Shown: in pieces, positions 1 to 64,000 of the stretch
Numbering within the stretch: position 1 is the stretch's first letter
How the letters are laid out: every line of letters begins with the position of its first letter
Assembly (NCBI RefSeq): GCF_011038655.2
Contig: NZ_CP064954.1
Span: forward strand, 1,426,001-1,490,000
Source of the DNA: Corynebacterium lizhenjunii
GTDB taxonomy: Bacteria; Actinomycetota; Actinomycetes; Mycobacteriales; Mycobacteriaceae
DNA: 64,000 nt
Direction of reading: 5' to 3'
Position numbers and translations under genes: made by a program
Notes under the pieces: generated by a model
Seen by the model: the letters and a program-made list of their open reading frames with translations, nothing else
Told to the model about the DNA's origin: nothing
Database searches by the model: none

Positions 1-3000
1 CCTGCTTTTCCAGCAGCTGCAGATTAACCTGCTCCGCACGCCACGCCTCGAACAGCTCATGGGACTTATCCGACCACTGCGCCATGGCATCCAGGGCATC
101 CTGGTTCGCCCCAATCATGCCCCACCTAAACCGGTCAAACGCCAAAGACAGGTCATCGTAAGCCAAGGCCGCCAGGCGCATATCCGCCTTACGCTGCGCC
201 TCAAACGCCGCTTGCGCCTGCGCCGCCTTAACCACGCCCTCCAATTGGGCATTAACCCCATCCCAGTGGGCAATACGAACCTCACGGAACGCAGCGGCCA
301 GCTCAATTTGAGCCATAGCCTGGTCCAGGGACAACCCCACAACATCATTGCGCAGCTTCGCGACAACCTCAGCAAGCTTGCCCATGGACCCATAGGCCTC
401 GCTAATGCCCTGCCAGGCGGTAGCAACACCCTTGAGGACATCTTGAATCTTGCCGTTAATCCACCCAATGATCTTCTTAGGAATCTCAATGGCCAGCTTC
501 ACGACTTCCAGCATCATCGCAATCTGTGCCTGGCCAGTAGCCATAGCCGCCATCTTCACCGCACCATGAGCCTTAGCCAAATCAGCCTCAGCGGCAGCCA
601 CGTCATCAGGGGAGCCCTCCGCACGCGCCTTAGCAAGGTTGCGTTCTGCCTGCTTGACAGCATCAGCGGCATCAACCTGCCCCACAGCGGCATCCTGCAG
701 CCCATCCCAAGCATCAACCACACCGCCAAAGGTAGAGGCGATGCCATTAATGCCGAAGATTTGGCCCACGGAATCAGCCAACTTCAGCCCCTCACCAGCA
801 GTCATATTCTGCAGGTAGGCACGAATCGACGCCCCGGCGGAAATGTCGCGGTACTGGGCCCCGGCAAACCCGGCCGCATTGACTAGGCGCTTAGCAATCG
901 TATCGCCCACAATCTCCGCCGTGGAACCATAGCCCCAATCACCACCACGCCACGCGATAACAAATTCCTCCATGGCACCAGCCAGGCGCGGGGTCATAGC
1001 AACAAACCGGTCAAAAGCACGGGTTAGGCCAGGCGGTAGCACCCGTTCCGGGGCACCCTTGTTAATGGCAATACCATTGGTCGGCAAAATACCGCCAGTG
1101 TCAAAAATGCCGGCAGAGTACTTCAGCAGGGCATTATTGCGCCGGTTGCGCTTATCCCACTCATCGGCCAGGGACTGGGCAGTCCCCCAATCAATTTTCT
1201 CATTCTCAAACCGCTTGCCATCTTCACTACCAGACGCGCTAATCCCGTCGGTGCTGGTGGAGTCAATGTCATCAATGTTCTTTCCAGACCCACCCAATGG
1301 GATGTGGAAGATATCCGAGTACTGGGAGTGTCGAGCACCAGCAGCAGGCCCACCAATTTGGCCATTACCGCGCCCGCCACCCATCTCCACATTGATACCC
1401 TTACCAGCAGCATCAAAGATAGTGCCGGAGGTGTGCCCGCCCCACGGGCCACCATTGAAGAAACCAACCTCGAAGGCGTTCTTGCCGCCAGACCGGCCAC
1501 GGGAAAAACCAGCTGCACCCAACTGGGAAGCCTCGTTCATCGTGGCCATGTAGCGGCCACCAGCCAACGGATCAAGCCCACCGGCCAACTCCGCCAACAT
1601 ACCCATCGAGGAAGAACAATCACCCCAATTATGGCCACCAAAAACATACGGGGCACCCTCCAAGGGGCGGGCCGCCTGGAAACCATGCACAGACTTACCC
1701 CGGGCAAAGTCAAGCAACTGCTGAGCTGTTACCCGCTTGTTCTTGCCCCCAACCTGGCCACCCTCAGCAAACCCAGGCAACCCCAGATCGCCCTGGGCAC
1801 CGGTAAGCCTGCCACCGTTGATAGCCTCCAACAACGGCAAGAACCGGCGTGTCATGGCCCGATTGACCACAAACTCCCCCGGCTCTACCCGGGCAATCGG
1901 CTGGCCAACCTCCACACTGTACGCCAGCAGCGGATCGCGGGCGGTACGCGACACACCAGGCACATACGGCAGCAGGCCACCGGAGGCAAACCCAGCCACG
2001 CCACCATCATGATGGCCACCCACATAGCCGATACGCTGCGACGAAGCCGCATCCGCACCACTGAAGAAGTTACGGATCGACGCGGTCTTTTCACTAAACC
2101 ACGATTCCACCGACGCCCACATGGATTTAAGCCCATCAAGCAGGCCACTGATGATGTTGCGGCCAGCGTCCACGAGCCACTGGCCAGCGTTAGCGAAAAC
2201 GCTCTTGACCTTATCCGGCAAGGCCCGCATTTCAGCCATGAACTCAACAATCATGGCCACGGCCTTAGCCAGCATGTCGTTCTTCCACTGGATAATCGTG
2301 GCAACCGTGCGGGCTGCCATGACAACGATTTGTTCAATGGCATCACGGACAAAGTCAGCGATTTTTGCCTTGACCTGAGCCCACAATTCCGCCACCGGGG
2401 CAAGGACTTCGTCCTTCCACTCCACAAACCGCTGGAAGGTGCGGGACGCAAACCCCATAATCAACTCGATGGCACGGCCAACACCCTCACCGATGTGGCC
2501 CTTAATCGTCTCCCACGTGGCGGCCACGATATCCCCAATCGACCCCCAATCACCGGTAAAGACGGCCTTGAGGATTTGGAAACCACCAGCGACTAGGTCC
2601 TTGAGGATTTCCATGCCGGTAGTAAACGGGACCTTGATCAGTTCCCACATGGTAGTGAAATGGTCCACCACCTGATCCTTAAGCAGGGTAACAACCAGGA
2701 CCACGTCGTCCTTGAACGCGACGAACCCATCCCTGATGGCGAACAGTTTTGCCACCACGTCGGAATCTTCATCAATCCCGAATGCCTGGCCAAACTCGAA
2801 GGTGTAGTCACGGTCAAACAGCAGGGCCTTAATGCCTGTAAATGCGTTGGTTATCCATTCGATGCCGGCCTGGAATTTGCTGGTGACGAAATCCCACCCG
2901 GCGGCCAGGGACTGGGTAAACGATGCCCACATCGCTTGCCCGGTCTCGGTTTGGGTAAAGAACCACGTCAAAACACCCACCACGGCGGTAATGCCCAACA

Positions 3001-4552
3001 CCCACGGGTTGAAGAAGCCAAGGACGGTTTTCAACACCCCGCCAACGGTCTTAACCACCGTGAGGAACCCGCCAACAGCTCGGCCGGCAGTCCCCAACCC
3101 CTGGGCCATGCCAACAACGGCCTTACCCAGGGCAAAAATAATCGGATTGGCAGACGTGGCCGTGGTGGCAATGTTGACCAGGCCGCCAGCAAGGCCAGCG
3201 CCCTTAAAAGCACCAGCCGCAAACTCTACCGCCCCGCCCATATTCTTCAGCGTGGCAGTCGCCGTGCCCACCGGCCCGGCAATAGCACCCACAGCCTTAA
3301 ACCCTAAGAATGCGGTCACAATCGCCTGCACCGCACCGGGATTCTGCTCAGCAAACGCGGCAACCTGCTCTACCAACGGCACAAGCACCGACTCCACCAA
3401 CGGCGCAAGCGCATTCAGCACGGAAGAAAACGCCGTCCACGTCGCCACAGAAATCGACTGCCCCACAGTCAACAAAGACCCCGCCAACGACTCCACCGTC
3501 GGCCACAGGCGCTCCACAGTATCCTTCACCGTGGCGAACACCTCACCCAGGTGCTCCCACACACCAGGGTCAACCACAAACTCAGCAAACCGAACAGCCA
3601 AATCACCGACCTTAGCCACCGCTTCCCCCATAGCAGGGGCCAGGCGCTCCTTAATCAGTGATGCGACGTTCTCCAGGGCGGGGGTGAGCAGTTCCCCAAT
3701 ACGACTAGCCGCCGGGCCGATAGCATCGGTCATTGCGTCAAACACGCTAATAGTCGAGCTAATCAGCGCCGGGGCCGCAGCAAACACCGGGCCTGTGAGC
3801 GCAGCACCAAAACGCCCCAACGACGCCCCAACGTTTTGCAAAGCACCCTGGACAGTCTGGCCCATACGCTCAGCACCGCCACCGACATAGTCATTCATTG
3901 CGGCAGCAAAGGTCTCAAAGTCAATCTTGCCCTTGGAGACCATCTCAGAAACCTCGTCCGAGGTATGCCCGGTCTTCTTCGCCAGGATGTCATAAATCGG
4001 TAATTGGCGCTCAAGCATCTGGGCTAGGGTCTCGCCGTCGAGCTTGCCCTTGGCTGCGACCTTGCCCCAAATAAGGCCCATCTCACCCATGCCAACCTCG
4101 GCAATCGATGCGGAGTCAGCAACACCCTTCAGCACAGATTCCAACTGCTCGCCGGGCTTAATGCCAGACGCCACCATCGTGGCGGCCGTGCCAGCGGCCT
4201 CGCCAAGACCAAAGGCAGTACCCTTAACCGATGCCAGGGCGTTATTCATGATGGACTTGACCTGAGTGCCGGAGTTGCCCAACGCGTCTAGCTTCGCAGA
4301 GGCCTGGTCAATCGCGTTAAGGCGGCCCATGCCCTTAGCCAGGGCCCCGGCAAACACACCACCGGCAGCAACCCCAGCCCCGGCCATGCCCGCCTTCATC
4401 GTCTTAGACACAATGCCAGTAAACCGGGAAGAAAAACCCTTCCCCACCTTATCGCCTAAAGGTGCAATACCTCGCAGCTCGGAGGCAACCTTATTGTTGA
4501 ACCCCTTCATGGAGGGGGCGATTTCCACCCAGGCGTTAGCAACAACAGTCAT
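1..4552 (-). CDS. Tail tape measure protein with NlpC/P60-like domain (partial, runs off left edge)
   Basis: At least 1,517 codons are open from an ATG at 4552 to the window edge, so the C-terminus is missing. The N-terminal 300 residues are Ala/Gly-rich with the pattern of phage tape measure proteins, followed by long helical and hydrophobic stretches. Around residues 965-1045 there is a cysteine-peptidase-like segment: a GDCSSS motif (Cys about 979) and a GGHTSGT motif (His about 1040), the Cys-His spacing of NlpC/P60 hydrolases. The protein sets tail length and is ejected at infection; the hydrolase would help open peptidoglycan. It directly follows the G/GT chaperone genes, the usual siphovirus order. 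Length, position and motifs make the call firm; the peptidase activity is inferred. Confidence 0.93.
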   Translation of the reverse strand, partial: MTVVANAWVEIAPSMKGFNNKVASELRGIAPLGDKVGKGFSSRFTGIVSKTMKAGMAGAGVAAGGVFAGALAKGMGRLNAIDQASAKLDALGNSGTQVKSIMNNALASVKGTAFGLGEAAGTAATMVASGIKPGEQLESVLKGVADSASIAEVGMGEMGLIWGKVAAKGKLDGETLAQMLERQLPIYDILAKKTGHTSDEVSEMVSKGKIDFETFAAAMNDYVGGGAERMGQTVQGALQNVGASLGRFGAALTGPVFAAAPALISSTISVFDAMTDAIGPAASRIGELLTPALENVASLIKERLAPAMGEAVAKVGDLAVRFAEFVVDPGVWEHLGEVFATVKDTVERLWPTVESLAGSLLTVGQSISVATWTAFSSVLNALAPLVESVLVPLVEQVAAFAEQNPGAVQAIVTAFLGFKAVGAIAGPVGTATATLKNMGGAVEFAAGAFKGAGLAGGLVNIATTATSANPIIFALGKAVVGMAQGLGTAGRAVGGFLTVVKTVGGVLKTVLGFFNPWVLGITAVVGVLTWFFTQTETGQAMWASFTQSLAAGWDFVTSKFQAGIEWITNAFTGIKALLFDRDYTFEFGQAFGIDEDSDVVAKLFAIRDGFVAFKDDVVLVVTLLKDQVVDHFTTMWELIKVPFTTGMEILKDLVAGGFQILKAVFTGDWGSIGDIVAATWETIKGHIGEGVGRAIELIMGFASRTFQRFVEWKDEVLAPVAELWAQVKAKIADFVRDAIEQIVVMAARTVATIIQWKNDMLAKAVAMIVEFMAEMRALPDKVKSVFANAGQWLVDAGRNIISGLLDGLKSMWASVESWFSEKTASIRNFFSGADAASSQRIGYVGGHHDGGVAGFASGGLLPYVPGVSRTARDPLLAYSVEVGQPIARVEPGEFVVNRAMTRRFLPLLEAINGGRLTGAQGDLGLPGFAEGGQVGGKNKRVTAQQLLDFARGKSVHGFQAARPLEGAPYVFGGHNWGDCSSSMGMLAELAGGLDPLAGGRYMATMNEASQLGAAGFSRGRSGGKNAFEVGFFNGGPWGGHTSGTIFDAAGKGINVEMGGGRGNGQIGGPAAGARHSQYSDIFHIPLGGSGKNIDDIDSTSTDGISASGSEDGKRFENEKIDWGTAQSLADEWDKRNRRNNALLKYSAGIFDTGGILPTNGIAINKGAPERVLPPGLTRAFDRFVAMTPRLAGAMEEFVIAWRGGDWGYGSTAEIVGDTIAKRLVNAAGFAGAQYRDISAGASIRAYLQNMTAGEGLKLADSVGQIFGINGIASTFGGVVDAWDGLQDAAVGQVDAADAVKQAERNLAKARAEGSPDDVAAAEADLAKAHGAVKMAAMATGQAQIAMMLEVVKLAIEIPKKIIGWINGKIQDVLKGVATAWQGISEAYGSMGKLAEVVAKLRNDVVGLSLDQAMAQIELAAAFREVRIAHWDGVNAQLEGVVKAAQAQAAFEAQRKADMRLAALAYDDLSLAFDRFRWGMIGANQDALDAMAQWSDKSHELFEAWRAEQVNLQLLEKQ

Positions 4553-4579
4553 CTTCGATAGCCTCCCAGCCAAAACTCG

Positions 4580-4942
4580 TTAGGCCGGGATACCCTCCCA
4601 GCCCATCATCTTATGAATCTCACGCCTTGCGATGTTCACGCCCCTAATCTGGCCTGAACCATGCTCATCCAACGGGTTACCCGAGCCCACAGACTCACCA
4701 GCCCCCGCATCATCACCGGCACCATCAGGGCGCGGTACCGGCTCTGGGCGGGACCCCTGGCCACCACCCAATTGCCACGAGATCCACATCAAAACGTCGG
4801 TCACATTCGCCAAGGCGTAATCGGTAGGTGTCCACTGGCCCAACCCATGAGCCACAGCCACCACATCATCCCAATCCACCCGGTCAGTGCCGTCACCAAT
4901 CCAACGCAGCCGAATACCCACCTCAACCAGGCGGGCATCCAA
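4580..4942 (-). CDS. Tail assembly chaperone, frameshift extension (T part of GT)
   Basis: This 120-codon frame follows the G gene and precedes the tape measure. The TTG at 4942 is probably not a real start: the same frame stays open upstream and joins the end of G at about 4993-4999 in the -1 frame, reading VVDFYDTNPDFRRRLDARL across the junction. The expected product is a G-T fusion (about 4580-5250) made by a fraction of ribosomes, as in lambda G/GT. The C-terminal part is Gly/Asp-rich and ends in a charged helix. Confidence is high that it is translated and moderate that frameshifting is the route. Confidence 0.8.
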   Translation of the reverse strand: MDARLVEVGIRLRWIGDGTDRVDWDDVVAVAHGLGQWTPTDYALANVTDVLMWISWQLGGGQGSRPEPVPRPDGAGDDAGAGESVGSGNPLDEHGSGQIRGVNIARREIHKMMGWEGIPA

Positions 4943-4977
4943 GCGACGCCGAAAATCGGGGTTAGTGTCGTAGAAGT

Positions 4978-5250
4978 CTACGACTGCACAGATTCCCCCG
5001 CGTTACCCTCCTCCTGCCAGGCCTGCACCATCTCCAACACAGCCACGGCCGGCAACTCATCCAGCACGGCCATCGTGTCCTCATCGACAACCATTTCAAG
5101 CATGGTAAACACCTGGTCTACCTCTTCAAGCTTGCGGATCTTGCGCATCACACCAAACGGCAAGGACTTAATGGCGGGCAGTTCAACATCCTTGCCCTCA
5201 ATGGTGTAGGTGAACACGGGGGCAGTATTGGGCTTAGTCTTCGTAGCCAT
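4978..5250 (-). CDS. Tail assembly chaperone G
   Basis: A 90-residue acidic protein located between the tail tube gene and the tape measure gene. It carries the hydrophobic, helical pattern of phage tail assembly chaperones (segment VDQVFTMLEMVVDEDTMAVL). Such proteins coat the tape measure before tube polymerisation and are absent from the virion. The last codons contain a run of five G followed by AA (minus strand, 4999-4993), a candidate -1 slippery site giving the longer GT product with the following frame. The start is ATG at 5250. Confidence 0.8.
   Translation of the reverse strand: MATKTKPNTAPVFTYTIEGKDVELPAIKSLPFGVMRKIRKLEEVDQVFTMLEMVVDEDTMAVLDELPAVAVLEMVQAWQEEGNAGESVQS
4993..4999 (-). 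promoter_or_regulatory. Candidate -1 frameshift slippery site GGGGGAA
   Basis: The minus strand reads GCG GGG GAA TCT in the G frame seven codons before its stop. A one-base backward slip on the G run puts ribosomes into the open T frame. The position is right for a G/GT recoding site. Gly-tRNA can re-pair well after slipping; the A-site codon re-pairs poorly, so the efficiency is uncertain. Confidence 0.55.
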
Positions 5251-5365
5251 AATCGTCGTAGGCCTTTCTACTCAAGAAAATTGTTCAAAACGTGGGGAGA
5301 CAATGTGAAAAGGGGGTGCCCCGTAGCGTCTCCCAAACTCCACGGGGCCACCCCATCACCAGGGG

Positions 5366-5965
5366 TTATCCCTGCGAACCGGTGTCAACCTTGATCGCCG
5401 AATCCTCAACAATCGTCACAACATTCTCACCATCAACCGGGAACGCCTCAACAGTGAGATCCAGGCGCACCACACTGGACTTGACGAACTGCACATCACC
5501 CAGAGCGGAGACCTGTGCGTCCGGCACGAACAGCAGCAGCTTCTTGCCGTCGCCGCCGTTGATACGGAACACCATAGACCGGTGCGGGCGCTCAGCGGCA
5601 TTATCCACCAGGCGAATCTTGCCGTTTGCAACTTCGACGTTGCCATCACCCAGGGCAAACTTGAGCATGTCCGGGTTCAAGAACTCCAACCCCACCAGCT
5701 TCAAGGTGACGCTGTAGTCCGTCTGCAGCTGCACAACGGTCTCCAGATTCCAGCTCTTGACCTTCTCCGTGGAAATATCCACGGTCTTGGTGACACCATC
5801 CTCAGACAGGTAGCCGCCCGGCTTGAGCTTCAGGGCCTCCATCTTGTCGGCAAAAGTCTTAGGGAACTGGTCCTTCGCAGTTGCTGCGATACCAAGCTCA
5901 AACGCGCCGGCAGCAACATCCGGCGCACCCATCACAATGTTCTGACGCTTACGCTTATCAGCCAT
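5366..5965 (-). CDS. Major tail (tube) protein
   Basis: A 199-residue, mostly beta-sheet protein between the tail terminator and the G/GT genes, the standard slot of the siphovirus tube subunit. The sequence opens MADKRKRQNIVMGAPDVAAG and continues with alternating hydrophobic strands (for example VVQLQTDYSVTLKLVGLEFL, and later SVVRLDLTVEAFPVDGENVV) typical of tube proteins. It ends with a short linker rather than a long Ig-like domain. It would polymerise around the tape measure to form the non-contractile tail. The assignment rests on position, size and fold pattern. Confidence 0.82.
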   Translation of the reverse strand: MADKRKRQNIVMGAPDVAAGAFELGIAATAKDQFPKTFADKMEALKLKPGGYLSEDGVTKTVDISTEKVKSWNLETVVQLQTDYSVTLKLVGLEFLNPDMLKFALGDGNVEVANGKIRLVDNAAERPHRSMVFRINGGDGKKLLLFVPDAQVSALGDVQFVKSSVVRLDLTVEAFPVDGENVVTIVEDSAIKVDTGSQG

Positions 5966-6011
5966 AACTCTTCACGGTCCTTTCAAAACCATCATGGAAC
6001 AACCAACCCCG

Positions 6012-6395
6012 CTACCCTGCGGAGGTTGGCGAAAACAGCAACGTGCCTGACAATTGCCAGCGCACACAATCCGGCACATCCGGATCCGGGAACGGGTGCG
6101 GGCCCTGGGATACCTCCCACCCAAACACACGCTCCCCCATCTCAAACCACCTATGGGCCAAGGCGCCGTGGATGAGCCCACTGGTCTCAATCGCCCACTC
6201 TTCCCCTGCGGCATCATCCGGGGCGTAGACCTGGATAATGACCAAAGCTTGGTCCGCCACAGGGGTGATTTCGCGGGGCGGGCCCTGGTCCACGCGGACA
6301 AACCTCTCCGGGCGGACCCGTGGCACATGGTGAGTTACCGGAACATGGACCAACCCGTCTAGCCCGGCCTGCACAATCTCGATTGCGGTAATCAT
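6012..6395 (-). CDS. Tail terminator / tail completion protein
   Basis: A 127-residue protein directly upstream of the tube gene. The alternation of a helical N-terminus (MITAIEIVQAGLDGL) with strands and a late aromatic segment (HRWFEMGERVFGWEV) resembles lambda gpU/HK97 gp10-type terminators that cap the tail tube and dock it to the head. It overlaps the preceding small connector gene by 4 bases, indicating translational coupling in the morphogenesis operon. No distinctive motif exists in this family, so the call is mostly positional. Confidence 0.6.
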   Translation of the reverse strand: MITAIEIVQAGLDGLVHVPVTHHVPRVRPERFVRVDQGPPREITPVADQALVIIQVYAPDDAAGEEWAIETSGLIHGALAHRWFEMGERVFGWEVSQGPHPFPDPDVPDCVRWQLSGTLLFSPTSAG

Positions 6396-6628
6396 CCACC
6401 CACCGCCTTCAACAAGGTGTTGTTACGCCCGTTATCCACCCTGGCCTTAAAGTTGTCGGTGTAGACAATGCCCTGCGGCCGGTCACCAATCCGCTTAACA
6501 GACGAACCGTAATTGATGCCAGCACGCGCCTGAACAGCCTCAGTATGCCGCGTGACCTCATCCCGCACCCCGTCAGACAGCAGCAGTGAACCAACCGCCT
6601 GCCGGTTAATCACAACACGAACACTCAT
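6392..6628 (-). CDS. Head-tail connector (HK97 gp10-like) protein
   Basis: A 78-residue protein starting MSVRVVINRQAVGSLLLSDG. The ATG at 6628 overlaps the stop of the preceding gene (ATGA), which is why it is preferred to the in-frame codon seven positions upstream. Its size, basic character and the N-terminal strand-helix pattern fit the small neck proteins placed between the head-closure protein and the tail terminator. It also overlaps the terminator gene by 4 bases. The family is poorly conserved and the role is inferred from order. Confidence 0.6.
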   Translation of the reverse strand: MSVRVVINRQAVGSLLLSDGVRDEVTRHTEAVQARAGINYGSSVKRIGDRPQGIVYTDNFKARVDNGRNNTLLKAVGG

Positions 6629-6798
6629 CGCAGCTCCGCACTGAGCCACCGGCCAGCAGCAAACGCCGCCAAACCCACCTTCTGCCCATCAAGAACTACC
6701 AAACACCCGTCAAGGATTTGCAGACCCGCCCCCGCAGGGAACTCGATACCGCGCACCTTATCCGGGGCCGCGAGGTCCTGGATTGATACTTCAACCAC
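6625..6798 (-). CDS. Small morphogenesis protein, function unknown
   Basis: A 57-residue protein. GTG at 6798 is chosen because a GGAGGG Shine-Dalgarno (minus strand, 6810-6805) sits seven bases upstream and the gene then begins 3 bases after the stop of the head-closure gene; longer in-frame starts would overlap that gene by some 50 bases. The sequence (IEFPAGAGLQILDGCLVVLD) suggests a small beta-barrel. It is sandwiched between two neck genes, so a structural or assembly role is likely. Confidence 0.6.
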   Translation of the reverse strand: MVEVSIQDLAAPDKVRGIEFPAGAGLQILDGCLVVLDGQKVGLAAFAAGRWLSAELR

Positions 6799-6800
6799 TT

Positions 6801-7142
6801 CTAGCCCTCCACTTTCTTCGCTTCGTAGACCAGCACCCCGGGCGCCCACCCATGGAACCCATGGTTATAGTCACGCCCGTGGCCTTGGATAGCCCACCGG
6901 CTACCATCCGGCAGAACAAACACCCCAGCAGGGTCGACGTCCACACCAACAGGCACATACACCGTGAGCAGGTCAATGATGCGCTGCAGGGAATCACCTT
7001 GCGACTCCTCCGACGCGCTCACATACCACTGCACCACCGGGATCACGGTTTCAACCTCACCGGCAGGCTTGAGGTCACCGAATCGGTTCTTGACCATCTT
7101 CCCGGGAGTTACCAGGGTTAGCTGAGTTTGTGGTTTAAACAC
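6801..7142 (-). CDS. Head-closure / stopper protein
   Basis: A 113-residue protein with a mixed beta pattern and the segment SLQRIIDLLTVYVPVGVDVD, followed by VFVLPDGSRWAIQGHGRDYN. Head-tail joining stoppers of actinobacteriophages commonly contain this 'oligomer-strand-DGS-W-V-G' layout. It lies between the head-tail adaptor and the small neck genes. The start is ATG at 7142 after a 23-base gap from the adaptor gene. The function is inferred from position and resemblance. Confidence 0.6.
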   Translation of the reverse strand: MFKPQTQLTLVTPGKMVKNRFGDLKPAGEVETVIPVVQWYVSASEESQGDSLQRIIDLLTVYVPVGVDVDPAGVFVLPDGSRWAIQGHGRDYNHGFHGWAPGVLVYEAKKVEG

Positions 7143-7165
7143 TCACACCATCTCCTACCAGGGGT

Positions 7166-7546
7166 TTAGCTCATGGTCATGGAGTACACCCCGCGCATGC
7201 GACGCCGCCGAAACGGTGCGAGCATCGTCTTATCCGACGCGGTAAGCCACGGCGCACCACCAGAGGCCCCCTGCGAGTAGGAGACCTGCTGTTGGAACGG
7301 CCCGGCGGTGTACTGGGTAGACGTGGCAGCAAAAGACTGCTCCGGGGCTTCCAGCACACGCGCAACCATCCGAGCAGTCACCAAGCGCACCGGGTCAGGC
7401 ACCGGGTTAGGCGCATGCCCTAGATAAGCCTCCACCAGGGCAGAAGCCTCCTCCAGCAGGGCCGCCGCCCGGTCTTCATCAACATCCTCATCGTCAATGA
7501 GACGGTCAAGAACATCAGTCAGACTTGCCAGCAGCACGCCGCCCAC
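7166..7546 (-). CDS. Head-tail adaptor (gp6/gp15-like)
   Basis: About 126 residues; the N-terminal two thirds is helical and acidic (LIDDEDVDEDRAAALLEEAS), the C-terminus basic with RRRRMRGVYS. Adaptors that dock beneath the portal are short helical proteins with this DE-rich opening and a downstream VTARMVARVLEAP helix, as here. The GTG at 7546 overlaps the previous gene by 32 bases; a GTG at 7537 behind a GGGGTGGGC stretch is an equally good start. It is the first connector after the capsid gene. Confidence 0.68.
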   Translation of the reverse strand: MGGVLLASLTDVLDRLIDDEDVDEDRAAALLEEASALVEAYLGHAPNPVPDPVRLVTARMVARVLEAPEQSFAATSTQYTAGPFQQQVSYSQGASGGAPWLTASDKTMLAPFRRRRMRGVYSMTMS

Positions 7547-7706
7547 CCCGCTTAGCAGGCTTTACCGCCTCCGTCTCCCCACCCTCAAGCAGGTCAGGAT
7601 CTACGGTCACACCGGCGGGGACCTCATCACCGGCGCGCAGCCACACCACGGAAGTCGAATCCCGCGCCAGCACAACACCAGCAACATCAGATCGAATCTT
7701 CGACAC
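7515..7706 (-). CDS. Small capsid-adjacent protein, function unknown
   Basis: A 63-residue protein immediately downstream of the major capsid gene (17-base gap) with a predicted beta-rich N-terminal half (SVVWLRAGDEVPAGVTVDP) and a very basic tail (KPAKRGGRRAAGKSD). Short genes with a basic tail after the capsid gene are frequent in actinobacteriophages; some are head fibres or decoration subunits, none recognised here. Its end overlaps the adaptor gene, supporting expression in the same transcript. Confidence 0.55.
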   Translation of the reverse strand: MSKIRSDVAGVVLARDSTSVVWLRAGDEVPAGVTVDPDLLEGGETEAVKPAKRGGRRAAGKSD

Positions 7707-7723
7707 GGAAAAGGCACCTCCCT

Positions 7724-8740
7724 TTAGGCCACGGTCAGCGTGGCAACCAGGTTCGGATTCGCCAACACCGGCAGGCCAATAGCCGCAGCCTTAACCCACA
7801 CACCCATCGGGTCCTCCTCCCTGTACGCACCAGCAACAATGCCCGGGCGGTCATCCACAGTAAGCCCATAATTCGGGGCCATTGCTTCCAGAGTAGTGCC
7901 CCAGAACGTAGAGCCCAGCTCCTCAGCATGGTCGGCAGACGGCAGCAGCAGCACCATGTTGTCCGGGATAACCGCCTGCAGGCCTGCCTGCGTACGCACC
8001 TTACGGTCATAGGCAAACAGGCCCGGCAGACCAAAGGAATCCAGCAGGCTATCCACATAGTTACGGTTCACCATCGTGGGGGTGTTACCGGATGCGGTCT
8101 TGCGAATCTCCTCGCTACGAAGCAGCGCGGCCACGGTCTTGCGGGACACCAGAAGGGTACCCGGCTCTACTCCGTTGACAGCGATGTACTTTTCTACCGC
8201 GTCCTGAATATCAGTCAGCGGGGTGGCCCCCGACTCAGTCCACTTCTTCGCCACGTTAATGGTCAGGTCCTCATGGCGGCCAAAGTCAGCCGTAGAATAG
8301 AACCCGTTTTCAAAGATGGAGGCCCCACCCTCGGCCAGGACCTTGCCGCGCGCAAGCTCCATGCGGTCAGCAACCGCCTGGCCTACGCGGATAGCGACCT
8401 TGCCGATGGAATTGCGCACCAGGTCGGAATCTTCCCGGTGGCGCATGCGCAGCTGGTCGTACTCGGACACGCGGATCTTCTGCCCCAATGCCGGCAGGTC
8501 TACGGTCACGTGCTTGCCGCCGGGGGTTGCACCCAGCGGGGTTTCCGCATCGTAGGAGCGGTACTCCGCCACCGGCACCAGGCCGCTTTCCGTTGTCGTC
8601 AGGCGCACCGCAATATCATCGACAGTGCGATTAGGCAGGAACGTTGCCAGGCTCACACGCGTGCGCTCACGTTCTTCAATGCCCACCCGTGCGGCCATGG
8701 TCAGCTCAACTGGGGAGACAATATCAGTCCACAGATTCAT
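7724..8740 (-). CDS. Major capsid protein
   Basis: A 338-residue protein of the HK97-fold/gpE type: N-terminal arm, then an extended region (VPVAEYRSYDAETPLGATPG), a spine helix region, and a C-terminal domain ending in beta strands. The segment TLLVSRKTVAALLRSEEIRK and the late VDDRPGIVAGAYREEDPMG with WVKAAAIGLPVLANPNLV are typical of Phage_cap_E-like capsids that lack a protease-cleaved delta domain. It is preceded by scaffold and decoration genes, consistent with scaffold-assisted assembly. Start ATG at 8740, 3 bases after the decoration gene. Confidence 0.88.
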   Translation of the reverse strand: MNLWTDIVSPVELTMAARVGIEERERTRVSLATFLPNRTVDDIAVRLTTTESGLVPVAEYRSYDAETPLGATPGGKHVTVDLPALGQKIRVSEYDQLRMRHREDSDLVRNSIGKVAIRVGQAVADRMELARGKVLAEGGASIFENGFYSTADFGRHEDLTINVAKKWTESGATPLTDIQDAVEKYIAVNGVEPGTLLVSRKTVAALLRSEEIRKTASGNTPTMVNRNYVDSLLDSFGLPGLFAYDRKVRTQAGLQAVIPDNMVLLLPSADHAEELGSTFWGTTLEAMAPNYGLTVDDRPGIVAGAYREEDPMGVWVKAAAIGLPVLANPNLVATLTVA

Positions 8741-8743
8741 GGT

Positions 8744-9127
8744 TTAGTCCTCCTTCTTCTCGCCTACCAGCACAAACAGCGGGTTCGGGGTAGTCAGCTT
8801 CGTCACATCGAACCCGCCCTTGGGCAAATGCTCAACCCGAATCCGCCCATGGTCCAGCATCGGAGCCACCACATCACCAGCGCCTTCCTTAAAGGACTGG
8901 GAGGTCAGCAAAAACCCGGCCAGAGTATCGCCAGCGTCGGTAACCGGCTCCCACCGGGATCCTTCCTTCTTCAGCGCGATGCCAGAGGGGATAACCCCAT
9001 CCTTAGCAAAAGCCGTCAGCTTCTCACCGTTTAGGGTGACAGTCTGGGCGGCATCAACACCGTGGGCAGAACCAAGCCAGCGCTGATCCTCACTTCCCCA
9101 CTGCTGCATTGCAACGTTAAGCTGCAT
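8744..9127 (-). CDS. Head decoration protein (lambda gpD-like)
   Basis: A 127-residue protein just upstream of the capsid gene. The GVDAAQTVTLNGEKLTAF segment, followed by IPSGIALKKEGSRWEPV and a DAGDTLAGFLLTSQSF block, matches the layout of HDPD/gpD decoration proteins that bind capsid three-fold axes and stabilise the packed head. The gene is followed after 3 bases by the capsid gene. The minus strand upstream has AAGGAGGG, a strong ribosome site. Confidence 0.75.
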   Translation of the reverse strand: MQLNVAMQQWGSEDQRWLGSAHGVDAAQTVTLNGEKLTAFAKDGVIPSGIALKKEGSRWEPVTDAGDTLAGFLLTSQSFKEGAGDVVAPMLDHGRIRVEHLPKGGFDVTKLTTPNPLFVLVGEKKED

Positions 9128-9179
9128 AATTTTTCCCTCCTTAAAAAGGGGCTAGACAAATAATTGACAATGACTTTCC

Positions 9180-9716
9180 CTAGTGCTGTTCGGTTAGCTT
9201 CTTCGCCCACTGGCGCGCAGCTTCCACCGAACCGGAGGCACTGCCGCGCCCCTGCGCGGGGGCTTCCGCACCGCCCACCTTGACCCTACGGCCAGCCAAG
9301 GCCTGCGCCTGGGCTTCCATAGCCTCGGTATCACCATGCAGGAACAATTCCGCATCCTCCGCACTTAGCCCATGCTTAGCCGCAATCGTCATCCGATTAA
9401 GCTCCGCACGCAGCACCGCGTTGTCCTTTTCGGACGCAGCCAACTGCTCAGTAAGCCGCTCAGCTTCCGACTTGTCGGCATCCTCGATTTCCTTAAGCCG
9501 GTCCGCAGCCTTCTTATTGGCCTTGGCCTTAGCTTCCCACTCACGGGAATGCTTCTTCATGGCCTCGTACTTAGCCTTGTAGTCCACCTCATCACCGGCA
9601 CCCTCCTCTTGGGTATCACCAGCAGAATCAGCAGGGGCATCGGTAGGCTCCGGTGCCGTTGCGGCACCACCATCTACACCTTCAACGAAACGCAACCACG
9701 GGTGTGAAACAAACAT
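9180..9716 (-). CDS. Capsid scaffolding protein
   Basis: 178 residues if the ATG at 9716 is used; this start has GGAG 10 bases upstream and removes a basic nine-residue extension (an alternative start is 9743). The N-terminal third is Ala/Asp/Glu/Pro-rich and disordered. A long coiled coil follows (about residues 45-110, Lys/Glu/Ala heptads such as YKAKYEAMKKHSREWEAKAK), then a helical C-terminal region before the basic end. This is the composition of actinobacteriophage scaffolds, which fill the procapsid and leave before DNA entry. Confidence 0.82.
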   Translation of the reverse strand: MFVSHPWLRFVEGVDGGAATAPEPTDAPADSAGDTQEEGAGDEVDYKAKYEAMKKHSREWEAKAKANKKAADRLKEIEDADKSEAERLTEQLAASEKDNAVLRAELNRMTIAAKHGLSAEDAELFLHGDTEAMEAQAQALAGRRVKVGGAEAPAQGRGSASGSVEAARQWAKKLTEQH

Positions 9717-9812
9717 TCTAGGGGTTCTCCTTTTCCAGGGCAAAAAATTTCAGCCCAATTCCGGGCATGACAAAACCCCACCAGACCCAACAAAAGGCCC
9801 AATGGGGTTCTA

Positions 9813-9861
9813 GTGCGCCGCCGGGACTCGAACCCGGCCACCAACCAAACATGGCGGCGCT
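9813..9861 (-). other. tRNA-like mini-element without anticodon arm
   Basis: On the minus strand a canonical T-arm (CCGGG TTCGAGT CCCGG) is flanked by AGCGCCG and CGGCGCA, which pair over six of seven positions like an acceptor stem. Only about 16 bases separate the 5' strand from the T-arm, so there is no anticodon arm. It lies in the 153-base gap between the immunity-like gene and the scaffold gene. It may be a decayed tRNA gene, a tRNA mimic or simply a stable hairpin between two genes. Confidence 0.5.
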
Positions 9862-9869
9862 ATCAGTCC

Positions 9870-10112
9870 TCAACGATCCTCGAGTGCTACCAATGCTTCA
9901 AGAATCTCGATTACAGGCCCACCGTCATAATTGGACCGAATCAGACGGAGAGCCTCAACAGGTAGTCCGCCCGCAACAAAAGCAGCATCCATCAGCGCTG
10001 TGATAGCGCATTCGGGCTCTCCGGCCTCGAAATTCGCCTGAGCACCCCATCGCTCAACTCCTGGAGGCAGCATTGCATCCAAACGACGGTAGACTTCTTC
10101 ATCAGTCAACAT
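9870..10112 (-). CDS. Putative MafI-like immunity protein
   Basis: An 80-residue acidic helical protein starting MLTDEEVYRRLDAMLPPGVE; the ATG at 10112 overlaps the end of the MuF toxin gene by 11 bases, which suggests coupling. The pattern (Leu-rich first helix, E-AGEPECAITAL motif, then LPVEALRLI and an acidic C-terminal helix) resembles small immunity proteins of the MafI type that neutralise EndoU-class toxins. Its place between a toxin-bearing MuF gene and the scaffold gene is unusual for a structural gene and fits an immunity role. Family identity is inferred from pattern and context only. Confidence 0.5.
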   Translation of the reverse strand: MLTDEEVYRRLDAMLPPGVERWGAQANFEAGEPECAITALMDAAFVAGGLPVEALRLIRSNYDGGPVIEILEALVALEDR

Positions 10113-11259
10113 GCTTATCCGCCCCTTTCTCAAGCTCACATGGATAGGCAGTACCAAAAATCACCCTACCACCTGGAATGACGTTATATTCTACTTTAAC
10201 GATAGTTCCCTCAATCTCCCGCCAGACAGTCCGCCTAGTTTTACCAGATTTAAAGTACTCTGGGTTTTCCAGGGTCTCCACCACAGCGTCCGCAATCTTC
10301 TGATTGGACCATGACTTGGGAAACTTCGACGCTTTAGCTCGCTGTGAGTCCCAGGTATGCCCCATGCGGGAATCCTCGGAATGCTTAACCCACATCCCGC
10401 CTTTCAATGGGGTATCTCGCCACCCATACAGCACGTGCGCTACGGCCCTGTTCAAATCCTTGGGCAGTGGCTCGCCAGGAAACACCTTAGATGTGCCATC
10501 ACCGGCGTACTCAGGCACGTTTACCCGCTCAAGCGGCGGCCAGGGCGGCCCACCAACCTCACCACGCAGCTTAATATACTTTTTAAACTCCGCCCGGTTC
10601 CTCGCCCCTGACTTTGCCCACGCTGCCTCCAAATCCCGATTTATACGCGGCAGGTCAGACCCATCACGCTTGCACTCGATGACCAAGCACCGGCAATGGT
10701 CATGAAACGACGTCCCGGCATCAGCAGCCCCGGCGGTGTGCCTTGACGCATACACCGCCCCACGAGACGCCAACATCAAACAAAAAGCGCACGCCCCTGG
10801 CTCCGGCACACGGGCAAACGCCCGCCCATCACGCCGCGCATTCACCACCACCGTTTCATGCGCCGGGGCACCCACAAGACGCACCAGCACACCATCAAGC
10901 TTGCGACGCGCCACCGCAGCATCAAACACCCCACCCTCACGCGAAGTATTCACCGCCCAATCAAATGACGACACCGCCTGTTCAAAGCCCACCGGGTCCG
11001 CACGGTCAGGAAACCCCAACCCAGCCAACGACTCATCCAACGAGCGCTCAAGAATCAAATAGTCCACAGCCGCCGACGCAGCAACCTCACCATAGTCCCG
11101 CGTGATGTCAGCAAACACCGCCCGCAACTGCTCTAGCGTAACCCGACCCTGTTCCTTAGCCGCCCACCAAGTAGCAAAATCCTGCTGAGCCCGCAGCCGC
11201 AACAACTCCAACGCCAACGCGTACTCATCCCGCGCACTCACCCAACCACCACCCTTCAC
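10102..11259 (-). CDS. MuF minor head protein fused to a C-terminal EndoU-like nuclease toxin
   Basis: 385 residues from GTG 11259 (GTG 11241 is also possible). The N-terminal 230 residues are a MuF/minor capsid domain with the CAFC...FHDHCRC metal-binding signature (CAFCLMLASRGAVY, then SFHDHCRCLVIE). After a linker, the last 140 residues form a separate domain: KHSEDSRMGH, KFPKSWSNQKIADAVVETL, a WREIEGTIVKVEYN strand and GGRVIFGTAYPCE. This 'FP-x-W-S-x-x-K-I ... G-x-x-V ... TAYP' order is that of bacterial EndoU/BECR nucleases found in polymorphic toxins. MuF proteins travel in the virion, so the toxin could be delivered with the DNA. The adjacent gene is a likely immunity protein. MuF is firm; the nuclease class is moderately supported. 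Confidence 0.75.
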   Translation of the reverse strand: MKGGGWVSARDEYALALELLRLRAQQDFATWWAAKEQGRVTLEQLRAVFADITRDYGEVAASAAVDYLILERSLDESLAGLGFPDRADPVGFEQAVSSFDWAVNTSREGGVFDAAVARRKLDGVLVRLVGAPAHETVVVNARRDGRAFARVPEPGACAFCLMLASRGAVYASRHTAGAADAGTSFHDHCRCLVIECKRDGSDLPRINRDLEAAWAKSGARNRAEFKKYIKLRGEVGGPPWPPLERVNVPEYAGDGTSKVFPGEPLPKDLNRAVAHVLYGWRDTPLKGGMWVKHSEDSRMGHTWDSQRAKASKFPKSWSNQKIADAVVETLENPEYFKSGKTRRTVWREIEGTIVKVEYNVIPGGRVIFGTAYPCELEKGADKHVD

Positions 11260-11265
11260 ACAGGC

Positions 11266-12687
11266 CTACACCCCGGAGGAATCACCCCCGGGAACAAACT
11301 CATCATCAGCTGAATCCATCGCCGTTACGGGCTGCTGCTGGCCTGCAGCAAGGGCCGCCACCCGCTCCCGAGCCTGCTGATGGGCCAACTCACGCCGCAT
11401 AATCACCTTCTGCGCCTCCGTAAAATTCAGCATGTCCCACACCACTTCACTGTGCTCAGGCATAATCTTGGCCGCCACAGCCTTAACCATGGCATCCATC
11501 GTCGCCGCCAACGTAGGCGTAGACGCCTCACGCCACACACTCGACACCCCAGCCATCACCTCAGGCGACGGCGGGGCACCGTCCAAAATCGACAAGCACA
11601 CATACGCCAAATCATTAACCAACGCCTTACCAAAAGACACCTGCCGCATCTCCGCACGCTTAACCAGCCGCGACTCCGCAGCACGAATAGCATCCGCAGA
11701 CGCCGGATTATCCGACGTAAACCCCAAATACGCGGCCGGAACACCAGACTGGGCAGACACCAACTGCGCCAACATCCGCAACTCATCAATATAAGGCGCA
11801 GGCGAGGCAGCACTAAACTGGCCAGCCGCAGGATTAGCCTCCCCATCATCCGGATCACCTGGTGGAATGATAAGCGCCTTATTCATCGCCACCTTCCACC
11901 CAAGCTCCAGAATCTCCTGCGCATCGGGGTTCTCACTAGCACCCAACTGCTCCGGGGTGACATTCGTCAGATAGCGCTGTGGTGTGGTGTAGAACTCGCG
12001 GTTGTATTCCATGCCCAAAATGGTGCGCACCCCATGATCCGTGTAATAGCGAATCGCCGGGGTAATCTCCGACCGGCCTCGCGCAGACCCACTACGTGCC
12101 CGATTCGGCAACGCAACCAGCCCACACCGGCCACGATTATGCACCACCCGAGACACCACCGCCTCACCATCCAAGGTGATCGTCTCATCCGGCAAATACA
12201 ATGTTCGGTACTGCTTACCAGACTCATCAGCGCTAACCACCAGACCGGCAGCCATCCGATTGCGCCGCTCATCCCACACGTACGTCGCCTGAGTTGCCGG
12301 CACTGCGTCGACAATGATCTGCTGCTCACCAGCAGCCACATCACCCTGCGAGACCGCCAAGAACCCCACACCAGTAACCAGGGCATCCAAGATTGCCTTA
12401 GAGACCTCAACGTCAAGTTGATTCTGGGCAAACACCACGTGCAGGGCATCAATATCCCCACCAGAGCGCCACCCACCCCACTCGATTCGCTCAGCCAAGG
12501 CGTCCACCACGATTTCCGGCCACCCCACCACCGATTCCACATTCACCAGGGACTCCGGCACCGCAATGCCCATATTCTTCACCCCGGCCTTGCCGTTGTA
12601 GTAGCGCCAACGCAAATCATTCTTCGCCCGGTACCGCGCCAACTGCACACCCAACTGGCCAGCCAAATCCTTAGCATCAACCGTCAT
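11266..12687 (-). CDS. Portal protein (SPP1 gp6-like family)
   Basis: 473 residues. It has the signatures of Phage_prot_Gp6-type portals in actinobacteriophages: an N-terminal RYYNGKAGVKNMGIAVPESL segment, WPEIVVDALAERIEWGGWR, a wing with beta strands, and the channel region with YLGFTSDNPASADAIRAAES followed by a long helix. The C-terminus is Gln/Ala-rich and acidic. It forms the dodecameric DNA entry vertex. The ATG overlaps the terminase stop by 4 bases, and MuF follows. Confidence 0.9.
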   Translation of the reverse strand: MTVDAKDLAGQLGVQLARYRAKNDLRWRYYNGKAGVKNMGIAVPESLVNVESVVGWPEIVVDALAERIEWGGWRSGGDIDALHVVFAQNQLDVEVSKAILDALVTGVGFLAVSQGDVAAGEQQIIVDAVPATQATYVWDERRNRMAAGLVVSADESGKQYRTLYLPDETITLDGEAVVSRVVHNRGRCGLVALPNRARSGSARGRSEITPAIRYYTDHGVRTILGMEYNREFYTTPQRYLTNVTPEQLGASENPDAQEILELGWKVAMNKALIIPPGDPDDGEANPAAGQFSAASPAPYIDELRMLAQLVSAQSGVPAAYLGFTSDNPASADAIRAAESRLVKRAEMRQVSFGKALVNDLAYVCLSILDGAPPSPEVMAGVSSVWREASTPTLAATMDAMVKAVAAKIMPEHSEVVWDMLNFTEAQKVIMRRELAHQQARERVAALAAGQQQPVTAMDSADDEFVPGGDSSGV

Positions 12688-14462
12688 GCCATAATCACCT
12701 TCCTGCGCTTACGAGCCTTACCCCCTACGCGCACCTTGCCCGAGTTCAACGCTTCGCGCCGCCCAACATTGGCCGCAATCATCGCCACACCCAAATCGAC
12801 GAGCTGCGTAGAATCACGCGTCTTCTTACCCACCGTCAAACCGAACTTATTCCAGCGAGTACGCATGTTATTAACATGAGCCACCAAGGCCGGGTCACCA
12901 TCATGACGAAATGGCCCATCCAGGCCCTCATCATCAATCAAAGCTCGCACAATCTCCACCTCCTGCGAAAACTTGCGGTTGCGGTCAGCACCGCCCGGGG
13001 TAGACAACCGCATATCCCACAACACCGCGTTACCATTACGGCCCGGCGTTGCCCATACACGCAGCGACTTCCTGAAATCCCGATGCCAAGAATCAATCAT
13101 CGGACGCCAATACGATGCCTCCGTCGAATCATCCTTCGCCGGGGACGGGTCCACACCAAACCACACAACACGATAAGTGTCCATGACCTCACGCACCCGC
13201 GCATCCACCTCGGCACGGTCCACTAGGAAACCCTCGCCACGCTTGCCGCGGGGGCGCTGCCACACCCCCAACGTCTGGTTGAAGCCGTCACTAATCCGGC
13301 ACCCCATCAGGGCAGTGGCATCCTCCGACTTCGAGCAGTCAAGGAATAGGGCAATTTGGTCTCCCTCCTGGAACACCCTCGCCGGGTCCGCCAAAGCAGC
13401 AAACGCCTGGGCAGCCACATAAGCATCCTCCTGCTCAGCAATGCCATTCAAATAGAACCGGATAGCCTGCGCAGCCGATAACTCAGGGTCTACAATCTCC
13501 GCAGACAAACGCTCAATATCCGCCCACGGCGCATCCGAATACGCCTGACGCAAAGCCAATTCACGCTGCTGCTCATCATAAAAATCAAGGCGCGGATCGT
13601 ACTCAATCGAATCGTAGAGAATATCCTGCTTCAGGTGCGCATACTTGCCTGACACCTGCTGTTGCCACGCAATGAACGACTTTTCACCCACGGACTCACC
13701 ACCCTGGGCATGCGCGTTCGTAAACTCCACAATCCGGGCCTGCAATGCACGCTTCGACTTGCCCACATTACGGCGCCCAACCTCAGCCAGACGCTTACCA
13801 CCGGACGCCTCGGTCATATGGTGAGTCTCGTTGAGCACAACAAACGTTGCCGGGTTACCCTCCGCCGAGCGCTCCGAGGCCGTCAGCACCTCCATGCGGG
13901 CCGCCCCGCCCTTGACGTAGGTCGCGGTCTGGCCCTTATCCAACTGGTAGTAGTCCACAGCCTCGGACCCCAACTGCGAATTAGCCACTCGCAGCAACGC
14001 CTTAGACTGGGCCTCCGAGTTAGAGGCAATCTGCACCAACGGCAACTGATGCCGCTTACCCGTCCAACGTTCACCATCCCACCACAACTGAGACGGGCCC
14101 AAAAGCTCGATATTGCACATCGCCGCAGCTAGGGGGTCCTTCCCGGTTCCTTTTGACCCCCTACGTATTCCACGGCGGTAAATAAACCGACCATCCTCAT
14201 TAAACGCATACCACAGAATCAGAAATCGGGCCTGCCCATCAGTAAACTGCCACGGCTGCCCATCATCGTTAAGCAAACCCGGCTCATCAGTACGCCACTC
14301 CGCCCAATCAATCAACAACGGGCCAAGCGAATTCTCCAACAAAGCCAGCTTCTGCCCCTGGTCCTGCGGCCACGGCAACGTCATCCACTGCCCCAACTCG
14401 CCACGCTGATACCCCGGCGGCAACAACAAATTAGAGCCTTGCGAACCGTTCATTAGCTTCAA
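12684..14462 (-). CDS. Terminase large subunit
   Basis: 592 residues with the two terminase engines visible. The ATPase has a Walker A-like RRGSKGTGKDP at 100-110 and Walker B FVVLNETHH at 207-215. The C-terminal RNase H-like nuclease opens with ALFLDCSKSED (Asp 375) and continues with WFGVDPSPAKDD. It packages DNA into procapsids at the portal and cuts concatemers. It overlaps the small terminase gene by 32 bases, and the portal gene by 4. A second ATG at codon 4 is possible. The coding strand is G/T-rich, unlike the early genes. Confidence 0.93.
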   Translation of the reverse strand: MKLMNGSQGSNLLLPPGYQRGELGQWMTLPWPQDQGQKLALLENSLGPLLIDWAEWRTDEPGLLNDDGQPWQFTDGQARFLILWYAFNEDGRFIYRRGIRRGSKGTGKDPLAAAMCNIELLGPSQLWWDGERWTGKRHQLPLVQIASNSEAQSKALLRVANSQLGSEAVDYYQLDKGQTATYVKGGAARMEVLTASERSAEGNPATFVVLNETHHMTEASGGKRLAEVGRRNVGKSKRALQARIVEFTNAHAQGGESVGEKSFIAWQQQVSGKYAHLKQDILYDSIEYDPRLDFYDEQQRELALRQAYSDAPWADIERLSAEIVDPELSAAQAIRFYLNGIAEQEDAYVAAQAFAALADPARVFQEGDQIALFLDCSKSEDATALMGCRISDGFNQTLGVWQRPRGKRGEGFLVDRAEVDARVREVMDTYRVVWFGVDPSPAKDDSTEASYWRPMIDSWHRDFRKSLRVWATPGRNGNAVLWDMRLSTPGGADRNRKFSQEVEIVRALIDDEGLDGPFRHDGDPALVAHVNNMRTRWNKFGLTVGKKTRDSTQLVDLGVAMIAANVGRREALNSGKVRVGGKARKRRKVIMA

Positions 14463-14844
14463 TCACTACCCCATCCTGATCATCCGACACCGGGGAGGCA
14501 CCCCCAATTTCCCACTGCAACCGCTTAAGCGCCATAGGCGAAAGCCCCAAACGATCCTCCATTTGTCGAACCTCAGACAACAACGCACCATTAGGCTCAC
14601 CCGCCAGCAGCAAATCCTGCGCCGTGTTACGAGCCAACAAGTACATACCCACCTGCGTTTCAAACTTCAGTTGCTCCCACATCACCGCCTGAGGCAACCT
14701 CCACAAGGCCACCCACCCACGCGGGGCGCGCCCCGGCAACGGCCACGCCGGCGTCTTACCTGTCCGCCCCTGCGGCGGCAACGCCACCCAATCAGGGCGG
14801 GCATTCTTCCGCCTTGCATTCGGATTCGGTGGTGGTCCAGGCAT
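14431..14844 (-). CDS. Terminase small subunit
   Basis: 137 residues: a basic Pro-rich start (MPGPPPNPNARRKNARPDWV), then WEQLKFETQVGMYLLARNTA and LLSEVRQMEDRLGLSPMALKRL, ending with the MALKRLQWE helix. This is the layout of small terminase proteins of actinobacteriophages, in which the P27-like segment with 'LGLSP-AL-RL-W' is diagnostic. It recognises the packaging site and directs the large subunit. The 3' end overlaps the large subunit gene. Confidence 0.82.
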   Translation of the reverse strand: MPGPPPNPNARRKNARPDWVALPPQGRTGKTPAWPLPGRAPRGWVALWRLPQAVMWEQLKFETQVGMYLLARNTAQDLLLAGEPNGALLSEVRQMEDRLGLSPMALKRLQWEIGGASPVSDDQDGVVIEANERFARL

Positions 14845-14870
14845 ACATTGTCACCTCCAACAGTACTTTC

Positions 14871-15449
14871 TCAGGCCACGTTCACGGCCTCCATAATCTT
14901 GTTCACATCCACCACCGGCACCCCGCCGGGGCGAAATACGCGCCCAGTCATGCGAATAAACCGGTCGCGGGCGTAGACCTCCACACCAGTACCATCAGCG
15001 GCGGTAAGCCTACGGCCCGGCCCGTCCAAACCAGCCACAAACACGTGCAGGCCCACACCAGACTGGGACAATTCCACCCACGCGCCAGGCGTGGCATCCA
15101 ACACCGCGCGCGCCGTGGCGGATAGTTCCCCACCGGCCAGCGCGTCATCGAGGTCGATGCAACCAATGCCGCCCCCACACATGAAACCGAACCCATCACC
15201 TACACGAGCGCCGCGCACTGCAGCGTATCCCGTCCAGGTGGACGGGTTAGTTGAAGACGCCGGGCGCCCATCGGGCTGTATGGGCCGTTTTGCGGCGGCA
15301 CGCACCCACCGGCGGCGGGCTGTGAGTGCTTGGGGGATGTGGTGGCGTTTACGGTAGGCGCGTTGGCGGCATGCGTTCGAGCAGTAGGAGGGGGTGCGTC
15401 CTCGCGCGCCACCGATACCGACTGGGGTTCCGCATTCTTTGCAGGTCAT
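14871..15449 (-). CDS. Zinc-ribbon plus PrimPol-like (bifunctional primase/polymerase N-terminal) protein
   Basis: 192 residues. The N-terminus has a zinc motif (CKECG at 3-7, then YCSNACRQRAYRKR), common in small actinobacterial DNA-binding proteins. Residues 60-175 carry the primase-polymerase core: WTGYAAVRGARVGDGFGFMC, the metal-binding IGCIDLDDALAGG (IDLDD) and SGVGLHVFVAG, then a Tyr-Arg strand. No helicase part is present, so it may prime DNA or be a remnant. It sits between the HNH gene and small terminase. Codon composition switches within the gene near 15,250. A TAGAAT hexamer (15461-15456) lies 6 bases before the ATG, so it may be read from its own leaderless promoter. Confidence 0.65.
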   Translation of the reverse strand: MTCKECGTPVGIGGARGRTPSYCSNACRQRAYRKRHHIPQALTARRRWVRAAAKRPIQPDGRPASSTNPSTWTGYAAVRGARVGDGFGFMCGGGIGCIDLDDALAGGELSATARAVLDATPGAWVELSQSGVGLHVFVAGLDGPGRRLTAADGTGVEVYARDRFIRMTGRVFRPGGVPVVDVNKIMEAVNVA

Positions 15450-15563
15450 GGCCCTATTCTAACACAGCGCGTTACAAATTAACCGCCCAACCAGGCACTA
15501 TGGAAACACCGCAGAAGCTAAGCCGCACACAGCCCCCAAAGACCATCAAGGCACCAAAAACCA

Positions 15564-15770
15564 TTACCCGGCCGCCAAACGCAACCCACGGCCCCACGCA
15601 GCACCCAAAAATACCCCACCGGCTAAAAGTTCTGAACCCGTAAACATTCTGAGGCCCTTTGCCCTCCGCGCTTCTGGGGTCCGTGTGAGGGGGATCACCC
15701 CCTCCCCTGTGGTGCAGGTCACTTTAGGCCGATGGGGGTCCGCGGGGCGCGTTTTACTTTGCTTCGCCAT
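15564..15770 (-). CDS. Possible small basic protein in the HNH-terminase gap
   Basis: A 68-codon frame starting MAKQSKTRPADPHRPKVTCT that overlaps the 3' end of the HNH gene by 52 bases. No family is recognised and the frame covers a GC-rich hairpin (about 15,690), so it may be chance. It is listed because no other gene occupies the 269-base gap between HNH and the PrimPol-like gene, a gap likely to hold the cos site. Confidence 0.22.
   Translation of the reverse strand: MAKQSKTRPADPHRPKVTCTTGEGVIPLTRTPEARRAKGLRMFTGSELLAGGVFLGAAWGRGLRLAAG
15689..15704. other. GC hairpin in probable cos region
   Basis: AGGGGG ATCA CCCCCT forms a 6-base-pair hairpin in the non-coding stretch between the HNH gene and the PrimPol/terminase genes. 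Cohesive-end phages with HNH nucleases keep cos beside these genes, so the 15.45-15.72 kb stretch is the best packaging-site candidate in the window. No cleavage position can be read from sequence alone. Confidence 0.3.
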
Positions 15771-15991
15771 ATTGTTGCCTCTTGCTGAGTTTTTACCTTG
15801 TGGCATGGAACACATAGGGCTTGCAGGTTTTCTAAGCTGTGGTCACCACCACTCTTTAGGCCCTTCCTGTGGTCCACTTCGAGCGGGGTGTTTTGAGCAC
15901 CGCAGTGTTGGCATGTGTGATTATCCCGGTCGAGTATGTAGCGCCTTAGTTTTGTTGGGACGTGTGTGGGGTTGTTGTTTGCCCATGCCAT
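15719..15991 (-). CDS. HNH endonuclease
   Basis: A 90-residue protein with a compact HNH fold: YILDRDNHTCQHCGAQNTPL (first CxxC), then EVDHRKGLKSGGDHSLENLQ (the DH of HNH), then ALCVPCHKVKT with the second CxxC and His. Such small HNH proteins beside the terminase stimulate cos cleavage in HK97-like phages. AGGGGGAC precedes the ATG. Downstream genes are PrimPol-like and terminase, consistent with a packaging role. Confidence 0.88.
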   Translation of the reverse strand: MAWANNNPTHVPTKLRRYILDRDNHTCQHCGAQNTPLEVDHRKGLKSGGDHSLENLQALCVPCHKVKTQQEATIWRSKVKRAPRTPIGLK

Positions 15992-16015
15992 GGGTCCCCC
16001 TTTTTCATATAGGTT

Positions 16016-16052
16016 TGTCCCCTCTGCTTGTGGTCTTCAACCAGAGGGGACA
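16016..16052. other. 11-bp inverted repeat upstream of HNH gene
   Basis: TGTCCCCTCTG pairs perfectly with CAGAGGGGACA around a 15-base loop, between the GIY-YIG gene stop and the HNH start. There is no U-tract on either strand, so it is a weak terminator candidate; it could instead protect or process the transcript, or bind a protein near the packaging region. Confidence 0.45.
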
Positions 16053-16067
16053 CGCGTAGTAACTCGA

Positions 16068-16583
16068 TTATAACGTTGGGGTGGATAATTTTTCTAATGT
16101 GCTGGTCAGATAGTTTTTGACGTAGCGGGCTTGCAGGGCTTTGCTGGTGGGTAGTTGGTCGCCTTTATGCCATGGCAATGGTGGCTGTTCCGGGAACCAT
16201 TGGTGCTGCTGCGCTGCGAGTTGAGTCCTTTGCCGTGTGATGTAGTTGAGTAGTTCGGGTTCAGCGTGGAACCATTCTCCTTGCACTCTCAGGTGGTGGA
16301 ATTGGTTGTGTCGTTCGCGTTCTTCGTATTCGTCGCCTACTTCGAGGAGTTCGAGTGTTTGCCATGGGAGTGAACGCAGCCGACTGTTGAGGTTTCCGGT
16401 TGTTCCGATTTTGATGAGGTCGTGGTTTCGGATGTAGTAGACGAAGTGGCCGCATTTGTCTTTGCGCATGGCGTTGCGGGCGGCCATGACGTGTTTGAGG
16501 TGGTCGAGTTGTTCGGGGGTTGGGTTGGGTCCGAGTAGTTGGCGGATGATGGCTTTGCGTGCTCGGGTGGGGCTGTACGACAT
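16068..16583 (-). CDS. GIY-YIG (T5orf172/Mug113-like) nuclease domain protein
   Basis: 171 residues. Residues 45-75 read HFVYYIRNHDLIKIGTTGNL followed by NSRLRSLPWQTLELL: the VYYI...KIG-T-NL..RL signature of the T5orf172/Mug113 branch of GIY-YIG nucleases. A downstream E-R segment (EERERHNQFHHLRVQGEWF) supplies the typical His-Glu-Trp-Phe block. The C-terminal third is Gln/Pro-rich. Free-standing members are common in phages and may act in mobility or DNA processing; the role here is unknown. Coding strand C/A-rich. Confidence 0.72.
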   Translation of the reverse strand: MSYSPTRARKAIIRQLLGPNPTPEQLDHLKHVMAARNAMRKDKCGHFVYYIRNHDLIKIGTTGNLNSRLRSLPWQTLELLEVGDEYEERERHNQFHHLRVQGEWFHAEPELLNYITRQRTQLAAQQHQWFPEQPPLPWHKGDQLPTSKALQARYVKNYLTSTLEKLSTPTL

Positions 16584-16599
16584 GGGGGGGCGCCTTTCT

Positions 16600-16645
16600 T
16601 CTGTAGGGGGTACCCCCCTTTTTTTGGGAGAGGGGCGGGGGTTGA
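16600..16645. repeat. Intergenic GC palindrome repeat, copy 1
   Basis: The plus strand has GGGGGTACCCCC followed by a run of eight T and then TTTTGGGAGAGGGGCGGGGG. A related block recurs at about 17,281-17,332. Each copy sits before the ribosome site of a minus-strand gene. On the plus strand the copy looks like an intrinsic terminator. Confidence 0.45.
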
Positions 16646-16647
16646 TT

Positions 16648-17253
16648 TTACTCGGAGGTTTGGGAGTGGGTGATGATTTCGTTGAGGTTGTAGCAGGCTT
16701 TGCCGTGGCTGTCTGTGTGGGTGGTGATGTATCCGGCGCGGCCCCAGTAGGTGATTTGCTTGCGGTCTACTGGTGTGCCGGTGATGGCGGTGACTATTTT
16801 GGCTGCGTGTGCGGCGGTGAAGAGTTGCTTTGATGCTTGGGCGCGGGCGAGGTAGCGTGCGGGGACTTTCTCGCGCGGGGCGCACCGTAAGGCGATGATG
16901 CGGGACTGGCCGCGTAGCTCTTCAAGCAAATCGCTTGCCCAGTTGAGTTCTGAGATGGCTTGTGAGTGGAAGGCGATGAGTTGGCAGAGTCTTGGCGCGG
17001 CCACATCATCATCGGCCAGCTTCACGCCAATGGTGGCGAGTGCTTCGAATGTGACTTCGCGGAGGCGGGTTTCTTGTTCGAGGTAGGTGCACACATACAG
17101 CCAGTTGCCGGGTGTTTGGGGGCCGGGGGTGGGTTTCATGGTGCGGATTTCTGGCTGTGTTGCGGGTGTGTGTTTGAGGGTGTTGAGGGTTGTGTATGCT
17201 GCTGCGAGGTTGCGGGCGGTGTGGCGTAGGGTGTGGTCGTCGCAGGTGGGCAT
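16648..17253 (-). CDS. Unknown early protein with C-terminal MerR-like HTH
   Basis: 201 residues from the ATG at 17253, which has AAAGGA upstream; a longer frame to 17382 would run through repeat sequence. The N-terminal two thirds is helical (residues near 60-120 such as ETRLREVTFEALATIGVKLA). The C-terminus reads TPVDRKQITYWGRAGYITTH with DSHGKACYNLNEI, a winged helix-turn-helix of MerR/excisionase type in which 'W-G-RAGYI' is the wing. It may be a DNA-binding regulator or replication accessory. Not otherwise recognised. Confidence 0.6.
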   Translation of the reverse strand: MPTCDDHTLRHTARNLAAAYTTLNTLKHTPATQPEIRTMKPTPGPQTPGNWLYVCTYLEQETRLREVTFEALATIGVKLADDDVAAPRLCQLIAFHSQAISELNWASDLLEELRGQSRIIALRCAPREKVPARYLARAQASKQLFTAAHAAKIVTAITGTPVDRKQITYWGRAGYITTHTDSHGKACYNLNEIITHSQTSE

Positions 17254-17280
17254 GGTGGGGGTCCTTTCTCGCAGTGGGTG

Positions 17281-17332
17281 GCCCCCTCTTTTTTGGAGGG
17301 CCCCCCTTTGTTTGTTTTGGGAGGGGCGGGGG
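17281..17332. repeat. Intergenic GC palindrome repeat, copy 2
   Basis: Contains GGAGGGCCCCCC and TTTTGGGAGGGGCGGGGG, closely matching the tail of the copy at about 16,600-16,645. It lies between the 56-residue membrane protein gene and the MerR-like HTH gene. Function unknown; possibly a termination or protein-binding element reused between early genes. Confidence 0.4.
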
Positions 17333-17503
17333 TTAGGTATCTTCCCGGTTTTCACGTTCAAAATACTCGGTGAAGGCAGCAAGCATGCGGTATTCCTGTT
17401 GGCAGATTTTGCGGTGGGTGCGGATGATGGCGGTTTTCTCAGCGAGGTAGATAAGGGTCATGGAGATTATGGTGCCGATGATGAAGTAAACGATGTGTTC
17501 CAT
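17333..17503 (-). CDS. Small single-span membrane protein
   Basis: A 56-residue protein opening MEHIVYFIIGTIISMTLIYL, one membrane span with the N-terminus outside or buried and a charged helical tail (RTHRKICQQEYRMLAAF, then EYFERENRED). An AGGAG site precedes the ATG at 17503. It lies 16 bases before the RusA stop in the same early transcript. Size and topology resemble small phage membrane proteins of unknown role. Confidence 0.6.
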   Translation of the reverse strand: MEHIVYFIIGTIISMTLIYLAEKTAIIRTHRKICQQEYRMLAAFTEYFERENREDT

Positions 17504-17519
17504 GTGGTTGTCTCCTATT

Positions 17520-17927
17520 TTAGGTGGTGGGGGTGATGGTGCATTTGACGCCGGTCCATCCGGTGGGGTGGTAGCGTTTGCTGATTGTCCAGTCGGTGAT
17601 GCGGGCGTCGTCTTTGATGATTCTGGCTTGGGTGAGGGCGTCGCCTAGGGCGCGGGCTAGTTTGTCGAGGTCTGGGGTGACTGCGGGGTGGGGGAATTTT
17701 GGTTTTTGGGGTTTTGGCATGTAGAAGGTGGCTGTGATGTGTAGGGGTTGGTTGAGTGGGGGTCCTTTGTATTGGTTGCGCATGTGGAGTATGAGGGTGT
17801 TGCGCCAGGTGGGGAGTTTTTTGGATTGTTCTATCATGCGGCCGTTGCCGATGTGGCGTTTGCTGCCTTGGGGGGCGGGGTGGCCTTGGATGTGGAGGTG
17901 GATGGGGGGTGTGTTGGTCTCATTCAT
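17520..17927 (-). CDS. RusA-like Holliday junction resolvase
   Basis: 135 residues with the RusA pattern: a GHPAPQGSKRHIGNGRMIEQ loop, the WRNTLILHM helix, a strand ending in MPKPQKPKFP, then PDLDKLARALGDALTQARII followed by KDDARITDW, containing the catalytic acidic residues. RusA cuts four-way junctions arising in phage replication and recombination, matching the nearby RecT and exonuclease genes. First gene of a minus-strand run whose start faces the plus-strand cassette at 17.95 kb. Confidence 0.88.
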   Translation of the reverse strand: MNETNTPPIHLHIQGHPAPQGSKRHIGNGRMIEQSKKLPTWRNTLILHMRNQYKGPPLNQPLHITATFYMPKPQKPKFPHPAVTPDLDKLARALGDALTQARIIKDDARITDWTISKRYHPTGWTGVKCTITPTT

Positions 17928-17941
17928 TCTTAGCGCCTAAC

Positions 17942-17970
17942 TTGACGTACGTCTAATATGCTGTATAATG
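17942..17970 (+). promoter_or_regulatory. Promoter of small-gene cassette 1
   Basis: TTGACG, a 16-base spacer and TATAAT, followed after 25 bases by an ATG with AAAGGAGGTG upstream. Close to consensus for a housekeeping sigma factor, and pointing away from the RusA gene. Confidence 0.7.
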
Positions 17971-17993
17971 GGAGGTATGAAAGGAGGTGAACA

Positions 17994-18116
17994 ATGGAAA
18001 CGATAAAGGAACTGCTCCTCACCCTCATTGGTGTATATCTCGCACTCAGCGCAGACCGCCGCGCCTGGTACAAAGCCAAGCACCGCACCAACAAGGAGAA
18101 GCCAGAAAACAAGTAG
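17994..18116 (+). CDS. Small membrane peptide, cassette 1 first gene
   Basis: A 40-residue peptide: METIKELLLTLIGVYLALSA is one amphipathic/hydrophobic span, followed by a strongly basic tail rich in Arg and Lys. A strong GGAGGTG site lies 6 bases upstream. A nine-codon frame (17978) overlaps its start and could modulate translation. The counterpart at 36512 has the same position and topology but almost no sequence identity. It could be a leader peptide, a type I toxin-like peptide or a membrane effector; nothing decides this. Confidence 0.6.
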   Translation: METIKELLLTLIGVYLALSADRRAWYKAKHRTNKEKPENK

Positions 18117-18118
18117 CA

Positions 18119-18166
18119 CCCCTGGTTCTGGAAGTACCAACCATCCAGAACCGGGGGCGCTGCCCC
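18119..18166 (+). other. Double-hairpin RNA element, cassette 1
   Basis: Immediately after the first cassette gene, CCCC-T-GGTTCTGGA pairs with TCCAGAACC-GGGG; the same G run can instead pair with downstream GCCCC (GGGGC GCT GCCCC). The two stems compete for the G run. An element with the same GGTTCT/AGAACC core and the same overlapping second stem stands in the same place in cassette 2. It may be a terminator, an attenuator or a processing site. Confidence 0.55.
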
Positions 18167-18189
18167 TCAAATCTAACACGGAGGAACCC

Positions 18190-18330
18190 ATGTCAAACAA
18201 AGAAGACCTACTACTAGCAGCCCTAGGGATAGCCCTAATCTGCCTATCCGCAGGCCCCATACTCGCCATTGGCGTCGCCACCATATTGGCCATATCGGCC
18301 TACCTGCGTCACCGCAAGGCAGGCAAATAA
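18190..18330 (+). CDS. Small membrane protein, cassette 1 second gene
   Basis: A 46-residue protein with a long hydrophobic core (LLLAALGIALICLSAGPILA then IGVATILAISAYLR), enough for one long or two short spans, ending in HRKAGK. CGGAGGAA precedes the ATG. Its stop overlaps the start of the HTH gene (TAATG), so the two are translationally coupled, exactly as in cassette 2. Confidence 0.65.
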   Translation: MSNKEDLLLAALGIALICLSAGPILAIGVATILAISAYLRHRKAGK

Positions 18331-18551
18331 TGCGCCCGGGATTCATCGACTGGGACACCAACCGGGAACTGTGGCCCGCCGAACAGTGCGCAGCACATTG
18401 CGGGATTGTGCGCTCAACATGGACCACATACGTCGCCCGTGGCCAAGCCCCCGCCTCGGTTGCGCGCTTTCATGGCACAACACTGTGGAGTGCCAGTGAA
18501 GTTACCGCATGGCATGCAGCCCGCCCCTCACAAGACAGGAACGCAGACTAG
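18330..18551 (+). CDS. HTH protein (excisionase-like), cassette 1 third gene
   Basis: 73 residues: a CAAHCGIVRSTWTTYVARGQ helix-turn-helix with PA and W-S-ASEV wing, as in Xis/AlpA-like DNA-binding proteins. It is a clear paralogue of the 75-residue protein at 36794: both share DT-RELW, CAAHCGI, STWTTY, the wing and the AWHAARP ending, about half of all positions. This copy has no integrase beside it, so excision is unlikely to be its job; it might regulate the cassette or compete for the other copy's sites. Confidence 0.7.
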   Translation: MRPGFIDWDTNRELWPAEQCAAHCGIVRSTWTTYVARGQAPASVARFHGTTLWSASEVTAWHAARPSQDRNAD

Positions 18552-18569
18552 ACACCCTGGGCGGTGTGT

Positions 18570-18968
18570 TCATAGTCCGTTCCTTGTGGTGGTCTCACAC
18601 CAGGTTTGCCAGTCCTCTAGGAGTTTGAGCATGTAGCGTATGCGTGCCACTACCTCCGGGATGGGGATCAGGTCCATATCGAGCGTGACTGTGGTGTCGT
18701 TTTTCAGGGTTAGGGTGATGCGTTCCTCGTCGATGAGGGGGCGGCCGTCTTCCTTGATTAGGGAGGTTTCATGCCTGATGAGCACGTCATCAATGCCGCC
18801 GTGGGTGATGCTGTAAGCGGCGTGGCTGTGTACAAACTGTGCTGTGTTGAGCTCGTCGTATTTCTTGGTGGGTTCTTGTTTTTTGAGCTCGGCCATGATT
18901 GCGGTGATGCGCTGGGCGTAGCGGCCGAGGGTTTCCTGTTGCTTGGGGGTGCATTTATTGGTTTCCAT
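18570..18968 (-). CDS. Small acidic phage protein, family with the next gene
   Basis: 132 residues, unknown function. It opens with a TPKQQETLGRYAQRI helix and has a central beta region (RITLTLKNDTTVTLDMDLIP) followed by a PEVVARIRYMLKLLEDW helix. The neighbour at 18955-19347 has the same blocks (TPAQQEQLDYYATRA; DDAKIIINIDNQPISKVVKR), so the two are tandem paralogues. The 3' end is convergent with the cassette 1 HTH gene. The stop and start of the pair overlap by 14 bases. Confidence 0.6.
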   Translation of the reverse strand: METNKCTPKQQETLGRYAQRITAIMAELKKQEPTKKYDELNTAQFVHSHAAYSITHGGIDDVLIRHETSLIKEDGRPLIDEERITLTLKNDTTVTLDMDLIPIPEVVARIRYMLKLLEDWQTWCETTTRNGL

Positions 18969-19347
18969 TTTCGATTTCCTCCATGATTCGGGGCATGTCC
19001 TGTATGCGCTTGACTACCTTGCTGATTGGTTGGTTGTCAATGTTGATTATGATTTTCGCGTCGTCTTCCAGGCTGTTGATTTGGATTGACTCCGCTATGC
19101 AGGGGGTACCGTCGCGAGTGATGTGAGGACTGGAATAATCGAACATGTAGTCCCAAAAGACTTCCATTTGAATCGCCATAGCGAGCTCTATCTGGTCATA
19201 GCTTCGATGCTCAAGCATTTGGGCCAGATATTCAGGTATGACGCCTACAGCTTCAAAGATGGCGAGTGCGCGGGTCGCGTAGTAGTCGAGTTGTTCCTGT
19301 TGTGCGGGGGTGAGTGGGGGCCTCATCCATGGTTCATTGTGGTTCAT
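18955..19347 (-). CDS. Small acidic phage protein, tandem paralogue
   Basis: 130 residues, unknown function. TPAQQEQLDYYATRALAIFE near the N-terminus and the DDAKIIINIDNQPISKVVKR block followed by IQDMPRIMEEIE match the downstream gene. A shorter relative with only the TPEQQERYHELADHW opening is at 27129-27491. A predicted helix-strand-helix fold could form an inhibitor-like small protein. The repeated retention of this family in one prophage suggests a useful role. Confidence 0.6.
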   Translation of the reverse strand: MNHNEPWMRPPLTPAQQEQLDYYATRALAIFEAVGVIPEYLAQMLEHRSYDQIELAMAIQMEVFWDYMFDYSSPHITRDGTPCIAESIQINSLEDDAKIIINIDNQPISKVVKRIQDMPRIMEEIENGNQ

Positions 19348-19363
19348 TGTTTATCGCCTTTCA

Positions 19364-20071
19364 TCAGTTGGTTTCGTTGGCCTCTTTGGCCCATTGTTGT
19401 GCGCGGGTGGTGATGAGGGTGTGGGCTGCCTGGTATTCGGCTATCCATTGGGTGGTGGTTTCGGGGTCTTTGTGCCAGTGTTTGGCGCGGTAGTGGACTT
19501 CGTCCATCATGGCCTCGAGGGTTCCGGTCCAACAGCCTATGGTGATTTGTGTGCCGCCGGTGTGGGTGGGGGTGGCGGTGAGGGTGTGGTTTTCGCTGCC
19601 GATGGTTCCTATGGTGAGTAGGTGGCGCATGGTGGACACTTGGGCTTTACCGCGTATGCAGGCACTGTTGGATACCTGGGCGTTACCGGTCACGCGGGCG
19701 TTACCGGATACCTGGGCGAAGCCGTACACTCGGGCGTCACCAGCCACGTGGGCGTCACCGTACACGTGGGCATTACTGAACACCTGGGCATAACCGTATA
19801 CGCGGGCGTCACCGTACACGAGGGCATTACCAGACACGAGGGCGCCACCAGCCACACGAGCATCACTGAACACGCAGGCATCACCGGACACGCGGGCCTC
19901 ATCGGCTACCCAGGCGCGATCTTGGAGGTTGTCGGCACTTTGGATGTAGCCGCCTAGGTCGCCTGCTTTGACGCCGTGGTGTGGGAGGTCTTTGGTGGCT
20001 TGGATGCGGTAAAGGGTGACGCCGCTTAGGGTGGTGATGGTGTCATCGGTGAGGGTGAAGTGATTGCTCAT
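19364..20071 (-). CDS. Left-handed beta-helix (hexapeptide-repeat-like) protein
   Basis: 235 residues. After a short cap (residues 1-45, ending in GDLGGYIQSADNL) there are about 16 imperfect hexapeptides between residues 52 and 145 of the type A-x-V-x-G-D/N (DARVYGYAQVFSNAHVYGDA and similar), predicting a left-handed parallel beta-helix. The rest is a mixed domain with CWTGTLEAMMDEVHYRAKHW. Proteins of this kind occur in many phages without known function. The gene begins ATG 20071 with AAAGGAACC upstream and overlaps nothing. Confidence 0.72.
   Translation of the reverse strand: MSNHFTLTDDTITTLSGVTLYRIQATKDLPHHGVKAGDLGGYIQSADNLQDRAWVADEARVSGDACVFSDARVAGGALVSGNALVYGDARVYGYAQVFSNAHVYGDAHVAGDARVYGFAQVSGNARVTGNAQVSNSACIRGKAQVSTMRHLLTIGTIGSENHTLTATPTHTGGTQITIGCWTGTLEAMMDEVHYRAKHWHKDPETTTQWIAEYQAAHTLITTRAQQWAKEANETN
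19650..19920 (-). repeat. Degenerate 18-base coding repeats of the beta-helix
   Basis: The DNA shows short, imperfect, in-frame repeats around GTGGCTGGTGACGCCCGTGTAC-like units corresponding to the hexapeptides of the protein above. Such stretches are prone to gain or loss of repeat units. No separate function is implied. Confidence 0.5.
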
Positions 20072-20092
20072 TGGGGGTTCCTTTCTTGGGGG

Positions 20093-20308
20093 TTAGGTGG
20101 TTTGTTGGCGGCGTTTGAGGGCTTTGTTTCCGGCGCCGGTCATGAGGGTTTGAGGTAGTTGGGTTCCGTTTATGACGAGTTGGTAGATGAGTGTTTGGGG
20201 TGTGATGTTGAGTTTTTTGGAGAGTTCTTTGATGGCTGTGTGGGGGTCGAGGAGGGTGGCGAAGTGTGTGTATTCTTCGCAGAGGATGTGGGGGTCTGGT
20301 GTGGTCAT
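20093..20308 (-). CDS. Small HTH-like phage protein
   Basis: 71 residues starting MTTPDPHILCEEYTHFATLL; the ATG at 20308 has GAAAGGAC upstream, while longer frames run through poorly coding sequence. The segment AIKELSKKLNITPQTLIYQL resembles a helix-turn-helix, and the C-terminus is basic (NKALKRRQQTT). It probably binds DNA and may regulate early genes. Unrecognised family. Confidence 0.55.
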   Translation of the reverse strand: MTTPDPHILCEEYTHFATLLDPHTAIKELSKKLNITPQTLIYQLVINGTQLPQTLMTGAGNKALKRRQQTT

Positions 20309-20502
20309 TGGTTGTTGTCCTTTCGGTTGTGTGTTTGGTTTTTGGGGGTTGTGTTTTTGGTCTATGTGGTGGTGGGGTTCCCTTCTGTGATTGTGGCGCG
20401 CTGTGTGCCCGTTTGCGGGGTTGAAATGTGCTCTCGGCATACCGGTGCCAGCGGGGGGCTGTTTGTGCGCCTGCGGGCCTCCTGGGCATGTTTTTGAGGG
20501 TG

Positions 20503-20640
20503 TTAGGTGTTGGTGTCCCACCGGTTTTCTCGCCAGGTGTCAAAGATGGCGTCGCACTGGCATGGGGTGACTTCGCACACAGTGCAGGGTGGGGGTTGGT
20601 CCTGTGGTGGGTTCCACACGCACGGAATGTCATCGCTCAA
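20503..20640 (-). CDS. Small Cys-rich (zinc-binding-like) protein
   Basis: A 45-residue protein from a TTG at 20640 that overlaps the stop of the replication gene (TTGA). It contains CTVCEVTPCQCD, a CxxC...CxC cluster with two further Trp-rich segments. The overlap, conserved-looking end (TWRENRWDTNT) and lack of stops support translation. It may be a zinc knuckle protein acting with the replication protein, but the evidence is only contextual. Confidence 0.45.
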   Translation of the reverse strand: MSDDIPCVWNPPQDQPPPCTVCEVTPCQCDAIFDTWRENRWDTNT

Positions 20641-21488
20641 AATGGGCCTCCTGCCTGGGGTTTATGGTCACATTTGACTGCTGGGTTTGTGCCCACCACC
20701 CAGCCGGTGGCGTCGCACCGGTCGCACGCGTCGATGGTGGCCCGGCGGGCTCTTTTGGCCTGCTCAGCCGCTGTTTCGGCTTGGTGGGCTTGGGCGGCCT
20801 CGTCGATGAGCACCCGCAGCAAGCCGGGCCCCTTGGGCTCATCGCGGCGGCCGAACTCGGCCAACCCGGCACTGATTGCCGCCTCCGGCACACCCGCCTG
20901 GCGGGCGCGGCGCGTAGCCGCCGCAAGCCCGTCGAGAGAAATCCCGCCGCCACTGGCGCCCGCGCCCTGATCACCGTCACATGGCTGGCCAGAGAAACCA
21001 CCAGGGGACGGGTCGGGACGGGTCGGGACGGGGAAGCGTGACAACCCCTGTGACTCACGCGGGGTGTCACGCGGGGTGTCACGCGGGGTGTCACGCGGGG
21101 TGTCACGGCGTGACAAATCAGCATCATCACTGGCAGGCGCGTTTTTGCGTGTTCGATTTGCGCGCCAATTGCGTTGCCGTTCGCGTTCTATTTGACGCTT
21201 TTCGTTCACCTGATCACGCGACGGTTGCATGTCAAACCAATCATGAAATGCATAGCAAACAGCACCAGAATCGTCCTTCAATTTGACCCACAACCCCGCA
21301 TCAACCAGAGCCTGAACCTGCGCCCGCGTCCCACCAATCGCACGAACCCGCTTCGCCGAAATCACCCCATCAGTCAAATGCTTCGCACACCACGAACCCG
21401 CCGTCAGCCACAACCCCCGCGCCGCCATACCAACCTGCTCTATTTTGGGGTGGTCATAAAACCCATCATCAACCTTGAACCAAGCCAC
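20637..21488 (-). CDS. Helix-turn-helix replication initiator-like protein
   Basis: 283 residues from the GTG at 21488, which follows a GGGGG site by eight bases and the stop of the preceding gene by one base. The N-terminus (VAWFKVDDGFYDHPKIEQVG then RGLWLTAGSWCAKHLTDG) is the winged-helix typical of phage replication initiators and DnaD-like organisers. The middle is basic and carries four tandem DTPR units encoded by 12-base DNA repeats; the C-terminus has a CDRCDATGW zinc-like motif. Lambda-like phages often place their origin inside this gene. Codon bias flips between its halves. Confidence 0.72.
   Translation of the reverse strand: MAWFKVDDGFYDHPKIEQVGMAARGLWLTAGSWCAKHLTDGVISAKRVRAIGGTRAQVQALVDAGLWVKLKDDSGAVCYAFHDWFDMQPSRDQVNEKRQIERERQRNWRANRTRKNAPASDDADLSRRDTPRDTPRDTPRDTPRESQGLSRFPVPTRPDPSPGGFSGQPCDGDQGAGASGGGISLDGLAAATRRARQAGVPEAAISAGLAEFGRRDEPKGPGLLRVLIDEAAQAHQAETAAEQAKRARRATIDACDRCDATGWVVGTNPAVKCDHKPQAGGPF
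21004..21033. repeat. 10-base tandem repeat in initiator gene
   Basis: GGGACGGGTC is repeated about three times in tandem, encoding a Pro/Thr/Arg/Asp-rich linker on the minus strand. It lies 20 bases from the 12-base iterons, and both together could form a replication origin. Confidence 0.5.
21051..21116. repeat. 12-base iterons inside initiator gene (candidate origin)
   Basis: TGTCACGCGGGG is repeated three times exactly, preceded by a variant (TGACTCACGCGGGG) and followed by TGTCACGGCGTGACA, an inverted pair. The repeats encode DTPR units. Tandem iterons within the initiator gene are the arrangement of the lambda O origin, so this is the best replication origin candidate in the prophage. 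Confidence 0.5.
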
Positions 21489-21489
21489 A

Positions 21490-21636
21490 TCATTCGCCCC
21501 CTTCACCAGTATCAAGCCTGTAAACAATCCTGGCCACCGCCAACACCGTCACAGGCGGCAAATACACATCAACCTTCGCGGCCTGCTCCATCACACCCAA
21601 CACATAAGGCACAAGCACCTGCGGAATCTTGCTCAT
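21490..21636 (-). CDS. Small protein between methyltransferase and initiator
   Basis: A 48-residue protein opening MSKIPQVLVPYVLGVMEQAA; its ATG shares one base with the methyltransferase stop (TGATG) and its own stop is followed one base later by the initiator GTG. This tight coupling on both sides argues that it is translated. No family recognised; mostly helical with a short acidic end. Confidence 0.5.
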   Translation of the reverse strand: MSKIPQVLVPYVLGVMEQAAKVDVYLPPVTVLAVARIVYRLDTGEGGE

Positions 21637-22394
21637 CACACACCCCACAACGGCAACGTCGCCCCACCAATCGGCCTCATCTTTTCCTCAAAGGCCTGGC
21701 AGAACTCTTTCTTAATCTCAAACCCATACCCCTTGCGCTGCATATTCTCCGCCGCAAGCAAGCTGCTACCACTACCAGCACACGGGTCGATGACCACATC
21801 ACCAGGGTTAGTGAACAAATCAACGAACTTCTCCAACAAAGGCACCGGCTTTTGCGTAGGGTGCACCTTGGGAACATCCCGGTAATCCCGTGGCCAATCA
21901 ATAATGTTCATGACCATGCGCCCATGATTGTTAAACATCGGCAGCTTGTCCCGGTAGAACAACAAAGCGTATTCCGCGTTGCCCACAATCCGCATATTGG
22001 CCTTAAGCACCTGCGGGCTGGTGCGCTTGCGCAACACCAAATTAATGTAGCCACCAAACCCGGCCTTGCGGGCGGCATCAATCAACAGCATTTGCTGCTC
22101 AAAGGCACAAAACACCAACATGGCAGGCGCCTGCCCCTTAGCCTTCGGTTCCGGCTTGAGCATGCGGGAAGCGAAATGCATGAACTCCGGCACGTTGAAA
22201 TTGAGGTCAGTGTCAAAAAATTGTGTGTCCGCTAGCTTGGATTTCCCATTTTTGCGGTCGCCATCTACATACCACTTGGGGTTGGACCCGTAGGCGTTTT
22301 TGCCCAGGTTGTAGGGGATATCCGCAATGATGAGCTGAGCCTTGGGGAGGTTGTAGCGTTTGAAGTTTTGGAAGTGGTCGTTAAAAAGTTCCAT
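21636..22394 (-). CDS. Beta-class DNA (adenine/cytosine-N4) methyltransferase
   Basis: 252 residues. The catalytic motif IV is ADIPYNLG (residues 24-31), a D-x-P-Y variant, and the AdoMet-binding motif I is DPCAGSG (203-209), placed C-terminal; this order defines the beta class of amino-methyltransferases. HPTQKPVPLLEKFV (178-191) is the helix usually preceding motif I. There is no adjacent restriction enzyme, so it is an orphan that may protect phage DNA from host restriction or mark replicated DNA. Target sequence cannot be read. Confidence 0.88.
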   Translation of the reverse strand: MELFNDHFQNFKRYNLPKAQLIIADIPYNLGKNAYGSNPKWYVDGDRKNGKSKLADTQFFDTDLNFNVPEFMHFASRMLKPEPKAKGQAPAMLVFCAFEQQMLLIDAARKAGFGGYINLVLRKRTSPQVLKANMRIVGNAEYALLFYRDKLPMFNNHGRMVMNIIDWPRDYRDVPKVHPTQKPVPLLEKFVDLFTNPGDVVIDPCAGSGSSLLAAENMQRKGYGFEIKKEFCQAFEEKMRPIGGATLPLWGV

Positions 22395-22403
22395 TTATTC
22401 GGC

Positions 22404-22456
22404 CTTAGACTAATTGGTCTAGGTTGTGGGTAGGGGTTATTGGGGTCCCCTACCCC
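22404..22456. terminator. Hairpin pair between ssb and methyltransferase
   Basis: TAGAC...GTCTA and a 9-base-pair stem GGGTAGGGG/CCCCTACCC lie in the 85-base gap between the ssb stop and the methyltransferase start. Without a clear U run it may be a processing hairpin or weak terminator separating two early sub-operons. Confidence 0.4.
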
Positions 22457-22479
22457 ACCTAAATTATCGAAAATGGTGG

Positions 22480-22965
22480 CTAAAAGGGTGGTTGTTCAGA
22501 CCCCTGCCCAAACCCACCAACACCAGACTGGCCACCAACAGGGGCAGGCTCACCCCACCCACCAGAATCCGACCCGCCGCCACCATCAGACTGCGAGCCC
22601 ACAGACTGCGAGCCACCAGAGGCAGCAGCAGGAAGCACCGCCACATCCACCGCCTCAATCCGCAACCGCGACCGCTTCGCCCCCGTAGCCTTATCCTGCC
22701 ACCGGTCCAACACCAACTTGCCAGACACCATCACCGGCCGACGCCCACCACGCATAGCCTCAACAAAATTCTGAGCCTTCTTACGCCACAACGTCACCGG
22801 CACAAACACCGCACCATCCTGGTCCTGCACCCACGAATTCGTCGACGCATCCCACTGCGACTGATTATGCGCCACCGTAAACGACACCAGCGGAGTGCCA
22901 TCACTGGTATACCGCAACACCGGATCCTCAGTCAGATTGCCACTAATCACCACATGATTAGCCAT
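22480..22965 (-). CDS. ssb: Single-stranded DNA-binding protein
   Basis: 161 residues starting MANHVVISGNLTEDPVLRYT, the standard SSB opening; the ATG at 22965 is chosen over a longer frame because it matches the family. The OB fold (SFTVAHNQSQW, FVPVTLWRKKAQNFVEAMRG, VMVSGKLVLDRWQDKATGAK) is followed by a Gly/Ser/Gln-rich tail ending EQPPF, a protein-recruiting tip without the usual run of acidic residues. It overlaps the RecT gene by 8 bases and acts with it in recombination and replication. Confidence 0.9.
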   Translation of the reverse strand: MANHVVISGNLTEDPVLRYTSDGTPLVSFTVAHNQSQWDASTNSWVQDQDGAVFVPVTLWRKKAQNFVEAMRGGRRPVMVSGKLVLDRWQDKATGAKRSRLRIEAVDVAVLPAAASGGSQSVGSQSDGGGGSDSGGWGEPAPVGGQSGVGGFGQGSEQPPF

Positions 22966-23782
22966 CAGCCTGCCCCTTATCTTCTGGCGTGGACAGGGCC
23001 GTCCAGCGGGAATTAGCAAACGCCGCCAATTCCTTATACTCACCATCCGGCAGGCCAGCATCACGCACCTGCCCCATCAGCTCCTCCAATCCGGCAATAT
23101 CCTCCACCGCAGCGAGCTCACCCAACCAGTCCCGCCCCTGTGTTTCCACCGGGGCCGCAGCAGCCGACGCCGTGGGCTGGTCGGTACGAACCGCCGTCAT
23201 CTTCACCGGCTCCAACTCCAATTCCTCCCGGGTGTAGGCGATACCCAGCAGCACATCCGGGGCCAACTTACGGCACACCTCAGACGCCGCTTTGGCGTAC
23301 AGCATCGCCTGCGGGTCCGTCAGGTACTTCTTGTTCGTGGTGTACCCGGCCTTCTTTGCGCGCTCAATCGTCCACGATGAGCGTTCCTGCTCGCCCCGCG
23401 GGCTTACCCCCTCCACGGTGACAACCTCATCGGTGGACTCCACCGTAGAAAACCGGTACCCCTTAGCCTTCAACAGTGCCACCATGGTGCGGGCATAGAT
23501 AGCGGGCTTGCCATGGACAACAAACACCTGCTGGAGGGCCTGCTGTGGTTTCAGGCCAATTTCAGCCCCGTACAGGATTGCGGCCGCCCCATCATCCGGC
23601 TTGCCGCGAAACCCGGCGGGCACCATCTCCGTGTTGCACAGCACCTTGGCCAACCGGTGGGCTGCTTCCATGCCTTCTGCCTGGCGCACGATGTCCGCCA
23701 CACTATCATTGGTCAACTCCGGCACCCCCACCATATCCGTCAGCGTGTTGTTGTTGGTGGTGGCTAGTTCAGTGTTCGACAT
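22958..23782 (-). CDS. RecT-like single-strand annealing protein
   Basis: 274 residues with the RecT pattern: LCNTEMVPAGFRGKPDDGAA, AAILYGAEIGLKPQQALQQV with FVVHGKPAIYARTM, the LKAKGYRF block and ARKAGY-like segments, then a LTDPQAMLYAKAASEVCRKL helix typical of the family. It anneals complementary ssDNA left by the partner exonuclease (24016-24939). Together they form a lambda Red-like recombination pair. The C-terminal 70 residues are a variable tail. First codon at 23782 shares a base with the preceding stop. Confidence 0.85.
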   Translation of the reverse strand: MSNTELATTNNNTLTDMVGVPELTNDSVADIVRQAEGMEAAHRLAKVLCNTEMVPAGFRGKPDDGAAAILYGAEIGLKPQQALQQVFVVHGKPAIYARTMVALLKAKGYRFSTVESTDEVVTVEGVSPRGEQERSSWTIERAKKAGYTTNKKYLTDPQAMLYAKAASEVCRKLAPDVLLGIAYTREELELEPVKMTAVRTDQPTASAAAAPVETQGRDWLGELAAVEDIAGLEELMGQVRDAGLPDGEYKELAAFANSRWTALSTPEDKGQADG

Positions 23783-24015
23783 TAGTATTCTTCCTCTCCG
23801 TCGAATCGGTTCAATGTGTGAATCGTCAATTCCAAGGCCGTATCCTCCGACAGGCCAGCAGAAACGAGCTGGTTCATGACCATGACAGCCTGGTTAGCCA
23901 GCATGCGCAGCTCGCGGGTCTCATCCATGGGGTTTTCGTACACGCTGCGCCGGGGCGGCATATCACTCGGTTTCATGATCAACCCCCATGGCCCCAATGG
24001 GTTGTTCCATCGCAC
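23782..24015 (-). CDS. Small protein between exonuclease and recT
   Basis: 77 residues from a GTG at 24015 with GGAAAGGA just upstream; an internal ATG at 23976 is a second option. The sequence (NPMDETRELRMLANQAVMVM, then SEDTALELTIHTLNRFDGEE) is helical and acidic at the end. Small proteins in this slot sometimes assist the exonuclease or annealing protein; no specific family is recognised. Confidence 0.5.
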   Translation of the reverse strand: MRWNNPLGPWGLIMKPSDMPPRRSVYENPMDETRELRMLANQAVMVMNQLVSAGLSEDTALELTIHTLNRFDGEEEY

Positions 24016-24939
24016 TTAGTCCTTTCCTTTCGTCAGTCGCACAGTGGTGTATGCGGCCTTTTTCTTCTGGTACTGGGCCACCAAATCCGGGTGGTCCTTT
24101 TTAAACCTGGTGGTGTCAAACGTGGTTGATTCCGCAACCTGACTCACCGACAATTTGTATCCGGCCACTGTGGAAGCATGCGCCCCACCAGTCAAAGCGA
24201 TGATGTCAGCCTTGGCCTTATCAGCAATGGCCTTGTAGTGCTTGGCGTGCTCATCAGCCCGCGCCAATGATTCCACCAGGCCGGTGAGCTCATCAAGACC
24301 ATCCAGGCCCAAGTCCTCACCCATCCACCCGGGCCGGGTGTCTTGCTCCACCCACGCGAACCACTCCCGTGCCGTCGCCGCCAGGGCATCGATGACCTCC
24401 TGGTTGGGGATAATCACCCGCCGTTCACACCGATACGGCACAAACCGGCCATCATCTTCCTGGTAGTACTCCACCACCAAGATGCATGCTTCGGCCCCCG
24501 TGTGCCACAGATTCGCCTGGCATTGCAGATAGTATTGGTCCGGGCACCACGGGTGAAACTTCCCGCCAATAAACTCATGCTTGGACGTCTTGCACTCCCC
24601 AATGACCTTAATGACCCCATCCTCATCACTGAACAGGTCCGGGGTGCCACACAGGCGGTCATCATCCGGGTTAATCACAATGACCTGGGGGTTATCGTTA
24701 TACAGCAGGCGTGAATCCAAACCCTGGGCTATGGCGGCGATCTCCGGTTCACGCGCATGACCCCATGCGGTGTACTGATTGCCCGTCATGGCCTTTATCC
24801 CGGTGTCTTTCTCGTCGCGCAGGTTCTGCCAATGGCGCACCGTACGATTTAGGTGCAATCCTGCGACTTCTGTGGCTGTGAGCCTGGCCCTACGAAACGC
24901 CAACCAATCATCTTGCGTTTCCGGCGTGTACGTCTTCAC
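24016..24939 (-). CDS. YqaJ-type recombination exonuclease
   Basis: 307 residues from a GTG at 24939, preferred because AGGAGGAGG lies just upstream and the codon overlaps the preceding stop (GTGA). YqaJ/lambda exonuclease features are present: DWLAFRRARLTATEVAGL at the start, the PD-(D/E)xK core GTPDLFSDEDGVIKVIGECK, then PDQYYLQCQANLWHTGAEAC. It processively degrades one strand of duplex DNA, supplying tails for the RecT protein. The C-terminal helical region (ADEHAKHYKAIADKAKADII) is typical. Confidence 0.88.
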   Translation of the reverse strand: MKTYTPETQDDWLAFRRARLTATEVAGLHLNRTVRHWQNLRDEKDTGIKAMTGNQYTAWGHAREPEIAAIAQGLDSRLLYNDNPQVIVINPDDDRLCGTPDLFSDEDGVIKVIGECKTSKHEFIGGKFHPWCPDQYYLQCQANLWHTGAEACILVVEYYQEDDGRFVPYRCERRVIIPNQEVIDALAATAREWFAWVEQDTRPGWMGEDLGLDGLDELTGLVESLARADEHAKHYKAIADKAKADIIALTGGAHASTVAGYKLSVSQVAESTTFDTTRFKKDHPDLVAQYQKKKAAYTTVRLTKGKD

Positions 24940-25217
24940 GCACTCCTCCTCCTGTTGTTTGTGTTCTTGGTTCGCATGGTCACCGCAAAGTTCTGGGCGT
25001 GCTCCACACAAAACTTCAACCCCTCCAAAGGCTCAAACACCGCTTGGCGTGGGCAATCCTCAAAATGGCAATCCTGGCCCCACAGGGACCTGGCCCGGGC
25101 CTGCTCCACGACTCGCAACATGTCCCGGGCATTTTCCCTACCCACAGCAACCTGGGTCAATGGCCCGCAATGGACCAGCACCAACCCACCGTCGAGGTCT
25201 TCTATCCGCATGGTCAT
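24936..25217 (-). CDS. Small protein with Cys/His cluster
   Basis: 93 residues beginning MTMRIEDLDGGLVLVHCGPL; the ATG at 25217 overlaps the preceding gene's stop (ATGA), and the stop overlaps the exonuclease start. A CHFEDCPRQAVF...FCVEH segment holds three Cys and two His that could bind zinc. Coupling on both sides suggests a role in the exonuclease/RecT module, but the function is unknown. Confidence 0.55.
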   Translation of the reverse strand: MTMRIEDLDGGLVLVHCGPLTQVAVGRENARDMLRVVEQARARSLWGQDCHFEDCPRQAVFEPLEGLKFCVEHAQNFAVTMRTKNTNNRRRSA

Positions 25218-25393
25218 AACTTGGCGCACTCCGCATCCATCACGTCATACAGGCCCATGATGTGGTCCTGGACCGATTGGGGCACCACATCAAACCAGTC
25301 ATCCGCAAACTCAGCCACAGCATCATCAAACCGGCGGGCAACCTGCCACCGGTCATCTATGTTGAGTTGCTCCCAACCACCTACCCCACACAT
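25214..25393 (-). CDS. Small acidic helical protein
   Basis: A 59-residue frame starting MCGVGGWEQLNIDDRWQVAR, with a DDAVAEFADDWFDVVPQSVQ middle. Its ATG overlaps the end of the upstream membrane protein gene, and its stop overlaps the next start (ATGA). High Asp/Trp content and tight coupling make it a believable small early gene. Not recognised. Confidence 0.5.
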   Translation of the reverse strand: MCGVGGWEQLNIDDRWQVARRFDDAVAEFADDWFDVVPQSVQDHIMGLYDVMDAECAKL

Positions 25394-25596
25394 GCCGTCG
25401 CCACCTGATCAATCCATACTGGTTCCATGGTGACCACGGACATGAAGATGAACGTCACCAAACACCCGAAGATGAACGTCAGCACAGCAAACCGCTTCAG
25501 GCCCGCGTTTTGCTTCAACAGGGCCCGGTTCTGGTTCTCCAGCCACGCCATACGGCGCGGATTCACGCCCCGGTAGTCATTACTCGTAATCATCAC
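25381..25596 (-). CDS. Small membrane protein
   Basis: 71 residues. A basic soluble start (MMITSNDYRGVNPRRMAWLE and NQNRALLKQNAGLKRF) is followed by one membrane span (AVLTFIFGCLVTFIFMSVVT). A coiled-coil-like N-terminal part ahead of a single span is common in small phage membrane proteins. The start overlaps the upstream gene's stop by 4 bases. Confidence 0.6.
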   Translation of the reverse strand: MMITSNDYRGVNPRRMAWLENQNRALLKQNAGLKRFAVLTFIFGCLVTFIFMSVVTMEPVWIDQVATACVG

Positions 25597-25778
25597 GATT
25601 TCCTTTCTTGAAAGCGCCGAATACCGGCGCTGATTGCATGAACTTGTGCGGCGGCCAGCCGCAATTCACTACGCACCCCATCGGGCACATAAGGACCTAG
25701 CTCGCTTAAAGCCAGCAATTCCCCCTCCATCCGCCCCAAACGGGCCAACATCTCCGTCACAGGCACAACACGCGCCAT
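25593..25778 (-). CDS. Small helical early protein
   Basis: 61 residues from MARVVPVTEMLARLGRMEGE, with LLALSELGPYVPDGVRSELR and a basic end. The ATG at 25778 follows AAAGGTTATCGG; a longer frame exists to 25871 but would run across the divergent promoter region. It heads the minus-strand run toward recT and is divergent from the plus-strand gene at 25841. Unknown function. Confidence 0.5.
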   Translation of the reverse strand: MARVVPVTEMLARLGRMEGELLALSELGPYVPDGVRSELRLAAAQVHAISAGIRRFQERKS

Positions 25779-25826
25779 AAGCCGATAACCTTTCTTCTTA
25801 CTATCCGGGGCCCAACACGAAGGGGG

Positions 25827-25841
25827 ATAAAATAAACCCCA
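25827..25841 (+). promoter_or_regulatory. Leaderless promoter of the 25,841 gene
   Basis: TAAAAT at 25828-25833 is followed by seven bases and the ATG. A start site seven bases after a -10 box would make the first base of the mRNA the A of ATG. No Shine-Dalgarno is present. Confidence 0.5.
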
Positions 25842-26530
25842 TGGCAAACCCCGCTCAACTACTTCACGCACAACTAGCCGCCTGGGATAACAATGGCGCA
25901 GCCAAACTCTCCCGCCTTAGCGACGGTGAAGACTCCCAAGCACAGCTAGCGCACGAACTGCGCATAGCCACCATGCACCTGGAAGCTATCCGCGAATACC
26001 TCACCAGCTACGATGCCGCCGGTGGGCAAGCGTCCGCCATGTGGTGGGACGCCCTCGACCGGTGGACACTAGGACTGTTCCTCTACCCACACGGCTGGGA
26101 ACATGCTCAAAACGAATCCCTGGCCCCATCAGACCTGCGACTGTTACAAAGCCTGGCAGACCTCATGCAAAACCAGATCCCCGTCCTTGAAGACGGCATC
26201 CAGCCCGCTATGCGCGAGTTCCTGGGCCGCATCCGCACCACCGCGAGCAGCGCAACAACGGATCCGCACCTGGCCCGCTACCTCAACAACATCACCAACC
26301 ACGTGGAATGGTGCCTAAACAACTTTGACCAGGTAGGCGAATTTGAGCTAGAAAAAGCCTGGACTCACCTCGCCGCCACCATTGCCCTGCTAGAACAATC
26401 CGACCAACACACCCCCTCCACATGGACCACAATCCGCCAGGACTGGCTCAACCCGTTTACCGTCGGGTCCCTAGCCGGAATGACTGGCAACCTGTTGGCT
26501 ATGCAGTCGATGCTGATGATTGGCCGCTAA
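25841..26530 (+). CDS. Unknown all-helical accessory protein (plus-strand, leaderless)
   Basis: 229 residues, all predicted helix (ELRIATMHLEAIREYLTSYD and LQSLADLMQNQIPVLEDGIQ), with a WWDALDRWTLGLFLYPHGW segment and a hydrophobic C-terminal helix (GSLAGMTGNLLAMQSMLMI). It faces against the surrounding early genes. With the -10 box seven bases before the ATG it is probably expressed from its own promoter in the lysogen. No family recognised; a lysogenic-conversion or exclusion role is possible. Confidence 0.6.
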   Translation: MANPAQLLHAQLAAWDNNGAAKLSRLSDGEDSQAQLAHELRIATMHLEAIREYLTSYDAAGGQASAMWWDALDRWTLGLFLYPHGWEHAQNESLAPSDLRLLQSLADLMQNQIPVLEDGIQPAMREFLGRIRTTASSATTDPHLARYLNNITNHVEWCLNNFDQVGEFELEKAWTHLAATIALLEQSDQHTPSTWTTIRQDWLNPFTVGSLAGMTGNLLAMQSMLMIGR

Positions 26531-26677
26531 AGCTAGCCGTGGAATCTCCGCTAAGGCCTGGTCAATGGCCCGCCCACTGGGCACACCACGCAAAATATCG
26601 GCCTTAATCGTCGATAACACCACCGTCAACATCCCCAATTCAGCCAACGTAAGCCCATGGGGAACATACGATTTCAC
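26471..26677 (-). CDS. Small early protein
   Basis: 68 residues from a GTG at 26677 with GAAAGGCGG upstream: VKSYVPHGLTLAELGMLTVV, then STIKADILRGVPSGRAIDQA. Its 3' end overlaps the plus-strand gene by 60 bases, so the last 20 residues may be fortuitous. It follows the phage dUTPase in the minus-strand transcript. Confidence 0.4.
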   Translation of the reverse strand: MKSYVPHGLTLAELGMLTVVLSTIKADILRGVPSGRAIDQALAEIPRLALAANHQHRLHSQQVASHSG

Positions 26678-26694
26678 AACAAACCGCCTTTCTT

Positions 26695-27129
26695 TTAGTG
26701 TGTTCCGGTGGAGCCGATACCACCGGCCCCCCGCATGGTTGGGGGTAACTCGTCTACCTGCTGCCATGTGTCGGCCGCCACGATGGGCACAATCATCAGC
26801 TGCACAATCCGATACCCAGTCCCAAACTCCACCGGGCTCATGGTGTTGTTTTGCAGCTTCACCAGCAAGGGCCCCCGATAATCGGAATCAATGACCCCCA
26901 CCGTATTGGCTAGGGTGATGCCATAGAGGAACCCCAGGGATGAGCGCGGCAACAGCAAGCCCACATGCCCATCGGGGACCTCCACAGCCAACCCCAGATC
27001 AACGACGGCAGTGCCCCGGGCGGGTACGGTTACCGCCTCCGGGACTGCGAGGTCAACCCCCGCCGCCCCACTCGACGCGCATACAGGGTCCACAGCGTCA
27101 GGCCGGGTGCGAACATACTGCAAGTCCAT
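26695..27129 (-). CDS. Phage dUTPase
   Basis: 144 residues with the five dUTPase motifs: SGAAGVDLAV (1), LLPRSSLGFLYGI (2), ANTVGVIDSDYRGPL (3, catalytic Asp and Tyr), GYRIVQLMIVP (4) and RGAGGIGSTG (5, glycine-rich tail). It hydrolyses dUTP to dUMP, protecting phage DNA from uracil. The host chromosome carries its own dut at 48976. The protein may have an additional regulatory role, as known for some phage dUTPases, but nothing here shows it. The start shares one base with the preceding gene stop. Confidence 0.92.
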   Translation of the reverse strand: MDLQYVRTRPDAVDPVCASSGAAGVDLAVPEAVTVPARGTAVVDLGLAVEVPDGHVGLLLPRSSLGFLYGITLANTVGVIDSDYRGPLLVKLQNNTMSPVEFGTGYRIVQLMIVPIVAADTWQQVDELPPTMRGAGGIGSTGTH

Positions 27130-27491
27130 TAGCGCCCCACCTGCTCCGCACGAAACAACGCCAGGGCCTTCTTCGCCAGGTAGATGCCGCGCTCCACACC
27201 GATTGTGTTCAGGCGGATTTCTAGCGTGTAGCGGAAGTCACCGTCCTCTATCAAAAGGAATTCACTGCAAGCGTTGGGGGTCGCGGCAGGAATGAAGGAT
27301 CGGAAAGTGATGCGCGGGCCCCAGTTTCTGGATACGGCGCTGATTGTGACGGGATCACCATCAAACCAGGCAGGCTCAATGCTGATCGGCTGGTAGGGGA
27401 TGTCGAGCTGCCCTGTGATGTACTCCCAATGGTCCGCAAGCTCGTGATAACGTTCCTGCTGCTCAGGAGTGAGGTCATCAATACTATTCAT
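27129..27491 (-). CDS. Small phage protein with TPEQQ opening
   Basis: 120 residues starting MNSIDDLTPEQQERYHELAD; GAAAGGATAATC precedes the ATG. The opening helix resembles those of the tandem genes at 18570 and 18955. The rest has a beta region (PRITFRSFIPAATPNACSEF) and a basic end. Codon and length suggest a real early gene of unknown function, coupled with the dUTPase gene. Confidence 0.55.
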   Translation of the reverse strand: MNSIDDLTPEQQERYHELADHWEYITGQLDIPYQPISIEPAWFDGDPVTISAVSRNWGPRITFRSFIPAATPNACSEFLLIEDGDFRYTLEIRLNTIGVERGIYLAKKALALFRAEQVGR

Positions 27492-27538
27492 GATTATCCT
27501 TTCGTCGGTTAGGTGTTGTCTTGGATGTAGGCCGTGGC

Positions 27539-27715
27539 TCATGCCGCCGTCGCTTCTAGGTAGTTGTCGCACCATTCACGCCGGATGAGGTAGGTCCGGC
27601 CCCGGCGTGCGCTACGCACCTCACCACGCTGCAACAGGGTGTACAAGGTTTGGGGGTGAATGTTCATGTAAGAGGCTGCCTCCTTCACACGCAGCCAAGA
27701 ATCACGTGATTCCAT
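27539..27715 (-). CDS. Excisionase-like HTH protein
   Basis: 58 residues: MESRDSWLRVKEAASYMNIH, then QTLYTLLQRGEVRSARRGRT and YLIRREWCDNYL, a textbook MerR/AlpA-like winged HTH_17 domain. The ATG at 27715 has AAGGAAAC upstream. HTH_17 proteins regulate or assist excision of mobile elements. There are two other HTH genes of this general class (18330, 36794), and the one beside the integrase is a better Xis candidate. Confidence 0.72.
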   Translation of the reverse strand: MESRDSWLRVKEAASYMNIHPQTLYTLLQRGEVRSARRGRTYLIRREWCDNYLEATAA

Positions 27716-28019
27716 CGGTTGTTTCCTTAATCTCTTGGGGGGAAAACTCATACAATCGGGGCACACAGCACCACCCCTCATCCACCGTTCAGGGGGCTTG
27801 CTACATGCTGATATGGGTGTGCAGGGGGCGGGCGACTCGTGTCCGTTCATCCTTACCCGCATTCCCCTTCACTGACGTCGCCGGGAAAAGCGACACACAC
27901 CCCTACACCCCAGCACGCAGCCCCCACACAATGGGGACACGGGGTAAAGCGTGCTGTGCACCCCTCGTGCCTAGCGCGGGGCTCGCACCCGCCTGCCGCT
28001 GGTCTAGGCTTCATACTCC
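27716..28019. other. Divergent intergenic region, no gene seen
   Basis: About 304 bases with no convincing frame. It separates a minus-strand HTH gene from a plus-strand accessory gene and therefore holds promoters for both. A TAGGCT (28005-28010) and CATACT (28012-28017) stand just before the plus-strand ATG at 28020. Short GGGG/CCCC repeats occur around 27,930. Confidence 0.5.
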
Positions 28020-28652
28020 ATGGACTGGAATTTACTAATCGCCATCATCAGCCTTGGGTTTGCCCCGCTGACCATCTCCCTCGCTCGCAAGCAATACATC
28101 CTTGACAGGACCAGGGCAGACGCGAGGGCCATCATCATCAACAAACACAACAGCACCCCACCAAAAATTGAACTCACAAACACCGGGATTGCGCCTTACT
28201 ACCAACTACACGTGTTTGCCCTTTACGCCGATGAAAGCGAACATGAACACTTGCAGACAATCCCAGTATTTGAACCTGGAGCAACGGCACACTGTGGCCC
28301 TCTTCGAGCGCATCCTCATCAGATTCTTCTCCTATGGAGCGTTGCTTATCCGTCCCGGTCTGGCATTCGCTCGCAGGGGCACCGGATCCATTACTGTGAT
28401 TCTTCTGCTCCGGTGATGGAGCACTGGAAGTACTATCCGGCGGTTGAGTGGAGGTTAAGACTACGCCGGTTGGGTTCAGCCACGAGTTCGGAGGTCTCGA
28501 AGTGGCTAGCATCTCACCAAACACGTGTGCCTCTGGGCCGGTGGAAGAAGTACACACAGACTCTATCCCGGCCTGGTGACTGGCCCGGATGGCCCTATTT
28601 ACCCACCACACCAACAACAGACCCCACAACAGGGCCACGCCCAGAACGATAA
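28020..28652 (+). CDS. Membrane-anchored accessory protein (plus-strand)
   Basis: 210 residues. An N-terminal span (MDWNLLIAIISLGFAPLTIS) is followed by a charged region (LARKQYILDRTRADARAIII) and a beta-rich domain with NTGIAPYYQLHVFALYADES and an EPGATAHCGP turn. The layout (one span, then an immunoglobulin-like or 'conserved N-terminal anchor' domain) resembles the gene at 30894. Translation of residues 95 onward overlaps an opposite frame (28174-28674) and is less certain. A -10-like TAGGCT precedes the ATG, suggesting a leaderless message. Confidence 0.5.
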   Translation: MDWNLLIAIISLGFAPLTISLARKQYILDRTRADARAIIINKHNSTPPKIELTNTGIAPYYQLHVFALYADESEHEHLQTIPVFEPGATAHCGPLRAHPHQILLLWSVAYPSRSGIRSQGHRIHYCDSSAPVMEHWKYYPAVEWRLRLRRLGSATSSEVSKWLASHQTRVPLGRWKKYTQTLSRPGDWPGWPYLPTTPTTDPTTGPRPER

Positions 28653-28674
28653 TCGTCTTCGCGTTCCACTCCAT
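28174..28674 (-). CDS. Possible membrane protein antisense to the plus-strand gene
   Basis: A 166-codon frame starting MEWNAKTIIVLGVALLWGLL with LVWWVNRAIRA, a clear membrane span, then a low-complexity Ser/Thr/Pro linker. It overlaps the 28020-28652 gene by 479 bases on the other strand, and the two can hardly both be real in full. The N-terminal 35 residues look protein-like; the rest may be shadow. AGAGAGGATG precedes the start region. Confidence 0.35.
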   Translation of the reverse strand: MEWNAKTIIVLGVALLWGLLLVWWVNRAIRASHQAGIESVCTSSTGPEAHVFGEMLATSRPPNSWLNPTGVVLTSTQPPDSTSSAPSPEQKNHSNGSGAPASECQTGTDKQRSIGEESDEDALEEGHSVPLLQVQILGLSASVHVRFHRRKGQTRVVGSKAQSRCL

Positions 28675-28764
28675 CGCAATCATCATCCTCTCTCTTAAGT
28701 TTCACCCCTCGCACAAGCGGGGGGACAGATTCTGTTTTTCGGGGCGCGCAATCCTGGCGCCCCT

Positions 28765-28841
28765 TGGTGCTTGTGCCCGGCCTCGAACCGGGGGCCTCCC
28801 CGTTATGAGCGGGGTGCTCTAACCAACTGAGCTACACAAGC
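28765..28841 (-). tRNA. Phage tRNA with CAU anticodon, CCA encoded
   Basis: A complete cloverleaf on the minus strand: acceptor GCTTGTG/CACAAGC, D-arm GAGCTC-like GCTCAGTTGGTTAGAGC, anticodon stem CCCCG/CGGGG with loop CTCATAA, T-arm CCCGG TTCGAGG CCGGG, discriminator A and encoded CCA. Anticodon CAT means elongator Met or, after lysidine modification, Ile(AUA). The encoded CCA and lone position in the early region are usual for phage tRNAs. Confidence 0.88.
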
Positions 28842-29169
28842 AGGGTTTAACGTCATGCCTGTTCCCTCCCACCTATGACGGGGCGGGGTTCCTGCCCATT
28901 TGGGCTTGCCTTGGTCGTCGCAATCTAAGCACCATGCTCGCAAGGCCGTATCTTCCATGACGCTGGCAGAAATAGCTGCCAGACTTTCCACTATCGAGTT
29001 CTCAAACAACCACGCCCCAACACCTATAGTCACGGTGTCGAAACAATCAGGCACAACAGCGCCCCGTGCCCGGCTGGGGAATCGAACCCCAACTACACCA
29101 TCAGGCCAAAAATCAACTCACACAAAGACGCTCAACCACACTCACAACACCCGCCTACAATCAATCCCC
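28842..29169. other. Intergenic region with tRNA remnant, no clear gene
   Basis: About 328 bases between the phage tRNA and the gene at 29170. Frames on both strands exist but look like chance. It contains the second tRNA-like mini-element (29067-29106) and the -10 box (29156-29161) of the downstream gene. Confidence 0.5.
29067..29106 (-). other. Second tRNA-like mini-element without anticodon arm
   Basis: The minus strand has GCCTGAT, a short GGTGTAG, a T-arm TGGGG TTCGATT CCCCA and GCCGGGC A. GCCTGAT pairs with GCCGGGC at five to six of seven positions (with wobbles). The anticodon arm is missing, as in the element at 9,813-9,861. Probably a decayed tRNA gene or a mimic; it lies 225 bases from the intact phage tRNA. 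Confidence 0.5.
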
Positions 29170-29170
29170 A
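29156..29170 (+). promoter_or_regulatory. Leaderless promoter of the 29,170 gene
   Basis: TACAAT at 29156-29161 is followed by eight bases and the ATG at 29170. No ribosome site is visible between them. Confidence 0.5.
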
Positions 29171-29973
29171 TGACCAGCAACAAATTCGACATCATCCACA
29201 CTCGAATCCAACGAGCCAGCACGCACCGAGACGAACTCGCCACCATCCAAACCGAATACCTGAACCAACATCCGATTGCGACAAGCATCGAAGAACACCA
29301 CGACCACGTAATCATCAGATTTCACGCAACCGCACCGTTCCCACACGCCGCCTCCATCCTGTTCGGAGAGTGGCTCTACAATCTTCGCGCCGCCCTCGAC
29401 GGCCTGTACTACCAGCTCATGATGGAGGACACCGGCCTTAACCCGCCACCGAACGCAACCAGGCTCACCTACCCCATCACCACCAGCAGGGGCCAATTCG
29501 ACACCAACCGGGACATAAAGCGGCTGGCCAACCGGCACCAAATAGCCATCGAACACACGCAGCCCTACCACTCGACCGGAGGCCACACCGGTAGCGCCCT
29601 GTGGTGGGTACACCACCTGGCCCGCCTCGACCGACACCGGCACACTCACCTGCTGGTCTGGCGAGTAAAGCACATCAAGTTTGAGAGCAGTACCAACCGG
29701 ATCGACCTCAACCGTGTGGGAAACAACAACCGCCGAAGCATCTACATCCGGCACAACCAGGACAGTCAACCCATCACAATCCCCATCTACCCCATCACCA
29801 TGCCCGGCACGAATGATCACATAACAATCCGGCGCACAATCGAACTCGACATACCCGACTGGGCGGACAACGCCCCGCACAGTTACAGTATCTTCCCTCT
29901 GATGGAGCGCATGGCCAACGCTGAACAAGTCATCCATGCCACCGTAGACAGTTTCACTACCCCGCAGCCCTAG
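29170..29973 (+). CDS. Unknown accessory protein with NLRAALD...DRHRH motif (plus-strand)
   Basis: 267 residues from the ATG at 29170 (frames further upstream cross the tRNA-like element). A helical N-terminus is followed by a conserved-looking core: FGEWLYNLRAALDGLYYQLM, PITTSRGQFD, an AIEHTQPYH segment, and WWVHHLARLDRHRHTHLLVW. Uncharacterised bacterial proteins with 'GE-NLR-ALD...QPY...L-LDKHR' share this order. The second half is beta-rich. It may be a defence or regulatory protein of the prophage; no activity can be assigned. Expressed against the surrounding early genes. Confidence 0.6.
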   Translation: MTSNKFDIIHTRIQRASTHRDELATIQTEYLNQHPIATSIEEHHDHVIIRFHATAPFPHAASILFGEWLYNLRAALDGLYYQLMMEDTGLNPPPNATRLTYPITTSRGQFDTNRDIKRLANRHQIAIEHTQPYHSTGGHTGSALWWVHHLARLDRHRHTHLLVWRVKHIKFESSTNRIDLNRVGNNNRRSIYIRHNQDSQPITIPIYPITMPGTNDHITIRRTIELDIPDWADNAPHSYSIFPLMERMANAEQVIHATVDSFTTPQP

Positions 29974-30043
29974 ACCCGAATTATGCACAGCAGGGAAGGA
30001 AAGGGCGTTCTGCGAATCAGGCCCACTGGTCAACGGCACGAAC

Positions 30044-30217
30044 CTAAACATCGGTGTTCTCCCGGTCGAATGCCAGGCTGTACAACGCCATGTCCAGGCA
30101 GTGGGCCAGCATGCGGATATCATCCGCACCGAGTACTACACGCCCACCGGCGCAATCCGTAATCGTGGCGTAGCCGTCCTTGGCGTTGACATCAAAATTC
30201 CTATGCTGCATAAACAC
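30044..30217 (-). CDS. Small early protein
   Basis: 57 residues from a GTG at 30217 or 55 from an ATG at 30211; GAAAGGAC lies upstream. HRNFDVNAKDGYATITDCAG is followed by GRVVLGADDIRMLAHCLDMA, a strand-turn-strand-helix pattern of compact regulatory proteins. No family recognised. Its end is about 70 bases from the stop of the plus-strand gene, to which it is convergent. Confidence 0.5.
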   Translation of the reverse strand: MFMQHRNFDVNAKDGYATITDCAGGRVVLGADDIRMLAHCLDMALYSLAFDRENTDV

Positions 30218-30282
30218 GATCCGCAGTCCTTTCGATTAGTCTGACCTGGGGATACTTCCCCAGAAAGAGAGGTGAATGAGTA

Positions 30283-30444
30283 ATGGAGTTCCGAAATGGT
30301 GCCTACACATCCCGCACCAAAAGTGATGATTGTGAAACCATTGCGCGACTTGCCCGGCGTATCCAAGACAATGCCGACAACCCGCAAGCGCTAGCCAAGA
30401 AGATCGAACGACTAGCCCGAAAGCTTGCCGACGAGTTGCGTTAA
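30283..30444 (+). CDS. Small basic helical protein (plus-strand)
   Basis: 53 residues: MEFRNGAYTSRTKSDDCETI, then ARLARRIQDNADNPQALAKK and IERLARKLADELR, two amphipathic helices. AGAGAGGTG precedes the ATG. It is convergent with the minus-strand gene at 30412, overlapping by 33 bases. The size and Arg/Lys content suggest DNA or protein binding. Unknown function. Confidence 0.5.
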   Translation: MEFRNGAYTSRTKSDDCETIARLARRIQDNADNPQALAKKIERLARKLADELR

Positions 30445-30762
30445 CTCATCAACCGTGTGCATGGTCTCTGCAAGGGACAGATCAATCACACTCACGCCAG
30501 GTGGAAGATGAATCGCTACCCGCTCACTATCATCGTCGGTGGTGTAGCGGTACATCCTCACGCCCTCGATTGGGCTTATCATCTGGGCTGTTGGGCCCAC
30601 ATTCCCAGCCGTTGCCCGGCCTAGGGTTTCAGCGCAGATTGCTGCCAGCACATCCGGCAGAATCCTGTATTCGATATGGATGCCTTCCGGGGCATCATCA
30701 ACGTCAATGTTCACCCCACTTGGTGTGCCCTCAACGTTGAGTTTCTCAACCTTGCAACTCAT
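30412..30762 (-). CDS. Small acidic phage protein
   Basis: 116 residues, with MSCKVEKLNVEGTPSGVNID at the start and a RYTTDDDSERVAIHLPPGVS strand region before a LAETMHTVDELTQLVGKLSG helix. The strand-then-helix ending is like the small paralogues at 18.6-19.3 kb but similarity is weak. GAAGGAAACCATATG precedes the start. Unknown function. Confidence 0.6.
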   Translation of the reverse strand: MSCKVEKLNVEGTPSGVNIDVDDAPEGIHIEYRILPDVLAAICAETLGRATAGNVGPTAQMISPIEGVRMYRYTTDDDSERVAIHLPPGVSVIDLSLAETMHTVDELTQLVGKLSG

Positions 30763-30881
30763 ATGGTTTCCTTCCTATCTAATAAATCGGTGTACCGGGT
30801 GATTGGGAGTGAATTAACCCGATACTGAACAACCCGCCAATTGGTCACCGTGACCATTACAAGGATCCGCTCGCAACAGGC

Positions 30882-30894
30882 GATAATCAATACA
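30882..30894 (+). promoter_or_regulatory. Leaderless promoter of the 30,894 gene
   Basis: GATAAT at 30882-30887 is followed by six bases and ATG at 30894, without a ribosome site. Confidence 0.5.
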
Positions 30895-31394
30895 TGGACA
30901 TCACAACCATCATCACAACCGCAATATCCCTCGCCGCCGCAATCTTCGCGGCTTGGCAAGCCGTGGAAGCTACGAAATCCCGCAAAGCTGCCGCCAAGTC
31001 CCAACAAGAAGCCTCCGAAAGCTCCGCGCGTGCCGCCCGCAGCGCCGAAATCGCCGCTGAAGCACAACGAAAACTTGCCGAAGCACAAGAAACCATGACC
31101 GCCCTCGCCAAGAAACACGACGCGGCAAACCGCAGAAACATCTTCCTCAGACGCACCACAGGCAGGCTCTACGTAATCACCAACCACACCGGTGAAACCA
31201 TCACCAATGTAGAACTGCAACCAACCATGCCTGAACAAGCCGTCCGAATGAGCGCCGAGACGGTGCAGACCATGGGCCACGGTGACGAACATGAAGTACT
31301 CCTCCCATACAGTGGCATGTACGAAATCCACTGGATAGACAGTGATGGAAACAACCAGGTCAAAAAGACCGAAGCTGCTAATCCAAATGCTTGA
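30894..31394 (+). CDS. Membrane-anchored coiled-coil accessory protein (plus-strand)
   Basis: 166 residues: an N-terminal span (MDITTIITTAISLAAAIFAA), a long Ala/Glu/Lys/Arg-rich coiled coil (about residues 25-80), then a small beta domain with RLYVITNHTGETITNVELQP, a GHGDEHEVLLPYSG turn and YEIHWIDSDGNNQV. The domain order (span, coiled coil, sensory-like beta domain) resembles membrane-linked sensors; the gene at 28020 has a comparable anchor. Function unknown. A -10 box directly before the ATG indicates leaderless expression. Confidence 0.62.
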   Translation: MDITTIITTAISLAAAIFAAWQAVEATKSRKAAAKSQQEASESSARAARSAEIAAEAQRKLAEAQETMTALAKKHDAANRRNIFLRRTTGRLYVITNHTGETITNVELQPTMPEQAVRMSAETVQTMGHGDEHEVLLPYSGMYEIHWIDSDGNNQVKKTEAANPNA

Positions 31395-31461
31395 TATAGA
31401 TCGCAGCCGCAACAGCGACAACCGCGCACAAAACGTTAACGACAATGAGAATCGAAGACAT
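31378..31461 (-). CDS. 27-residue membrane peptide
   Basis: MSSILIVVNVLCAVVAVAAA followed by IYIKHLD, one membrane span with a short charged end. GGGAGGTG lies upstream of the ATG. The stop overlaps the end of the plus-strand gene by 17 bases. Size and composition resemble small hydrophobic peptides including type I toxins, but no antisense RNA can be shown. Confidence 0.45.
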   Translation of the reverse strand: MSSILIVVNVLCAVVAVAAAIYIKHLD

Positions 31462-31523
31462 CACACATCACCTCCCAACAATCCGCACGCCTCATGGGTG
31501 TTGAGGCAAATACTCGACGGCAT

Positions 31524-32312
31524 CTAGGCTGCCTGCTCTGTGGTGAGGGTGAATCGTCCGTCCATGAATCGGGATACAAAGTACTCCTGGCCTTTGCCGG
31601 TTACCTTCGGTGTTTTTGACACTGTGACGTGCCCATCAGAGTGCGTGACAGCGGTTTCCTTAACCTTGAACAAGCCGAGTTCCATGGCGCGCTGGGTGGG
31701 CATATTCCAATCCGCACCCTTACGCTTAATGAGGTAGCCATTCTCACGCAGCCAGGCAAACAGGCGTTTTTGCCCAACCTCAAAACCATTACCCTTGAGA
31801 AGCTTCGCAAGGTCACCAACCAGGATCGTTGTTGTGGAGGTGGATACCGCGTCCGCGAACAACACTTTCGGCTTATCCGCCTTAGCCTGCTGCTCCAACA
31901 CCGCGCGGGCCTGCCGCTCCTGCTTCAACTCAGTCGCCAACCGGATAATAAAATCCGGATCCGTCAAGGCCTGCTCCGCCGCCTCCGGAGTGAGATACCC
32001 ACCCCGCCTACGAATCGACGGCAACACCTCATGAGTCACCCAACGCTTAAACTCACGAGCTTCAGGCTTACGACTGCGGAGGATAGCGGAGTAGAGACCA
32101 GACTCAGTGATGACAGTGACTTGCTGGTCACCGCCAGGGGTACGCATAATGTGCGTACCCTTTTCATCTTCATCAAGCGAGCGGGTCATGTCCGGGGCCA
32201 TGCGGTAGCCGAGCACTTTGGCAACATCGCTGGCGATCCAGCGTGGTTCTCCATCCTCAGCTATGAGGACACGAACTTGGTTGCCTTGGAAATTAAACGG
32301 TTCAATACTCAT
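31524..32312 (-). CDS. Phage antirepressor (BRO-N/KilA-C-like)
   Basis: 262 residues. The N-terminal BRO domain is recognisable (FNFQGNQVRVLIAEDGEPRW, ASDVAKVLGYR, GLYSAILRSRKPEAREFKRW with VTHEVLPSIRRRGGY). A linker leads to a C-terminal KilAC-like domain (LAKLLKGNGFEVGQKRLFAW then LRENGYLIKRKGADWNMPTQ). Proteins of this type counteract the CI repressor on induction. It is the first long gene after the Cro-like gene in the early operon. Confidence 0.88.
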   Translation of the reverse strand: MSIEPFNFQGNQVRVLIAEDGEPRWIASDVAKVLGYRMAPDMTRSLDEDEKGTHIMRTPGGDQQVTVITESGLYSAILRSRKPEAREFKRWVTHEVLPSIRRRGGYLTPEAAEQALTDPDFIIRLATELKQERQARAVLEQQAKADKPKVLFADAVSTSTTTILVGDLAKLLKGNGFEVGQKRLFAWLRENGYLIKRKGADWNMPTQRAMELGLFKVKETAVTHSDGHVTVSKTPKVTGKGQEYFVSRFMDGRFTLTTEQAA

Positions 32313-32335
32313 TGTGATGTCTCCTTTGGGGTGGG

Positions 32336-32557
32336 TTAAGCTGCCGGGATTTCAGTGCAGTCGTTGACGAGAATTCGGTTGGGCCGTGCTCCGAGTCTTG
32401 CAAGTGCTTGGAGTACCGCAGGTTTCGGGTCACGAGTCGCAAGTGCCTCACGCCAGGTCTTGCGGGTCACGCCAGTGACGGCCTCAAGTTCAACGAAAGT
32501 AGAAATCTTGTGAGCACGCTTCACTCGGTCAATTTCGTCAAGACTGAGAAGAAACAT
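32336..32557 (-). CDS. Cro-like HTH regulator
   Basis: 73 residues beginning MFLLSLDEIDRVKRAHKIST; the ATG at 32557 is spaced nine bases from AGGAG, an upstream ATG at 32563 too close to it. FVELEAVTGVTRKTWREALA is a helix-turn-helix. It is divergent from the plus-strand repressor gene and first in the early operon, the Cro position. Its function as the lytic switch is inferred from the arrangement. Confidence 0.7.
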   Translation of the reverse strand: MFLLSLDEIDRVKRAHKISTFVELEAVTGVTRKTWREALATRDPKPAVLQALARLGARPNRILVNDCTEIPAA

Positions 32558-32589
32558 TCTCATAAACTCCTTTACTCTGTCGGTATGAG

Positions 32590-32713
32590 CAAAATTTAAC
32601 CCACGTCCACCATGTTGCGCAAGTCTTTACCCGGCGTGTTGGCATTAAATTTCCCATTGCTCCAGGTACTTCACGCCTTGACGGGTAGAAAATAACCCAC
32701 TATGGTTTAGGCT
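32590..32713. promoter_or_regulatory. Divergent immunity promoters and operators
   Basis: Plus strand: TTGACG (32678-32683), 17 bases, TATGGT (32701-32706), then seven bases to the repressor ATG, so a leaderless mRNA. Minus strand: TTGCGC, 17 bases and TTAAAT towards the Cro-like gene. AAATTTAACCCAC (about 32585) and AAAATAACCCAC (about 32690) are nearly identical and overlap or abut the -10 boxes; they are good operator candidates. Confidence 0.6.
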
Positions 32714-33085
32714 ATGAGCAAAGAAACGGACTGGTTTACCTCAATGGCAAAGCGACGGGTAACCGTCACTGAGATCGCCGAAATCCTGGGCGTGTCACGC
32801 CGCACTGCCACCAATAGAGTGAATGATGGACTTTCTGCCGATGAGCTCATCGTTATCAGTCGCGAACTAGAAATGTCCCCTATCCACGCACTTGTAGAGC
32901 TAGGAAAAATTACGGTTGAAGAAGCCCTTGATTTTGTAGACGGTGACGGCCGTTTGCTCACCTCGGCCAGCACGGAGGAACTAATTTTTCAACTGGCCAT
33001 CGATTCCCTACCAGCTTCTAAGCTCATCGACCTTGGTAACGATGGCCGTGACCGGGTCACTCGAATGGAGGAAGACAACCCATAG
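32714..33085 (+). CDS. Putative CI-type repressor (HTH)
   Basis: 123 residues starting MSKETDWFTSMAKRRVTVTE. EIAEILGVSRRTATNRVNDG is a canonical helix-turn-helix; MSPIHALVELGKITVEEALD and a C-terminal Asp/Leu-rich helix likely form the dimerisation part. It lacks the RecA-cleavable peptidase of lambda CI, so induction would need another route (for instance the antirepressor). It stands alone on the plus strand, divergent from the Cro-like gene. Leaderless -10 seven bases before the ATG. Confidence 0.75.
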   Translation: MSKETDWFTSMAKRRVTVTEIAEILGVSRRTATNRVNDGLSADELIVISRELEMSPIHALVELGKITVEEALDFVDGDGRLLTSASTEELIFQLAIDSLPASKLIDLGNDGRDRVTRMEEDNP

Positions 33086-33211
33086 CACTCTGCTCTCCCG
33101 CTTGATTCTTCGGACGATGATGGTTTGCCGTCCCGGTGATACCCCATCCCGTGCTAGCCCCCTGGGTTTTGGTTGCGTGCCCCCTTACTGTGCCCCAGTA
33201 TCACACGTGTG

Positions 33212-33230
33212 GTGTGCTAGTGGGGGTGGG
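33212..33230 (+). repeat. 19-base direct repeat, left copy
   Basis: GTGTGCTAGTGGGGGTGGG occurs here and identically at 35001-35019, in the same orientation, bracketing the two-gene XRE-ImmA/IrrE module. This is what remains after recombination-driven cassette insertion or marks a shared junction. Confidence 0.7.
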
Positions 33231-33270
33231 GGTTAGGTCGTTCCTGTGGCGGGCGAATGTATCATTCCGT

Positions 33271-33330
33271 GTGATATTATCACTCTTAGTGATTTTATAA
33301 CACCGCTTGTTATACTAAGTGATAATTCAC
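33271..33330 (+). promoter_or_regulatory. Palindromic operators and promoter of the XRE-ImmA/IrrE pair
   Basis: GTGATA-T-TATCAC (33271-33283), TATAACA-CCGCT-TGTTATA (33296-33314) and GTGA-TAAT-TCAC (33319-33330) are inverted repeats around TATACT (33311-33316), a -10 box. This many palindromes point to autoregulation, presumably by the XRE protein. The -35 region is weak (about 33288). Confidence 0.6.
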
Positions 33331-33358
33331 CCCAACCCGAAACACCGGAAGGCCCAAA

Positions 33359-33958
33359 ATGAAACAACACCTCCACAACGAACTAACCCCGCACTACAAC
33401 GACTTCCAAACAGCATGCACAACCGGACTCCAACACATGAAGAAATCACCACTCACAGGCACCTTCAACCACCGACACCTCCAACGCACCCACATACTCA
33501 ACGCATTCGCACACCACCTCCCCAAACAACTCGGAAGCTTCACAAGAATCAACAACTCCTACACCAAAAACCGACTCGTCTACCACTCCACCACACACAA
33601 CGCCGACCTCATCTGGCGCCGACGCAGCAGCATCGGCCAATACGCCAAACAACACCAAAAACAACGAAACCAACAACTAGCACTGTTCACCAAACCAGCA
33701 CAACAATTCCGCGCAGACCTACCCACACAAATCGCATTCATCTGGGACCTACCCCCACTCGACGACAACCACGAACCACTAGAACCCTTCCCCCTCGGAA
33801 TCAAAATAGCCCAACCAGGCTACAAACTCGACGAAAACCACTGGACTGCAAGCTTCCCACTCATCGAACACAGCGAAACCTACCCCACAATCGCCGAACT
33901 CGACCCCAACGAACTCGACTGGGACATCGAAACCGACGACCACGCACAACACTCCTAA
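33359..33958 (+). CDS. Unknown partner of XRE-ImmA/IrrE protein (candidate toxin)
   Basis: 199 residues, high in His, Asn, Gln and Thr, very C/A-rich coding strand. MKQHLHNELTPHYNDFQTAC begins a helical first half with AFAHHLPKQLGSFTRINNSY; the middle has LIWRRRSSIGQYAKQHQKQR and a beta region near DLPTQIAFIWDLPPLDDNHE. It ends acidic (ELDWDIETDDHAQHS). GGAAGG lies before the ATG. First gene of a two-gene operon with the next, 18 bases apart. The pair resembles defence systems in which a toxin-like protein is controlled by an XRE-ImmA/IrrE protein; toxicity is not shown. Confidence 0.6.
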   Translation: MKQHLHNELTPHYNDFQTACTTGLQHMKKSPLTGTFNHRHLQRTHILNAFAHHLPKQLGSFTRINNSYTKNRLVYHSTTHNADLIWRRRSSIGQYAKQHQKQRNQQLALFTKPAQQFRADLPTQIAFIWDLPPLDDNHEPLEPFPLGIKIAQPGYKLDENHWTASFPLIEHSETYPTIAELDPNELDWDIETDDHAQHS

Positions 33959-33976
33959 CCACCACAAGGAGGCACC

Positions 33977-34987
33977 ATGCCCACAGCAAACCACCGCCTC
34001 AAAACCCTCCGCCTCATCAACGGCATGAACCAAGGCGACTTCGCAAACATCCTCGGCATCAAGCAACCACTCCTATCCATGATCGAACGAGGAGACCGCG
34101 AACTAACCACCAACCACATCGTAACCGCCCGAATGTACTTCCGACTGCCTGCCGACTACTTCGACAAACCGGAAATCACCTACCAACCGAACCAACTCAA
34201 CTTCCGCCGCAAAAAACTCACCAAAAACCAAGCCACCATGGCCGCCCACACCTTCGGCCTCATCGAACAACACTACGCAGACCAACCCAACCCCCTTCAG
34301 GAGTTCCCCTGCACCCCAACACCGACCCGACGAAGCACCAAAGACATCGAAGCCATTGCCGCCGATACCCGCGCCCAACTCGGAATTAAGCCTGATACGC
34401 CTATCCGCAATGTCACACGCTGCATGGACCGGTTGGGGATCATCGTCACAGCACTGGCTAACCCCCTACTTCCCGCAGACAAGATTGATGGAATTTCCAC
34501 ACCCGCGCAGACCGGACACGCGTTAGTGACAACCCTTAACTACAGCACCCCGGGGGATCGTTTTCGGTTTTCCGCAGCCCACGAGTTGGGGCATGTTCTG
34601 CTGCACACAAACGACGAGGTGAAGTCTCTCGAGGATAAAGAGGCTGAGGCTGATGATTTTGCGGCGGCTTTCCTTATGCCTGCTGGACCTATGCGTGACT
34701 TGCTAACTGCAGATTTGACGCTGAATGGTTATGCCGCTGTTAAGTCGAAATGGGGTACTTCTATCCAGGCGCTCGTTCGCCGTGCTCGCGATTTGGGCGT
34801 TATCGATGATGATCGGTATCGGTCTTTGTTTATCCAGTTGAGTGGGCGGGGGTGGCGGACACGGGAACCTGTGGAAGTACAGCTTGAGAGTATGATTCAT
34901 CAGCCGCCTGAGTTGTGGATTGCGCATGCTGGGCGCAGGGATGGGCCGGGTTTGGCGTCTGTTACGCAGTTACCGCGTCGTGAGTAG
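33977..34987 (+). CDS. XRE-ImmA/IrrE metallopeptidase (candidate antitoxin/regulator)
   Basis: 336 residues. N-terminal XRE HTH (RLKTLRLINGMNQGDFANIL then IKQPLLSMIERGDRELTTNH) is followed by a domain with zinc peptidase motif RFSAAHELGHVLLHTNDEVK (HExxH) and an EAEADDFAAAFLMPAGPMRD downstream ligand. Such proteins act as regulatory proteases or antitoxins. The HTH can bind the palindromes upstream. C/A-rich codon use gives way to G/T-rich use from about 34,550. AAGGAGG precedes the ATG at 33977. Confidence 0.85.
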   Translation: MPTANHRLKTLRLINGMNQGDFANILGIKQPLLSMIERGDRELTTNHIVTARMYFRLPADYFDKPEITYQPNQLNFRRKKLTKNQATMAAHTFGLIEQHYADQPNPLQEFPCTPTPTRRSTKDIEAIAADTRAQLGIKPDTPIRNVTRCMDRLGIIVTALANPLLPADKIDGISTPAQTGHALVTTLNYSTPGDRFRFSAAHELGHVLLHTNDEVKSLEDKEAEADDFAAAFLMPAGPMRDLLTADLTLNGYAAVKSKWGTSIQALVRRARDLGVIDDDRYRSLFIQLSGRGWRTREPVEVQLESMIHQPPELWIAHAGRRDGPGLASVTQLPRRE

Positions 34988-35000
34988 TGGCGGTTTTGTC

Positions 35001-35019
35001 GTGTGCTAGTGGGGGTGGG
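35001..35019 (+). repeat. 19-base direct repeat, right copy
   Basis: Identical to 33212-33230 and just after the stop of the ImmA/IrrE gene. The two copies enclose exactly the operator region and both genes. Confidence 0.7.
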
Positions 35020-35076
35020 TGGTTGCGGGCTGTTTTTGGTGCTGCGGTTGGAGACCCCCGCAACCCACAAAGCGGC

Positions 35077-35562
35077 CTATGGCAACTCCAAAGACGTCTG
35101 AGACGGACCCAACTCAGGAGGAAAACACACCTCGATACATTCCAACCCTGAAGCCGCACGAATAAGCTTCTCATCTTTGGTGAAAAGATACTCACACTCA
35201 GCTTCGATAGCGCAGGAGAGAATAGCAACGTCTTGAGGCTTAATCATTCTCTCCGGGCCGAGCTTCTGCGCTCGCCGCATCGCAAATTCATCAAGCTCAA
35301 CCCAGATAACGTCAGCCGCTCTAAGGAACTGCTCCGCCTCATCGATGTAAGCACTAGAGATAGGGGCGCTTTGTTGGCCGTCTCGCATGATTGGCGTCGC
35401 TATTGTCTCGACACCAACCAACGTAGGCAGGTAGACCTGGTACTTCGGATCAGTAAATACCCGCTCTGTCCGCTCAGCGTACGAGGGCGTTTCATCGAGA
35501 AACATATTCAGTAGCAGGCTCGTGTCGACAGCAACCTTGATGACCTCCAGAGGCTTAGCCAT
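35077..35562 (-). CDS. PIN-domain nuclease (VapC-like toxin candidate)
   Basis: 161 residues with a PIN fold: VAVDTSLLLNMFLDETPSYA (first Asp), a Glu around VYLPTLVGVETIATPI, an acidic PQDVAILSCAIEAECEYLFT with the second and third Asp/Glu, and TKDEKLIRAASGL (final Asp). PIN proteins are RNA-cleaving ribonucleases, many acting as toxins. It follows a 260-residue partner (8-base overlap), typical of a toxin-antitoxin order. Function in this prophage could be abortive infection or stabilisation of the lysogen. Confidence 0.82.
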   Translation of the reverse strand: MAKPLEVIKVAVDTSLLLNMFLDETPSYAERTERVFTDPKYQVYLPTLVGVETIATPIMRDGQQSAPISSAYIDEAEQFLRAADVIWVELDEFAMRRAQKLGPERMIKPQDVAILSCAIEAECEYLFTKDEKLIRAASGLECIEVCFPPELGPSQTSLELP

Positions 35563-36337
35563 GTTCTCTGCCGCCCCTGTCTTCGCCTCGAATTGCGCCC
35601 ATCAGGCCATCTACCGTGACGCCTTGGTCCTTGAGGTCTTTCCAAATCCCGCGACCTGGGCGAGCAGGGCCAGAGGGCTCGCGAATCTCTATCCGGCGTG
35701 CATCGATCTCTTCAATAACGTGGGTTTCAGGGTGCCGTTTGAGTATGCCGTAAATGCTGACTTTCTGGCGCAATCCGTTGCGAAGTTCCTCATCAAGTTC
35801 CTCAGTGAAGCTGATATTCACCTTTGGGCCGCCAGAGGAGGGGTGCAGCCTCGCCCGAAATCTCCCATTGTTGGCCGAGTAGTGATACAACTCGCCCGTG
35901 ACAGAGCCAAGGGAAAGGGGGATTTTCTTCACTATGCCGTCGATGGCATCCCGCAATGGTGCGTCAAGGCTTACGCTTTCTGAACCATATGATGGGTGCA
36001 GTTTGACTCCTGTCACGCCTGCCTTGGACTCAAGCCTGGTCAGGTCGCGTACATTTTGGACTTGCTTGAGTGTCCAGTTCTCTGGAATAGCTTCTCCATC
36101 GCGAAGTTGGGCAATCCCAGCCAAAATTTCGGCCTCTACCTTGGGTGACACGATGACTCCAGTTATGGAGCTTCCCTCTTCAAGGGCGCCCATTTTTACG
36201 GGCTTGTCGGTGAACCCTGCCACTAGACTTGTTAGTAATTCAAGCCCTTTGAGGACAGTTTGTGCGTCCATGCTTTGCAGTGTTCCGTTGAGTACAAGAT
36301 TGAGCGATCTGGTATCGCCTGTGTCCTGGTGGTTCAT
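35555..36337 (-). CDS. Partner of PIN nuclease (candidate antitoxin), function unknown
   Basis: 260 residues upstream of and overlapping the PIN gene. No classic DNA-binding motif is obvious at the N-terminus. The C-terminal half has repeated small beta segments: YHYSANNGRFRARLHPSSGG, VNISFTEELDEELRNGL, VSIYGILKRHPETHVIEEID. It ends in Gly/Arg/Asp-rich sequence (RGEDRGGREHG). Actinobacterial genomes often keep a protein of this kind next to a PIN toxin. AAGGAGGTG lies just before the ATG, a very strong ribosome site, with -10-like TAGACT about 35 bases upstream. Confidence 0.6.
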   Translation of the reverse strand: MNHQDTGDTRSLNLVLNGTLQSMDAQTVLKGLELLTSLVAGFTDKPVKMGALEEGSSITGVIVSPKVEAEILAGIAQLRDGEAIPENWTLKQVQNVRDLTRLESKAGVTGVKLHPSYGSESVSLDAPLRDAIDGIVKKIPLSLGSVTGELYHYSANNGRFRARLHPSSGGPKVNISFTEELDEELRNGLRQKVSIYGILKRHPETHVIEEIDARRIEIREPSGPARPGRGIWKDLKDQGVTVDGLMGAIRGEDRGGREHG

Positions 36338-36450
36338 GTGTCACCTCCTTGTGTTTGGCGTTCTTGAGTCTACCCAATACGCAGCGAGCAATTGGATAAC
36401 CGGGTAACCGGCTGTAATCCCACCGATTACTTTCCGGGCCTTTATTCCAT

Positions 36451-36480
36451 TTGACAAGTAGCGGCCTAGTGCGCTATTAT
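36451..36480 (+). promoter_or_regulatory. Promoter of small-gene cassette 2
   Basis: TTGACA, an 18-base spacer and TATTAT, then GAAAGGAGGTG and the ATG at 36512. Almost perfect -35. It matches the arrangement of the cassette 1 promoter at 17,952-17,979. Confidence 0.75.
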
Positions 36481-36511
36481 GGGTGTGTACCCAACGAAAG
36501 GAGGTGACACC

Positions 36512-36583
36512 ATGTACGCCAACATCATCGCCACACTCTCACTAATCATGATGATCATCATCTGGCTCGACACCAGGAACTAA
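36512..36583 (+). CDS. 23-residue membrane peptide, cassette 2 first gene
   Basis: MYANIIATLSLIMMIIIWLD and TRN: one membrane span with a charged end. Strong ribosome site AAAGGAGGTG. It holds the position of the 40-residue peptide in cassette 1 but is shorter and different in sequence. Size, hydrophobicity and strong promoter resemble type I toxin peptides; an antisense RNA would be needed to support that. Confidence 0.55.
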   Translation: MYANIIATLSLIMMIIIWLDTRN

Positions 36584-36588
36584 GACCA

Positions 36589-36636
36589 CCCCGGTTCTAA
36601 ATGTCCTTATCATTCAGAACCGGGGGGCAACCCCCC
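36589..36636 (+). other. Double-hairpin RNA element, cassette 2
   Basis: CCCCGGTTCT (36589-36598) pairs with AGAACCGGGG (36616-36625), and the G run 36622-36627 can instead pair with CCCCCC at 36631-36636. Same core GGTTCT/AGAACC, same competing second stem and same place as the cassette 1 element. Confidence 0.6.
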
Positions 36637-36665
36637 ACCCTACCCCACAAACAAGGAAAACCGCC

Positions 36666-36794
36666 ATGCAATTCACTCTCACAGGGCTCGCCGTAGCCAC
36701 CATCATGCTCATCGCCGGGGCCTCCCCCTTCTTTTTCCCGGCATTCATCGCCCTAGGGCTTGCCATCGACCACAACCGAAAGGACACCCATTAA
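36666..36794 (+). CDS. Small membrane protein, cassette 2 second gene
   Basis: 42 residues, hydrophobic (LTGLAVATIMLIAGASPFFF then PAFIALGLAIDHNRK). Its stop overlaps the start of the HTH gene in TAATG, the same one-base overlap as in cassette 1. Likely a membrane protein co-expressed with the HTH protein. Confidence 0.6.
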   Translation: MQFTLTGLAVATIMLIAGASPFFFPAFIALGLAIDHNRKDTH

Positions 36795-37021
36795 TGCGCC
36801 CCATCATCACCGACGCAGACACCGGCCGCGAACTCTGGCGCGTCAAAGAATGCGCCGCTCATTGCGGCATCAAACCCTCCACCTGGACCACCTACACCGC
36901 CCAAGGCCGCACACCTGCCCCCATCGCCCACTTTGACCAACGCACACCCGTCTGGGACGCCGCAGAAGTCAAGGCCTGGCACGCGGCCCGGCCCGGCAGC
37001 CCCACACAACTCAGACGCTAA
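36794..37021 (+). CDS. HTH protein (excisionase-like), cassette 2 third gene
   Basis: 75 residues: CAAHCGIKPSTWTTYTAQGR is the helix-turn-helix, FDQRTPVWDAAEVKAWHAAR the wing and end. About half of the positions match the paralogue at 18330. It is directly upstream (213 bases) of the integrase and in the same orientation, so it is the best candidate for the recombination directionality factor, Xis. AlpA/HTH_17-like family by pattern. Confidence 0.72.
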   Translation: MRPIITDADTGRELWRVKECAAHCGIKPSTWTTYTAQGRTPAPIAHFDQRTPVWDAAEVKAWHAARPGSPTQLRR

Positions 37022-37234
37022 CCAGCAGAACAAACCCCCGGGCAAGTGGTGCCGGGCCTACCAACCCACGCCATGAACACCATCCATTTCAGGCGTAAAA
37101 CACCACCCGCCCGGGGGCCAACCCCAACGGGACACGAAACCAGGCATCCGCCGTTTCATTAGCGTCTACCAGTCCCGGAAATTGTCGCCCTGCGCAATCT
37201 TTCAGCACTGGCTAACACCAAAGGAGCATACCAC

Positions 37235-38314
37235 ATGGCATGCATCAAAAAATACGCCACCGCCACAGGCCACGCCTGGCGCGTCCAATACCGCTCACCC
37301 GACGGACGCAGCCGCACCAAACAAGGCTTCCGCACCAAAGCCCAAGCCCAAGCCTGGGCAGAAACCAACGCCGCCACCATACACACCGGCGGGTGGGTCG
37401 ACCCCAACGCAGGCACAATCACCGTAGGCGAACTAGGCGAGCAATGGCTAAGCATGCAAACCCACCTCAAACCCAAAACCATGCACAACACCCGCCAGAT
37501 ATGGCGCAACCACGTACACCCCGCATGGGGAACACGCCCAATCGGTGACATCCTGCCGTCTGAAGTGCAATCATGGGTGGCAAACATAGGCCGCGGCGCG
37601 TCACTGGTACGGCAAGCCCACGCGCTGCTTGCCCAAATTCTTGACATGGCAGTGCGGGACGGACGCATTAAGGCGAACCCGGCGCGTGGGGTCCGCCTGC
37701 CCTCGAAGCCCCGGGGGGCGAAGGTGTATCTCACGGCGGGGCAGCTGGCGCGGCTTGCGGGTGAGTGTTCAAAGCATTCTGAATTGGTGTGGCTGCTGGG
37801 TACGGTGGGGTTGCGTTGGGGTGAGGCTGCGGCGTTGCGTGTGCGTGATGTCAATGTTGTTCGTCAGCGTATTTCGGTGGAGCGGAATGCGGTGACGATT
37901 GGGTCTGAGATTGCGATTGGTACGCCTAAGACGCATGAGCGGCGCGAGGTGGCTGTTCCGGCTGTGGTGATGGGGCGGTTGAGGCCTCTGCTTGAGGGTA
38001 AGGGGCCGGATGCGTTGCTGTGGGCGCGTGCGGATGGGTCGCCGTTGCGGTTGCCGTCTAGTGGGGATTGGTATTACCGGGCGTTGGGGAGGGTTCAGGA
38101 GGCGGATCCTGATTTTCCGCGTGTGACTCCGCATGGTTTGCGGCATGTTGCGGCTGGGTTGATGGTGTCTAGTGGTGCGAATGTGAAGGTTGTTCAGCGT
38201 CAGCTTGGGCATGCGAGCGCGGCTATGACCCTGGATATTTATGCTGATTTGTTCGATGGGGACCTGGACGAGGTGGGCCGGAGCATGGATGTGCTGATTT
38301 CGCGCGCTGTTTAA
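37235..38314 (+). CDS. int: Tyrosine site-specific integrase
   Basis: 359 residues with arm-binding, SAM-like and catalytic domains: N-terminal YRSPDGRSRTKQGFRTKAQA, core LGTVGLRWGEAAALRVRDVN (Arg I), PHGLRHVAAGLMVSSGANVK (His-x-x-Arg), RQLGHASAAMTLDIYADLF (His and the tyrosine in IYADL). It catalyses integration at the tRNA site 68 bases downstream of its stop. AAAGGAG precedes the ATG at 37235. Coding composition changes from C/A-rich to G/T-rich around 37,640, an internal seam. Confidence 0.94.
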   Translation: MACIKKYATATGHAWRVQYRSPDGRSRTKQGFRTKAQAQAWAETNAATIHTGGWVDPNAGTITVGELGEQWLSMQTHLKPKTMHNTRQIWRNHVHPAWGTRPIGDILPSEVQSWVANIGRGASLVRQAHALLAQILDMAVRDGRIKANPARGVRLPSKPRGAKVYLTAGQLARLAGECSKHSELVWLLGTVGLRWGEAAALRVRDVNVVRQRISVERNAVTIGSEIAIGTPKTHERREVAVPAVVMGRLRPLLEGKGPDALLWARADGSPLRLPSSGDWYYRALGRVQEADPDFPRVTPHGLRHVAAGLMVSSGANVKVVQRQLGHASAAMTLDIYADLFDGDLDEVGRSMDVLISRAV

Positions 38315-38316
38315 TG

Positions 38317-38338
38317 TCGTGGGATTGTCGTGGGATTG
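38317..38338 (+). repeat. 11-base tandem repeat after integrase
   Basis: TCGTGGGATTG is present twice in tandem between the integrase stop and the attachment core. Tandem repeats of this size near att could be arm-type integrase binding sites. Confidence 0.4.
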
Positions 38339-38381
38339 CCTAGTTTTTGGGGTGTTTTGCCTGGTAGTGGGGTTGTTAGTG

Positions 38382-38406
38382 GCTGGTTCAATCCCAGCTA
38401 GGACCA
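38382..38406 (+). other. Prophage attachment site: 3' end of a tRNA
   Basis: GCTGG TTCAATC CCAGC TAGGACC A: a T-arm and acceptor 3' strand with discriminator A, with no D or anticodon arm upstream. It is the 3' fragment left by integration into a tRNA gene; the intact tRNA (5' acceptor GGTCCTA) should be at the other prophage end left of this window. The position next to int and before host genes marks the phage/host junction. Confidence 0.75.
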
Positions 38407-38417
38407 CGTTGATAACA

Positions 38418-38454
38418 CCCCGGCTACCAGCCTTTCCGCTGGAAGCGGGGTTTT
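38418..38454 (+). terminator. Terminator after the attachment tRNA fragment
   Basis: CCCC-GG-CT-A-CCAGC pairs with GCTGG-A-AG-C-GGGG followed by TTTT, a clear intrinsic terminator. In the uninfected chromosome it would terminate the tRNA transcript. Confidence 0.7.
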
Positions 38455-38538
38455 GACTTTTCGCCTTTCCGTCGTTCTTAGCAGTTTTAAGCCCTAAGCC
38501 ATAGGGGGCACCCCACCCCGCCAGGTAGGCTTGGGGCC

Positions 38539-39276
38539 ATGACTTCTGCGCAAGCCTTCCCTGCGACTCGTGATGTCAGCGAGCTTCTAGGCCCGGAGTA
38601 TCCGCCCGATCGGCGCGCCACTGCACAATTGACGGTGCGGGCAATCATGGCGATGACGCTCAACGGCTCCGCGGCCCTAGACGGGACATCGGGAAAATTG
38701 GGTAACGCCACCGACTCCGCACTTTTGCTGGGTGTACGGGGGTGGGCTGATATAGTCCTGGTGGGCGCAAGCACGGTGGTTGCGGAAGATTATGGTGGCA
38801 CTCCCGCTACACCGCAGCGCCCACAGCCGGCGCCGATTGCCGTGCTCAGCAAGTCTCTCAAGCTCAGCCCGCAGGCACGGTTATTCAGCAACACCCATGC
38901 CCAACCATTCATCGCTTGTCCGCACGAGACGTTGATGAATGAGGATCTCGCACACCGCCGGCAGCGCCTGCGCGAAGCAGGGGCGCGTTTTATTGACTGC
39001 GGCGATGGCTCGCCCACCGCGATCCTGCAGGCTCTTGCCGCACAAGGCTTTGAGAAGATTTCTTGCGAGGGTGGCCCCAATGTTCTCGGACCGATGGTTG
39101 CGGCGGGGCTTATCGACCAGTTCTACCTCACCCTAGACCCACACTTGGGTGCGGCTGCTGAGACCCCTTTGACTTCTCACGCAACGCCGACGTGGTCCCG
39201 GTTCGAGTTGGAGCACGTAGCACCGGTGGCCGATGGCACGGTGTTTCTGCGCTATCGGCGCGCGCTAAGCCCTTAA
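38539..39276 (+). CDS. Pyrimidine reductase family protein (RibD C-terminal-like)
   Basis: 245 residues of the bacterial reductase (RibD_C/DHFR-like) fold: LTVRAIMAMTLNGSAALDG, SALLLGVRGWADIVLVGAST, an IACPHETL region and the C-terminal EKISCEGGPNVLGPMVAAG with LIDQFYLTLDPHLGAA. RibD_C proteins reduce a ribosylaminopyrimidine in riboflavin synthesis or a related substrate. The N-terminal deaminase domain of RibD is absent. It stands first after the prophage, in the same order as in corynebacteria and mycobacteria (before aftC/msrB). Confidence 0.82.
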   Translation: MTSAQAFPATRDVSELLGPEYPPDRRATAQLTVRAIMAMTLNGSAALDGTSGKLGNATDSALLLGVRGWADIVLVGASTVVAEDYGGTPATPQRPQPAPIAVLSKSLKLSPQARLFSNTHAQPFIACPHETLMNEDLAHRRQRLREAGARFIDCGDGSPTAILQALAAQGFEKISCEGGPNVLGPMVAAGLIDQFYLTLDPHLGAAAETPLTSHATPTWSRFELEHVAPVADGTVFLRYRRALSP

Positions 39277-39285
39277 AGTAGGTCC

Positions 39286-40551
39286 GTGTACTCCTCCCCC
39301 ACCTCAGCTACCACCGCGCGCCCGGCGTGGGATCGCATCGGCAGGGCCTGCGGTTGGCCACTTGCCCTAGCGTTGTTTATCCACCGCGTGTTCATCGTCG
39401 CCTTTACCGGCACCCCCACCGACGATTTCACCACGGTCTACAACGCAGTACGTCGAATGCTCGCGGGCCAGCCAGTCTACGAGCAGGCCTACCATCATGT
39501 CGATCCGCTCTACCTCTATAACCCAGGTGCCACAGTGTTGTTGAGCCCCCTGGGCCTGATTACGGATTTCGATACCGCCCGCAGACTGTTCATCCTGGCT
39601 AATGCACTGGCCGTCATCGCCGCACTCGCAATCCTGACCCGCATGGTGGGCCGACCCCTGCGCGGTGCGGTGTGGCCGCTGAGCATTGCCGCGGCATTCG
39701 CCACAGAATCGGTGACCAACACGCTTGCCTTTACCAACATCAATGGCCTGTTGCTATTGGCTCTGTGTCTGTTTCTGTGGGCATTCCTGCCTGCCCATAC
39801 TGCGGGCATCACCACTGCTAGTCTGCCGATACCCCCTTCACCCACCCCGCGCACCCGTGCCCGGGGCTGGCTAGGTGGACTCGTCCTGGGTGCGGCCATT
39901 GTGATTAAGCCCCAATTCGCCCCGCTTCTGGCCCTGGTTATCGTGCGCAAGGACTGGCGGGCCCTCGCGGGGGCGGTGGCTACCCCGGTGGCACTTAACG
40001 TCTACGCTCTGTGGCGGATAGAGGCTACCGCCGGTTACCGGGAGAAGCTGCTTCCCTATCTGGCGCACACCCGTGATTATGCCAATTCTTCATGGGCGGG
40101 AATGGTGGAGTACTTCCACGCCCCTTCCTGGCTCTATTGGGCAGTGTGGGCGGCTACAGCAGCATTGGTGGCAGCAACACTGTTGGTGTTACTACGGTGG
40201 AGCGCCACTGATTCAACGTGGTGGGCGCTAACCAGTACCGGCGTAATTTTCACCGGAATCTTTTTCCTGTCTTCCCTGGGCCAGCAGTACTACTCGATGT
40301 GGCTGTTTCCCTGGATTTTTACCGCCTTCTTCGCCCGCAGTGTCTTTCACACGTGGGGTGCGTGGTTGGCGGCTTTCCTCTGCCTGGCTCCTGTGTCGTG
40401 GGCCAACCCCCTGTGGCCGAGTGTCGGCAGGTGGATGGACGTCTTTGGTGCTACTGCCGGCTGGCTCCTCCTCCTGGTAGTAGCTGCCGCCTCCACTGCC
40501 GCGTGGTGGCGGCGTGAGCGCTTAGAGTACTACAGTTGCCCGCATGACTGA
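39286..40551 (+). CDS. aftC: GT87-type (DUF2029) polyprenyl-linked sugar transferase, AftC-like
   Basis: 421 residues, polytopic with about ten spans. N-terminal GTPTDDFTTVYNAVRRML carries the acidic pair of GT-C glycosyltransferases, and LYLYNPGATVLLSPLGLI is typical of the DUF2029 family. Synteny (reductase before, msrB after) matches the AftC locus of corynebacteria and mycobacteria, so it is likely the alpha-1,3-arabinofuranosyltransferase branching arabinan. Start GTG 39286; its 3' end overlaps msrB by 8 bases. Donor and linkage specificity are inferred from synteny. Confidence 0.72.
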   Translation: MYSSPTSATTARPAWDRIGRACGWPLALALFIHRVFIVAFTGTPTDDFTTVYNAVRRMLAGQPVYEQAYHHVDPLYLYNPGATVLLSPLGLITDFDTARRLFILANALAVIAALAILTRMVGRPLRGAVWPLSIAAAFATESVTNTLAFTNINGLLLLALCLFLWAFLPAHTAGITTASLPIPPSPTPRTRARGWLGGLVLGAAIVIKPQFAPLLALVIVRKDWRALAGAVATPVALNVYALWRIEATAGYREKLLPYLAHTRDYANSSWAGMVEYFHAPSWLYWAVWAATAALVAATLLVLLRWSATDSTWWALTSTGVIFTGIFFLSSLGQQYYSMWLFPWIFTAFFARSVFHTWGAWLAAFLCLAPVSWANPLWPSVGRWMDVFGATAGWLLLLVVAAASTAAWWRRERLEYYSCPHD

Positions 40552-40960
40552 TTTCAAGCTAATCACTGACTCCCAGTGGCGTGAGCGGCTAAGCGCTGCG
40601 GAGTATCACGTCCTGCGCGAGGCCGGCACGGAACCCCCTCACGTGGGCGAGTACACCAATACCACTTCTGATGGCGTGTATTCCTGCCGCGCCTGCGGCA
40701 CGGAGCTGTTTCGTTCCACAGAAAAGTTTGAGTCCCACTGCGGGTGGCCGTCCTTCTTCTCACCACTTGCCGGCGACAAGATTATTGAGCGCGAGGATCG
40801 CTCCCTGGGCATGGTGCGCACGGAAGTCCTGTGCGCCACGTGCGAATCCCACTTGGGCCACGTTTTCGCTGGGGAAGGCTATGACACTCCCACTGACCTG
40901 CGCTACTGCATCAACTCCATTAGTTTGACACTAGAAGAGCGCCCACTCGACGGGGAGTAG
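40544..40960 (+). CDS. msrB: Peptide methionine-R-sulfoxide reductase
   Basis: 138 residues. Zn-binding CxxC pairs are Cys 48/51 and 97/100, HCGWPSF (65-71) is the family signature, and the catalytic Cys 122 is in RYCINS. It reduces the R epimer of methionine sulfoxide in proteins using thioredoxin. The start overlaps the end of the glycosyltransferase gene by 8 bases, so the two are cotranscribed; a bidirectional terminator overlaps its stop. Confidence 0.95.
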   Translation: MTDFKLITDSQWRERLSAAEYHVLREAGTEPPHVGEYTNTTSDGVYSCRACGTELFRSTEKFESHCGWPSFFSPLAGDKIIEREDRSLGMVRTEVLCATCESHLGHVFAGEGYDTPTDLRYCINSISLTLEERPLDGE

Positions 40961-40969
40961 GCGCTCTTT
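40935..40969. terminator. Bidirectional terminator, msrB/hemQ
   Basis: AAGAGCGCC (40935-40943) pairs with GGCGCTCTT (40960-40968) followed by T, and the mirror strand has A's before. It lies between the convergent genes and overlaps the msrB stop. Confidence 0.75.
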
Positions 40970-40998
40970 AGGAGCAAGCGATTCTTCAAGCTTGGTGT

Positions 40999-41700
40999 TT
41001 AGGGCAGCACCACAATCAATTCGGCCACATCCTTGACGCGACGGCCGGTGTGGAAGGGGATTTCCTCCCGCACGTAGTGGCGGGCCTCGGTGTAGCGCAT
41101 GAGGTACATCAGGTCCACAATGCGGTGTAGCTCCGAGGCTTCGAAAGCCAGGATCCACTCGTAGTCGGATAGAGCAAAGGCCGGCACGGTGTTAGCCCGC
41201 ACATCCGGGTAGTCGCGGGCCTGCATGCCGTGCTCTGCCAAAATCTTGCGCCGCTTGCCCTCGTCCATGGTGTACCAGTCGTAGGAGCGCACGAAGGGAT
41301 AGACTGCAATCCAGTCTCCGGGTTCTTCACCCATGATGAAGGACGGTAGGTGCGACTTGTTGAACTCAGCGGGCCGGTGCAAGGCATTGCCCACCCAGGT
41401 TACTTCGCTGAGCTGGCCTAGGGTGGTCTCGCGCCGGAAATCTGCAAAGACCTTCTGCAGGTCTTCAAAGTTCTCCGCGTGCCACCAAATCATAAAGTCC
41501 GCGCTCTCACGCATGCCGGAAAGGTCATAGATCCCGCGCACGGTCACCACGCCAGCTTCTTCAATCCCGCGGAAGAATGCCTGGGCTTGGTTGATGATAT
41601 CTGCGCGCTCAGTGCCCAGGGCCCCCGGGATCGCACGGAATACGGCGTGCTGGGAGTACTGCTGTTTACTATTGAGCTCGTCAAAGTTGAGCTTTGCCAT
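40999..41700 (-). CDS. hemQ: Coproheme decarboxylase HemQ (chlorite dismutase family)
   Basis: 233 residues from the ATG at 41700, which has GGAGGTG upstream; an upstream in-frame extension is not supported. The family signatures are visible: [60 protein letters not shown] with the key Tyr, and [20 protein letters not shown]. HemQ finishes actinobacterial haem synthesis from coproheme. It is convergent with msrB and divergent from the next gene. Confidence 0.92.
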
Positions 41701-41900
41701 GTGGGCGACACCTCCAGGTGAAAGGGTGCGCCGTGGCTTCTCCCGCGCCGCACCCAGCGGCATATCGTTGTGGTCATGGTGCAGCCAGTTGGCGTGCACA
41801 CTGTATCCATCATAAGTTGGATAGCCCAGTCGCGCACCTTCCCCTGCTTCGCGGCGCGCCTCCCACCCCCGCGGCTGCTATACCGCTAGGTTTATGGCTC

Positions 41901-42683
41901 GTGAGTCCCATTGACGCTAACCCCCCACAGTCAGAGCCCGGACACTCTCTTCCTGAGGCACCGACTGATCTTCGCGCGCATGCCGCTGCCAAGGCCGCTG
42001 CCGCCAAGGCACACTCAGCTCCGGAAACTACAGCCACTGCCTCCAGCGCGGGCCCTCATGAGGAATCTCCGACAGGTAACACCGAACCCCCCAAAGACGG
42101 CAGCGAAGATGGGCGCCCGGCGAGTGCGCAGAAATTTGCCACAGCCACCGAAGCGCTGTACACGGCAACGGTACGCCCGGAAATCTCTATCCGACAGATT
42201 CGCCCGCCCCAGAAGCTAGCCGCACATAGCTTCGCCATCGGCCTGGAGGTATCTAAGCCAGAGCGCGAAGTCATCCCTATCAATTCTGACGGCGATGCCT
42301 TTGGCCGACTCATCTTGCTGCACGACCCCGCCGCGGAGGAGGCCTGGGAAGGCCCCATGCGTTTGGTCGCCTATATTCAAGCTGACATGGACTCCGAGGT
42401 CGCTAGCGATCCGCTGCTGGCAGATGTCGCATGGGAATGGTTGACGGAGTCTTTGCGCGACTATGGCGCGGGCTACACCAATTTGGGTGGCACGGTCACC
42501 TCCACCGCTTCAGTTCGCTTCGGGGAAATTGGCGGTCCGCCACGCGCCCACCAGCTGGAGATGCGTGCCTCGTGGACGGCAGAGGGGCTGGACCTTTCGA
42601 CTCACACCCAGGCCTTTGCCGCGGTGTTGGCCAATGTCGCTGGCTTGCCCCCGGAGGGCGTCGCCCAGCTCAAGCAGGATTAG
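41901..42683 (+). CDS. DUF3000 family protein
   Basis: About 260 residues from a GTG at 41901, reached by a TAGGTT eight bases upstream (leaderless candidate). The disordered acidic/Ala-rich N-terminus (to about residue 95) precedes the DUF3000 domain: FATATEALYTATVRPEISIR, RQIRPPQKLAAHSFAIGLEV, ASGRLILLHDPAAEEAWEGP-like segments and GAGYTNLGGTVTSTASVRFG. Function unknown. In mycobacteria and corynebacteria the same gene sits between hemQ and the RNase D-like gene. Confidence 0.75.
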   Translation: MSPIDANPPQSEPGHSLPEAPTDLRAHAAAKAAAAKAHSAPETTATASSAGPHEESPTGNTEPPKDGSEDGRPASAQKFATATEALYTATVRPEISIRQIRPPQKLAAHSFAIGLEVSKPEREVIPINSDGDAFGRLILLHDPAAEEAWEGPMRLVAYIQADMDSEVASDPLLADVAWEWLTESLRDYGAGYTNLGGTVTSTASVRFGEIGGPPRAHQLEMRASWTAEGLDLSTHTQAFAAVLANVAGLPPEGVAQLKQD

Positions 42684-42704
42684 CGCACCCCCGGACTTGG
42701 TCTG

Positions 42705-43994
42705 ATGGACATTGAACTGCGCGTTCCGCGCGAGGGTACCCCGGCGTTGCTGCGCACTCCGGAGCAGTTTGCCGATGCCGCCCACGCGCTCAGCGCAGGC
42801 AGGGGTCCCTTTGCCATCGATACGGAGCGGGCTTCCGCCTACCGTTACGATGACCGTGCGTTTGTGGTACAAGTCCGGCGTCACGGTGCAGGTACGTTTC
42901 TCTTTGCCCCTGAGGGGCACCGCGCGGAGCTGGGGGCAGCTTTGGAGCCGGTGCTCAATGGCCAGCAGTGGATCATTCATGCAGCTCCTAGCGATCTGCC
43001 GTGCTTGGGGTGGTTGGGGTTGAGCCCGGGAGCGATCTTTGACACGGAATTAGCAGCGCGCCTGTGTGGTTGTGAGCGCTCCAATCTGGCGTTTTTGGTC
43101 AGTGAGCTGCTGGGTTTCGAGCTAGCCAAGCAGCATGGGGCTGCCGATTGGTCTCAACCGGATTTGCCGCAGGAGTGGTTGGATTATGCTGCCCTGGACG
43201 TGGAATTTTTGGCTGAGCTTGCGCAGTTACTGGAGACCATGCTGCGCGCACAGAATAAGTGGGAGTGGGCCCAAGCGGAGTTCAGCCATATTCTTGCCAC
43301 GAACGCACAGCCGTGTAGTAGCGAAGTCTCTGCCCTCCACTTAGCTCCCCACCCCGAACAGTGGCGGGAGGTCAAGGGAGTTCGCGGGCTTAAGGATCGG
43401 CGGCAATTACAGGTGGCGCGCACGCTATGGCAGGTGCGTGACTCTCAAGCGCGCGCACAAGACACCAGCCCCGCCCGGATTTTGAGTAATAGATGCTTGG
43501 TAGAGATTGCGTATGCGCAGCCGGAGAGCATCACCCAGTTGAAGCGAATCTCCTGTCTGCCTCGTCGCGCTAGCGAGCGCAAGCTATGGTGGGAGGCTGT
43601 GGAGACAGCGTATATGTCTCCGGCACAGGCTTGGCCACACCTCACACGCCCGCAACAGGTTCCCCCCAAAAGTCAGTGGTCCCGCGACTACCCGCAGCAA
43701 TGGGAGATATACCAGGAGCTGCGCAGCCGCTGCGAGGAGCGCGCAGACTCCCTGCACCTGCGCCCCGAGGTCTTGGTCTCCACCAGCGTGATGCGTGCCT
43801 TTGTCTGGGCGGTGGCCGGGCTTGCCGCTGCCCCCGGAGTCCACAACAACATCGCGGGGAGCGTGCGCACCCTGGCAGATGCCGAGGCCCTTTTGCGTCG
43901 CCACGACTGCCGGGACTGGCAAATAGACATTCTCCTGCCGCTGCTCGCACCCCTGCTGCCCAGCCGTGGTGTGCCCGGCGCCGAGCAGTGCTAA
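42705..43994 (+). CDS. RNase D-like HRDC domain protein
   Basis: 429 residues. Residues 1-195 form a DEDD 3'-5' exonuclease: PFAIDTERASAYRYDDRAFV with FAIDTE (metal ligands), an IFDTELAARLCGCE segment and DWSQPDLPQEWLDYAALDVE. An HRDC domain follows (TLWQVRDSQARAQDTSPARI). RNase D acts in tRNA or stable-RNA 3' processing, and this form is universal in actinobacteria. It follows DUF3000 by 21 bases and ends before dxs. Confidence 0.85.
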   Translation: MDIELRVPREGTPALLRTPEQFADAAHALSAGRGPFAIDTERASAYRYDDRAFVVQVRRHGAGTFLFAPEGHRAELGAALEPVLNGQQWIIHAAPSDLPCLGWLGLSPGAIFDTELAARLCGCERSNLAFLVSELLGFELAKQHGAADWSQPDLPQEWLDYAALDVEFLAELAQLLETMLRAQNKWEWAQAEFSHILATNAQPCSSEVSALHLAPHPEQWREVKGVRGLKDRRQLQVARTLWQVRDSQARAQDTSPARILSNRCLVEIAYAQPESITQLKRISCLPRRASERKLWWEAVETAYMSPAQAWPHLTRPQQVPPKSQWSRDYPQQWEIYQELRSRCEERADSLHLRPEVLVSTSVMRAFVWAVAGLAAAPGVHNNIAGSVRTLADAEALLRRHDCRDWQIDILLPLLAPLLPSRGVPGAEQC

Positions 43995-44024
43995 GACCGC
44001 GCCGAGTGGCGGTAGGGGCGGCGT

Positions 44025-45926
44025 CTAGTCTTGCGCGGTAAGGGTGCCCACCCAACCCAGCACGGACTCCGCAATGCTTTCTGGGTCCAAGCCTACTTCT
44101 TCTAAGAGCTCGCCGCGGGTGGCGTGCTTAGGGTAATAGTTGGGAAACGCCAGACGCCGCAGTGGGGTGTCTACCTCGGCGGCAGACAGGGCCTCGGACA
44201 ACAGGCTGCCGATACCCCCGCGCATGGTGCCATCTTCCACCGTGACCACCAGGTCATGATCCCCAGCAAGGCCGATGAGCGAGCGTGGCACCGGGGCCAC
44301 CCAGCGTGGGTCCACCACGGTGACGTTCAGTCCCTGCTCTTCGAGCAAGCGCGCCGCTGCCAGAGAACGCGCGGACATGGCGCCTACCGCGATGATAAGG
44401 ACGTCTGGACTGGACTGATCCTGGTTATCGCCGTAGTGCAAAATATCCACCCCATCAACCAGGGTGTCCAGGGCTTCCTGGTCCTCCAACAAGTTGCCCT
44501 TGGGGAAGCGCACCACGGTGGGCCCGTCGCTAACCTCAATGGCTTCGCGGAAGAGCTCGCGCAGTCGCTGACCATCACGGGGTGCGGCCACGCGAATGCC
44601 AGGCACAATAGTGGTAATCGACATGTCCCACACGCCGTTGTGGCTAGCACCGTCTGACCCCGTAACCCCCGCGCGATCCAGCACCAGCGTTACCGGCAAC
44701 TTAAGCAAACCAATGTCCATGACCAATTGGTCAAAGGCGCGGTTGAGGAACGTCGAATATAGCGCCACAACAGGGTGCAGGCCTGTCAATGCCAGACCAG
44801 ATGCGGAGGTCAGCGCATGCTGTTCTGCAATTCCGACGTCAAAGAAACGCTGCGGGAATTCCTCTGCAAAAGGCGTCAAACCGGTGGGACCGGCCATGGC
44901 CGCAGTAATGGCCACGATGTCCTCACGGCGGCGCCCTGCCTCAAGCAGCTCTTCAGAAAAAGCTGCGGTCCACCCCGGTTGGGACTTGCCCTTGGGCTTG
45001 CCCGTTACTGGGTCAATAACCCCGGTGGAGTGCATTTGATCATTGGGCTCATTAACGGCTGGATCAAAACCGTGTCCCTTTTCGGTTACACAGTGGACGA
45101 TAATCGGGCCTTCGTAGTCGCGCGCATAGCTAAATGCCCGCGTCAACGCCTCTAGGTCGTGTCCGCTTATCGGACCAATGTACTTGATGCCCAAGTCCGG
45201 GAACATCTCCGTGGGCACCACTGTGGACTTTACGCCCTCCTTGACAGCGTGCAAAGCCTCGAAGGCGCGCTCTCCTACCCACCCCATAGACTTCAGGCGC
45301 TTTTTGCCCTGTTCCATGATTTCGTCGTAGCCATGCTGGGCACGAATGCGCCCGAGGTTGGCACTGAGCCCGCCGATGGTCGGTGAATAGCTCCGGCCAT
45401 TATCGTTAACCACCACAACCGCGTTGCGGGACTTATCCGTAGCCAAGTTATTGAGTGCTTCCCAGCACATTCCGCCTGTCAGCGCGCCGTCACCCACCAC
45501 GGCTACAGCATTGCGGTGAGGCTGTCCCTGAAGGCTAAACCCCTTGGACAAGCCATCAATCACCGAAATAGCAGCAGAGGCGTGCGAGGACTCGGTCCAG
45601 TCATGCTCTGACTCGCCGCGGTCCGTGTACCCAGACAGCCCTCCCTTTTGACGCAGGGTATCGAATTGATCCGCGCGACCGGTGAGCATCTTATGGACAT
45701 AAGACTGGTGCGAGGTATCAAAGACAATGGCATCATGCGGGGAGTTGAAGCACCGGTGCAGGGCTATGGTCAATTCCACCACTCCAAGATTGGGGCCCAG
45801 ATGCCCACCGGTGGCAGAGACCTTCTCGATCAGCAGCGCCCGGACCTCATCTGCCAGCTGCTGCAGCTGACCGGAGCTGAGCTTCTTCAGATCCCGGGGT
45901 GACTTCACCGAATCCAACAATGCCAT
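44025..45926 (-). CDS. dxs: 1-deoxy-D-xylulose-5-phosphate synthase
   Basis: 633 residues with thiamine-diphosphate enzyme signatures: [53 protein letters not shown], and the transketolase-like [14 protein letters not shown] and [20 protein letters not shown] blocks. It condenses pyruvate and glyceraldehyde-3-phosphate in the MEP isoprenoid pathway. Full family length. The ATG at 45926 follows a 50-base gap from the TRAM methyltransferase gene. Confidence 0.95.
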
Positions 45927-45976
45927 GGGTGCCCTTTTACCTCTTAAAAATGTACGCGCGAATAATGACGTCTAGA

Positions 45977-47305
45977 TTACTCTCCCGTGCCGCTATTGCA
46001 CGGAACTAACAAGGCCAGCGCCTCCATGTGGTGCGTGCCGGGGAAGGCATTGACCACGGCCCACTTGTGGATTTCATAGCCGCAGCCCGACCAGGAGGCC
46101 AGGTCGCGGGCGAAGGTTGCCGGATCGCAGCCCACGTGCACTACCGCGTGGGGCTTTGCTTGGGCAATGCCCTCTACTACCTCCTGCCCTGCCCCAGCGC
46201 GCGGTGGGTCCAAAACCACGACATCAGGGGCCGGCAGCTGTGGCAAGGCCGCCTCTACCGTGGCGTTATAAAACTCCACGTTGAGATCACCTACCAGCAG
46301 TGTGGACGTATTCGCGGATGGCGAGTAATCCACCGAGCAAATGGTGTGCTCAACGTCAGTGCCTTGACTCACGCGCCCGGCGCTCGCCGTTTGGAATGCA
46401 CGTGCCAGCGCAGGAGCAAAGACGCCTACTCCGCCGTAGAGGTCCCAGGCGGTGCCGCGAGCGGCATAGGCAGACTCGCACAGGACGGTGGCCAACCAGG
46501 TCTCGATGAGCTGGGAGTACACCTCCGGGGCTTTGACGTGGGCCTGCCAAAAGCCGGTGGCGGGGAATTCAAAGGACTGCTCACCACAGTGCTCAACTAC
46601 CGTGCCACTGCCCTCAATAACCTCAGTGATGTACTCCACGCGTCGGCCTCGCGGCGCACGGCGGGACTCCACCACATGGCGGGTACGTGTCGCGTCCATC
46701 ACCGCAATCACCTCAGCACCGGGCGTAAAGCGCCGCGCGTCCGGGCCCATCAGGCCGGAGACTAATCCGGGGTAGAGCTGCGTACATTCGACGTCAGTGA
46801 CAAGTTCGTGGGAGCCCTGCCGACGCAATCCGGCTCGGCCCTGCGCATCCACACCTAGGCGCACCCGAGTGCGCCACCCGCGGTGTGGGGCAAGCTCAAT
46901 CAGTTCTGGCTGCGGCAACTTCTTCATGCCGCCCAACCTGCGCAGTTGGTCTGTGAGAATGTCGGCCTTGATGTCAAGCTCTGCCCCTGGATCCAGTACG
47001 GCAAAGTCACAACACCCAGCGCCTGCGGCGGCTGCGGGACACGCAGACTCCACGCGCAGTGGTGATGCCTGCACCAACTCGATTACTTGCGCGCGCAGAA
47101 ATGCCTTTTTTACCCGCGTGATCTGCGCCAGCACCCGATCATCCGGTAGCGCGCCGCGCACGAACACCACGCGTCCATCTGCGGCATGGGCTATGGCCTC
47201 GCCGCCATGAGCCATGGACTCTACGGCAAGCTCGAGGACATCGCCCTTGGCCGGAACCGACTTGGACACGCCCTCAGGCTGATTGGGCAAAGAACTCTGC
47301 GTCAC
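45977..47305 (-). CDS. TRAM-domain class I SAM-dependent RNA methyltransferase
   Basis: 442 residues: a TRAM OB-fold at about 20-75 (VLELAVESMAHGGEAIAHAA, VFVRGALPDDRVLAQITRV), a Cys-rich stretch (ACPAAAAGAGCCDFAVL), and an RumA/TrmA-like SAM domain with AWDLYGGVGVFAPALARAF and the catalytic Cys in HVGCDPATFARDLASW. The DPPRAG motif (VVVLDPPRAGAGQEVV) is present. It methylates uracil in rRNA or tRNA. The C-terminal end is basic and slightly truncated compared with E. coli RumA. Overlaps the DUF3159 gene by 4 bases. Confidence 0.88.
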   Translation of the reverse strand: MTQSSLPNQPEGVSKSVPAKGDVLELAVESMAHGGEAIAHAADGRVVFVRGALPDDRVLAQITRVKKAFLRAQVIELVQASPLRVESACPAAAAGAGCCDFAVLDPGAELDIKADILTDQLRRLGGMKKLPQPELIELAPHRGWRTRVRLGVDAQGRAGLRRQGSHELVTDVECTQLYPGLVSGLMGPDARRFTPGAEVIAVMDATRTRHVVESRRAPRGRRVEYITEVIEGSGTVVEHCGEQSFEFPATGFWQAHVKAPEVYSQLIETWLATVLCESAYAARGTAWDLYGGVGVFAPALARAFQTASAGRVSQGTDVEHTICSVDYSPSANTSTLLVGDLNVEFYNATVEAALPQLPAPDVVVLDPPRAGAGQEVVEGIAQAKPHAVVHVGCDPATFARDLASWSGCGYEIHKWAVVNAFPGTHHMEALALLVPCNSGTGE

Positions 47306-48036
47306 TGTTGCGGCCTTTCTGGCTGGCTCAGCTCCTGGCTCATGGCGCTCGCGGCCTCTACGGCAGCGTTCGCACGGCGCACCAGCACCACGGTAAAGAG
47401 CACCACCAACGCCGTTAAGGGCCAGCCCATGAGGATGCGAGCGATGCCCAACGTCGTAGTGTCCGTGGTGTTATACAGCTGGTTTTGCACCACGAAACGG
47501 GACAAAAACACCAGGGCCCACCCAGCCGTAGCCACTGAGTAATAGCGCACCGCGGTGGGGACTTCCCGCCACTGCATAGACTCACCATTTAAGCCCTTCC
47601 ATACCACTGCGACTGCAGGCCAACGCACCAGGATGGAGACGACAGCAAGTACCGCTAAGAGCAAAGAAACCCAAATGCCGTACAGGAAATAGCCCTTGGC
47701 ATCCCCGGTCAACCAAGCAATGCCCGCGCACACGCCCACGCCGAGGAAGCTGGACACGGCTGGTTGGAGAGTTTCCTTGCGCAGCACCCGCCACAGGGTG
47801 ATCAACGCGGCTACACCCAAAGCTGCAGCTAGCGCCGGGCCCAGGCCCCACGCATTATTGACGGGAATGAGCACCACCACGGGCACCGTGGCCGCGACCA
47901 ATCCGCCCAGCCCGCCCATTTGTTCCAACAGGGTGGGTTGGGTTTCCGGCTCAGAATTAACTGTGACGCTACCTGCTGCGTTGTCCGCAGGGTCCTCTGC
48001 GGAGTTGTTTGCTGTGAGATTTGTGGCAGGCTCCAT
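47302..48036 (-). CDS. DUF3159 membrane protein
   Basis: 244 residues with about six spans in the DUF3159 layout: LLEQMGGLGGLVAATVPVVV then VLIPVNNAWGLGPALAAALG, and a domain with KGLNGESMQWREVPTAVRYY followed by more spans. An acidic, disordered N-terminus precedes the membrane part. Function unknown; it lies between DUF3710 and a TRAM methyltransferase, a conserved corynebacterial arrangement. The start overlaps the DUF3710 stop by 1 base. Confidence 0.82.
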   Translation of the reverse strand: MEPATNLTANNSAEDPADNAAGSVTVNSEPETQPTLLEQMGGLGGLVAATVPVVVLIPVNNAWGLGPALAAALGVAALITLWRVLRKETLQPAVSSFLGVGVCAGIAWLTGDAKGYFLYGIWVSLLLAVLAVVSILVRWPAVAVVWKGLNGESMQWREVPTAVRYYSVATAGWALVFLSRFVVQNQLYNTTDTTTLGIARILMGWPLTALVVLFTVVLVRRANAAVEAASAMSQELSQPERPQQ

Positions 48037-48908
48037 TAGTTCCTCTGCTCGCTGTCGGGTTGCTCATGCACGGCGTCCATGGTCTCTGCAGCTGCGGCGC
48101 GGGTGGTATCAGAAAGTTGTGCCGCCTCACGCTGGGCCTGCTCCTGGGCCTTGCGCTCTTCCATGGCTTGGGTAACCTGCTCTACCAACGCAGCAGGCAT
48201 GACCACCGGCAAAGAATTACCAGCCAAGATGGGGGCCTCGCCGCGGTAGACGAACGTGCGGGAGGCAATCTCGCGGCCCAGCGCAGCCAAGTCATCTTCC
48301 ATGCCTGCGGGCGCGGCTAAGGTCATGCGCAGCATCCACCGCGGGCCTTCGATACCGATAATACGAATGACACCATTGTCATTGGCACCCACGATTTCGG
48401 TGCCCCACGGACCTTCCTCTACGCGCGTGCGCAGGCCGTCGCCTTCCATGCCCTTGATCAAGTCCTGGGCAGCTCCTACCCACTGGCCACCGTTACGCGG
48501 GGCCGCAAAAGCCACGGGGGTTACCCGCCCAACCCGTGTAACAATGTGGAGCATCTTGGGACCCTCCGGGCCCATCTCCACCTGAACCTGGGACTCCTTC
48601 GGCAGCGGAATCTTCATCGAACCCAGGTCGAGCAGGCCCAGCGAAAAATCACTGAAATCGAAGGTCTCGATGTTGACCACGTCCCCATCAAAGGGACCGA
48701 TTTCTCCATCCACCGGGTCATGAGGCGTGCTAAAAACTGCCACGCCCTCGGTAGTCTCTTGGGCAGGACCCTGGTTAAGGCCCGTGTGCAGATCCGGGTC
48801 TTGCCCTAGCTCCCCCGGCAGGCTGTGGGTGCTGGAGGTAGCGGGGGCATCGGCAGACTGAGCATCTGCAGCGTCGTCTTTGCGCTTGGAAAAGGGCCAA
48901 ACAGCCAT
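48036..48908 (-). CDS. DUF3710 family protein
   Basis: 290 residues. A short N-terminal lysine-rich start (MAVWPFSKRKDDAADAQSAD) precedes an acidic linker, then the DUF3710 domain with GLLDLGSMKIPLPKESQVQV, VAFAAPRNGGQWVGAAQDLI, and EEGPWGTEIVGANDNGVIRI. No catalytic residues are apparent. Actinobacteria-specific, linked to dut and DUF3159. The C-terminus is Ala/Gln/Glu-rich. Confidence 0.85.
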   Translation of the reverse strand: MAVWPFSKRKDDAADAQSADAPATSSTHSLPGELGQDPDLHTGLNQGPAQETTEGVAVFSTPHDPVDGEIGPFDGDVVNIETFDFSDFSLGLLDLGSMKIPLPKESQVQVEMGPEGPKMLHIVTRVGRVTPVAFAAPRNGGQWVGAAQDLIKGMEGDGLRTRVEEGPWGTEIVGANDNGVIRIIGIEGPRWMLRMTLAAPAGMEDDLAALGREIASRTFVYRGEAPILAGNSLPVVMPAALVEQVTQAMEERKAQEQAQREAAQLSDTTRAAAAETMDAVHEQPDSEQRN

Positions 48909-48975
48909 GGGGTGTCCTTAAAAAGTTCTAGTCAGTGGGGTATCTGAGGTGTTCAGGGATTTATTGCGGGGCAGC

Positions 48976-49470
48976 CTACACGCCTGTGGATCCATAGCCG
49001 TCTGCGCCGCGCACGGTGGTGTCCAGCTGCTCTACTTCTTCAAAGTCCACCAACTCCACGCGCTGGATAACCAGCTGGGCAATGCGCATGCCTCGCTTGA
49101 TTTCGATAGGTTCCCGCGGGTCAGTGTTAATGAGACAAACCTTCAACTCTCCGCGATAGTCGGCGTCCACCGTCCCAGGGGTGTTGACAATGGACAGGCC
49201 ATGCTTCGCCGCCAGCCCGGAACGCGGGTGGATCAACCCCACCGTCCCTAAGGGCAGTGCAATGGCAATGCCCGTGCCTACCAGCGCGCGCTCGCCTGGC
49301 TGCAGCGTCACATTCTCTGCGGCGCACAAATCTGCCCCGGCGTCACCCCGGTGGGCGCGTTGCGGTACCGGGATTGCCTTATCCAGGCGCTTAATGCGCA
49401 CCGGACCCAGGTCACTGCGGGCAGCACCAGCAGAAGAGGAACTGGCGGTTTCGGAAGCATTTGAAGTCAC
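48976..49470 (-). CDS. dut: dUTP diphosphatase
   Basis: 164 residues with the five dUTPase motifs: [10 protein letters not shown] (1), [13 protein letters not shown] (2), [13 protein letters not shown] (3), [12 protein letters not shown] (4) and the C-terminal [11 protein letters not shown] (5). It removes dUTP. An N-terminal Ser/Ala-rich extension precedes the core. Chromosomal copy, distinct from the prophage enzyme at 26695. Divergent from the DUF3093 gene. Confidence 0.95.
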
Positions 49471-49532
49471 CCGGCATAGTCTACCTGGGTCCCCTTAGCC
49501 GTGCCGCAGTGCACCGCGTAGACTCAGTGATT

Positions 49533-50045
49533 GTGTCTGAGCAAGGGAATAACCATCCGCAACAGCTGTACTCCGAACGCCACTGGGTCCCTTGGTACTT
49601 TTGGATGAACGGCTTCTTTGTCATCGTTATTAGTACCGCCACCTTTGGGCTCAACCGCCCCATCGGCTGGTCCATTGGCATCGCCACAGTACTTAGTGTC
49701 ATTGGGGTGTGGGTGCTGCTGACGTGGTCTAGCACCACCGTGCGCGTAGAGCAAGACCCCGATGGCACCCGCTGGCTGCTGACCAAAGGCGCGCAGTTGC
49801 CTGCCGATGTCGTCTCCCGCTCCCTGGCAGTCCCCGAATCCGCCCGCCGCAACGCACTAGGCCCCCAGCTTGACCCGGCTGCCTTCTTGGTCACCAAAGG
49901 TTGGATGAAGGAACACGTCATGTTGGTGCTCGATGATCCAGAAGATGACACCCCCTATTGGATCATCGCCACCAAAGATCCCCGCGCAGTCCTGGAGGCC
50001 TTCGTGCCAGAGCAAGCCGCCAAGGCGACTGCGACGTTGCGCTAA
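49533..50045 (+). CDS. DUF3093 membrane protein
   Basis: 170 residues from the GTG at 49533, preferred because upstream frame residues lie over the dut start region. LYSERHWVPWYFWMNGFFVI and VISTATFGLNRPIGWSIGIA then TVLSVIGVWVLLTWSSTTVR give two membrane spans, followed by a soluble DUF3093 domain with VEQDPDGTRWLLTKGAQLPA and DTPYWIIATKDPRAVLEAFV. Unknown function; a conserved actinobacterial neighbour of dut and DUF4193. Confidence 0.8.
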   Translation: MSEQGNNHPQQLYSERHWVPWYFWMNGFFVIVISTATFGLNRPIGWSIGIATVLSVIGVWVLLTWSSTTVRVEQDPDGTRWLLTKGAQLPADVVSRSLAVPESARRNALGPQLDPAAFLVTKGWMKEHVMLVLDDPEDDTPYWIIATKDPRAVLEAFVPEQAAKATATLR

Positions 50046-50140
50046 AGGGGGCATCGGCAAACTCAGCTGGCGGCAACGGGCCCCCGAGGCCCCTCCGGGT
50101 CCAGTCCAGCCTAAGCCCCACACGCGACGGCTGCGCGAGC

Positions 50141-50431
50141 CTACGCGCAGTCCATGCAAATGGCGTCGTTGCCTTCCATGTGGGACAGGCGCTTATTGGA
50201 CTGCACTAGGAAACACGAAGAGCACGTGAACTCATTGTCCTGGCGCGGGATGACCTCAACGTTGAGCTCCTCGCCGGTGAGATCATCCATTGGCGGCTCA
50301 AAGGAATCTACGATGTCGCCGTCATCATCCATCCCATTGTTGTCATTCTCAGCGGCCTTAAGGCCCTCAAGAGAGTCAGTTTCGGCTTCGTCTTCTACCC
50401 GGCGGCGCGGGGCGTCATAATCGGTAGCCAT
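50141..50431 (-). CDS. DUF4193 zinc-ribbon protein
   Basis: 96 residues from the ATG at 50431 (MATDYDAPRRRVEDEAETDS). The acidic middle (DDLTGEELNVEVIPRQDNEF) precedes TCSSCFLVQSNKRL...CMDCA, a zinc ribbon of two CxxC pairs. Small, highly expressed proteins with this layout are conserved across actinobacteria and often interact with transcription components; no function is proven from sequence. Confidence 0.85.
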   Translation of the reverse strand: MATDYDAPRRRVEDEAETDSLEGLKAAENDNNGMDDDGDIVDSFEPPMDDLTGEELNVEVIPRQDNEFTCSSCFLVQSNKRLSHMEGNDAICMDCA

Positions 50432-50579
50432 GTATGAGTCCTTCGGTGTAGCGATTTCGAGTATGGGCACCAACTAGCTATGGAATCTAGTTTTTATCGA
50501 TCGCGGATAATAAACCACTCAGCCCGTCTTGTCATTCCGCCTTAGCATACGGGGTAGGCCCGCCACTACCCCCGTTCAC

Positions 50580-51485
50580 CTATTCAGGTAGCTGACCTGC
50601 TACTTTCAGACTCTCAAGCAGGGACCACAGCTGTGGCGCAACCCCTGGTTGTGCGGCAAATAACATCCGCGCCTCACCACCGGTAGCCTCCATCCCCGGG
50701 TGGGCGACCACCACCCCAGCTTCTCTGGCAATAATCGTGCCCGCCGCGCAGTCCCAAGCCTTGACCCCATGTTCGTAGTAGGCATCCACCGTGCCTTCTG
50801 CTACGCGGCACAAATCTAAGGCCGCCGCACCCATCCGGCGAATATCGCGTACAACAGGCAAAATGTGGGCCAGTAGACGCGCCTGAGCTTCTCGCCGCGT
50901 TGCCTGGTACCCAAAGCCAGTTGCTACCAACGCCAGGGCCAAATCTGACTGCGAACGCGGGGTCAAGGCATGAGACGCTCCACCGCGCTCCACCGCTGCG
51001 CCCTGAGCCCAGCCTGCGTGGTATGCCGCGCCACTTTCAACGTTAACCACGGCGCCTGCAACGGGCTCCCCGTCCACAACCGCGCCGACGGAGACCGCAT
51101 ACTCCCCAATGCCGTAAAGGAAGTTCACCGTGCCGTCAATGGGATCGATAACCCACGTCACGCCGGTTCTCCCCGGCGTGTTCTGGCCTTCTTCGCCCAG
51201 AAAACCATCATCGGGGCGATGTTGGCGCAAGAAGGCGACAATGTGGTTCTCGGACTCCGTATCTACCACCGTAACCGGGTCAACGGCACTGGTTTTGGTG
51301 TGGTGTGCTTGCAGGCCACCGTCGGTAGAGGTGCGCAAGAGCTCGCGGCGGCGCCGGGAGACCAATTCCCCCGCGGAGCGCGCAGCTGCTAACGCTAGCT
51401 CCCGCAGTTGCGTTATGAGCACCGCAGGGCAGTCCACGGGTGCAGGGGTGGTCGCAGTGTAGAAAGTACTCATGGCTTCCATCAT
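50580..51485 (-). CDS. suhB: Inositol monophosphatase family protein
   Basis: About 301 residues. The IMPase signatures are clear: [20 protein letters not shown] (WVIDPIDGT), a metal-binding DGFLGEEGQ segment and the C-terminal [20 protein letters not shown]. It hydrolyses inositol-1-phosphate or related sugar phosphates, needed for phosphatidylinositol and mannoside synthesis. Start choice uncertain among several Met codons (MMEAMSTF). Divergent from ppgK. Confidence 0.9.
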
Positions 51486-51595
51486 GCCTGTACTGGCCCA
51501 ACTTGCTCATGGTAGGTGCGCGGGAAGGATTGGACCAAGCTGGGCAGGGTCTGGTTGGACCGTGTTCCTACCGAGCGGGCTATAGACTAGTGCCC

Positions 51596-52378
51596 ATGAC
51601 TAAGCACGCACGCACGGAAGAGCCCACGGTTGCCCAAGCGCTGGGGATAGACATTGGCGGTTCCGGAATTAAAGGCGCCATTGTGGACGTGACCACGGGC
51701 GAGTTTGTGGGCGAGCGGCACAGGATTGCCACGCCCCAGCCGGCCACCCCGCAGGCAGTGGCGGAAACTGTAGCTGAGATTGTGGCACATTTCGGCTGGA
51801 CGGGCCCGGTAGGGATCACGGTTCCCGCCGTGGTGCGCCACCGGATTGTCCGGTCCGCCGCCAACATTGATGCCAGTTGGATTGGCGTGGACTCGCAGCA
51901 GCTTTTTGGCAGTGTGCTGCAGGGCGTGCGTTTTAGTGTACTTAACGATGCCGATGCCGCCGGGCTTGCCGAGGTCGCCTGTGGCGACCCCACAGCCGCG
52001 CGCGGCCCAGTCATTTTCTTAACCTTGGGCACTGGGATCGGCTCAGCCTTCCTCCTCAACGGCCAACTTTTCCCCAACACGGAGCTAGGGCACTTGCGGG
52101 TGGGCAAACACGAGGCGGAACACATCGCTTCTTCTGCGGTCCGGGAGCGAGAGGGCTTGAGTTATAAGAAGTGGGCCAAGCAGCTGGATAAGGTGCTTGC
52201 AGAGTACACAGCTCTATTTAACCCAGAGGCCTTCATAATCGGCGGTGGAATTTCGCGCAAATTCGACAAATGGTGCGGCTATCTGGACTCCCCGGTTCCA
52301 GTAGTACCTGCGCAACTGCGTAATCGTGCGGGGATTGTGGGTGCTGCTTTGGCAGTTAGCCAGGACCTACATCCATAA
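51596..52378 (+). CDS. ppgK: Polyphosphate glucokinase
   Basis: 260 residues from the ATG at 51596; TAGACT seven bases upstream suggests a leaderless mRNA. ROK-type glucokinase motifs: [20 protein letters not shown] (phosphate loop), [13 protein letters not shown] (the sugar-contacting Asn-Asp), [19 protein letters not shown] (second phosphate loop). It phosphorylates glucose with polyphosphate or ATP. In actinobacteria it stands directly upstream of sigA, as here. Confidence 0.92.
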
Positions 52379-52437
52379 GAATTTTTCTCTACAATGCAAG
52401 GAAATCCCCGGCCCATTGACACCGCAGGACCCGGTTC

Positions 52438-52466
52438 CGACACCTAGTAGTCTTGTGCGTTATACT
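52438..52466 (+). promoter_or_regulatory. Candidate sigA promoter
   Basis: TATACT at 52461-52466 lies about 140 bases before the sigA GTG, with CGACAC-like sequence about 16-17 bases upstream. No other good -10 box is seen in this 226-base gap. Confidence 0.4.
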
Positions 52467-52604
52467 GGGCCGTCGATCGTAACTCTGGCCGTGCCGTCGC
52501 GTACCCCGGTTGTGTGAGTTCGCAGCAGCACCCCTGGCTGTTGTGGTACACAATCGCTACGACGCGTGGGGCTGGCCAGCACAACACAAGGCGAAAGGGC
52601 GTAC

Positions 52605-54110
52605 GTGGCAGCCACTGAATCTTCAGAACAGGCACTTGACGGCGGTGCGGAAGCAACCGACGTAAAGCCAGCCAAGAAGACCGCCAAAAAGACGGCGAAG
52701 AAAACCGCCAAGAAGACGGCCAAGAAAACCGCGAAGAAGACGGCTAAAAAGACGGCGAAGAAGTCTGCCAAAAAGTCCGTGAAGAAGGCGGTTAAGAAGG
52801 CCACGAAGCAGACTGTTCGCAAGTCGGCAGCCTCCAAGGCTACTGCCCCGGAGAAGCAGAGCCCCGCTGCAGAAGAAGACGACACCGTAGTCACGGAGGC
52901 CACGGACACCGCGGCCGGTGCGACCGATGTCGTAGCCGACGTGGAGTTTGATCCGGCAGCTGAGGGCTTCGAGCATGATGATGAAGACGATGACCTTGCA
53001 GAAGGTCTGGGAGACGACCTCGAAGAAGACTTGGACGACGGACTCGACGAAGACGAACTCGACTCCGATGACGAGGACGAAGACCAGGATGACGAAGAGG
53101 AAGAGACCTCTTCGGTGTGGGACGAGGAGGACTCCGCCCAGCTGCGCCAAGCACGTAAGGACGCCGCGCTAACCGCTTCTGCGGACTCGGTGCGCGCTTA
53201 CCTCAAGCAGATTGGTAAGGTCGCGCTGCTTAATGCTGAGCAGGAAGTCTCCCTGGCCGAGCGCATTGAAGCCGGCTTGTATGCGCAGTTTAAGTTAGAT
53301 GAGGCGCTTACTGCCGATGCCGCCGATAAGGAGAAATCCTTACGCCCGGCCGAGAAGCGTGACTTGCGCGCCATTGCCCGTGATGGCCGTAAGGCGAAGA
53401 ATCACCTGCTGGAGGCTAACCTGCGCCTGGTGGTCTCCTTGGCCAAGCGCTACACCGGACGCGGTATGGCTTTCCTGGACCTTATTCAGGAGGGCAACCT
53501 GGGCCTTATCCGCGCTGTGGAGAAGTTTGACTACACCAAGGGCTATAAGTTCTCTACCTATGCCACGTGGTGGATCCGCCAGGCCATTACCCGCGCCATG
53601 GCTGACCAGGCCCGCACCATCCGCATTCCGGTGCACATGGTGGAGGTCATCAACAAGCTCGGCCGCATCCAGCGCGAGCTCCTCCAGGATCTGGGCCGGG
53701 AGCCTACGCCGCAGGAGCTGGCGAAAGAAATGGACATAACCGAAGAAAAGGTGCTGGAAATCCAGCAGTACGCGCGTGAGCCCATCTCCTTGGACCAGAA
53801 CATTGGTGATGAAGGTGACAGCCAGCTGGGTGACTTCATCGAAGACTCCGAGGCCGTGGTCGCCGTCGACGCTGTCTCCTTTACCCTCCTCCAGGACCAG
53901 CTACAGGACGTGCTGCACACCCTGTCTGAGCGCGAGGCCGGCGTGGTGCGTCTGCGCTTTGGCTTGACCGACGGGATGCCGCGAACTTTAGACGAAATCG
54001 GTCAAGTCTATGGTGTTACCCGGGAGCGTATCCGCCAGATCGAGTCGAAGACGATGTCGAAGCTGCGCCACCCCTCGCGCTCGCAGGTGCTCCGCGACTA
54101 CCTCGATTAA
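52605..54110 (+). CDS. sigA: Primary RNA polymerase sigma factor
   Basis: 501 residues from a GTG at 52605 (AAAGGG upstream). The N-terminus has an unusual Lys/Ala/Thr tract (residues about 20-70, KKTAKK-like units) then a long acidic stretch, before regions 1.2-4. Core: [40 protein letters not shown] (2.4), region 3, and [20 protein letters not shown] (4.2). It directs transcription of housekeeping genes. Followed by a strong terminator at 54155. Confidence 0.96.
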
Positions 54111-54154
54111 TCCGCGACCAACTGCGATCAGCTGCGAACGTCCGCGAACAGCTT

Positions 54155-54190
54155 AGCCCCCGGTGTGCTCCGTGTAGAGCTCCGGGGGCT
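54155..54190 (+). terminator. sigA terminator
   Basis: AGCCCCCGG (54155-54163) pairs with CCGGGGGCT (54182-54190) with an 18-base loop, just after the sigA stop. Confidence 0.7.
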
Positions 54191-54283
54191 CATTCATAGC
54201 CAGAGCCCCAAGCAACAGAGCCGCTGGGCTCTTCAACGGCCGGCGGGCTCTTCACTGGCTGGGGCTAGCGTTGAGATGGGGTA

Positions 54284-54844
54284 CTATTTTGTGGTCGCAC
54301 CACTGTCTTCGATCCGCTCATTCAGGCACTGGTCAATAGCGGCTTCGTCCTTCAGCTCGAAGCAGTCAGTGATTCCAGTTTCAACGAGAAAGTTGAAGCC
54401 GACATACACGATGATTGTGGCGACGATCATGCCCAAAACCGAGGTAACTATGCCCACCACGGACATCCAGGTGCGGCGGTTCTCCGGCATGAGCTTGCGC
54501 CCCTTGACCAAAGCGATAATGCCCAGCACAATTCCGATGAGACCCAGTGGATACGCAGGCATGATGATTACGGAGGACAGCAGCGCCACAATACCGAGGC
54601 CCAGGGCCCAGGGAGCGATCGCGTTCTTCGACTGGTTAACGGCCCACTCTCCTGCGCCGGAGTACCCAGCCGGAACCGGGTCCGCGGCACCATAAGCAGG
54701 GGCACCGTAGCTGGGCACGCCGTATGCGGGGGCATCGGCAGACTGAGGCTCCTGCGGGCGCTGGGATCCCTGTGGGCGCTGGGGTTCCTGTGGGCCCTGG
54801 GGTTCCTGGGGTCCTTGGGGGTTCTGCGGGTTGGTCACAAACAA
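54284..54844 (-). CDS. DUF4190 membrane protein with Pro/Gln/Glu repeats
   Basis: 186 residues. The first 50 residues contain NPQNPQGPQEPQGPQEPQ-type repeats and YGVPSYGAPAYG; two membrane spans follow (IAPWALGLGIVALLSSVIIM, LGLIGIVLGIIALVKGR) with a third near the end. The pattern of a proline-rich cytoplasmic tail plus a DUF4190 membrane domain is common in actinobacteria. Function unknown. Convergent with sigA. Confidence 0.78.
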   Translation of the reverse strand: MFVTNPQNPQGPQEPQGPQEPQRPQGSQRPQEPQSADAPAYGVPSYGAPAYGAADPVPAGYSGAGEWAVNQSKNAIAPWALGLGIVALLSSVIIMPAYPLGLIGIVLGIIALVKGRKLMPENRRTWMSVVGIVTSVLGMIVATIIVYVGFNFLVETGITDCFELKDEAAIDQCLNERIEDSGATTK

Positions 54845-55012
54845 CTCACTTTCTTCGTAGAGAAATAATCACCGGACTTAGTGCTCGCCCCGCTGCGCAA
54901 GAGCGGTTGGACCACGGTAGTCACGCGGGGCTGGAGTGCCCACGATAGCGACTAGCCCATGATACCTACCCCCGCCCTACCCCCGCCGGATTGCTCGGGC
55001 AACCGGCAAAAC

Positions 55013-56770
55013 TCACCACGCACGCAGGTGGTTTATTCGCTCGCGCAGCTGCTCAGCCTTGCACAGCGCAGTCGGCGGACCGCCGCAGGCCTTGCGCACC
55101 TCAGTATGAATAGCCCCATGGGGGCGGCCCGTGCGCTGGGCTTGAATGGAAACCAGGGTATTGAGTTCCTTGCGCAGCTGTGCAAGCTCATCCACCACGC
55201 CGCTAGACTCAGCGCTGTCTGGCTGTTGATGGGACTTCGGCGCTGAGGGCAACCCAAAGATCTCCCGACGGTGCGCCTCCGCGGCCTCGGCAGCCCGGCG
55301 CGCCTTTTCTTCCTGCTCCCGGCGGTCGAGCTCATCGGATTGCTTCTTGCGCAGAAGATCCTTGACTTGGTCGGCGTCTAGCAGCCCGGGGATACCCAAA
55401 AAGTCTTCTTCCTCCTGGGAAATATCCCCTGTGGTGAACTGGGAGCCATTAAACAGCAGCCCGGAGAACTCCGCTTCAGCGCCGAGGGACTCATAGGAGG
55501 GTTCCAGCATGTCGGGTTCGTTTTGCTGTTTGTTAGCTTCGTCAAGAAGGTCGTCATCCCAACCGTCTTCGTCGGATTTTTTCTTCCCTCCCAGGACGTG
55601 GTCGCGGGATTTTTCCATGCTCTCTGCTAGGCCCAGCAGGACGGGAACGGAAGGCAGGAAGACTGAGGCAGTCTCCCCCGGCATCCGGGAGCGCACAAAG
55701 CGGCCGATGGCTTGGGCAAAAAACAGTGGCGTGGCGGCAGAGGTTGCATAGACCCCTACGGCCAGGCGGGGAACGTCCACGCCTTCGGACACCATGCGCA
55801 CGGCCACCATCCATTCGTCGGTGGATTCGGAGAACTCCTGGATGCGATCAGAAGATCCCGGATCATCGGACAGAATCACAGCTACCGGCGTGGAGGACAG
55901 TTGGCGCAGGATTTTGGCATAAGCTCGCGCGGTGGCGGTATCGGTGGCTAGCACCAGGCCGCCGGCGTCGGGCATGTTGCGGCGCATTTGCAGCAACCGG
56001 GTGTGTGCGGCTTCTAAGACCGTAGGGATCCACTCGCCTTTGGGGTCTAGAGCGGTGCGCCAAGCCCGTGCGGTTTGTTCCGGGTTGAGCACATCTCCTA
56101 ACCGGGCGGTGTGTTCCTCCCCGGCGCTGTCGCGCCAGCGGGACTCGCCGGAGTAAGACAAAAAGACCACGGGGCGCACCACGCCATCGGCAAGCGCGTC
56201 GCCGTAGCCATAGGTGTGGTCGGAGCGGGAAACCAGGTGGCCTTCGCCGTCTTCTTCGTAGCGCACGAAGGGAATTTGGGACTCATCGGAGCGGAAGGGC
56301 GTACCGGTCAACGCCAGGCGATGCTCGGCATCAGCGTAGGCCTCGCGCACGCCATCGCCCCAGCTCTTGGAGTCGCCAGCGTGGTGAATCTCATCAAGGA
56401 TGACCAGGGTGCGCCGGGCAGAAGCCACTGCCCTGTGCTTATAGGGGTGCATGCCCACCTGGGCATAGGTCACCACTATGCCGTCGAGTGCGGGGTTGAC
56501 TGCTGAGGAGTTGGTGAACTTCGGGTCCAGGCCTAGCCCCACCCGGGCAGCTGCCTGCGACCACTGCACTTTGAGGTGCTCGGTGGGCACCACAACGATG
56601 ACCCGGTCTACCGTGCGGTCATCGACTAACTCGGTGGCGATCCGCAAAGCAAAGGTGGTTTTGCCCGCTCCGGGGGTAGCCACGGCCAGGAAGTCTTTGG
56701 GTTTGGTGTTTAAGAATTTATCCAGTGCGGCCTGCTGCCAGGCACGCAAGGGGCCCTTGTTGCGGCTCAC
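55013..56770 (-). CDS. DEAD/DEAH-box helicase family protein
   Basis: 585 residues. Motif I is ATPGAGKTTFALRIA (residues about 32-46), motif II is ILDEIHHAGDSKSWGDG (DEIH), SAT-like motif III is ALTGTPFRSDESQIPF, and motif VI is AIGRFVRSRMPGETA. The C-terminal 200 residues are charged, with a short coiled coil. Related helicases next to sigB in corynebacteria are restriction-type DEAD/H proteins of unproven role. Start ATG 56770, 8 bases after the DUF3039 stop. Confidence 0.85.
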   Translation of the reverse strand: MSRNKGPLRAWQQAALDKFLNTKPKDFLAVATPGAGKTTFALRIATELVDDRTVDRVIVVVPTEHLKVQWSQAAARVGLGLDPKFTNSSAVNPALDGIVVTYAQVGMHPYKHRAVASARRTLVILDEIHHAGDSKSWGDGVREAYADAEHRLALTGTPFRSDESQIPFVRYEEDGEGHLVSRSDHTYGYGDALADGVVRPVVFLSYSGESRWRDSAGEEHTARLGDVLNPEQTARAWRTALDPKGEWIPTVLEAAHTRLLQMRRNMPDAGGLVLATDTATARAYAKILRQLSSTPVAVILSDDPGSSDRIQEFSESTDEWMVAVRMVSEGVDVPRLAVGVYATSAATPLFFAQAIGRFVRSRMPGETASVFLPSVPVLLGLAESMEKSRDHVLGGKKKSDEDGWDDDLLDEANKQQNEPDMLEPSYESLGAEAEFSGLLFNGSQFTTGDISQEEEDFLGIPGLLDADQVKDLLRKKQSDELDRREQEEKARRAAEAAEAHRREIFGLPSAPKSHQQPDSAESSGVVDELAQLRKELNTLVSIQAQRTGRPHGAIHTEVRKACGGPPTALCKAEQLRERINHLRAW

Positions 56771-56778
56771 TGGTTACC

Positions 56779-57030
56779 TCACTTACGGCGTAGGCCCTTG
56801 TAGATGTTCTCACACTCCGGGCACACTGGCGATCCTGGCTTTGCTTGCTTGGTCACAGGGAAAGTCTCTCCGCACAGTGCTACGACGCGGTCACCACTCA
56901 GCGCGGAGTTAAGGATCTGATCCTTCTTGACATAGTGGAAAAATTTCGGGGTGTCATTGCCGGTGGACTCTTTTACGAGTTCATCAGGGCGTTCAATCGT
57001 CTTTGTCGTCGTGCTACTCACCTGAACCAT
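56779..57030 (-). CDS. DUF3039 family protein
   Basis: 83 residues, with a late Cys pair in RVVALCGETFPVTKQAKPGS then PVCPECENIYKGLRRK, a zinc-binding knuckle (C...CxxC). FFHYVKKDQILNSALSGDRV precedes it. The ATG at 57030 is preferred among nearby Met codons. Small, unknown, conserved beside the helicase in corynebacteria. Confidence 0.75.
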   Translation of the reverse strand: MVQVSSTTTKTIERPDELVKESTGNDTPKFFHYVKKDQILNSALSGDRVVALCGETFPVTKQAKPGSPVCPECENIYKGLRRK

Positions 57031-57082
57031 CATGCCCCACAAAGGTGATTCTTGGCGACTTTAAGGGCTACCCTGGGAAGCT

Positions 57083-57673
57083 ATGGACTCCAGCACTGGT
57101 TCTTCTCAGGACCGCTTTGATCATGACGTGGTTGACCACGACGATTTCCAGTACCCGCTGGAGGAAGAGCAGACCCCCGGGCGGTGGGTCGCGTGGCGGC
57201 GGCTCCTCAGCCATCTGCGCCGTCGGCGCTCCTTGTTGATTACGGACGCGCAGATGTCTCCGGGGCAGCACCGGCGGCATCGGGAAATTTGGTATGGCAT
57301 CTTGCAGTTTCTGCGCGTGCCCTCTCTGCTGGGTGCGGGCGGGCTGGTGCTTTATCACCATTGGACGCTGGCGGCACTGACCGTTGCGGTGACTTTCCCA
57401 CTGCCGTGGGTGGCAGTGGTCATTGGCAATAGCCAGGGCCCGCGCAAGGATTCCCGGCAGCGCAATACCTATAAGCCTGGTCTGGCGCGTGCCCAGCGTG
57501 CCTACTATGAGCAGCAGGCGTTGGCGGTACCTCGCCCTCAGCCAGGACTGTTACCGGGCACAGCCAAGTCTGCCGATGCCCCCGCGCGCCCCGCCTCTGC
57601 TGCCGATGCCATGTTTGGCCCCGGGTCTGCTTCGGCCAGGCAATGGCAGGCTTTAGAATCGCCTCATGACTGA
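57083..57673 (+). CDS. DUF3099 family membrane protein
   Basis: 196 residues. A cytoplasmic acidic N-terminus (DHDVVDHDDFQYPLEEEQTP) is followed by basic residues, two membrane spans (EIWYGILQFLRVPSLLGAGG; TLAALTVAVTFPLPWVAVVI) and a Pro/Ala-rich C-terminus. DUF3099 is actinobacterial with no known role. Divergent from DUF3039 and overlapping the methyltransferase gene by 8 bases. Confidence 0.75.
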   Translation: MDSSTGSSQDRFDHDVVDHDDFQYPLEEEQTPGRWVAWRRLLSHLRRRRSLLITDAQMSPGQHRRHREIWYGILQFLRVPSLLGAGGLVLYHHWTLAALTVAVTFPLPWVAVVIGNSQGPRKDSRQRNTYKPGLARAQRAYYEQQALAVPRPQPGLLPGTAKSADAPARPASAADAMFGPGSASARQWQALESPHD

Positions 57674-59237
57674 CTTCTTTACCCCGCTAGACCCTGACCA
57701 TCCGCTTGCTGAGGTCGCTGGCGATCTGTGTGCGGTCTTTGCCCAGGCTGGTTTTGATGCCGCTGGGATTGCAGGACACCTGGGGCCAGAACTCTGCGAG
57801 GCGCTCTATCGTGGTGAGCCCGCTGCTGTGCGTCTGGGGGCAGCAGGTGATACGCAACTAGACCAGCTCATTCGGGTGTTCTTGCTCCATGATCCGTGCA
57901 CCCTTAACCAGTTGGGGCAGCTTGTAGGTGAGGATATCGCTGACCGGCTCCGGCAGACCGGGGCGCTGGTTGCTGATGCTGAGCCGGGCGGGGCCATTCG
58001 AGTGGCCTTGGACATCCGGCCCCACATTATCCGCGGGCGCACCTTTTGGGTCTTTTCGGACGTCGATGCTGCCCTGGTAGACCATGTGCCCGGCCCAGAC
58101 CACGTGTTGGGCGTTGGCTCGGCTTCCCTATCGCTGCTCCAATCAACCCCCGCGACCCCGGCACCTACCGTGCTGGACTTAGGTACCGGCTCGGGTGTGC
58201 AAATTCTGGGCCACCTGGCTAGCTACTCCCCTGAATCTGCAACCAAGGGGGAGCTGCCCCGCGTGACGGCCACGGACATCCATCCTCGGGCGTTGGCCCT
58301 GGCCGCCGCGACGGTACACGCCGCCGGGGTCGAAGACTGCGTTGAACTCCTCCAGGGCCCGTGGTTTGAGCCGGTGGCGGGAAGGCGCTTCGACCGCATT
58401 GTGGCCAACCCTCCCTTCGTAGTGGGATTGCCGGAGGTGGGCCACGTCTACAAAGACTCTGGTCTTAACTTGGATGCGGCTTCTGAGTTGGTGGTATCCC
58501 AATCAGTAGAGCATCTGCACCCCGGCGGAACGGCCCACCTCTTGGCGGCTTGGGTCCACCAAGACACCCAGACGTGGCAACAGCGGGTTGCAGGTTGGCT
58601 GCCAGATACCGGTGTGGCAGCCTGGATCATCCAGCGCGATGTCGCGGATCCCGCCCAGTATGTCTCAACATGGCTCAAGGATGAGTCTGTGGACGTGCGC
58701 TCGCCTGCCGGCCAGGAGCGTACCCGATTGTGGCTCGAGCATTTCGCCCGCCATGGAGTCACGGGTATCGGTTTCGGCTTCGTGGCCATCCAGCGTATTG
58801 GAGACAATGAACCTTCCGATATCCTGGCTGAGTCCTTGACGCAGCACTTCGAGGATCCTCTCGGCGCGGAGGTTGAGGAATACTTCACCCGCACCGCCTG
58901 GCTGCGGGAGCGAGATCACGCGGACTTTGCCGCGCAGCACTTCCAGGTCCGCCCGGGGCTGGCGCGTGAAGACGTGGCACTGCCAGATACCGAGTCCGGG
59001 CAGGGCTTTAGCCGCGCGGTACTGCGCCTAAGCCGCACCGACGGTCCCCGCTGGCAGCATGAGGTAGACGAGCACGTGGCGGCTATCGTAGCCGGGCTGC
59101 ACCCGCAGGGCCTCAACCTGCGCGATACCGTGGGCGTTTATGCCGCCATTCATGGCTACGATGAGCAAGAGCTGCTCGATGCCGCCGTGCCCATCATGGT
59201 GGACTTGTTCCGGCATGGAATGATTATGCCCGCGTAG
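57666..59237 (+). CDS. Class I SAM-dependent methyltransferase (HemK/PrmC-like)
   Basis: 523 residues. The SAM-binding motif is TVLDLGTGSGVQILGHLASY (about 170-190), TATDIHPRALALAAATVHAA (motif II), and the NPPF catalytic signature in FDRIVANPPFVVGLPEVGHV (HemK/PrmC family). The N-terminal 160 residues are a DUF7059-like helical domain; the C-terminal part is unusually long and may bind the substrate. Target (protein or nucleic acid) unknown. A conserved sigB-locus gene. Confidence 0.82.
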   Translation: MTDFFTPLDPDHPLAEVAGDLCAVFAQAGFDAAGIAGHLGPELCEALYRGEPAAVRLGAAGDTQLDQLIRVFLLHDPCTLNQLGQLVGEDIADRLRQTGALVADAEPGGAIRVALDIRPHIIRGRTFWVFSDVDAALVDHVPGPDHVLGVGSASLSLLQSTPATPAPTVLDLGTGSGVQILGHLASYSPESATKGELPRVTATDIHPRALALAAATVHAAGVEDCVELLQGPWFEPVAGRRFDRIVANPPFVVGLPEVGHVYKDSGLNLDAASELVVSQSVEHLHPGGTAHLLAAWVHQDTQTWQQRVAGWLPDTGVAAWIIQRDVADPAQYVSTWLKDESVDVRSPAGQERTRLWLEHFARHGVTGIGFGFVAIQRIGDNEPSDILAESLTQHFEDPLGAEVEEYFTRTAWLRERDHADFAAQHFQVRPGLAREDVALPDTESGQGFSRAVLRLSRTDGPRWQHEVDEHVAAIVAGLHPQGLNLRDTVGVYAAIHGYDEQELLDAAVPIMVDLFRHGMIMPA

Positions 59238-59297
59238 CCTGCGGCGATAAATGAACGTTGACCGATGGATGAATGACGAAGGAAGGCCAGTTTAAGC

Positions 59298-59750
59298 ATG
59301 CGCGCAGTACTTACCCGCGTATCTTCCGCCAGTGTCACAGTAGGCGGGGAAGTCGTCGGTGCAATTGAATGCCCGGAGACCACCGGCCTTTTGGCATTGG
59401 TGGGCATAAGCCGCGAGGACGTGGTGGACTCCCCAACTCAGCAGGCGGCCGTAAAGAAAATGGCGGACAAGATTTCGGGCTTGCGGATTTTGGACGGTGA
59501 ACGCAGCGTAGTCGAGGTGGGCGCGCCGGTTCTCTTAGTTAGCCAATTTACGCTTTATGGGCGCACCGCGAAGGGACGGCGACCTTCTTGGTCGGATGCT
59601 GCTCCGGCAGACGTGGCAGAACCAGTCATTGACGAGTTGTCGCACCAGCTCCAGGCCGCTGGCATTCATGTAGAACACGGGCGTTTCGGTGCCATGATGC
59701 AGGTGGCATCGGTCAACGAGGGCCCTTTTACGGTACTAGTGGAGACTTAG
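59298..59750 (+). CDS. dtd: D-aminoacyl-tRNA deacylase
   Basis: 150 residues. Family motifs: [20 protein letters not shown] at the start, [20 protein letters not shown] with SQFT, and the C-terminal [11 protein letters not shown] with Gly-Pro. The enzyme hydrolyses D-amino acids from tRNA. Full length. Confidence 0.94.
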
Positions 59751-59796
59751 CACTCTACCCCCAAAATGAGGTAGACCTGAAAGTTTCCTGAGTGCC

Positions 59797-59825
59797 GGGA
59801 ACTAAATGGGCCGGAGCCTCGTTTA
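59797..59825 (+). promoter_or_regulatory. ECF-type (SigH/SigE-like) promoter candidate before sigB
   Basis: GGGAAC (59797-59802), 17 bases, CGTTTA (59820-59825) resembles the -35 GGAAC/-10 GTT pattern used by ECF sigma factors of the SigE/SigH class. It would couple sigB transcription to stress, as known for corynebacteria. Confidence 0.5.
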
Positions 59826-59862
59826 ACACAGTGATAAATGGGATACCCCGGAGGAGGCCACT

Positions 59863-60870
59863 GTGACCAGCCCAGCTACAGCTCGCGAACACAACACCAC
59901 CAACGAGGAGGAAAGCCAGGAAGTCGATCGCGGCTCACGTCGTAATCAGACCAATGACAACCCCTCAGCAGATCTTGTCCGTGTTTACCTCAACGGCATT
60001 GGCAAAACTGCCCTGCTCAGCGCTGAAGACGAAGTAGAACTGGCGCAGCGCATCGAAGTCGGACTTTATGCCGAATACAAGCTGGAAAACGCAGAGAAGC
60101 TCACTCGCGCAGAAAAGCGCGATCTAAAAATTTTGGTCCGTGATGGCAAGAAGGCCCGCTCCCACCTCCTGGAAGCTAATCTGCGCCTGGTGGTCTCCTT
60201 GGCTAAACGCTACACCGGCCGCGGTATGCCCTTGCTAGACCTTATCCAAGAAGGCAACTTGGGCCTGATTCGCGCTATGGAGAAGTTCGATTACGCCAAG
60301 GGCTTTAAGTTCTCCACATATGCCACCTGGTGGATCCGCCAAGCGATTACCCGCGGAATGGCAGACCAGTCGCGCACCATCCGCCTGCCAGTGCACCTGG
60401 TGGAGCAGGTGAACAAGCTCTCACGCATTAAGCGCGAGATGTACCAGTCCTTGGGCCGAGAGGCCACGAATGAGGAATTGGCAGAGGAATCTGGAATCGA
60501 GGAAGCCAAGATTGAGATGCTGCTGCGTCAATCGCGCGATCCGGTCTCGCTAGACATGCCGGTTGGTACCGATGAGGAAGCTCCACTAGGTGACTTCATC
60601 GAAGACGCAGAAGCTACGGACGCGGAGACCGCCGTGGTCGCCGCCATGCGCCACTCGGACATCCAGGACGTCATTGGCACCCTGGAGGGCCGGGAACAAG
60701 ACGTTATCCGTATGCGATACGGGCTGGATGATGGCGTCCCGCGCACCCTGGACCAAATTGGTCGACGTTATGGGCTGTCCCGGGAACGGGTCCGCCAGAT
60801 CGAGCGCGAAGTAATGGCCAAGCTGCGCGACGGTGCTCGCGCCGACCGCCTGCGCGAATACGCTTTGTAG
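59863..60870 (+). CDS. sigB: Principal-like sigma factor SigB
   Basis: 335 residues from a GTG at 59863 with GGAGGAGG upstream. It has a short acidic N-terminus instead of region 1.1, then [40 protein letters not shown] (2.4), and [20 protein letters not shown] (4.2). A non-essential group 2 factor for stationary phase and stress. In corynebacteria it is next to dtxR, as here. Confidence 0.95.
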
Positions 60871-61207
60871 ACAGCCCGCTTCCCGCTGCATTTTCGCGCT
60901 ACAGTGGGCCCGCCAGGCGCAGCGAAGCCTGGCGCAGCACAGCGGGTCCACGCGCTACGGTGCGGCCTAACACGCGATCGGGAATGGGGACAATCGCGTT
61001 ATTGATAGGTAAAAGCGTCTAATACTTCGACACTGACAGGTTTAGCAACATTACACCAGGGCAAGAAGTGCGCTAAGGTGTAGGGTGCTTGATATCGACG
61101 GGCGCCGGCTTCGCATGGAGTCTCCACCCGCGGCAAACCGTAGCGCCTTGCCGCTCTAGCCGCCAGCTAGTCCCGGTAACGCTCCAGAGACAGAAAGGCC
61201 AGCATCC
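60871..61207. other. sigB-dtxR intergenic region with hairpins, no gene
   Basis: 337 bases. A double hairpin at 60904-60951 (outer GTGGGCCCGC/GCGGGTCCAC, inner GCCAGGC/GCCTGGC) is a likely sigB transcription end. Possible dtxR -10 boxes are TAAGGT near 61,073 and TAATAC near 61,020. No convincing frame was seen on either strand. Confidence 0.5.
60904..60951 (+). terminator. Nested hairpin after sigB
   Basis: A 10-base outer stem (one G-U) and a 7-base inner stem GCCAGGC/GCCTGGC. No U run follows, so termination may be rho-dependent or the hairpin may stabilise the message. Confidence 0.5.
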
Positions 61208-61885
61208 ATGAATGATCTCGTCGACACTACTGAGATGTACTTGCGCACCATTTATGAGCTTGAAGAAGAGGGCATTGTCCCTTTGCGAGCGCGCATTGCA
61301 GAGCGCCTCGAGCAATCCGGGCCAACTGTCTCCCAGACCGTAGCCCGCATGGAGCGTGACGGATTGCTGCATGTGCGCAATGATCGCAGCCTGGATCTCA
61401 CCCCGGCGGGGCGTTCCTTGGCCACGGCAGTGATGCGCAAGCACCGCCTAGCAGAGCGCCTCCTTACTGACGTCCTAGGCCTAGATATCCACCAGGTCCA
61501 CGATGAGGCCTGCCGGTGGGAACACGTGATGAGCGAAGAGGTAGAAAAGCGCGTCGTCGCCGTTATTGACAGCCCCTACCGCTCCCCCTTTGGCAACCCC
61601 ATTCCAGCCCTTGAGGAACTCGGCGTCGAGGCACCGGAGATGACCGAGGGTATTCGCGCCATCGACCTGCCCGTCGCCGTGCCCACAGAGACCACCATCG
61701 TGCAGATTAATGAGATTCTCCAGGTCGACGCCGCGCAGTTCCGTCAGTTGCATGATGCTGGCATTGTGACCGGCGCTCCGGTGACCATCACCAACCACAA
61801 TGGAGTGATCTTCATTAAAACCGAGTCCGGCGCAACCGTTGAACTCCTCGACGACCTCGCCCACGCCATTCGTATTTCTGGCTAG
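61208..61885 (+). CDS. dtxR: Iron-dependent repressor DtxR
   Basis: 225 residues. All metal ligands of diphtheria DtxR are conserved at identical positions: Met 10, Cys 102, Glu 105 and His 106 (primary site); His 79, Glu 83 and His 98 (ancillary). The HTH reads [20 protein letters not shown], and an SH3-like C-terminal domain follows ([20 protein letters not shown]). With Fe(II) it represses siderophore and haem-uptake genes. ATG at 61208; the upstream region contains no obvious DtxR box. Confidence 0.97.
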
Positions 61886-61956
61886 GCGGCGACCAGGCGC
61901 TAGCTGCTAGCATGGGACGAAAATGTCACCCAGCAATGGAAGCGAGCAGCATAGCT

Positions 61957-62973
61957 ATGGCCCCAACCGCCACCACCACTCCCCGCAAACTCTTAGTTAC
62001 CGGCGGTGCCGGCTACGTGGGCAGCGTCTGTGCCGCGGTCCTGCTGGAAGTCGGCCACGACGTAACCGTGATAGATAACTTCACTACCGGAAACCGCAGT
62101 GCCGTACCGGAAGGCGCACGCCTAGTTGAAGGGGACGTCCGGGAGGTAGCCGGGGGCGTTCTCGCCGAGGGCGGCTTTGACGGCGTACTGCACTTTGCTG
62201 CACGCTCCCTTGTGGGCGAGTCCGTAGAGTCCCCTGCCGAGTATTGGCAGCACAACGTGGTAACTACCCTGGCATTGCTGGATGCCATGCGCGACAATGA
62301 CGTGCGCAACCTGGTCTTTTCCTCCACCGCCGCGACCTATGGGGAGCCTGCACAGGTTCCGATTACCGAGGATATGCCCACCTCGCCCACCAACCCCTAC
62401 GGGGCGTCCAAGTTGGCTATTGACCACGCCATCTCCTCTTATGCCCACGCCTATGGTCTGGGAGCAACGTCGCTGCGCTACTTCAACGTCGCGGGAGCCT
62501 ATGGCACGATCGGGGAAAACCGCGAGGTCGAAACCCACCTTATCCCGTTGGTACTGCAGGTAGCCTTAGGGCACCGGGAGCAGATCTCCATCTTCGGCGA
62601 CGACTACGACACCGCCGATGGCACCGCGGTGCGCGACTACATCCACATCCTTGACCTCGCCCAGGCCCACCTGCTAGCTCTGGAGAGCAATACTCCAGGG
62701 CAGCACCGCATTTACAACCTGGGCTCTGGCGATGGCTACTCCGTCCAACAGGTCATCGACACCTGCCGGGAAGTCACCGGCCACCCCATCCCCGCCCAGC
62801 ATGCTCCCCGGCGCGCCGGGGACCCCGCCACACTTATTGCTTCTTCGGAGAAGATCAAGCAGGAGTTGGGGTGGGCCCCACAACGCACTGACCTGCACAC
62901 CATCGTCTCTGATGCCTGGGCTTTTCACACCCAGCTGGGAGACCAGGCGCACTCCGCTGACCGGCGCGCTTAA
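61957..62973 (+). CDS. galE: UDP-glucose 4-epimerase
   Basis: About 338 residues if the ATG at 61957 is used; ATG 61936 or 61912 would add up to 15 residues. SDR extended family: [20 protein letters not shown] (Gly-rich NAD site), the catalytic YGASK in [20 protein letters not shown], and [20 protein letters not shown] typical of GalE. It interconverts UDP-glucose and UDP-galactose, feeding arabinogalactan. The gene follows dtxR as in corynebacteria. Confidence 0.92.
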
Positions 62974-64000
62974 CCGCAGTTGCCGAGCGGGGACTCTGGT
63001 TCCTCGGCAAGGTTCACGACCGCGAGCCGTGAGCCGTCGCGCAGCGAATCGACCAGACTGTCATGGAGGCCCGCCCGGTAGCCCTTGTCCATTAAACGCG
63101 CCAGAGTATGCTGGGGTTCCTCCTTGAGCACAACGGACAGTACGGTGCCAGCGATCATCGGCAAGCCCTGCGCAATCTGCGTGGCAGCAAAGATGGTCAG
63201 TGCATTCCAGCGGGAGAGGCCTTCGACGCTTTGCGCTACTGCCAGCAGAATGGTTGCGGCGGCATCGGGAGCCTCCAGCAAAGCCCCCATGGCGAGGTCG
63301 CGGGTGAGAGTACAGCCCATGATCGCCCCCACGCGGCCCAAGAGCCCAGGCTGCCGGAGCAGCTCATCCAGTGTCCAGTCCGCCTCTGTCGCACGGGTGA
63401 CCACCAATTCAATGAACGCAGGAATGTCTTCTACCTCGAGCTCACGGCACAGGTCGTGTGGGGGATAGCTAGGCGGCAGGCACCGGCCTAAAGAGAGCAA
63501 ACTGGCTTCCCGCCCCACAATGCTTTCCAACTCCGCGCGGTGGCTGGGACACAGGAAACGATTGCGCTCCTGGTAGAAGGACTGCGCCGCAGCGCGGCTG
63601 ACTTCCGGCAGCTGGCCCTGTTCTACCCACCGCTGCATGCTGGGGGAATTGATGATGGACGGTATGGTGCCCTCGCACCATGGATCCTGGGCACCGCCAG
63701 CAAACTGCTGGGGACCGAAGCAGACTTCGTAGGGTTGGCCCACGGCAATTTCTGGACTATGCCAGCAGGCGTCAATTTCGCGTCCGTCGTCATCGCTGCG
63801 GAAGTCATAGAGGAAATCGACGAGCCACTGCAGTGACTGCTGCGGACGGTGGGAAACAATAAAGGCGAAGACCACATCTGTCCCGGCAGAGACGGCGTCG
63901 AACGCCTCCGGGAGGTAGTCGTGAGCGTCTGCGATGTCACAACGCGCAATGGGGCCTAGTCGAAGGTTGTCCGCATGCTCATGAAACGCCATGAGGAGCA
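62970..64000 (-). CDS. DUF4192 family protein (partial, start outside window)
   Basis: The frame is open to the right edge, and the sequence at the edge ([20 protein letters not shown]) corresponds to residues a few dozen into the family, so the N-terminus is missing. The DUF4192 region has [40 protein letters not shown] and [20 protein letters not shown]. Actinobacterial family of unknown function. Convergent with galE, with a 4-base overlap of stops. Confidence 0.78.

What the first reader, a model, noticed from the sequence alone, without database searches (positions are those of the whole stretch)
17942..18551. Cassette 1: membrane peptide, double hairpin, membrane protein, HTH protein
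A strong promoter drives three tiny genes with a competing double hairpin after the first one. The arrangement is repeated at 36.4-37.0 kb with paralogous HTH proteins, an identical TAATG overlap and the same hairpin core, yet the membrane peptides diverge. Selection seems to keep the architecture rather than the peptide sequences, as in toxin-antitoxin, exclusion or attenuation modules. This looks like an undescribed prophage module.
Basis: partly seen in the sequence, partly recalled or inferred. Interest (0 to 1): 0.8.

Follow-up and report, generated by a model that had tools for sequence, protein, structure and literature searches.

The report
Self-regulated prophage membrane-peptide cassette with RNA hairpin
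Prophages of corynebacteria and their relatives carry a small, repeatedly reused gene cassette (two tiny membrane peptides, a hairpin and a DNA-binding protein) whose DNA-binding protein seems to control its own promoter and whose hairpin may encode a short antisense RNA.

Summary
Cassettes 1 (17942-18551) and 2 (36451-37021) belong to a widespread family in Corynebacterium prophages, also in Rhodococcus phage REQ2 and Gordonia phage Finkle. Of 61 non-redundant HTH copies with an abutting hydrophobic ORF2, 48 have a hairpin better than all 20 shuffles; similar stems differ mainly by compensatory changes (315 both-sided, still paired; null mean 56).

(1) The promoter carries an 18-bp dyad at a fixed place against the -10; its half-sites vary with the recognition stretch of the cassette's own HTH protein, not with the hairpin (r 0.69, n=28; r 0.61, n=20 non-redundant). 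The HTH is very probably an autoregulator. (2) On the other strand the hairpin has a U-rich tail and a -10-like TANNNT beside it (each 18 of 19 non-redundant copies), as for a ~50-60-nt antisense RNA. That part lacks a -35 and is unproven.

Best reading: a lysogenically oriented 'moron' operon under dual control, repressor plus probable antisense RNA, in the logic of pMV158 CopG/RNAII. What the peptides do (toxin, exclusion) is inference.

The parts
17942..17969 (+). Cassette 1 promoter (-35 TTGACG, 16-nt spacer, -10 TATAAT)
17948..17965 (.). Cassette 1 operator dyad TACGTC-N6-GCTGTA (4 of 6 pairs) ending on the first two bases of the -10
   Evidence: Dyad at this fixed offset in 31 of 42 promoters (>=4 of 6 pairs); co-varies with HTH; only exact match to its pattern in the window
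17994..18116 (+). ORF1, 40-aa hydrophobic peptide with basic tail (by eye, one membrane segment)
   Evidence: the protein search returned only itself
18113..18163 (+). Hairpin 1 with 7-nt loop 18135-18141 (TACCAAC)
18154..18166 (+). Competing mini-hairpin GGGGC-GCT-GCCCC
18100..18175 (-). Predicted antisense RNA unit: -10-like TAGATT 18175-18170, start near 18164, hairpin as terminator, U-rich tail
   Evidence: (terminator-like site 18139-18114 minus); inferred
18190..18330 (+). ORF2, 46-aa hydrophobic peptide (by eye, two membrane segments), stop overlaps HTH start (TAATG)
18330..18551 (+). HTH protein of AlpA/Xis winged-helix type
   Evidence: for its operator
36451..36480 (+). Cassette 2 promoter (TTGACA, 18-nt spacer, TATTAT)
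36459..36476 (.). Cassette 2 operator dyad TAGCGG-N6-GCGCTA (5 of 6 pairs)
36512..36583 (+). Cassette 2 ORF1, 23-aa hydrophobic peptide
   Evidence: one search lists the frame from an earlier ATG at 36479
36589..36625 (+). Cassette 2 hairpin 1, 7-nt loop 36604-36610 (TCCTTAT); competing mini-hairpin 36622-36636
36637..36642 (-). Cassette 2 antisense -10-like TAGGGT
   Evidence: inferred promoter
36666..36794 (+). Cassette 2 ORF2, 42 aa
36794..37021 (+). Cassette 2 HTH protein; winged helix predicted, mean pLDDT 85
37235..38314 (+). Tyrosine integrase next to cassette 2 (context, not a constant part)

Best explanation
A phage-borne 'moron' operon placed on the lysogenic strand. Its strong promoter is repressed by its own AlpA-like winged-helix HTH protein, which binds as a dimer to an 18-bp dyad between -35 and -10 (well supported by co-variation; binding itself not shown, and repression rather than activation is assumed). 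The segment between ORF1 and ORF2 also encodes, on the other strand, a short antisense RNA (about 50-60 nt: start just past the hairpin, the hairpin as its intrinsic terminator) that pairs with the mRNA through its variable 7-nt loop and lowers expression of the membrane peptides (inferred). The peptides probably act at the host membrane, as a toxin or as exclusion of other phages, which is why they are held under two independent brakes (inferred). Operator and loop both differ between copies, so copies in one cell would not cross-regulate (inferred).
For: Operator: mean 4.24 of 6 dyad pairs at the fixed offset against 1.05-2.24 at 28 shifted offsets; 31 of 42 promoters with >=4. Half-sites vs recognition stretch r=0.69, p=0.0002, n=28; 0.58 after removing the rest of the HTH and ORF2; vs hairpin stem 0.04 n.s.; one per HTH cluster, no dyad filter, n=20: 0.61 and 0.59, p=0.0002. 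Pattern seen: KPSTWTTY-AQGRTP with TAGCGN; NY-ANxRTP mostly with TAACGY (exceptions L109, L052); VARxQAP with TACAGC-like sites; WRSYAR with TAGCAC (two copies). The recognition stretch contains predicted helix 28-36. Hairpin: 315 compensated changes vs null mean 56, maximum 79. In the scan that left loop size free, 33 of 47 strong hairpins have a 7-nt loop, 5 have 11 and 4 have 5. Antisense: minus TANNNT 2-26 nt past the hairpin 47 of 54 (shuffle mean 19.7, maximum 28), 18 of 19 non-redundant (maximum 13), the same pattern on the sense strand in 7 of 54; >=5 T of 12 after the hairpin on minus 51 of 57, on plus 0 of 57. Loop change on a constant stem: REQ2 TAGGTCG vs L139 CTCGTAA with the same predicted ORF1 and stem. 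Lysogenic strand.
Against: No conserved -35 for the antisense promoter, and the -10-like motif is often TAGTGT, so it could be a conserved sense motif. Another control pattern, A...AA, is also frequent there (38 of 54), probably from the ORF2 ribosome site. Part of the minus-strand U-richness comes from the ORF1 coding end (control stretch 4.6 of 12 T vs 6.1). The loop is not shown to change faster than neutral: over 82 stem-similar pairs loop identity is 0.53, but the ungapped 36 nt before the hairpin is 0.41 and the ORF2 start 0.48. The strand test was inconclusive: over 12 bp, clusters with A.C 10, with G.U 11; antisense hairpin more stable in 15 of 21 clusters (sign test p=0.08, Wilcoxon p=0.04), and perfect-complement controls already leaned that way (12 vs 9). 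ORF1 was recognised in only 29 of 61 hairpin copies, and L136 has promoter, ORF2 and HTH without ORF1 or hairpin. Operator also correlates weakly with ORF2 (0.24), as shared descent would give. 21 of 63 copies searched gave no promoter under my thresholds, and 11 of 42 promoters have a dyad below 4, Finkle among them. No expression data.
Confidence: 0.47

Rival explanations
1. Autoregulated operon with a sense-strand translational switch: a ribosome ending ORF1 covers the 5' arm, the freed GGGG arm pairs with the downstream CCCC, and expression of ORF2-HTH is coupled to ORF1 translation. No antisense RNA.
For: ORF1 stop lies -4 to +10 nt from the hairpin arm in 26 of 26 copies with a recognised ORF1 (the ORF1 search itself only admitted stops from -11 to +22 nt); second hairpin in 46 of 56.
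Against: No sense terminator (0 of 57 U-rich); by inspection neither hairpin covers the ORF2 Shine-Dalgarno; does not explain the minus-strand TANNNT and U tail.
Confidence: 0.23
2. The hairpin is only a stability or insulation element (mRNA 3'-end block for ORF1, or a terminator against lytic transcription from the other strand); loop variation is neutral.
For: Very stable hairpin, minus-strand U tail, cassettes opposite to lytic genes in the neighbourhoods read; loop no more variable than the ungapped upstream flank.
Against: Preferred 7-nt loop, A at loop position 6 in 48 of 57, and TANNNT beside it in 18 of 19 are not needed for that.
Confidence: 0.22
3. The HTH is the phage excisionase and the cassette is part of the integration module.
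For: PHROG excisionase/regulator matches; cassette 2 ends 213 bp before the integrase gene; PDB AlpA match 8c3t E=0.005.
Against: Integrase found in the fetched flank of only 15 of 61 copies (one query, short flanks) plus three more by PHROGs (L124, L127, L131), a lower bound; REQ2 has a separately annotated excisionase and RDF; cassette 1 lies between RusA and other minus-strand genes.
Confidence: 0.05

Closest known systems
pMV158 copG-rnaII-repB control module (PMC4485353, passages seen)
   Same: Repressor gene inside the operon it controls; short (48-nt) antisense RNA from the intergenic region, one hairpin, read against the operon just before the next gene.
   Different: CopG is ribbon-helix-helix (recalled), here an AlpA/Xis-type winged helix; controlled genes are membrane peptides, not a replication gene; repressor gene is last, not first; antisense RNA here unproven.
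par pAD1 / Fst type I toxin-antitoxin (PMC7472228, passages seen)
   Same: Tiny hydrophobic peptide with charged tail; convergent short antisense RNA whose terminator loop would start pairing.
   Different: No Pfam family match of the two ORF1 peptides; no sense-strand terminator; extra ORF2 and own HTH regulator.
Prophage morons and prophage exclusion genes, e.g. CarolAnn gp43/gp44 and Sbash gp31/gp30 (PMC6426606, passages seen)
   Same: Lysogenically expressed genes that include a membrane protein; own promoter in Sbash.
   Different: CarolAnn proteins are 178 and 370 aa and likened to RexAB; no hairpin or HTH autoregulator in the passages seen.
Rhodococcus phage REQ2 gp33-gp32-gp31 and Gordonia phage Finkle gp39-gp38-gp37
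   Same: Same cassette: peptide, 7-nt-loop hairpin, hydrophobic peptide, HTH, 4-nt ORF2/HTH overlap; full dyad promoter in REQ2.
   Different: Annotated only as hypothetical, membrane and DNA-binding proteins; Finkle dyad not found (1 of 6 pairs).

Membership tests
Prophage moron | Own promoter, extra gene(s) between phage genes, oriented against the lytic genes | tested here: met
   Window cassette 1, L126, L133, L035 and REQ2: cassette opposite to the neighbouring structural, lysis or early genes. Finkle: same strand as repressor and integrase, opposite to the antirepressor, immediate neighbours mixed. Selected neighbourhoods, not a census; others listed have same-strand neighbours that I mostly did not identify. 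Promoter found in 42 of 63 copies searched.
Autoregulated operon | Operon product recognises its own promoter | tested here: met
   Comparative only; binding not testable here
pMV158-type dual control | Short antisense RNA in the intergenic region | tested here: inconclusive
   Minus TANNNT and U tail 18 of 19 each; no -35; strand test weak
pMV158-type dual control | Controls a replication gene | tested here: not met
   No replication gene among the three cassette genes; ORF1 and ORF2 are hydrophobic and without a significant family match
Type I toxin-antitoxin | Small hydrophobic toxic peptide | not testable with these tools
Type I toxin-antitoxin | Antisense RNA antitoxin | tested here: inconclusive
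   As for the pMV158 row
Fst/par | Bidirectional terminator and Fst family match | tested here: not met
   0 of 57 sense-strand U tails; no Pfam match of the two window ORF1 peptides
Transcription attenuator | Sense-strand intrinsic terminator versus antiterminator | tested here: not met
   Alternative hairpins exist but no U tail
Excisionase (Xis/RDF) | Constant partner of an integrase gene | tested here: inconclusive
   15 of 61 by one query plus three by PHROGs; short flanks, so a lower bound; REQ2 has other excisionase/RDF genes
AlpA/MerR-like winged helix | HTH plus wing fold | tested here: met
   Model with helices 17-24, 28-36, strands 45-47 and 51-55, helix 56-65; PDB AlpA 8c3t E=0.005 by sequence; Pfam HTH_17 only E=0.22, below cut-off; structure search not run
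Known RNA family | Rfam match at gathering score | tested here: not met
   Only the tRNA in the window

The most novel reading that the evidence does not exclude
A phage module family with plasmid-style incompatibility logic: each copy carries its own repressor/operator pair and its own kissing antisense RNA, both diversified by selection, so that a resident prophage would silence only an incoming copy of the same specificity while unlike copies coexist, with the membrane peptides as the penalty or exclusion effector when control fails.
Probability: 0.22. Interest if true: 0.82.

Novelty: new variant of a known kind. Interest (0 to 1): 0.62.

Why it matters
It gives testable functions to genes annotated 'hypothetical', 'membrane protein' or 'helix-turn-helix' in corynebacterial prophages and in two sequenced phages, supplies a readable protein-DNA recognition pattern for a small AlpA-like family, and points to a possible actinobacterial antisense RNA system that one strand-specific RNA experiment on a phage such as REQ2 or Finkle could confirm or kill.

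Tried and rejected
Rejected or left weak: sense-strand terminator/attenuator; HTH as obligate excisionase (lower bound only); known RNA family; RexAB-like system, by the CarolAnn passages; PADLOC mad1 match (5.8e-5 for the cassette 1 HTH, 0.012 for cassette 2) taken as a generic HTH resemblance. Other operator sites in the window: no clear excess at <=2 mismatches (15 vs 9.1 expected; 9 vs 10.1). The A.C versus G.U strand test looked promising over all copies (20 vs 6 in the 10 loop-proximal pairs) but vanished after clustering and at 12 bp. Loop 'hypervariability' as an argument for kissing is weaker than I first thought (the ungapped upstream flank varies as much or more); I lowered the antisense odds to about 0.5, the main statement to 0.47 and the novel case to 0.22 for that. 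Different loops within one genome are uninformative because identical loops are rare anyway. The ORF1 protein search returned only itself; the search needs shared 5-residue words, so distant relatives are not excluded. My first translate searches were off by one base and were replaced; the wrong frame was also used and is P0001. Fold comparison was not run: machine busy.

Rows dropped or choices made: one search kept 54 of 106 copies by hand; one search kept 69 copies with ORF2, 61 non-redundant, the 69 including three of the chromosomal-looking class; one search scanned only for 7-nt loops, so its 61 of 78 does not itself show the loop size; one search used 57 of 61 (L024, L045, L072, L138 out as doubtful or duplicate); one search used 57 of 61 (L024, L045, L138, L132 out); searches used 56 (L072 also out); one search dropped L138, L132, L100 and promoters with dyad below 4 (28 of 42 kept), repeated without the dyad filter. 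Several of the 12 close pairs come from the same trio (L107, L108, L109). One search listed only part of the matches of 137 of 242 genomes; about 130 stretches were fetched, mostly in order of score, some skipped.

Full report
WHAT IS THERE. The window is a segment of one Corynebacterium chromosome (G000, 2.61 Mb; genus by its matches) that holds prophage genes: major head 7724-8740, portal 11266-12687, terminase 12684-14462, RusA 17520-17927, RecT 22958-23782, RecE 24016-25011 and an antirepressor 31524-32312 on the minus strand; a transcriptional-regulator match 33977-34987 and a tyrosine integrase 37235-38314 on the plus strand. Prophage ends were not determined. Both cassettes lie on the plus strand, against the lytic genes. 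Coordinates of every part are in the parts list.

FAMILY. A two-sequence HTH profile matched 137 of 242 Corynebacterium genomes; the window's own genome has six matches. A wider profile matched 33 of 397 genomes drawn from the order at E<=1e-8, weakly outside the genus. Named hosts among 23 loci include C. aurimucosum, C. striatum, C. macginleyi, C. propinquum and C. mastitidis. The protein search gave 160 relatives, 120 listed; those with a name are 'hypothetical', 'helix-turn-helix' or similar, two as AlpA-type regulators, and they include Dietzia, Rhodococcus and Prescottella. Two classes exist: cassette-type copies and a chromosomal-looking class (36 of 146 copies) whose upstream regions mostly have weak hairpins. 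Among annotated phages, tblastn finds five records: Finkle (two), REQ2 (two) and PSonyx. REQ2 gp33-gp32-gp31 and Finkle gp39-gp38-gp37 are complete cassettes; PSonyx shows no tiny gene before the HTH in its annotation (sequence not examined).

ARCHITECTURE. Of 78 HTH copies with an abutting hydrophobic ORF2, 61 have a hairpin of score >=12 in a scan limited to 7-nt loops, and 29 of those an ORF1 under strict rules. In the scan with free loop size, 48 of 61 non-redundant copies beat all 20 shuffles, and of 47 strong hairpins 33 have a 7-nt loop, 5 have 11, 4 have 5 and 5 have other sizes; loops of 11 and 5 can by eye be read as 7 with a mismatch. ORF1 ends -4 to +10 nt from the hairpin in the 26 copies where it was recognised (the search admitted -11 to +22); ORF2 and HTH overlap by 4 nt in 28, by 1 nt in 10 and by 11 nt in 9 of 56. 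L136 has promoter, ORF2 and HTH without ORF1 or hairpin by inspection, so ORF1 plus hairpin looks separable.

HAIRPIN. Because each hairpin was chosen for complementarity, raw covariation would be circular. I therefore compared 223 pairs of stems that already share 14-19 of 20 bases: 315 positions changed on both sides and still pair, 64 changed on both and do not, 35 changed on one side and still pair, 194 changed on one side and do not; with right-arm changes relocated at random the first number is 56 on average and at most 79 in 200 trials (pairs are not independent). In 12 close pairs (nearly identical stem, ORF2 start >=82% identical) the loop differs in 11; REQ2 and its IMG/VR relative L139 have the same predicted ORF1 peptide and stem but loops TAGGTCG and CTCGTAA. 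But loop change is not shown to be faster than that of other non-stem sequence: over 82 stem-similar pairs the loop is 0.53 identical, the ungapped 36 nt before the hairpin 0.41, the ORF2 start 0.48. Loop position 6 is A in 48 of 57.

AUTOREGULATION. In 42 promoters (of 63 copies searched) located by -35/-10 alone, an 18-bp dyad (half-site 6, spacer 6, half-site 6) ends on the first two bases of the -10: 4.24 of 6 pairs on average against 1.05-2.24 at other offsets. Part of this, the last TA, is fixed by the -10 itself; the rest is not. Half-site distance follows the HTH recognition stretch (Mantel 0.69; 0.58 given the rest of the HTH and ORF2), not the hairpin (0.04), and the result stands in 20 HTH-cluster representatives without selecting for dyads (0.61; 0.59 given the rest). 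The model of the protein is a winged helix whose second helix (28-36) is in that stretch. This is the firmest result and is comparative, not biochemical.

ANTISENSE RNA. On the minus strand, 2-26 nt past the hairpin, TANNNT occurs in 47 of 54 copies (shuffle mean 19.7, maximum 28) and in 18 of 19 non-redundant copies (mean 6.3, maximum 13); the sense strand shows it in 7 of 54, though the unrelated pattern A...AA reaches 38 of 54. After the hairpin the minus strand has >=5 T of 12 in 51 of 57 copies, the plus strand in 0 of 57. This is the layout of pMV158 RNAII (48 nt, intergenic, against the operon, with repressor CopG; PMC4485353, passages). Against: no -35, the ORF1 end contributes to the U tail (4.6 of 12 in a control stretch vs 6.1), and the strand-stability test was inconclusive. 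I give the antisense RNA about 0.5 and autoregulation about 0.85; the combined statement gets 0.47. The membrane toxin or exclusion role rests only on peptide type and moron-like position.

LITERATURE. Eight searches of the open-access library returned no listing that by title or abstract start describes this cassette; two of them returned zero papers. Subscription papers are not covered. PMC4485353, PMC6426606 and PMC7472228 were seen in passages; PMC9476905 (Finkle genome) only as a listing with the start of its abstract. That CopG is ribbon-helix-helix is recalled.

Noticed in passing
L063, L131, L132, L035, L047, L029 (5' leader after the cassette promoter): A second hairpin in the mRNA leader has the identical 9-nt loop GGTGAGAGA on different stems (AGTGAGAGA in L059); not found in either window cassette. 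Looks like a further RNA element, perhaps protein-binding.
   Followed up: partly
L107, L109, L108, L017, L027, L217: Two HTH genes, mostly whole cassettes, in tandem; L101 has two ORF2-like genes before one HTH (by inspection): the units seem to shuffle as modules.
   Followed up: partly
L036 (window genome 1551074): Copy with the same ORF2 peptide as cassette 2 but ORF1 reduced to its 3' end by inspection; hairpin, ORF2 and HTH intact.
   Followed up: partly
L040, L025, L039: Copies that lost the hairpin also show a damaged ORF1 or altered Shine-Dalgarno spacing by inspection; would fit a toxin/antitoxin dependence but n is 3 and it was not tested.
   Followed up: no
window 28765-28841: tRNA-Met gene on the minus strand between prophage-type genes.
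   Followed up: no
Corynebacterium genomes, e.g. L055, L083: A chromosomal-looking relative of the HTH (SGTARGTFTSYAGRG) without cassette is common in the copies fetched.
   Followed up: no
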